64,000 nucleotides of DNA, from the NCBI RefSeq assembly GCF_921293095.1, contig NC_060248.1:129902972-129966971 (forward strand). The letters are read 5' to 3'. The notes under the pieces were generated by a model. It made no database searches, was not told the DNA's origin, and saw only the letters and a program-made list of their open reading frames with translations. Every line of letters begins with the position of its first letter. Positions within the stretch are counted from its first letter, which is position 1. Position numbers and translations under genes: made by a program. This document shows, piece by piece, positions 1 to 64,000 of this stretch. Source of the stretch: Ischnura elegans (taxonomy: Eukaryota > Arthropoda > Insecta > Odonata > Coenagrionidae).

Positions 1-141
1 AATTGCTTGCCTTTGGTTTTACTCCAAACGAGTACCACATTACGCCAACAGCACAGATGTAATGTGACATCTTGTTACCTACCTGTGTGCTGTGATACAC
101 ATTCAGAGGTTCATGATATAGACGCAGCATGAGGTACTTGC

Positions 142-349
142 CTGCTTTCTGTGAGCCCATAGTTGATGCATGTGTGCCCCACACATTGGCAACATCCATC
201 GTGGAACCAACGATATGAAGATGCTCCCGTTGACTGACACGACGTCTTGCACTTGTTCCATGACATGCACTGGCTCATAAATGCCACCGTGCAGTTGATG
301 GTTGCCACATCCTTCTTCTCTGGTGAGGTCACGTCTTGCTCCGCAGCAT
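142..349 (-). CDS. tsg: tsg coding exon 3: C-terminal cysteine domain
   Basis: The acceptor ttattag opens the exon (AT GCT GCG GAG). It encodes the conserved C-terminal block INCTVAFMSQCMSW, CKTSC and YRWFHDGCCQCVGHTCINYG. A GC-type donor, CAG|gcaagt, lies right after the codons for LTES. Using it leaves two bases for a further exon beyond the window edge. Otherwise translation stops at 111 after a tail without the expected final cysteines. Confidence 0.82.
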
Positions 350-3300
350 CTAATAAGTAGAGTATTAAAATGAGAGCTGCTTTCATGGCACACTGGCCAA
401 TGTAACCTAATGCATATGGAAATATCTTAGTTTTTAATAAGATGAGACTAATAGGATGGAAAAGAAATATCATTAATTACTAATGTGGAATCAGAGGAAC
501 TAAAAATAAACAAAGAATTAGGATCCTTAACCATATCCTGCCAGGGCATTTTCCTTCATCAAAGAGAACGAAAGGTATGGATTGCGATTCATTACCCACC
601 ATTAGTGTATTCATAATATACAAATTATTTGATTTTAGAAATCCCAGTTTAGACGAATGTTTACGGTGAATTTTAGCCTCACTTGAAAAAGGCTAGATTG
701 GCGCCCATGCGATGCCACTCCACGTGACATCACGGGGACCTAGATGCTATACAAGTAGTCAGGAGTTTTACATCATCTGAGATTACCAATACATGCATGA
801 GGCATAGAGCTCAAGGACACATATCTTAATAATCACCTATTAAAATTGTCTATGGTCAGAAAGTTTCCTTCATTTAATAGGGTATTATAATCCTTATTTA
901 AGCCAAGCGCTACCTGCTAGCAGCCTACATAGTCGCGCCGCTACTACGTAGGCTGCTAGCAGGTAGTACCAAGGTGGCCTCAAACAGTGGTAGCTGGAAC
1001 AAGAATGACGTCACATGGGCTTTTCCCAGCATTCATACTTAGCCTTTTGGGACCCAACTGGATGTGCCCATCCGTCCCTTACCCCAGTCCTCAAACCCTA
1101 TCTTAGCATGAATCCACAGTCAACTTGTTGTGTTAGCAGTGTTTTTAACAACCAAATATTGCATTTGCTTTTCAATAATTTACTCTTCTCAAGGAATTAC
1201 GAACATTTTATTAAGCAATGTGGAATATTTAATGGATTTCTACTGTTAATAACGACAAAGTTAGTGAGCATTAGGTAATAAGATATAAGTCCAGGTGTCT
1301 GTTATTTTTAATGCTAAAATTTTGTTTCAAAATTGCTTACCCACAGAACAAAACGAAGAATTCATTTCAAAGTATAAAAAAATTGTAGTATGCAACAAAA
1401 TACATCATTGAAAAAGCTATTGTCAATATAACCACTTCTCAACGGATTCCTGTGGTGAGGATTATCGTAAATGAGTGGGAGGGTTCGGCTCATTTGCCGA
1501 GGAGTGGCCCTACGGACTCGCTAAGCTGGATCTAAGGCCGGGCCTGAATGTACCAGACAATTGCTACCTCAGGGGTCACTTCCCTTCCCTTGCGTTGGCC
1601 ACAGTCCATGTCCAGTCGTTTGCATTGAAAAATCAGCAACAGCAATACCCAATGTCAGGTGTTCTGCGTATGTATATAAATGTCAATTGGCTCCACCCGA
1701 TGTCTGGCGTGAAAGGGTTAATTAAAATGAAATAAAGTTAGAAAACTAATCCAGACAGAAAGTGATTTACATACGTGTTTTCAATTTCATCTCCTTTTCT
1801 GGAAGCTTTGGCCGGAAGTATGGTGATAATTCAAATTCAACTGCGTATGTGTATGATACCCATCTCTGCTGTGGATCAGGCTCCGACATGAGAACTTGGA
1901 ACAGTTCGGGCATATCATCTTGATACGGCTCCACATGACTCTTATGGCCTAAAGTCCCTGAAGTTCCACCATTGGTGTTATTTGGCTTCGGGCACATATC
2001 TACAATGAAAATCAGTCAAGATTAAAACATTCAGATATTCTGAAAAGTGATATTCACACAAGTACAATGTTCATCTAATTCATGCTTAGGGGTGAAAATG
2101 ATTTTCCCCCAAAAAGAGCCAGAAGGCATGCAATATTTGTGTTTTTAACAATGCACTTTCCAAGAAATGATGTCTTCAGACCAGGGACTTGAATAATAAA
2201 TTTCATTTTTATTGTAATCAGTCCATAATTTAGTGGTTATGTCCCTCCCAAAAACAAATTCTTGTGTCGGTCCGAGTTCTTTCATTGGAATTTTAAATAA
2301 GTATTTTCATAATATGTATATATATTATGGTAAATATGAGCTCCTGAACATTGCAAGAGTGAGATTTGTTGATAACTAGAATTCTCGTACATATCACAAT
2401 TAATTGTTGCAGCGTTATCTGTACTGCCTGCATGATCTTCATTTTTTAATTGAATATTTCATCACGACTCCCTTTCGTATCAACAAATTCAGCAGTTTTT
2501 AAAAATGTGAACCACATTTAAATATGTTCTCTTTTATAGAGCCTTAAAGGCCAATCCGTTAGTACAGAATGCCATGAATAAGACGATACATATTTTGAGG
2601 AATACCCCTTTATTCCAGCCCCCTTGAATAGCCTTCAAATCACGATAATACAATCCTGTAATTATTGACCAAATAATTTGAGGTTGTAAATAAAGATTAT
2701 TTGTTAAAAACAACAGGACCATCATCAGTAGCACGTTTAGTTTATTCCGAAATAGGTACCACCACTATTACCTACTTGTGCCCCCACCGAGCAATTAATC
2801 TTAATGAAGTAATCTACAACGATCAGTAGGGTAGCCAGGAATATTGTTTGGAGGGTGCAAATCCAGGGGGAAAATTTTTGAAAGACAGGGTTGATAGAGG
2901 GTTTTAAACTAATTACAACACTTTTCCTTACCGAAAAAATTCATTTTTCAAAGAAATAATTAGGTAATTTATGATTTATCAATATTTTGTGGTATTTTCT
3001 GAAGTAATTATAAAAATAAAATCAACAGATTTAGGCGTTACTTGGTGGAACGATGAGATATTCATGGTGAAATAAAAACACAGTACTATTCCAACAACCT
3101 TATATTTTTTTTTAGTAAGTAATTATGTTTGTATTTTTCGGGGGTATCTGGCTTCGCCGCTGACAATCATACTCCTCAGAGGAATTAACACTAATATTAG
3201 AATTTCATGCCAAATCAAGACCACTAAGGAAAATGCAATCCATTATGGCTATCGTTACACACAGCCAGAAATGCCAACGAGCACCTAGGTGTTCAGTAAA

Positions 3301-3673
3301 TCATTACTAAAATTTATTTTAATATCACATTATATAATTTCAGTTATTTTATTAAACGTTAAGTATTAATCATTACCTAGATAATGATTAACGTTTGGCG
3401 GAGCTCCGCTTAGGATCAAATATACTTACCAACACACGAGCAGCATTCAGAGTACAAGTAGGACAAGCAGTTAAAGCACTCTTTACAGCACGAACAATTC
3501 TTTAAGTCACATTTGCATGATTGTGTCAGCATGCACTTACTGACTACACTTGCACATACGGCTTCATTGCAACCTTCAACTACTGAAGGTGAGCACAATA
3601 CAATGATGATGGTGGCCAGGAAGGATCCAATTAAAACATGGGGCACAACACTTTTACCTGATTCTGTACCCAT
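142..3673 (-). CDS. tsg: Twisted gastrulation protein (secreted BMP-binding modulator), 3 coding exons, 3' end probably off window
   Basis: Secreted cysteine-rich protein that binds BMP ligands and chordin/Sog outside the cell and tunes BMP gradients (known for the family). Seen here: an initiator ATG at 3673, a hydrophobic signal segment (about residues 12-34), then the typical N-terminal cysteine block (CNEAVCASVVSKC, KNCSCCKEC, ECCSCV), a middle acidic exon, and the C-terminal cysteine block (CMSWNKCKTSC, YRWFHDGCCQCVGHTC). Coding exons are 3673-3430, 1999-1775 and 349-142; splice phases join without a frame break (GTT G / AT ATG, then ACA C / AT GCT). About 225 codons are present, near the usual length of the vertebrate homologue, so only a short cysteine-containing tail should be missing. 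The last exon may end at a GC donor (CAG|gcaagt) at 141, or read on to a TGA at 111-113. Identity is firm; the 3' end is not. Confidence 0.93.
544..1043 (+). mobile_element. MITE family M1, copy A (3'-truncated or diverged)
   Basis: About 500 bp that align by eye with 19547-20195 and 25286-25927: shared blocks include CCTTCATCAAAG, GTGTATTCATAATATACAA, AAAAAGGCTAGATTGGCGCC, GTGACATCAC and CCTTATTTAAGCCAAG. The left end begins GGGCATTTTCCTTC, matching GGGTAATTTCCTTC of the other copies. Similarity stops after CATACTTAGCC near 1043, so the right end is lost here. Confidence 0.8.
911..965. repeat. Short perfect hairpin inside MITE copy A
   Basis: The arms TACCTGCTAGCAGCCTAC (911-928) and its reverse complement (948-965) flank a 19-nt GC-rich loop. 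Copies B and C have only the CTACCTGCTAGCA part, so this copy gained an inverted duplication. Confidence 0.85.
1775..1999 (-). CDS. tsg: tsg coding exon 2: acidic linker region
   Basis: The acceptor ttgtag precedes AT ATG TGC CCG. The exon encodes MCPKP, a Ser/Gly-rich stretch, then DDMPELFQVLMSEPD and a WVSYTY segment that match the less conserved central part of Tsg proteins. Of two possible donors only AAACAC|gtatgt keeps frame with exon 3. Confidence 0.88.
2000..3429 (-). other. tsg intron 1
   Basis: Non-coding, AT-rich. It contains one hAT-like short element (2824-3162); nothing else recognised. Confidence 0.7.
2824..3162. mobile_element. hAT-like MITE (degenerate)
   Basis: The ends form imperfect terminal inverted repeats: left CAGTAGGGTAGCCAGGAAT, right (reverse complement) CAGCGGCGAAGCCAGATACC. 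The flanks acaacgat and acaatcat agree at 6 of 8 positions, consistent with an old 8-bp hAT target duplication. No coding capacity. Confidence 0.5.
3430..3673 (-). CDS. tsg: tsg coding exon 1: signal peptide and N-terminal cysteine domain
   Basis: Starts at ATG (3673-3671, MGTESGKS) and ends at the donor TTG|gtaagt, leaving one base for the next codon. It carries the signal peptide and eleven-plus cysteines of the BMP-binding N-terminal domain. An AG upstream of the ATG (aaacctag) could be the acceptor of a separate 5' UTR exon. Confidence 0.9.
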
Positions 3674-4771
3674 TTTTATTTCACCCTAGGTTTGAAAAAT
3701 CAAAGATATGACACATTAGTAATTTTCTTTCAGGAAAAAATCACGGACGAGATTTTAAAAACTCAAAATACCAAGTTTCGATCCGGCAAATAAAAACGTA
3801 AATATACCAAGAGCTACCATTGAGGTGGAAATAATTTGAAATTAAGATTAAGGAAACCCTATGAATACAAATGGAGTTCTCTTACGTCTTAGAGCATTTC
3901 ACAAAGCAACCGAAGAATGTCCACAGAGGAATGTGGAAAAAGCAGGATGGTTATTCGATAAATACGAAATAAGCAAACTTACATGTAGAGCCACTGTACA
4001 AATTAGGCTTTCGGAAACCACTCTGCAGAAAACTATCCTCCAATTCTCCTTAAACCATTAAATAAATTATATGAGGAAATCTTTCGCGACTCAACGGGAA
4101 AAAGGGATAAACAAATAACACAGCGCACCTAGCGCACAAGGTGCAAAACTTAACAAAAAAATCAAGAAACGCAGCGCGAGAATTTATGACCACGACGGCG
4201 GGAATTGAAATGCTGATCATTGACATCGAAGTATGCGTTTTTTCAGTTACAACTCTGGGGACCTCGGTTACGTGTGCTTAATTTTTAGATACTTGGGTTC
4301 CTATTTTTTTAAACTCATTGAAAGGTGACGAACTTCCTAATCTTGATGAATTTCTTCCTAGGGGTAGCTTCCCACTATGTTCATGTCTGCTCGGTTGAGA
4401 CCCACATGTCCTTGAGACACTCTCTCCACTATTCAGGATTGATAATCAGTAATTTTCTCAACGAAGTATCAGCCTCATTGCAGTTATGGGAAATCTCAGA
4501 TGCATCCATAAGAATCATCACAGGAAAATCATGAAGACCTTTCACATCCAAATCCCCAAACAGGTGAATGGCATTTATTTGGTCCTACATAATTAATCAA
4601 GGCCTCGAGAGAGCCGTTTCTTTTCTGGGAAAGAGTATGCAGATTATTTATTCATCACCTAAAGCTTTGATATCTACTGATTATTATTATTATTGACGTT
4701 TGACAAAGAAATATATCCTTAGTGTTACAAATCCTCAAGATGCACAAAACAGAAGCCTACAGACCTGTCAT

Positions 4772-5162
4772 AAGGCCTGTTCACACAATAAATTAACACG
4801 CACAATGTCTGTTTGCGTGAATGATTTTTGTGGACCAGAATGGAACATGTACGAATGCATAAACCTAATTAGAACAGGTTCTTTTTTCTGTATATGATTC
4901 GCAAAAGTTGGGTGGTTGTGAAGGATATCATGTATCTTTTTTTAATAAAAGAAGTCCGCGTCATGACATCACTGGACCTCAGCAAGACACATGTTCGCCT
5001 AAGTCCATGTGGGCAGTCTAATCCTGGCCTTGGCATGCAAAGCATCAGTATGGTCTTTCATTTTGACTCCTGTATACGGCTGGTTACACAGTACATTTTC
5101 ATGTTCATTCTCATGTTCATATATTAATTCGAACGGGTTAATGTACTCTGTAAACAGGCCTT
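4772..5162. mobile_element. MITE family M2 with AAGGCCTGTT ends, copy 1
   Basis: Starts AAGGCCTGTTCACAC and ends with its near reverse complement (GTAAACAGGCCTT). Internal blocks (ATTAACACG, TGTACGAATGCAT, TCTAATTAG/ GAACAGGTTC) recur at 62450-62685. Terminal sequence GGCCTGTT is reminiscent of PIF/Harbinger-type ends, but no clear target duplication is visible. Confidence 0.65.
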
Positions 5163-6227
5163 TAGGGTTAGGGGGCATCAATGATTAATTATATGGTGGG
5201 AGGGGGTCAAGCCGATTCTCACCCAATCTCAAGAGGGGGGTCTTGGTAAGTATCACATAGTTTTCTTTCCACCAAGATACACTGTAAAATTGCGATCATA
5301 GTAATCTGAAATACTAGCCGTAACTAATCATAAATTCAAAAAAATTAAACAATTTTTTTTCATATGCCCAAGGCAATGAAGCATAGATCAATGTTTTTAC
5401 ACATTTTGAATAATCTCACGTGAGATTGGAGGAAGGGGGTCAAGCCAAAAATCTTGAGATCCAAACTCTTGGAGAGGAGGATCCAAAAATCGTCAAAATC
5501 ACCTACCATAATTTTACCAGATTACCCCCTTATTTTAAGTTATGACCAATAATTTCACAGCGAGGATGAAGCTGGAAGAATTCTATTTGAATGTTTTATG
5601 GAAGACATTTCCAAGTATATATAAAGAAAATCCGAAACTGAACATTTCTCAAAAATATTAGTATAGTAATAAAATTTTTAACGTTGATATCTTTATATCA
5701 TACATTCATATATTCTTTTGATTGTACTGCCTTACATATTTGCTTTTGGATTTTTATTGAGGAAGAGACTCATCTCAGTAATTCTCAGACTCAAGATTCT
5801 CCTCAGAATGGCGTGCCAGCTATACTGAAGAAGCAAATATCGTGCAATGTCTTTCGGTTGGCGAATCTACCATTAAAGCTATCAGAAGGTGTAGTGGTTT
5901 GAGTTTATAGGAATTCTAGATGGTGTCTAGCCAAAGAATGGGGCAGCTAGGACAGAATTGGTGTCATTGTTGTGGTACATGGGCAGTGAATGCATATTTT
6001 TCGTTGAGAAAAGAACTCTCACGTAGAACAAGATGATTTTCGATGAGCATTAGGAAAGAGAATTAATTAGCCAAAGCTCGATATGGGACTCGAGAGATAA
6101 ACATTCCAAGTCCTAAGTTTTTGTCTTCTGTTTTTGAGGGAAAATTTAGCAATAAAGTTTGTTATGGCAGTGTTACTGATTATCATTAATATCAATAACA
6201 TCATCATAACAATATAAAAAATAATCG

Positions 6228-6473
6228 ACTTACAAAAAATATTGGGGGGGGCCCAAACCGGGGGTCTTAGCCCGGAAATTTTATAAGTAGTGAGTTTTAA
6301 GTTTTTTAAGCATTTTAGAAGAGTCAGGAACAACATTAGAACCCTGATAACTCGAATATCGATATCTGGAAACTCCAGGAAAATCGGCAAGCCTGACACT
6401 TTTTTCTTCACACCCATAACGAATTTTTGAGGGGGCTCGGGTCCCCTTAGGCCCCATGGAGTCAGTGCCACTG
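6228..6473 (+). repeat. Dispersed repeat family R1, copy 1
   Basis: About 245 bp that recur at 42604-42848 in the same orientation: GACTTACAAAAAATATTGGG at the left, GAAAATTTTATAAGTAGTGAG inside, CACACCCATAACGAATTTTT, and a right end GGCCCCATGGAGTC...CACTG. Non-coding; likely a transposon remnant. Confidence 0.7.
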
Positions 6474-7792
6474 ATAATAATAATATCTTAGCCAATAAAA
6501 TATCCCAGTCCAGTGTTACTTTCCCCCACTTGAACAGTGATTTATCATATTGGAATGTCAACTTAGCCATATGATCTCTAATTTATACCAATCACAGTTT
6601 AAATTTACATTTCACAGTTCACATTTATATCAATCACAGACTTTAAAGTCATGTTGTCACTTCAAAGGGCTAGGCTGCAGAGGCCATGTTACGTATTGGA
6701 TTCTTGGTTAGGACAGCACTCGTTTTTCCTCAAGTTTTGCGGAATAATAAAGGGAGATTGTCAAGCACTTTCCATTGCCGATTCATATACAAATTTTTCT
6801 GCTTAGCATTTCTTCCCATGCAACAGATAACCAAGCTGATATCCTCCATTAACACCTCAATACTCACCCAAATAAAGCAATTACCCAAAACCACAACCAA
6901 AGGGAAACCAGAGTAATTTTCCATCAAACGTCAATACTTGCTTCCTTTGATATTTCATTTATATTGTAAATGTACCGATGTCATTTATGGGTGGATAAAC
7001 TTTTCACTCCTTCATCATTATTGCCTTTGATGTCTCGAAGTCTATATCTGAGCACTGAACATCCATGTCTATATTATCTAGTTCTGTGGGAGTTTGTATT
7101 TAGAAACCGATTCTGCATAGGCTATTTTCTGACCGTTCACGAGAGCTACTTCACCAGTTTTCACAAATCGAGTTGAATAGTTCATAAAAACTGAAGCAAG
7201 TATCGTAGCGAGCACGTGTACGAAGAACGACTCTCTAAACTTTAGAAATATAGAACATCAAGTTACCTCACAGCCATGTCAACCCACATTTTACACCCAT
7301 GGCAGCCAGACGAAAGCACTGCTAGAGCTCAACGGCCTGCGTGGGCACTAATCAGACAGTAAAGGGACATTAGTGAAGTCGCTGATGCCGGGGGGCTGAT
7401 TGTGGGTACACCCTTGGTTTGATATACATATGTATTATGGCGATTCCACATATTGGTATGACTGCAGCAATGTGATCTTTAGGGGGCTTGAGTTTGTCTT
7501 CTTCATATTCCCAAATACAAATAATAAAAACAAAATTTTTCACTTGTCTCTCAATATAAATCCACAATAACTGCCAAGTCAAAGTAAATTGTATCAAATG
7601 ATAATTTTTGTGCCAGTGCAGAAATATATGAAACATCAATTAAGAATAAGGAAAAGTGATTTATTTAGTTCCTGCACACTGCTCATTCAGGGCTGCACAA
7701 AGGGGGTGAGAGGAGCTTGTGCAACTATACTTGAGGAGTGTACTAAAAGTATCTTTTAAGCAGAAGGAGATAGCTAACTGGTACATTTGAAA

Positions 7793-8042
7793 GGGTCCGG
7801 TTAAAAAGAGCGCCAACCACCATTTCTAGTGTTTTGAGATACTCATATTTTAAAGTTTGGTTGAATCCATAAATCTTTGTATCATTTAACAACCAATTTC
7901 AACACATTAGTATCAAGTCTTTATATTTAAATGTTAAATGGCACAATAAGTTGCAGCTTGCAGTTCATATTTTTCCTCAACAGATAGCGTGAGCAGCTCA
8001 GTATGGTGAAATCTCATGGTTGGCACTTTTTTAACCCGACCC
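7793..8042. mobile_element. MITE with inverted ends GGGTC(C/G)GGTTAAAAA
   Basis: Left end GGGTCCGGTTAAAAAGAGCG and the reverse complement of the right end GGGTCGGGTTAAAAAAGTGC, both followed by CCAACCA. 250 bp, no coding capacity, superfamily not assigned. Confidence 0.6.
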
Positions 8043-8732
8043 CTTCATTTGGTAACCTAGGCGACATAAATAAAAAGTATTGGGAGAGAGAGAGAGGGTA
8101 CTTGACCATAGCAAGAGGGGTAGGAACGGGTTCAAAATACCCTGAGATGTTTTGAAGATTGTCTAAGGTACCCCCCTTCAAGTTAATGCCACCAAAATTC
8201 ATTCCTCCTTCCAAGAAAATCTCCTGAATTTTTTATTGCTACAACCTTAAGGGAGTAAGAGCATGATCTGTTTATCAGAAGGATTTAATTATGTATAAGG
8301 TTTTGCGGTGGTGAGCCATCAGGCCAGGGGTATGGGGTGGACACCACTGTATCACATGCATTATGAAGATCACAGATGGTATGTTTATCTTCTGGTGCCT
8401 GGGCAGACCAAATATCACTTTCAGCATATTTTTTTCATTCTTGAATATGACTACATACATAGCTCTGCTTGAGCAGTCATACATTCAATTTTTTATGAAT
8501 GACAAGAATATTGAAAATCACTATCACACAGAATTTTATACGCATGAGATAAATGGATTACAAATTAAATAACAATTAATAAATAAAAAAGTTTATAGCT
8601 CAACTATACACAAAAGTAAACCACAAGCAACCACTTTTTCCTTACTGTGACTGAACAGTGCCAAGAGAATGCCGTATTTAACTCTTCCTTTCAATTTGTA
8701 CACAAGTAAAAGTCACAGCTTGTTGGTACTCT

Positions 8733-33249
<24,517 letters not shown>

Positions 33250-34079
33250 GATTGAGAAAAACTATAAACAAAGAACTTCGTAAATGTTTTGATCGCTTTC
33301 GTCATTCTCGCGGTGGAGAAACAAAACACTGACGCGTTTCGCTAGACCAGTCACCAACACGCGCGTAATTTAAATTGGCCAAGACTTTCTTGTGCCGTCT
33401 AAAAATGATCATAAATCAAAGCTCATCATCAATCAGAGACCCAATAAAAAAGTCTTCATTAGAAACCGTTCTTATGGTGTGCCTAACTATTTCACTATGA
33501 AAAATTATGCATAAGCGCTCACTGTTGACGGATTCAAAAGCATGATAAATATTGGTACCTTAACACTTTTGCGTTAAGTATATGCATTGATCGAATCTCT
33601 TGATTCGGAGGAATTGAACTTGAACGGATATATTTTTAATGCTTAATTTCATTCGACGGAATTCGTATAAGTCCTGAAGGATAAAAATGGTCTTACAATG
33701 CTTAGTACTAATTTTTTTTAAATCTTAAAATCTATTAATTTCCTAGGTACATATTAAGCAGTGGAGAGCTCTAGTACCTTTTACTGAGGCTATTTCTCGA
33801 AGAATATTTTATCAGAAAAAGATGTGTAAATTCGTTATTATTTCCATTGAGATGTTGAGGTTTGAAATTAAAAATGAAATTTGCAAAGCTTACTACACAA
33901 GAGGATTATGGATTAAGAAGTGGTGAATTAAAGATATTAATTTGTTTTCCTCATTTTCTTGACTCTTGTGTTTATAACCATTTTTTCCATATATACACTC
34001 TTTAGTATTTCTTTATCTGAAGGAAAGGGATCCCTCACGCTAGTGCTAAAAACCAAAATCATATCACTGGGAGGGTGTG

Positions 34080-34310
34080 TCGTGGACTGGGCTCCGGAGT
34101 AGGCTGGGATTTGAACCCGAACTAAATTTCATGTGGGATCTTGCCCTTGGCGTAAGGTATCAATAATGGCACAGGGATTACATTTCAATAAAAGAAAAAG
34201 GAACTCTACCTTTTTGAAGTCTCTGGAAGTGATGATCAGGACATCCAAAAGTGTAAGGCAGTGGCGCTGGTAGAGCGGTCATGCCTCTGAGAACCTAAGT
34301 GCAGGCGACG
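34080..34310. repeat. tRNA-related SINE fragments
   Basis: On the minus strand GGTTCAAATCCCAGCC (about 34100-34120) is a good B-box. On the plus strand GGCGCTGGTAGAGCGGTC (about 34264-34282) resembles an A-box. Two partial SINE copies are the simplest explanation. Confidence 0.4.
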
Positions 34311-34657
34311 ATGAGGAATCACCCAATTCCCTGAGGGGGAGTGAAGCTTAAAACAGGATTGAGAAATTACCATGAGATTTGGATGAAATAGGTTATGGAG
34401 TTGCTCATAGCTTGGACTTATGACGAGAAAATGCTAATGCGATTCGCCAGGTAAAGCAGAAGGGCCCGTGGTTCAAACAACAACAAACAGTTAAAACTTA
34501 CAGAGTGACGTTCGGCACTCTCACTCCATAACAAAATGTAGGCAGTTAAAAAGCAACAGCAACTTCTTAAAAATATCTTTTACACCGACTCCTCGTTCAG
34601 AAAGATTAGAACCCGCAAGCGTTCTGCTAATAGTGTTGATTCCATTTCCACTCTTAC

Positions 34658-34850
34658 TTTCCAGCCGTTTGGTCACTGTCTTCCTTCTCCAGCCTCTCCT
34701 CTTTTATGATAAATAGGGCTGTTCGTTTACGACCCTCCACCTCGCAAATGGCCGTGTCCCTCACGACACATTCTGCTGATGGCCTCTGATATTTGAGGGT
34801 ACACCTTGGTCCAATTAAAGTGGTCCACTGAATGATAGTTTTGATGTGGA
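34658..34850 (-). other. Exon-like open segment of unknown origin
   Basis: On the minus strand, acceptor gtttgtag opens a 193-nt segment reading CAC ATC AAA ACT ATC and encoding a well-mixed peptide (IIQWTTLIGPRCTLKYQRPS, then AECVVRDTAICEVEGRKRTA and an EERLEKEDSD tail). It ends at GGAAA|gtaaga, or at an overlapping TAA. I do not recognise the protein. It could be an exon of an unseen gene, a retrocopy piece, or chance. Confidence 0.3.
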
Positions 34851-35462
34851 CTACAAACATAGGCACACTTGATTGCTCAATTTATTCATTCCCAAAAACC
34901 TAGTAATGTCATTGCCACTCATACCAAAAACTGAGGCTGTACCCTATTAAGGGTAACCATGGGGCTCAAACCTCCCCAAAGGTTTTTGAAGAAGTGGCCA
35001 ATTATTGTACTCAATTCCCCTTCTGCTCCCACCACTGCAGATTTTTTTTCTTTTCTGATGAACAATCCTTCACATGTCTTAGGTGGCCCAAAAAAAGGCA
35101 CTATAGGTCCCAGATGCTGAATGAGTATCATTAATATGCCAATAGCTATGTCTTAAGCCTTCTCTTACCCATTAAAACGAGCCAAAATTTAAAAAAAAAC
35201 TTAAAAAAAAAACAAAATATGTAAAGAAAATTGGGAGCCATCTCAATAAAATTAAAGAAATGAAAAACTTACAACTTTAATTACTCAAATCAATCACTGT
35301 TTACATACAACCAGCTGTCAAATTATTAACATACACACGGAACAGAAAAATCCTGTGACACAATTCCTTCACGTGTCACTTTGGGGTAACAAAAGTCAAT
35401 GCAAAAAATACTGAAAACATCATTTTTACAAAATCAGGATGGCCAATGTGGATTTCAATGAG

Positions 35463-40971
<5,509 letters not shown>

Positions 40972-41343
40972 TTCTTCTTATTTCCACGGATCAAACAAAT
41001 ATCGGAGATTATTACACACAACACTCAGGAAAAGCTATTTCACGAGTGAGGAGATAGCGTGAGTAGAAACACACGTTTACACTTCTTATAACGTTTACAG
41101 CAAATGTTTACAAACTAATTGAAATTATGAAACCAAAGGAATTTAGTATCTTCATACACTTCATTACAATTATCAATTAATCACTACCTAGTATGTACGG
41201 AAAAACTTCAAATTTCACATTTGCAAGGCGGGTGACATGTTGCCCATGTTGCTCTGGCGTTAACGCCATCTGTGATGGACCGGTTGAATCACACTTAAAC
41301 AAAATAACAAAGAATTACCAGAAATTTGCACAGTTATCCGAGT

Positions 41344-41591
41344 TTAGATTCGTGAAATCCCCATCCCGTCTTCATTTCTATGATTGCGGCACAGCCGAAG
41401 AGTTTTGATATCCAGTTTCTTCAGGTCTTCAAAGCGAAGAGGTAAAGCAAAATTTTCGGAGCATCGATCCTTACTGAATAACGACAATTTTATGGAGAGC
41501 TGGCACAACAGTTCGTTACCTCCTGGCCCACCCACGGTTTAAACTTAAGTTTTTCTAGGATGTCTCGTTGCTTGGCTTGCAGATCACGATT
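41344..41591 (-). other. Possible two-exon 3' end of an unidentified gene
   Basis: On the minus strand, acceptor gatctcag opens 41591-41520 (NRDLQAKQRDILEKLKFKPW, VGQE), ending GAG|gtaacg. A 50-nt gap ends in cagtaag, then 41469-41344 encodes DRCSENFALPLRFEDLKKLD, IKTLRLCRNHRNEDG and a TAA. Phases agree. The peptide looks protein-like but I do not recognise it, and no upstream exons were found. Confidence 0.3.
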
Positions 41592-42603
41592 CTGAGATCA
41601 TAAAAACAATTTCTCTAATGCTAATGGGTTCCTTCAATTACGAGCATTTTTATGTATAGTTTATAGACGAAGCACATTAAAAACCAACCATGTTCTGGAT
41701 ACCCAGACGGGACTTAAATATTGAGATGCAAAGACACTGCCACTGATGAGGCCAGCTAAGACGCTGTGTCTCTAGCTTTCCAGAATTAATACCCTGTAAG
41801 TGGGTGTCGCATTCTGCTCATCCATTAGAGTATAGCTGGATTAGAAGGGGTAAGGAGAGGGAGACTCCTGGCCAAGTAGGAGGCTTTAGGAATCAAGATT
41901 TGAAATTGTTGGATACAAGCACTCAAGATTTTATATTTCAAGTTAATCTGAAAAATGAATGCCAATATCAATAAGTGTAATAGGAACAATAGATAGTGGT
42001 GCAAAAGACCTTTCCCAACCCACCAAACACATCTGAACTTCACATACTCCTTTGATGTGAATATCTAGGCATATTACATCACAGAGGGCTATCTGGGATT
42101 CCCACCATGTAGGTAATTGGTATAATTGGGTACAATGGAATTTCCCCCTAATTGAGACTGGTACATGGCAGCTCCGTGATTTCTTAGAGATGTTTTCTCT
42201 GTCGCTACTTGCCTGAGCTAGATTCAAAAGCCCCTGTCTAGCACCCATTCAACTTTCTTCAATTCTTGGAGGCTTGAACACTATGTAGTGGTCTGCTCCT
42301 GTGGTGGGCAAGAGCTCTGATCTCTCACTCCCCCTGATTGCACCCACAGTTCTCAATGTCTCCAGTCTTAATTAAGGCTGGCTTTGAGGGCTATTCAGCC
42401 TTCCCAGCTGTTTGAAAATCTGGCTACACATGGTCTGTGAAGAATGTGCAATTCTATGCAAACAACTGTTCCTTACCTACTTGCCTCTATTTTATTGCAA
42501 AAAATCACTCCACATATCCAACTTTTCCCCCTCCACTACCAATCTATGCACAGAAATCCCCCATCCTCCATTCTTCATCACCCCATGTACAATGCCAACA
42601 GGG

Positions 42604-42848
42604 ATGCCGACTTACAAAAAATATTGGGGGGGCCCAAACTGGGGATACTGCCCTAGAAAATTTTATAAGTAGTGAGTTTTAATTTTTTTAAGCATTTAAG
42701 AAGAGTCATATAATTAACATTAGAACCCTGATGACTCAATAATGATATCTGGACTCTCTGGGGAAAATCGAATCCTGACACATTTTTTCCTCACACCCAT
42801 AACGAATTTTTGAGGGGGCTCAGGCCCCATGGAGTCGGCGTCACTGGA
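42604..42848 (+). repeat. Dispersed repeat family R1, copy 2
   Basis: Same ends and interior as 6228-6473. Flanks share GGATGCC (before GACTTAC, and after the final CACT), consistent with a 7-8 bp target duplication and thus a transposed unit. Confidence 0.7.
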
Positions 42849-44080
42849 TGCCAAAGGTGGAAATTAAGAGAATGAGACTAGCCATCACAGTGTCCTCCTC
42901 CCCTTCCTGCCTTTCAAAGATGGAAACTCCTTACCCTTTTCTCTTTTCCCATTTGCATTACCAGGACAGAGGCGTGTATATCGGAAAGGGCCCATGAGGT
43001 CAGGTTTCCCTTTAATGACCTGATAAATATTTTATAAAATACGTGGCTATAAATGATAGCTTATAACTGCTCGCAAAAAAGCAGTCATATAAAAATCATA
43101 TCCAGAAGGATTGATAAAAATACAAAGCAAACAGGAATCCTACCAATAGAAAAGTAGTTATGATATTATTTCAGTCATCATCATGGGTTTGACGCAGCTC
43201 TCTACTCAATTCTCCTGTCAGCTGATCGTTAATTCATACCCACATATTTCTTCTCTTTCACATATTATTTTAGTACAGATAGAAAATAAATTGTATCTTG
43301 CTTGGACTGCTACATACTTAGCCACATGCTAGCAGCATTTTAGCAGAATATTTTTATATTACATTGGTAGCGCATTGTGTTTAATGAGCTATAAGCATTA
43401 GTGTTAACTGTTTAGTATTAGCCTTTCACATTAGCCTGCACTGAATGTGGTCGCTAGCAGCTTATGTTTCAACTTCTCTTCAGTTGCAATTTTCGATTTA
43501 ACCTTCAACAAGTCATTCACATTTTATCCACTGAGCACAGCCAACACTGCTGAAGAGGTGGAATCTGTCACCCTGGAGCAGTAATATACAAGAGATCCTG
43601 GCTGAAAGGCAGTCTGCGCTGAGCTGGCCTGGTTCCCCCTCATAATGAGGAATATTTGAGCATTGAAGCTGTCTACAGACGGCCACTTAGAAACATGTGA
43701 TACTTCCTGTCAATCTATTAGTGCTATCATACTCCATTTATTTTACATATTTACTACCATGATGTGACTTAATTGGAAATGACTAACTTAACCTTTTATT
43801 GAACTTGTCCCCCACCCCGAAATATATAACACACAATTGCTATTGTGCATGTTTTGCAAACCTGTAATTATTTTTTATGCCCAATTATGTTACACTGTAA
43901 AACAGCTCTTAGCCAACAAAGCATATTTTATGGAAATTGTTAAATTTGAACTTCTTCCAAGAGCAATGATTACAAGCTTACATTGTCATTGAGGAAGCCA
44001 AAATTGTACAACTCTTTTCTTCTAAATATGTCAACCTCATATTATAAGGGGGCACTTCCATGACAGGAGGCACTTCCCAC

Positions 44081-44359
44081 CAGTGGTACAGCGAGGGGGG
44101 GTGGGTTGGGTGATAAACCCCCCCTCCCCCCAGAGAAATTTTTAAGTTTAATCCATTTTACTTATTTGGATCAGGATTACTTATAGAATAGTGTTAGGAT
44201 TAATCAAATATCCCTCAGAAAGCCGTAAAACTAGCCATTTTGAACCATCATTCTTCAAATTTCTTCTGGAGGATGGCCCCGCAACCACCCCCCCCCCCAC
44301 CTGTAAGTATTAGTTGCACCTAAAACCCCCCCTAGCCTTAATTCCTAGCTGCGCCCCTG
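44081..44359. mobile_element. hAT-like MITE family H1, copy 1
   Basis: 279 bp, ends CAGTGGTACAGCGAGG and (reverse complement) CAGGGGCGCAGCTAGG; flanking 8-mers cttcccac and gttcccac match at 7 of 8. Shares AAGTTTAATCCATTTTACTT and CCCTCAGAAAGCCGTAAAAC with 54771-55082. Confidence 0.85.
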
Positions 44360-44872
44360 GTTCCCACGAATAGCTTGGAAAAAAGTTTTCCTGCAAACAG
44401 TTACCCTGGTACAGAGAACAGTAAATCGTTAATGCTCCAAGGAATGCTAAACCTACGCTGCAGAACATAATTCCTGATAAAATAGAAAAATTGTAATCCT
44501 AAATGGAGTTATGTGGTGTAAATTTGTATTTCACCAGTCTCTTACACAAACTTATGGATTTCATGCCACTCAATTTTCTAAGGGAGATCCTGCAACAACC
44601 TTGCTTACAATTAGAGGACTAAATTGGCCCCAGGCATCCAAGAAGGAACCAACACCTGCCCCCCTCAAGGTGACAGCCTTGATCCATTTGACGTCTGTGA
44701 CAGATTCTATTATTTTGTGAAAAAAATATAGACACTATGTATTTTTAATGTCACACTTTTTTGATATACATTCCATATTAATTCCTTTAGCTAATGTTAG
44801 CCATTAAATGAATATAGCCACTGTAATTCCTCCTTGCATTATGCTAAACTGGAAAATGTTAGCAACTACAAC

Positions 44873-45027
44873 CAGTAGCGTATCCAGTATAGGGACAAGG
44901 GGGGGCAACCTCCCAGCATTAGTGGGGGTCCATAAGCAAAATTACCATTCTATCTAGTATAAAATGGATATTCAAGGGGGGGGGGGGGGGGTGGAGTATA
45001 CAATTTGCCCCCTTTGTTCCGCCACTG
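44873..45027. mobile_element. Short hAT-like MITE remnant with poly-G tract
   Basis: Ends CAGTAGCGTATCCAG and (reverse complement) CAGTGGCGGAACAAAG; flanking 8-mers actacaac and agtaaaac agree at 6 of 8. Contains an uninterrupted run of about 18 G near 44976. Confidence 0.55.
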
Positions 45028-45261
45028 AGTAAAACTTTAAATTTGAAATCTAACATGTATTTTGAAGGGTTCTTCTAAAGAGAATTTACAACTAGGATTA
45101 TGAAAAGTACGCTGTATAAGTTTTGCATTGATTAAGCTTTCATTCAATGAAATATCTCTTTTGCGGAGCATATAAGTTCCCTTATTATTGTACTATATAT
45201 GTACACTATTATATGACTCAACTATAGAACATGAAAATCTATATCTCACCTAGCTATAAAG

Positions 45262-46935
45262 TAGAGATGTGCGAATAGTATCCGCGAATACTCGAATACC
45301 TCGAATATTAGAAAGTATTCGATATTCGAGGTTTCGAATAGTTATGCGAAAAGTACCGCCTCGAATATCTCGAATACTTTGAATTTCGCGTCATACACTG
45401 TCGCACGTACGTCGTTGGTAGTTGACTCGGAAAAATGTAGATATCTGTAGTCATTTAGTGCTCGCAGCGCCGTTTTACGCAAGTTGACGAATTACATCAA
45501 ATTCGTGGATTTTAGCGGTGAAAAGAGTTCGACGAGGGGAACCGAAAATGGTCGGGTGAAAAAATCCGAAAATCCCCGATTCCCCCCACCAGGAGAACCT
45601 CAGTGCCGTGGGATAGCAACCTTAGGGCATTTCCCACGATCCGCTATCCCCCTCCATTCAGCACTTGCCTCAACCACTCTGACGCTTTCCTCTTCTCCGA
45701 AATCAAACAAAAGGTCCCAGCTCGCGCAGGGATCGCATTACGAAGACCCCTGCTCCAAAAAAAATATCGAGTTACGAGAACAATAAAAACGTGTTTCACG
45801 CCCTCCCCCCTTTTCTCACCCACTGACCTTTTTCTGGCTACCTGATTCGAAGTTCCCCATTTCTGGAGGTCAACTGCTGTGTGAGTACCGCGGGATACTT
45901 ACATTAGCGCATTTCCCGAGATCCGGTATCCCTCTCCATTCAGCACTAGCCCCCCTCTGAGGCTTTCCTCTTCTTCGAAAAAAAAGGTCACAGCTCGCGC
46001 AGGGATCATATTACGAAGACCTTGGCTTCGAAAAAAATACCAAGTTACACGAGAACAATAGAAACGTGTTTCGGGCCCTCCCTTTTCTCCCCCACTGACC
46101 TTTTTTTTTTCCTACCAGCTTCGAAGTTCCCCATTTCTGTGGAGGTCAACCGCTGCATGAGTCATCTATTAGCACAAAAGGTGTCTAAGAATGACTTTCG
46201 TCAATTGATGTTACACCTTTATTGAATTGAAATATTAGTAATGTGCGCGTAATTTCAAAAAGAATAAGACCAAACACGACGTATTTCTGAGTTTATTTAA
46301 GCATTTTACGCAAAGAAATAGGTGTCAAAATACGACGGAGACTTAGCATTCTGGCGAAACACGATATGAGCAGCAAAGCATCTCCGAAGTTGATGAGGTA
46401 TTTTTTTCCGAAAACATATATCAAGTTACAATTTATCAGTGGTGCTATAAATCTTTATTGTTACAGTCCCAGAGGAAGGGATATTTTCTCAGAATATTTG
46501 TTTTCTCCCTGATAGCAATTCCAATTCATCTTCTTATCTCGTGAGAACTCCGAAAGATGGACTGAAAATAATTGAAGAAAATCCGGTGGAAAAGAGCTTG
46601 TATTTTGCAAAATGCCTCAGATTGTCAGCTAGCACTTGGCAGCAGGAGTGGGGGCAAAGCGATGTTAGTTGAATTAATTATATGCCCAATTGTTTCCATA
46701 AAATTAAAATATTCATTAATCAGCTAAATTCCTGTTCGAATCATTTAAAGGAAATCAAAATTACTCCCCAAAATCTTGTGTTGCCTGCTGCATGGGCAAC
46801 CGAGTCAAATAATCCAGCATTCATCATTTAGTATTCGAGGTATTCGAAATTCGAGGTATTCGAATATTCGAGCAATGATTTAATATTCGAATTCGATATT
46901 CGAATTCGAGAAATCTGCTATTCGACCCATCTCTA
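45262..46935 (-). mobile_element. hAT-type non-autonomous element, copy 2
   Basis: 1674 bp starting TAGAGATGTGCGAATAG and ending GACCCATCTCTA, flanked by a perfect 8-bp duplication CTATAAAG (45254-45261, 46936-46943). Inverted relative to copy 1 (19320-21386), sharing ends and interior. Two diverged tandem units are present here too (about 45600-45860 and 45890-46150). It lacks the nested MITE. Confidence 0.9.
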
Positions 46936-49326
46936 CTATAAAGGCAACTTTCAAGTAGATCGTTTTGTTGGGAAATACATGTAAATGGTAGAATAAGGAG
47001 AATACAGAAGATTTAAATATGTGATGAACAAGTAGGTAGTTTATTTACGTAACAAAACAACTAAAATATACAATCAAATTCACCTAAATTAGCCACATTG
47101 AGCTATCTTTAGAGATTAAGTACTAATTATAATGAATAACACATCATATACTATATTTATAGTGAATTTTTAAGTTTCACTAATGCAATGCCTTTAAAAA
47201 GCTCATGTTAAAAAAGGTAAAATTTTGTACCTCTTCACTTAAGGTAATTTTTTATGAAAATATTCAGAGTACAAATGGGTTCCTGGTGAAAAATATATCA
47301 AACCACAATATTTAAAAAATGACACATGAATGAGATATTTCTGAACAGTAAAGGTTCGATGAAATCCAGGAAATGTCTCAAGCCATCAAATTTTAAACAC
47401 CCACTTCCAATTTTAAATACCTTGGCAAACCAGTTGAATAAAGATAACAAGATTAACTTGCATGTGAATTTTGACAAACAATAATAAATAAATTAGTGGC
47501 AGTTTCCAAATGAGGCATGCAATGCCAACATCACCGATATTGCTGACATGTATGCACAGGCGCCAACTGTTAACCCTATGGTCAACTCTCGAGAGTGGCA
47601 ATTGTTTTGGTCCAAAAATTGTAAGGACCAACCCACTCTCATACGGACAGAGTCAAGAGGATAAGGCAACCAGACACTTAGGAATCTGAACCATGATAAA
47701 TGACAAAGCGACGGATAGCACAGAAGGCTCAACCAGGATTACAGTATTCAATTACCAACTCCATTCTGAACATTAAATCATGAATTCATAATAGCTATTC
47801 CGCAACTAAGAAAAAGAGTGCTATAAAATCCAAAGTCAAAAAAATAAAAGATATAACACATAAAAATTACTATCACAAACTGAATACATCAAGGATAAAA
47901 TCTTCTAAAAGTTAAATTTGCCACCAACTTTGATAACAGTGACTACATAGTACTTTACACAAACTTCTTTTCATTAAAGCATAACATAAAAAACTAATAA
48001 ATCGAACATAATGACTGACATTCATCAAATAGAGACTCATGCAGAAGGGACATGGAAACTTTTTACTAAATTTTTATACAAAATGGAAATCCTAAGTCAA
48101 GTAGCCCCATGGTTTAAATTTTCTATACCAGCAATCCCATACTTCCACGTATTAATGTTAAAAACATTCTTGACTAGAGAAAAATTTTGATTTTCTATAA
48201 AAATACCTCTTTCCTTGAAGCCTCATTAATTTACCAGTAACTAGCATTTGGATATTTTCAGCAGTCCATAGTGAATATTCTACTCCTCTACAAATATGGA
48301 GCACCTCTTAAAAATTGCAGGAATTCTTCAAAATGATTTTGAGCCGCAATGCAATGACTAAGAAAAATGAAACTAAATCTTCAGACACATTTAATGGACA
48401 GCCATCACAGGTACATTTTTACCTCATTAGTTCAAAGACAAAAATATCAATGGCTGCATGAATTACTACATCCTTTTCCCAGTTTCTGTTTAATAGATAA
48501 CACATATTATGATCATGCTTTTCATTTGGCATCATGGCAATAGTGGCACAGGGAAACATCTCTAACATAGCACTTAATAAACAATTGCAAAAATTCCTTG
48601 CTCCATATCTTGGAGCACAAGGTAACAAGGACAAATATTTTTCATGAAACTAAGTTTTAACAAAACTCAATTTTGATAAGCCACCCCAGAAATGGCAAAG
48701 AAATGAAATAGACAGAGACTAGCATATAAAAAAATAATTTGCTCCTTACAATAAGTGTGCATATAATACCAACTTGCATGGCAAAAGCATACATTCTTTA
48801 TTTATACCCTTAATATCCATTAAGTTTTACAAAAAAAGTACCTGAAGTTACTATAATGCCTGCAGCAACTATGGCCTTATTCATATTCATGTACAAAAAA
48901 CACCTACACAGCGGAACTCAATGGGTGACACAATCAACTGACATCACATAACGCCCGAATCACAATTACATCTAGAGCACAAAATGAGTGGAAAAATATT
49001 AGGTCCCAATTTAAAATGTAAAAATAACATATAAAATGCAACTAAATGGCTTAATAAATATTAACAATGCATGGAAATGATGGAGCTTTAGCCTGCAGAT
49101 AATTCTCTTAATCATGGAAGTACTCCGATTATATAAAAACAAATTGGAAAGATATTCTATTCTTACATGTAGAGTGCAAATATTACACACCTATTCTCAC
49201 TTAAGATACATATGCATCTAAGTAACATCAGTACACATTTAATCAAAATTCTACTTTGGAAAGTATTGTTCATAATGCAATTAATTGCTCATGAAACAAT
49301 GGAATAAAAGAGGAGAGAGAGAGCAG

Positions 49327-49484
49327 CTAGTTGGACTTGATGTTTGCAGCAGCCCTTTCCTTAAGGTCCACAATGCTGAGGTTTTTGCAAGCGACAAACC
49401 CTTGAAGGAGGGATATAAGAGATTTGACGACAGCAATTGGAGCTGAGGTGTAACAAATGAGACGGAAGAGACTCATTCCAGCCA
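49327..49484 (-). CDS. Cdipt: Cdipt terminal coding exon 5
   Basis: VAGMSLFRLICYTSAPIAVV, KSLISLLQGF, then a charged tail (ERAAANIKSN) and TAG at 49329-49327. Acceptor ctcatcag. Confidence 0.94.
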
Positions 49485-52400
49485 CTGATGAGGTAAGCAA
49501 AAGAAAGTATATGGGTAAGAACATCAATTAAAGTACATAATAGAAAAAGAGACTGAAAAACAAGAGATGTGAAAAGAAGCATACCTTTGCAGCCTGAAAT
49601 ACCAATTAAACATGGCTACGAGTTAAGTTATATTGAAGTGAGAGATGATAGAGGCAAAAATCAGATTGCCAAAATAGAGCCTGACTGGGACTCAAACCCA
49701 GAACTATCTGATGTTCAGTCAGATGCTCTACCAATTTTTTTAACTAGGATACTTACATTCACCACAATTTTAGCAAAGGTTCATTCAACCACATCATTGC
49801 CAAACCATCAAATTTATGCTATGGGACTGATACCAATATGACATCATGACATCCAGTTTCCATAGAGAACGCTATATTTTTTCCAAACTAATTCGAATTA
49901 CAGCAGTTTCTGTTAGAAAATTTTTGAACAGTGAATTTCTGATTGCTTAGGTACCTTCAAGCCACCTCATAACCACTGAAAGTTGCTATACGGTGCCTGC
50001 ATTTCAACTAATTTTTATTCTGAGCCACGTGTTAACTTTCTATATATGAAGTATTTTTTTTACGGCCAGGAATTCCTTTAACTGTTAAAGTTAACTGAAG
50101 ACACTGGTACACGCAAGGCACAACCACAGTCTAATGATTACCCATCACATTGGCCCAAGCTGACTTGGAAAATGATAATAGGCCCTGAAATATGCCCATC
50201 TGCAATGAAAAAAAAACATGGAACACTCAGCGCTCCATTTAAGTGACAACAAGTCTAAACCCCAGTGTTCCTGAGAGCAATTTGTAATCTGCTGTTCCTA
50301 CTACTGTGGGTATCAGGACAAAATAATTTCTCCTAATTAAAGGATAATTTCCTACATAACAAATTATGAGTAGATTCATTTTCATCCTATTTTTGCTCAA
50401 GAACTGAACGTAGAGCAGCCAAGGTGTTTTGAACCATTTAGTTCACTGGTGGTCTCATAGGTCGTGCAGGAAGCACTTCATTTATCTTAAGTTGTAACTT
50501 AAATTCAAACAGCCTCAGATTAGATAGAGAAAACGTGAACATCTAATTGTAAGATTATAATATATATGGAGTGATTTTAGAACTTGTAATTTTACTCCAA
50601 TTTGTTGAAAATAAAGCTAAATGCCACTTTTGCGAGACATGTCCCCCTACAGAGGTTTCTACCACCCTGCATAGTTTGAAAGCTAAATTTTCGGTTCAAT
50701 ATTACCTGACAGTGCAATATGAGTACATGAATAATTAATTTCATGCTTAATGACACAATTTCGTTAACTAATATGCTAAGAAATAAACTTTCACTCAATA
50801 CTTAAAAATAGGCCCAAAAGGTTTGTCAGGAAATTGAATAGCATTCTGAGACGTCACCACGTTAACAGTCCATATCGTGGTTGCTACTAAATACAATTAT
50901 GTACGTGTAAAAATTTCCAAAATTGTACATTTACCTGGTCATAAAAAATTATAGTATTTGTAAAAATATATCAGGTGGCCATTACTACCTATCTTGTCCT
51001 ATTTTACCTATCAAGAGCCTGTATATATTTTTTATCCAAACCTGACCTTATACTATACAAACGACACCTCTTATTTATACGGTCAAAAATGCATATGTGT
51101 CACAGTATTCATGCCTGGCATGGAAAAACTATAAATAATTAAACAAAAAAATGAAACGAAACGTAAAAATAAAATATAAATATAAATAATTAGTTTTCAT
51201 TGATTCACTATCAAACCTTCCTTTCTCATTTCTATACTGCAATACATTCCGTGAATGCACCAAAGATAAGAAAGTAAAGGCAACAGGAAAGCAACATGTT
51301 TGTTTTCTACTTTGAATTCAACTGGAAAAAGAAATTATCGAATAAACTTGATAGTTTAGGATCTGTCAGGTGACTAGAACGAACGGGAAAGAGGAACATG
51401 TGAATTGTAATTTATCAGCCGTACATCTAAATGGTAAAGGTCACAAATTTTCCCATCTAATGCAAATACTACAGTTACTGTGGAAAGTGCTGCTGTAGAT
51501 AAATGAGTAAAATGCATTATTTTAAAGGTTTTAAAAAATATGCTATATACAGTAGACTCTCGCTATTACGAAGTTCATGGGACCAAAAAACCGGATGTTT
51601 GTAATAACGAAGTTCGTAAGAACGTTTCTTCTAGGATTCGTCGAAAAAAATAGTGTATTATAAACGCGATTAAATTACGCGGAAATATATATAAACAGGA
51701 AAATTCGTTTCAGTTTTTCAACAGAATACTGAGCCATGACGCAATCGAGAGTTGATATCTTCCCAAATACATGAACTCCGATATTCAAATTAGATGTGTC
51801 CCAAGACCTTGTTCCTAGGTTGATAAAATTACAGTCCGGCCACCGAGAGTTGCCCAATTACAGACCGAATGGTCTAGGTCTGGGTAGGGGGCAAGGCTGC
51901 CAGGTAAGAAAGGGAAATGCTTACAAAGTGTTCCGTGAAGAAAAGAACCGGAAGGGACGAGGAGCGTGAAGGACCTAGAGGAATAATCACTTGTTCTTGT
52001 GATTCGAAGAATGGGCTTATTTTGGTGGATCAGGCTTATTTCGGTGCTCGTTTATGCATTTGACAACGTTGTAAGACTGGGCAAGGGTGTGAGGTGCGCT
52101 TGGGGGACAGCGATTGGCTTTAAACCGTGCTGGCGCAGGATTATCCGCCCCTCCTATTGTGCCATAATCGGACAACCCTTGCCAGCCGGACTGTATGTAA
52201 GTTATCGAGGAGTACTGTTATCCTGCGAAATGCAACACTGTATTACACGTACGCGCTTACTTATGATTGTGGCGAACTGATCTAGGAATCTTCGATGCAT
52301 CCGGAACCGAAAAAATAGCTCCCCGCGGTGACGAAGAATGGGTGAAACGCTGAACAGTTGCTAAATTCACACCGGATTCAATGATACCTTTTTCAGATTG

Positions 52401-55400
52401 TGATCACAGTGAGTTTCCCAGCACCACACCGCGTAGAATAGGCCATATTCGAAATTTGAAAATTTTGAATGATCGTACCTCTGAAAATTCGTAAATCGAA
52501 TGTGCATAGGAGGAGGATTGACTGTACATCCAATTTACAAACAGTTATGAGTGGGTCACTATGACTTCACAGGAATGAAGCTTGTTATATGATGTAGCGT
52601 GTAAACTGAATAAAGAACCATAATTGACGCTCTTAGGCACAACACGAGAAGAACTTAATCGTGGCGCGATTATTAAAAACTTAAGTGTAGTGAATATCCA
52701 CATAAATGCCGTGACTTATGCGTGGAACTTCGTAATAAAGTCCATATTGTAACCGCCGGGACCGGGACTTAGGTTCGTAATTTCGTTAAAACGAAAATTT
52801 CGTAATAACGTTTCTTTTACTATAGCTTGCATAGGCCTTTTCGACGGGACCAACGATGTGCTTCGTAATAACGAGAACTTCGTAACAACGTTGTTCGTAT
52901 TAACGAGAGTCTACTGTACATTACCAGTAGACAAAGACAAAATAAAAATATGAGATGAACAAAATTTTTTTAACCTAGAGGAGAAATAGTAGCTCACTAT
53001 CTTCATTGGGAATAATTTAGGTAATCAAAATTAAAAACCTCTGTACAGAATTTAGAGCTTTCCCTCTAGAAAATTATATATAAGTAGCAATGTTCTTGAT
53101 GAGATCAACATCATTTCAAGACTGAGTACATCCATAACCTTTTCATAATGCCAAGAAACATGGGTAAAAGCTATAAGCTAAAAGTAACCAAAGGAAACTT
53201 AATATGATGCACGGGGATTGAGCAATAACCTGAAATCTGAGCTGTCCAAAAGTAAGAGCCAGTTAACTTATGGCAAACAAAATTCTCGAAACTTAATTAA
53301 TTAGTCTTACCAATGGGTCCTTCAGTGAAATGAAGCAGGTAGAGAGCAGCATAAAATGCTTCATTTCCTGCGCACATAAGGAACAGCACAGGACGAGAAG
53401 TGTAATATATTCTCATGACTGGGTTCTCTGACATATCAATGAATTTGTGACTAGTTTTCCCCTGCAGGAGGCTCCTGAAAGGAAACAAAATTTCAGATGA
53501 TGATGATGGATACACAACACCCATAAATAAAAACTGACAAAACCTGATCATTAATCATTGAAATGTAAGTTCATAGCCATCAAATTTCTTAATTAAATAA
53601 GAAATTATAGTTTACAGTCCCTAAGCAATCCTTGCATATGAGATGATATTTACTCAACAGTGAGTCTCGAAGAGAACTTTATGTTAAATGCAAAGCTAAA
53701 AAAAAACAATATCCTTGAGGTACAATTGTTTTACCAACAGTTCTAAGAGGGAAAGACCTAGCATTCTATCCTAAATGAATAGATTTCACACACTCATGGC
53801 TTATGATTGGGTGAGTTCTTACATCACCTATGAAGTCTTGTTACAGGAAGAAACACAAAGAGAGATAAATATCATCTCAATCTCTTATGTTATCAATACC
53901 TCCACTGCAAAAACACTCAACAATTGCCCACTGATCAAATCTGCTCATCTGGTAGCCCAACAATCCGCTCAGCTAGCAGTGTCCGGAGCATAAATGCTCA
54001 TCTCCTATTCTCCAAGCTTGGAGGTGAGCGTTTATGTTCTGGACACTGCTAGGTGAGCGGATTCGTATTGTTGGGCTACTAGATGAGCAGATTTGATTTG
54101 GTGGGCGATTGTTGAGCGTTTTCGCAGTGGAGGTACCGTTATGTCAGCTTGCTGTGTATGCATCATCTGAAAAAACTGCCTGAAAACCATGTCACAATGG
54201 GCTCATTGAGTGAAAATACAAACAGTGTGACGTGGTGGTCTAGGACGTAACTATTACTTTACTACTTTTTATATGAAGATCAAGCTTTTACAATTGTTAC
54301 ACTTCATAATGGACACGAACAAATAGAAAAATAAAGAAAAAAAAATACAAAACAAAAAAAATACAGAATGCAGTTATGGTAACGCATACCATCAACATGA
54401 AGTATGAAACAAAAGTCAGGTGTCATTGAGAATTTTAGGTATTGAGTAAAACATTTTTGATGCTAAGATGTAGAACAAATGACCTTTAAATGCTGTCTCA
54501 TTTTTTCTATCAGTTGAGACTTTCTTACATTGCTGAAGGCTCATTAAAATGAGGACCATCGGCTGCATTTCTTGTGACAGCATATGTAACATGGAGCTGA
54601 TCATTTAACCTACGGGAATATTTCTGCACCTCATTGCTTCCTTGATAATCAGCTTAATTTCTTTTGGTACATATGAGTACCTAAAAAAGATATACACATG
54701 GTACTAGTAATATACCATCTACATAGACCAACTGCTGCAATGGTTACGTTTAAAAATGGGCGTACCTCTTCAGTGGCGCAGCGAGGGGGGGTTTTGGGGG
54801 ATAAATCCCCCCCAGAGCTCAGAGAAAATTTTAAGTTTAATCCATTTTACTTAATTTGATTGATATTACCAATGGAAAAGTGTAATGATTAATAAAATCT
54901 CCCTCAGAAAGCCGTAAAACTCACCATTTTGAACCATTTACCTTAAAATTCCGCAATTTACTAATTTCGAACCTATCGCTTATCCTGGTGGGTATTCCAT
55001 ACCCCCTCACGCCCTGGTATTAGTTGCACCTTAACACCCCCCCCCCCCCTCCCCCCAGCCTTTATTCCTAGCTGCGCCCCTGTACCTCTTTAAGTAAAAG
55101 CAAAAACTTTTTCCCCAAGCACTCTCTCCTATTCGACATTTTGAGCCCACATGAATCTCAACGCCTACCACACCTGCCCAACAATTCAATCAACTTGACT
55201 CCTCCTATCCAGCCACTCCTATGACTTTCACCTCAAGTACACAAGCCTAATGCTTTTGATATTTTGTAACTTATGATGATATAGATGCTGAAACTGGTGC
55301 CAAGCATCACAACATAAACAATTGTGGAAGTAACAAATCTAAAAACTAAAATATATTGTTTCTCTGGTTAGGCAGAGGGCCACTGGCAAAGAAGGTTTTT

Positions 55401-57307
55401 GGGTACACTCCTCTTTTCAAGCTGAAGTTAGAATACATACAACAAAAGAATGACGATAATCTGCCCCCAACAACAGGACAGTTTTGTAAGGCATATTTTT
55501 AACTACCCACTCCATAGCCTTGACTTGATCGCTTGTAGTTCCATTTCATGCTTCCTGCTACATAATTTACGAAATTCCCAATACCTGGAATGAGAAAGCT
55601 GACCAATCTTGACAGGAACACTGAACTTAAATATGGAGTTCTCAGGATGGAGTAACTGGCATAGCCCATGCTTTTCCTAGTCAAATTGACTCTATTGTCT
55701 GATTGTAAGATACTTGAAGATCTTTCATATATCAGTTCAACAAAAATTAAGTAATCGATACATAATTATACCTTTCTTTAATTATCAAACAGCCTGATAG
55801 CATTGCTGTCCTAATGAGTTGATTTAAAATTTGCAACTTAAGTTGTCACATCCCACCCACACCATGTTTTATTTTCTCCGATGTTATAGATGTGTGGCAG
55901 CAACCAAATACTTTTGACAGGTTGCATACACTTCAAGCAAAACCAAAAGGACTGAGAATAAATAATTATCACTCATTACACCACGGCCAAAAAATATGAA
56001 TTTCCATATCAGCATATGTTTACTTAATAAGAAGTATTCCATTCCACGACAAGCTATGAAAGAGAAGGAGATGAAAATGCTGAGGTAAATAAATTAGTGT
56101 GAGTGAATTGAGCAGGTAACATAGAGATGCATACCTAGATCCATAAAAGTGTGAAGAATTCGGGGTAGACTTGTTGGGCAAGACATATGAACAGACTACA
56201 TGGAAAGTATGAGGACGCAGGATACAGATATAGGTATAGCAGAAAACACAACATTGAGAGAAAAGGGAGACAAAATTAAAAACGTGAATATTACCATGGA
56301 TTCGCTGATAATCATTAAAAAATTGAATTCCAAGCTTAACAAATAATTTTACTGGAACAACAGCTAAGAACAAGCATTTAAATGGGGGCAAGTTCATTTA
56401 CCTGCCCTTAGCTCTGTAGGGCAGAGGCTTTTGTCTGGAGTAAGTATATATATCAGCATGGGAGGCATCAGACCCTCACATCTAATACACTTTTCAAAAA
56501 TTGATGAGTAACGGAGCAAATGACTCAACGATAGCAAAACAAGAGGTATTACTATGATCCACAGGCAGATCTAGTGGGCATGTGTGTCCCCCCCAATTAA
56601 ATGCAAGATTTTTAATACGGTCCCATTATCATTGCGTTCGTTTTGCATCACGAGGTATCCTTATGACCCCCCCCCCAATCAGAACAAAATCCTGGATACG
56701 GCCTTGCTTGTGCCTACCCCTGAAAGAAAACCTGGATCCTCCCCTGCTCTGTTGAGGTCTTAATAAATCAAAAGGAAGGATGAATGACGCAAGTAACTTA
56801 CGAGTGTAGGTAAATCCAATGGCAGGCAATGTCGATAGTCATACTCAATTGGAAAAGAAACATGTATTTCGGGTAGAAGTAACTGAGAGTGACCAGTAAA
56901 CACATTGTGCCACACCGGTCTGTCAACTGATCGAGTATCGCGCCAAACTTGGTACCTAGAAGACAATTGAAATATCAGTAAAATCGAAGAATTATAAAGC
57001 GACAAAACAGGAATATTACTGTTATAAAACATCCATCATACTTTGATTGAAATACCGTGCAGCATGTCCATCGACAGCATCCAAGAGACCACTGATTATA
57101 TAGCACCAGCAAGAAATTATATGGTTTGATGGCATGTAGTAAAACGATATAAGAGCAAGAATGATTCTAGCATATCCTGAAACGCAATGCCAAATTGAAA
57201 CCGTCAAAACTCCAAATGCCAAAGTTACTTATTGACCACCAAATGAAGAAATTGTCAATCTTACCGATCAAATTTGGAACGAAAAGAAATATATTTTCTG
57301 AACCCAT
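49327..57307 (-). CDS. Cdipt: Phosphatidylinositol synthase (CDP-diacylglycerol--inositol 3-phosphatidyltransferase), 5 coding exons
   Basis: ER membrane enzyme joining CDP-diacylglycerol and myo-inositol to make phosphatidylinositol. Exons 57307-57265, 57176-57042, 56955-56802, 53474-53311 and 49484-49327 total 654 nt, 217 codons plus TAG, all in phase; human is 213. The start MGSENIFLFVPNLIG is nearly identical to the family N-terminus. The complete CDP-alcohol phosphotransferase motif is present across the exon 2/3 junction: DAVDGHAAR, eight residues, then GAILDQLTD (D-x2-DG-x2-AR-x8-G-x3-D-x3-D), about residues 52-77. Several hydrophobic spans follow (TMCLLVTLSYFY, TIDIACHWIYLH, VLFLMCAGNEAFYAALYLL, TSAPIAVVKSLISLL). 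Two introns are under 90 bp and two over 3 kb, the large ones filled with repeats. It lies divergent to the plus-strand exon at 57992. Confidence 0.97.
49662..49735 (-). repeat. tRNA-derived SINE or truncated tRNA pseudogene
   Basis: On the minus strand: A-box TTGGTAGAGCATCTGACTG, an anticodon-arm-like CTGAACATCAG, and a B-box GGGTTTGAGTCCC. The acceptor stem 5' half is replaced by poly-A-rich sequence, so it is not a complete tRNA. Confidence 0.6.
51550..52916. mobile_element. Non-autonomous pogo/Tigger-like element (1.37 kb)
   Basis: Left end CAGTAGACTCTCGCTATTAC, right end (reverse complement) CAGTAGACTCTCGTTAATAC, with TA on both sides (51548-51549, 52917-52918). Several CTTCGTAATAACGA blocks repeat near both ends. 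A 93-codon ORF at 51999-52280 shows no transposase similarity. Confidence 0.88.
53311..53474 (-). CDS. Cdipt: Cdipt coding exon 4
   Basis: SLLQGKTSHKFIDMSENPVM, RIYYTSRPVLFLMCAGNEAF and YLLHFTEGPI, with the conserved NPxxRIYYTSRP segment. Confidence 0.97.
53897..54136. repeat. Long intronic inverted repeat (hairpin arms about 110 nt)
   Basis: From TACCTCCACTGC to its reverse complement GCAGTGGAGGTA. The two arms run through AAATCTGCTCATCT, TAGCCCAACAAT and TAGCAGTGTCC with only scattered mismatches and a central spacer of about 15-20 nt around AAGCTT. Confidence 0.85.
54771..55082. mobile_element. hAT-like MITE family H1, copy 2
   Basis: 312 bp with ends CAGTGGCGCAGCGAGG and (reverse complement) CAGGGGCGCAGCTAGG; perfect 8-bp duplication TACCTCTT at 54763-54770 and 55083-55090. 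Confidence 0.9.
56802..56955 (-). CDS. Cdipt: Cdipt coding exon 3: second half of catalytic motif
   Basis: TKFGAILDQLTDRCGTMCLL supplies the last two Asp; SYFYPKYMFLFQLSMTIDIA and CHWIYLH follow. Donor CACTC|gtaagt. The correct frame differs from the longest ORF in this interval. Confidence 0.96.
57042..57176 (-). CDS. Cdipt: Cdipt coding exon 2: first half of catalytic motif
   Basis: GYARIILALISFYYMPSNHI, then YIISGLLDAVDGHAARYFNQ with the first two catalytic Asp. Acceptor gtttcag, donor CAAA|gtatga. Confidence 0.96.
57265..57307 (-). CDS. Cdipt: Cdipt coding exon 1
   Basis: ATG at 57307-57305; MGSENIFLFVPNLI plus one base, donor ATCG|gtaaga. Only 14 codons, recognised by its near-invariant sequence. 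Confidence 0.94.
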
Positions 57308-57991
57308 GCTGAGTGATCAGTTGATAGACAGTGAAATGATTACAGCTTTTTTGCAACCCGTCAGCAGAAAGATGATATAGACGCTGAAAGAGAGAGAAAA
57401 CATGAGTTTCAACAATGATGAAACTGCTGCAATGGAAACTGACTTCACTAAAGATTTCACTATCCATTTCAATTATAGCCGAAAAGGTTTTTAAAACTGT
57501 ATTGTAACCAACATTTGTGGCTGAACCTAGAGATATAATACTTACGAGCCAAAACTGAACGGTTAATTAACTTGTTTTCGATCATGCGCATGAGAGAGAA
57601 AAAATCGACTAACACTGCGAAATGTTTAACAACTGGGGCTACACTTGAGGCATCATCAGTAGCTCAATGAAGATCAAAGTTCATCGTAGTATTAATTTTC
57701 GAAAGCGCAGACGGAGAGGTCATTTTTATAAACACTTGTGTCATCAATCAAACAAACCCATTTCTTCGAAAAGGTAAAGGATTTCGAATATATTCTTTGA
57801 TTATTCCACCCGATATCCGTCAAAGGAATACGATCGTCTCGTAATATTCAATCCAAAATTAAATTACACTGATAATTTAAAAATATTCGGCCAAGGAAGG
57901 GTATTCTCTCGTAATTCAATATTTTCAAAATTCTCTATGAGATAATTTACCACCAGCCAATCAGCTCCGCGCTCCGTCTGTGACATTCAAG
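57308..57991. promoter_or_regulatory. Probable divergent promoter region between Cdipt and the plus-strand gene
   Basis: 684 bp separate the two opposite start codons, so a shared bidirectional promoter is likely (inference). CAAGATGGC at 57988-57996 overlaps the plus-strand ATG and resembles the YY1-type start-site motif. A degenerate repeat with CTGATGATGCC (minus strand, about 57600-57665) lies inside. No TATA box can be asserted. Confidence 0.4.
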
Positions 57992-58150
57992 ATGGCACCA
58001 TGGCCTGAACAAGGCAACGAGCCCAAGGCACCTGATAAAAGTTGTCCTAAAGGAGTGGAGAGTAATCCTTCTGATCCATCTAATGTGGATTCTGGAATTC
58101 AAGACGAGCCTGAAGCAAGATCTCTACTGGGGAAAACTGACGACAAACAG
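57992..58150 (+). CDS. First coding exon of an unidentified protein (N-terminal 53 codons)
   Basis: ATG at 57992 within CAAGATGGC, followed by a second in-frame-neighbour ATG in another frame; the exon ends in a strong donor CAG|gtaggt in phase 0. The peptide is hydrophilic and disordered-looking (Pro, Ser, Asp, Glu rich) and contains EARSLLG, which fits the acidic dileucine sorting signal [DE]xxxL[LI] often found at the cytosolic N-terminus of lysosomal or endosomal membrane proteins. That role is only an inference. No further exon was found in the 5.8 kb to the window end, so the gene must have a long first intron or the call is wrong. Confidence 0.5.
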
Positions 58151-61100
58151 GTAGGTGCCAATTAACTCTTTCGTTTAGCCATTCTTCCTTGGTGGGCGGT
58201 CGCAGTAACAGTGATGTTTCTTATGCTTTGATGAGTTAATAACCTTTGCTGCGATAGAATTGTTCTTCATTTAGCGAGTACTTATAATGAAAACTGTGTA
58301 CGTGTGTGCATGTGATTACTTTTCTTTGCAATTATATTTCTTGGTGTTTTGCGGCAGTAGTTCTGTTAACTGAATGGCTGATACATCTTTAATTTATGTA
58401 TTATTTAAAGGTTTATGAGCCTTCAGTTCTGTACTTTTGTAATAATTAAATTAATTACCTAAACTCCTGAGAGATACTGCAGATTTTTATTAGTTCGCCG
58501 TGAATACAGTTGGTTTTCTCTCATGTCCTGCACGAAAGAATTAATGATTCTGCTAAAAATTAGTTGTGTGCCGTCATGCCTCCTAAACTTCGGATTAATA
58601 TGAGTAATCTGAACGTTCCTGCCTATTGGAACTTAAATAAAGAAGGGGGAGACTATTTTTAGGGATCTCAATCGCGTTGGTTGTCAACTTTAAAGTAATA
58701 AGTCACCCTTGTATAGCCTAGTTTTCACATTGAATATATATGGCGATATTATTTATCTTTATACATGTTTATTTATTGGAGTATTTATGTAAGCATGCTT
58801 GGTCGTTGTGGTGAGGTAAATTTATAAATACCGCATAATGGTCTCAACGGTTAGCGAAGTCGTGACAGAATTACGCCTTTCGATCAAAATCATGGGGATA
58901 CCCCACCTGTGTCAGTATTTGTGTATCAGGAAAAAAAGGGTTAATTTAAAGGCTATACCTTAGGAGAGAGTAAAAACGGGCCCCTCACGGTGGTTGAAGC
59001 GTGTGCATTGATTGCTGATTCGATTTATATTTGTCTGTGCATGCATAGGTTATTCACCGCTCATGAAGACTGCCGACGGGCGAGAAGAAAGTCTCGCTTC
59101 GGCTTTATGTTCTTCTGTTATCAGATTTTGCATGTTAAGCTTCACGGTTTTTCCACCGTACGTAACCCATTTGTTTGCAGTAGGCTGGTAGGTAGTATCG
59201 ATAACGTTGAAGGTTTCGCCAGCATGACGGTGTCGCTAAGGTCTGTAAGCGATCGGGACTTTAGGGTGGAAGCGTATGTGGCTGTCATTCTAAATTTACT
59301 CCGGTCCTCATCTCATAATTTTTTTCTGCAAGTGTATTTGAGGAAAATGGTTGGATTACTGTTTCTGCATGCGCATTTTTTTCGAATTACTAGCCACGAA
59401 AAGTGAATGTCCAATCAATACGATAGATGACGAAGTGCCGACGTAATTAAACGTTTCTGAGGGTTCGTAGTATTTATTGCGCTAGCGAATTTGGATTACA
59501 AGGACTAAGCTATTCCATAGCTATTTGCGCGTTGCCGTGACGGATTTCTATCCCCTTTCATAGGGCTAGCGGTCTAGTGCATGGCTTTCCGAGAAAATGT
59601 CAAAGACGAAAGATTGGTTTATTGAAAAATGTTGTAGATCATGTATCTCGCTGATGATAGATTGCGAATTCAAGGTACAATATTTTTACTATGGCATTAT
59701 GGTTTTTATTCGAATGACGAATTTATAAATATCTCGTCGATATTTTTCCCGAATCTTGAGTAACCATGGCTACCCATGGAGCAGAAATGGGATGAATTTG
59801 AAATTAAATGGAAAAAATGCTAAATTATGTTAAACCTGAAATATGGTGCGAAATGTTGCTGGGACTCGGAGAACTTTGTTTATGACTATTAATACAGGTC
59901 GCACCGCACTCGTATTCAAGTTGTCGTTCAGTTCTGATCTGTTGTTCCTCTTCTAACTTTTCCCTCGATGAATGTAGATTATTGTCGTTTTGATCTTCGA
60001 ATCGAGAACGAAAACTGTGTTCTCACGTGGGCAATGGTAGGTGATGCGCCGTAGCGCAACCTAAGCATCGTATCCTTTTCATGGATCTACTTTTTATGTG
60101 AGCCTCCATTGTGACTTTAAGGTCGCTATTTTTAAACCACATTGGCGAAGGTAGCCTTTGTTATGCTGCAGTGCAGTCTTCACCTTTTGCCTACATTGCA
60201 AGCTCATTTATTAAGAGTATATTTGGCGATAGGAGCGAGCCTGTGGAATTGTCGATCGCGTTATAATAAGGTCCATGCCTAGTACTAGTCCATCTTCTTT
60301 TTTATTTTCCCCTTACGAGCAGTGGCAATATTTTTTGTTTGTACTGGGATTGTAGGAGGCGTATTGCCCACTATCGATTTCTCCTGGGAAAGATGTTTTT
60401 TTTTTTTACATTTTTTTCGTCTCGAACGGCGGGCATTCCGCGAGTTGGTGGATGGTCCTCCCGTGCGGTCCAGCCCAAACTGTCGTTCTCCATGGTCCCA
60501 GCCTCCCAATTTGAATCTATTCCTATCCAGAGTGACCATCCGCTCGACATTATCTAGGCATTCTCTACTTTATCCGCGCACCTGCGGTGTCCCGTCGTAT
60601 TTCTAATTGAATTGGAAAATGTCCACGCTCTCTTGGTAATCATGAATAGGCATATCTTATTAGGCATCAGTGAGGCCATATTCCTTTGTGGAGGGGTCAA
60701 TGTGATTGAGTAGTTTATGAGCAGGTTTGCTAGGTTTTTATCATTTTCATATTGGAAAAAATTAAAATACGATTTTATCACCTTTACTATCATTCGAAAA
60801 TTGCAATTTTTCTCATTGTCAGTATTTACTATCAATCAGGGTGCTGAAGAATTTTATTTCATAAAGTTAGGACGTATTGTAGGTACTAAAAAATGATAAA
60901 TATGGAGTTTCTTTCTACTTCACCAATACCGAAATATCTGAACCGAATGTTTCTCTTGCATAGCAAGGAAAAAAAAAACTATTTGGTCTCATATTTTCTC
61001 CGTGGATTGATGAGTGGGACGAACTCACTACAACCTCAGTAAGGAGTCGCATAATGGTCAGTCATAATTTCTAGTCACCAGTCTAATCTATTCACACAAA

Positions 61101-61361
61101 AATTAGAGTAACGGGCTAATACTTATGAGATTAGATCCAAGACTTTATAGCTACGCCTATGTTTCAGTGATTTTTATTCTTATTTAATCATAATTTTATT
61201 TATTATTCGAAATACCATCAACGTATACATTTCAACGATAGTTATATTACGTGCGCTATTGACCGTTGTTTTTTTATTTGCTCTAATGAAGGTGAATAAA
61301 TGCACTGAAACGTCTCCAATATTCTGGAGTTAGGGATTATTATCCTGACCGACGCTACAGA

Positions 61362-61618
61362 GGAATGCTTTTATATAAGGCGACGTTTCGAGAGACGACT
61401 TGTCTCCCATCTTCAAGGTCATTTTACTCCATGGAAGTCCAATTTCACACTGAACGATACGACCGTTTACCGAGGAAAACAATACGGCTCAGGTATCGTC
61501 CGATTGGCTCTAAGTCTTTTGAAATTCTTCACGTTCTTCCCTTATGTTTTTTTAGAGTAACACGGCCTTGATGATGGGAGACAAGTCGTCTCTTTAAACG
61601 TCGGCTTATATAAAAGCA
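61362..61618. repeat. Fold-back repeat with degenerate hammerhead-like cores
   Basis: ATGCTTTTATATAAGGCGAC at the left and its near reverse complement GTCGGCTTATATAAAAGCAT at the right, each continuing through GAGACGACTTGTCTCCCATC. Each arm, read outward, has TTGA(A/T)GATG, a GAGAC..GTCTC hairpin and a (GA)AAACGTC block, in hammerhead order but with core mutations. Confidence 0.6.
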
Positions 61619-61803
61619 TCAACCTGGCTGAGAACCCGAGAAGTATTCATCTATAGTATTCACCAGGAGAAATTAAAATCGTTTACTACAGAGGAAGCTT
61701 AACAAAATTTCAACAGTCGTTGATAATATAACCTGAGGTTTCAGGCGAGATGGAGTGGAAACGGAACATAATAAAGAAGCAGGAGCAATTTCCACAATTT
61801 TAA

Positions 61804-61852
61804 ATTTATTGGTACTACCGGTTTCGCTTACAGCATCATCAGGTACAATATA
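61804..61852 (-). ncRNA. Hammerhead ribozyme motif, minus strand
   Basis: Same layout as the plus-strand motif: TATTGTAC, CTGATGA, T, GCT-GTA-AGC, GAAA, CCGGTA, GTACCAATA. The core is intact and the stem II loop differs by one base (GTA instead of GTT). Confidence 0.65.
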
Positions 61853-61946
61853 TAAAAGTGTGCAACGTCTTAAATAGGAAAGGCAGGATGGGGGTGGTAA
61901 GACGGTGGTAAGTAAGATTTCCTATTCAAGACGTTGCACACTTTGA

Positions 61947-61994
61947 TTTATTGTACCTGATGATGCTGTTAGCGAAACCGGTAGTACCAATAAA
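61947..61994 (+). ncRNA. Hammerhead ribozyme motif, plus strand
   Basis: Stem I TTTATTGTAC pairs with GTACCAATAAA (one bulge). The core CTGATGA (61957-61963) is followed by a short stem II GCT-GTT-AGC, GAAA (61974-61977), a two-to-three base-pair stem III ACC/GGT, and A as the cleavage-site base before GTACC. This is the compact type I form with minimal stem III known from Penelope-like elements. One extra T precedes stem II. Confidence 0.65.
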
Positions 61995-62449
61995 TTTAAA
62001 ATAGTGGAAATTTCTCCTGGTTCTTCATTAGTCTTTGATAATATATTTTAGTATTATTAATATCTTTGGCATCCCTTGATGGTGTCCACCGTTTTTCCCC
62101 GTGTGCTCCCCTACCCCTGAGATTCTTTTTTCTTTTCGTCGCTTGCCACCTGGCCACCCTACCTGTGCAGTTCTTGTCGCTTTTAATTGCGATTTTCTCG
62201 TTCGGGGGCGCAAGGAGGGGAGAGTGGCGTCAGGGCGGTCGACGCGAGGCGTTAACGCTTTGATCCACGGAGCCGCCGCCGCCGCGCGTGCATTAGGGTG
62301 GGTTTTGCGCGCCGCACCCCCCCTCCCCCCAACCCCATATGACCCCAGTCGCCTCTTAAGATCTTTTTTATCACCCTGTTTCGACCCTCTTGACTATATT
62401 CCGTATCTGGAGTATATAATCATCAGTTTAATATTCCATAACCACAATA

Positions 62450-62685
62450 AAGGCCTGTTTACACAGTACATTAACACGTACGGGTTAATGTCTACATGTA
62501 TGAACGCGAGAAATAACTCCAAAATGCACCGTGTAACGACCCAAATTGTGCGAATGCATGCACAGAATTTAGAACCCGTTCTAATTTGGTTCATGCATTC
62601 GTACATGATCCGTTCCGGTCCACAAAAATCATTCTCTCAAACGTAAATTAACTCGCACGTGTTAATGTATCGTGTAACAGGCCTT
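62450..62685. mobile_element. MITE family M2 with AAGGCCTGTT ends, copy 2
   Basis: AAGGCCTGTTTACACAGTAC at the left and its near reverse complement (GTGTAACAGGCCTT) at the right; interior blocks GCATTCGTACATG and TCTAAT..GGTTC match 4772-5162. Confidence 0.7.
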
Positions 62686-62947
62686 GAGAAATTAATAATA
62701 TCACTAAAATAATAATCATAAAGAGAGACTGAGGATTAATATATTTCGGCTTAGTTCCAGAATAAGACAATTGGGTTGAATTAATAATATCTTGAGCAAA
62801 ACACATAAATAATCGCAAAGAGAGACGGGATTATATTTTGACTTTGGTCCAGGTAATGATAATTGGTTTAAATTAATTATAACTCTTTGCAGCTTCAACT
62901 TAAAAAATGATGATAAAAATAACTTTGTTTGTCCACATTGATATGTA

Positions 62948-63030
62948 TCCGGCCTCGTTGGCGGCGGGAGTAAGTCCTCGCGTACCAATTTGAAGGTCGC
63001 GGGTTCGAGTCAAGTCTGGCTATCCAGGGA
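62948..63030 (+). repeat. tRNA-derived SINE head
   Basis: A-box-like TTGGCGGCGGGAG, then 35-40 nt later a good B-box GGGTTCGAGTC. The segment after it (GTCTGGCTATCCAGGG) is SINE-body-like. Not a complete tRNA cloverleaf. Confidence 0.5.
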
Positions 63031-63399
63031 ATGGGTGGTTTTAAATGTCTTTCGCCTGTATAATTAAATACAACGGAGAAATTATTATTTCGCCGTCTTC
63101 GTGTATCTTGGATACAGCATCCGTGCGTGAAGTAGTAACTTAGTGGTTCATTCACACGAACGTAAGTGTCATAAGAAGAAATTCTATGTGAAAAATAGCG
63201 TAAGATTATTTAGGTATTCAATTTATATGCGAAACCCCCACGAAGTAGAGCAGATTAACCAGTGGAACACCGGAGAAATGTTCATGAACAAAACCCCCCG
63301 AAAATTCACTTCGCAGAGTGATGACTTGTCGGTTGACGTATCTCGTAAGTGACTGGCAACGGGTATACACGTGAACTTCTACATTATACCCTACAAACC

Positions 63400-63870
63400 A
63401 CCTGAATAAGCGTGTGGCGGAGGAGTTAACATACCATACGTTAAAAAAAGAAAGGTAATGCTTATGCGAAGTTCCGCCTTGCATGTAGTCGGCCTTAATC
63501 GTTCGGGGGAGAAACGATTTCCTATACCTAACCGTTTGGCAGAATATCTCACATAAATAATCGTTTCTGTCCAACCTGGAAACATGATGGGGTTGTAATA
63601 GGATGTTCCCGGTGTCGCTCTGAAAGATATCCATTCTCAATTGCTCATGCAATCTTAAACCTAGCGCACAGCCTCCGAGTCACTAGCGGCTCCCATCGTA
63701 ATTCGTTTGACATCTGTGTAACGCTTCTTGTACTCCCGGAGCAGTTTTTGACGAATCGCGCAGCTATTCTTCGTATTTTATTAAGTTCACGTGTTAAGTC
63801 TCTCTGCACCGGATCCCATACGCTCGCTGCATTTTCCAGGTGTGACCGGACGATTGCGAAATAGCACCTC
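63400..63870 (-). pseudogene. 3' fragment of a non-LTR retrotransposon reverse transcriptase ORF
   Basis: On the minus strand the frame IVRSHLENAASVWDPVQRDL followed by TRELNKIRRIAARFVKNC is the characteristic segment after the RT domain of Jockey/I/CR1-type elements (the SHLEYAS.VWDP and IQRRAARF motifs). Downstream a nonsense codon after RFKIA and frame changes break it up, but RNDYLCEIFCQTVRYRKSFL in a shifted frame resembles the usual element C-terminus. The upstream part is decayed or outside the window. Confidence 0.72.
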
Positions 63871-64000
63871 TCTTTTAATTTTGCATCCGAAATCTTCCCA
63901 CAATCTTGTGTTCGAACTCAGTTCTAGTCCGATGTTTTTTTTCTCATATGGAACGCTCGATAATGTGACGAGTCGCAAATAACTTCCTATTACCCTTTTT

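Follow-up and report, generated by a model that had tools for sequence, protein, structure and literature searches.

A head-to-head Penelope-like insertion with two hammerhead-like motifs in the Ischnura elegans genome

A 299-bp element in the window, by which we mean the whole stretch of 64,000 nucleotides of Ischnura elegans DNA that was analysed, very probably arose in a single retrotransposition of a Penelope-like element (PLE), by two-ended priming. Two pLTR arms, each with a hammerhead-like motif, face away from each other between target-site duplications (Table 1), and the pair fits the anatomy found genome-wide: the minus arm is tailed, the plus arm is not, and the 16-bp duplication has one mismatch. 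The window copy itself appears to be an inert, decaying insert in which the motifs are passengers. Its relatives form an archive of insertion events, in which hundreds of short, sharply bounded inserts record the end of each template RNA and the beginning of each cDNA.

Table 1. Positions of the Penelope-like insertion and its parts in the window
Feature	Position	Strand	Remarks
PLE insertion	61731-62029		299 bp, two head-to-head pLTR arms, flanked by target-site duplications
Left target-site duplication AGTCGTTGATAATATA	61715..61730		Matches 62030-62045 with 1 mismatch; final TATA could also be part of the tail end, which reads ATTATA in other copies
pLTR arm with 'tail', reading leftward	61731..61905	-	61726-61905 against L001 copy q268-447: 96% identity, 180 nt
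38-bp 'tail' found on the minus arm and not on the plus arm	61731..61768	-	Aligned arms; tail-pattern match at C3:129964704, 1 mismatch
Minus hammerhead-like motif	61804..61846	-	Predicted cleavage 61816|61815
TATA-like box TATTTAAG	61869..61876	-	30 nt upstream of the putative start 61846, the peak of arm ends in genome copies
12-nt filler at the head-to-head junction	61906..61917		
pLTR arm without tail	61918..62029	+	61918-62030 against L001 q292-404: 91% identity, 113 nt
TATA-like box TATTCAAG	61923..61930	+	30 nt upstream of the putative start 61953
Plus hammerhead-like motif	61953..61995	+	Predicted cleavage 61983|61984
Right target-site duplication AGTCTTTGATAATATA	62030..62045		Matches the left copy, 16 bp, 1 mismatch

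Within the insert, the arms form an inverted repeat (61769-61881 and 61918-62030; 113 nt, 93% complementary) with 36 nt between them. The plus arm ends at a shorter 3' boundary, CTTCATTA, and the minus arm at a longer 'tail' boundary, CCTCAG. A preliminary description of this DNA had placed two hammerhead cores in a facing inverted repeat at 61771..62028. The cores are borne out, with CTGATGA, GAAA and stem I on both strands, and the repeat is real, but the element is larger, covering 61731-62029 plus the duplications at 61715-61730 and 62030-62045. That description was also right that no RT or GIY-YIG frame is present here, since a 299-bp insert is too small to hold one (frames of at least 120 aa are present nearby). 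In place of the terminal fragment or non-autonomous unit that it proposed, we find a duplication-flanked insertion with both arms 5'-truncated, like the other copies examined. The long hairpin that it saw as a competitor of hammerhead folding holds for transcripts crossing the whole insert, for which the computed hairpin of about -160 kcal/mol buries both motifs; it would not apply to RNA transcribed from the predicted start within either arm, which would begin with one motif and exclude the other arm.

On each strand the motif reads GUAC-CUGAUGA-U-GCU-(GUU or GUA)-AGC-GAAA-CCGGUA^GUAC-C-AAUAAAU, where ^ marks what we take to be the cleavage position; the hammerhead numbering and the core consensus applied to it (CUGANGA and GAAA with stems I and II) are likewise our assumption, and a core of that composition is present on both strands. 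Stem I pairs GUAC with GUAC and, past a one-base bulge, has seven further pairs on the plus strand and four on the minus strand. Stem II is the 3-bp GCU/AGC helix described earlier, closed by a 3-nt loop; the earlier account is refined in two respects, in that an additional U separates A9 from stem II and that stem III amounts to a single A-U pair at most, a pair that carries a penalty in the energy model. The single-strand minimum-energy fold differs from the hammerhead fold (-8.5 versus -5.1 on the plus strand and -6.3 versus -2.9 on the minus strand). A search for the hammerhead-like pattern gives three hits in the window, all at the window insert, where two of the hits are the same motif with different ends; because 4 of 100 shuffles also yield three hits, the pattern alone is weak evidence. 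In Rfam searches, run without a proven PLE hammerhead as positive control, no family reached the gathering threshold anywhere in the window, and two short stretches gave no hammerhead family even at E<=10. Among 41 arms, core and flank are conserved to a similar degree, with no clear excess in the core (per column, 87-100% in the core and 90-100% in the downstream flank), so that conservation does not decide on function. These two results, no Rfam match and no conservation above the flanks, are the outcomes that had been named beforehand as speaking against the earlier reading. For two reasons they do not, in our view, overturn the PLE reading: decay in dead insertions is even, and PLE hammerheads are reported, in excerpts of PMC6155905, to be usually minimal, without helix III and tertiary interactions. 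The locus is classed as a PLE insertion bearing a hammerhead-like motif rather than as a proven hammerhead, the Rfam result and the flat conservation leaving catalysis a prediction from sequence.

The genome (1.72 Gb, 110 contigs) holds 195 matches to the exact core pattern and 734 to a tail pattern, with none for the reversed core control and none for the tail control; in viral contigs the core pattern has no matches. Ten close core pairs picked by eye among the 100 matches listed of the 195 are all -/+. Arm anatomy was read in 68 loci, chosen by an intact core and drawn from the 100 listed places before C6:112664045 of the 195 hits (30 core-hit loci, 40 regions around further listed places and the window, less three that overlap, L003, L009 and L018). 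Neighbouring arms reach q380 in 51 of these 68 loci, and all 51 pairs are -/+, that is, facing away, with none +/-; one additional +/+ neighbour is the split arm of L055, and 17 loci have no qualifying arm pair. Exactly one arm is tailed in 49 of the 51 pairs, the exceptions being L055, with a tail piece about 200 nt further on, and L059, where the second arm ends short of both boundaries. The anatomy that recurs is one of outward arms, one ending at CTTCATTA and the other about 38 bp further at CCTCAG(A/G)TTATA, between duplicated host bases. Target-site duplications of 9-16 bp exceed the score cut in 40 of the 51 pairs versus 0 of 80 mismatched flanks, in which different loci were paired, and 11 pairs are without a clear duplication. 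Since L024 and L025 are the ends of one insert and L043 and L051 are one duplicated locus (99.4%), the 51 pairs represent at most 50 independent ones. Taken together, L024 and L025 (C2:134010921-134015746) make up an insert of about 1.96 kb with an 11-bp duplication, the inverted arms of which share a 689-nt match at 98.8%. The extra sequence is partly not recognised as PLE, no RT was seen by eye in the translated insert, and this sequence was possibly captured between the pLTRs.

Coding sequence connects these arms with PLEs. Upstream of the pLTR in L035 lies the end of a protein frame with a GIY-YIG-like piece; this 58-aa protein end has at least 150 scored genome matches (3455 first-look candidates), with open frames of up to 684 aa, and the C-terminal piece of the frame is found upstream of the pLTR in L035, L076, L011 and L052. 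The 2,001-base stretch around the 684-aa frame (L131) contains an open frame of 527 aa with an RVT_1 match above the cut-off (E 1.4e-10) and YVDD, followed by a pLTR in the same orientation, which bears TATTTAAG, GTACCTGATGATGCTGAAAAGCGAAACCGGTC and GTATTAATAAAT and has the core. An RT frame directly upstream of a core-bearing pLTR places the motif in the pLTR of an RT-coding element, and the Penelope-like origin suggested in the preliminary description is supported. The L131 pLTR is about 80% identical to the L001 pLTR and so belongs to a related subfamily, not to the direct parent. For the endonuclease, GVY...YVG...R...E is visible by eye in L131; the GIY-YIG profile (PF01541) matches the 23-aa L035 piece below the cut-off (E 0.018) and gives no match in the 527 aa or in an 84-aa piece of L131. 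The PLE features found comprise the RT in L131, inverted head-to-head pLTRs, a tail on one end and target-site duplication, and the arms of some copies extend into PLE coding sequence. PLE C-terminal ends also occur on opposite strands, 338 bp apart in both cases, at C1:4295134/4295472 and C4:50372369/50372707; these are copies in head-to-head order, truncated within the ORF and possibly duplicated. Weak matches in L029 (1875-1985), L062 (98-259) and L047 (3457-3576) resemble C-terminal ends of other PLE families.

The positions at which arms end were mapped in the first 73 of the 734 tail hits, taken best matches first (well-kept copies) and regardless of core. They were aligned to L036, whose own end is uninformative; automatic recognition picked out partner arms in 44 of the 73, and inspection by eye shows some that it overlooked (L002, L075, L106, L118). 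The 5' ends of the tail arms fall at 45 different positions, 15 of the 73 lying exactly at -31 from the predicted cleavage site, where the background is about 0.44 per position. Counting by region, 23 end from -32 to -29, 11 between -28 and -3, 5 within 2 nt of the cleavage site and 17 downstream of +2; a further 17, including the window arm (-90; partner -66), end beyond -32, so that -31 is not the sole template end. Among the 56 tail arms that reach +1, 53 run past the predicted cleavage site (two by 2 nt only) and three stop there. Set against about 0.44 expected, three stops at +1 in 73 tail arms (P ~0.01; two more at -2 are counted as passing) form a weak pile-up, for which GTAC microhomology may be the cause, and none of the 38 partner arms reaching the site stops at +1. 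The passage of 53 of 56 arms implies that the insertion templates were mostly uncleaved, in agreement with the in-vitro finding of PMC11167929 and as a statement about those RNAs that inserted.

The motif begins at -31, 30 nt downstream of the point where TATTTAAG begins. For a TATA-directed start, a spacing of about 30 nt is expected. The arm-end peak at this distance from the TATA-like box suggests that the element's own transcription probably begins at the motif, which would stand at the 5' end of the element's RNA, with a predicted start GTACCTGATG; the predicted cleavage would leave the 5' end GUACCAAU. Palindromic joining could partly be a source of the peak. CAG|GTAC is read by eye at six of the 15 ends at -31 (L075, L098, L106, L117, L118, L124) and is not seen by eye at the other nine (L002, L013, L014, L092, L103, L115, L119, L120, L127), among which L103 and L120 adjoin sequence with no visible arm. 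A ribozyme cut in trans at -31 (AUU^GUACC) was also considered and set aside, the TATA-like box 30 nt upstream being the simpler reading.

In the mechanism that we propose, the element's protein would cut both target strands with a stagger, and each DNA end would serve as a primer for copying element RNA into cDNA, starting from two different internal positions. These cDNAs would then grow toward each other, would stop at scattered points or at the 5' end of the RNA, and would be joined via short filler or microhomology; some templates, that of the window copy included, would start further upstream by read-through. The RT start sites and the transcription start of the PLE used in this scheme are putative positions. 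It is conceivable, if quite improbable, that the hammerhead at the first RNA nucleotides serves not template making but closure of the head-to-head insert, the GTAC strand of stem I forming the cDNA 3' terminus at which opposing cDNAs would anneal to give CAGGTACCTG joints.

An inverted repeat could also be produced by self-priming, in which one PLE cDNA folds back and copies its own strand, as proposed for a rotifer Penelope (PMC3846280, in excerpt). Head-to-head junctions are expected from this route as well, some of them palindromic, as are the CAGGTACCTG joints seen at 12 of 131 loci, and the long arm match in the single duplication-flanked L024/L025 insert, extending over sequence partly not recognised as PLE, also speaks for it. 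So does the rare variant TGTGAAGC, which is common to both arms of one insert (C6:64501011/64501062); however, shared variants are equally expected if both arms copy one RNA, and we take this one to mean that the templates of the two arms were probably one RNA or sister RNAs. If the first arm were copied by folding back, the second would be expected to have the tail as well, yet 49 of 51 pairs show exactly one tail, with the other arm ending at a fixed boundary. Two separate priming events fit this pattern better, and we consider self-priming unlikely.

Small size, hammerhead-like motifs and high copy number would suit a separate non-autonomous, retrozyme-like hammerhead unit that spreads as small circular RNA via double self-cleavage, the more so as retrozymes and PLEs are described as co-existing in animals (excerpts of PMC7229834). 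Such a unit is very improbable here: animal retrozymes are tandem repeats according to the same excerpts, whereas tandem direct units bounded by a hammerhead were not found and neighbouring arms are inverted, tail-arm 5' ends are scattered and mostly lie past the predicted cleavage site, and some arms run into PLE coding sequence. A chance inverted repeat or a host microRNA-like hairpin with an accidental resemblance to a hammerhead is scarcely credible. It would account for the absence of an Rfam hammerhead match, for a core pattern that alone is only mildly rarer than chance, and for sub-threshold matches to microRNA precursors (MIR172 at 36.8 bits versus a gathering score of 70), which we set aside because they follow from the long inverted repeat; against it stand hundreds of related copies, target-site duplications and the occurrence of the same core downstream of an RT frame. 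For the inverted repeat, a chance origin is refuted by the genome copies.

Other repeats and genes were observed in the window beside the PLE insertion. A second head-to-head inverted repeat (61365-61429 and 61555-61619; 65 nt, 89%) has a hammerhead-like core on its outgoing strands, with TTGATGA or TTGAAGA, a long stem II and then CGAAACGTC or TTAAACGTC. With up to 3 mismatches allowed, a pattern made from this repeat matches the genome 1648 times and the control not at all, and six close pairs picked by eye among the 100 matches listed are all -/+; the repeat is probably an inverted pLTR of another PLE family. A short MITE-like element at 62450-62685 is bounded by terminal inverted repeats, AAGGCCTGTTTACAC...GTGTAACAGGCCTT, and encloses another, smaller inverted repeat, and a tRNA-like, SINE-looking stretch at 62950-63030 contains a GGTTCGAGTC-type box, with no tRNA found by ARAGORN. 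Profile matches further identify a Tc5/pogo-type transposase in two frames at 9730-10968 (HTH_Tnp_Tc5, DDE_1) and minus-strand exons of Twisted gastrulation (114-476) and of a leucine-rich-repeat protein (40288-40977).

Head-to-head pLTRs, the tail, the duplication and the hammerhead in PLEs have each already been published (PMC3846280, PMC11167929). What is new here is the mapping of arm ends, which points to insertion templates that were mostly uncleaved and to a predicted transcription start at the motif; in the open-licence literature, searched at the level of titles and abstract beginnings, we found no description of such mapping at a PLE hammerhead. The genomic sample agrees with the report of an uncleaved substrate in vitro. 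The pattern of one tail per insert in addition constrains models of two-ended priming.

Among known systems, metazoan type I hammerhead retrozymes are likewise small hammerhead-bearing repeats in animal genomes, but in the excerpts of PMC7229834 they are tandem repeats with circular RNAs, in contrast to the inverted pairs with scattered 5' ends described here. The likeness to the Penelope of Adineta vaga is closer. According to excerpts of PMC3846280, its pLTRs are inverted, most often head-to-head, with an optional tail on one of them and duplications of 8-10 bp, and the present copies share with it an inverted pLTR adjoining a direct one, the one-sided optional tail, target duplications, junction palindromes or microhomology and a TATA-like box in the pLTR. 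Its tail is 31 bp, compared with about 38 bp here, and its copy number is very low, whereas the copies here number in the hundreds and those examined are mostly tiny; the word hammerhead is absent from the Adineta vaga text. PAc, the Poseidon PLE of Anolis carolinensis (PMC11167929), also has a hammerhead in its pLTR and a tail that spans the interval separating two RT start sites. The anole protein cuts and extends both target strands, and reverse transcription starts internally, with no strand difference in start site observed in that study. Stem II of the motif is where the PAc ORF begins, whereas ATGs in the core here reach TAA within three codons in the GCTGTAA copies. Cleavage of PAc was demonstrated in vitro and is protein-dependent, whereas the present motif is known from its sequence. 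In PAc, hammerhead cleavage is not needed for insertion in vitro and uncleaved RNA is the dominant substrate, and the arm ends of the genomic copies point to the same kind of template in the damselfly.
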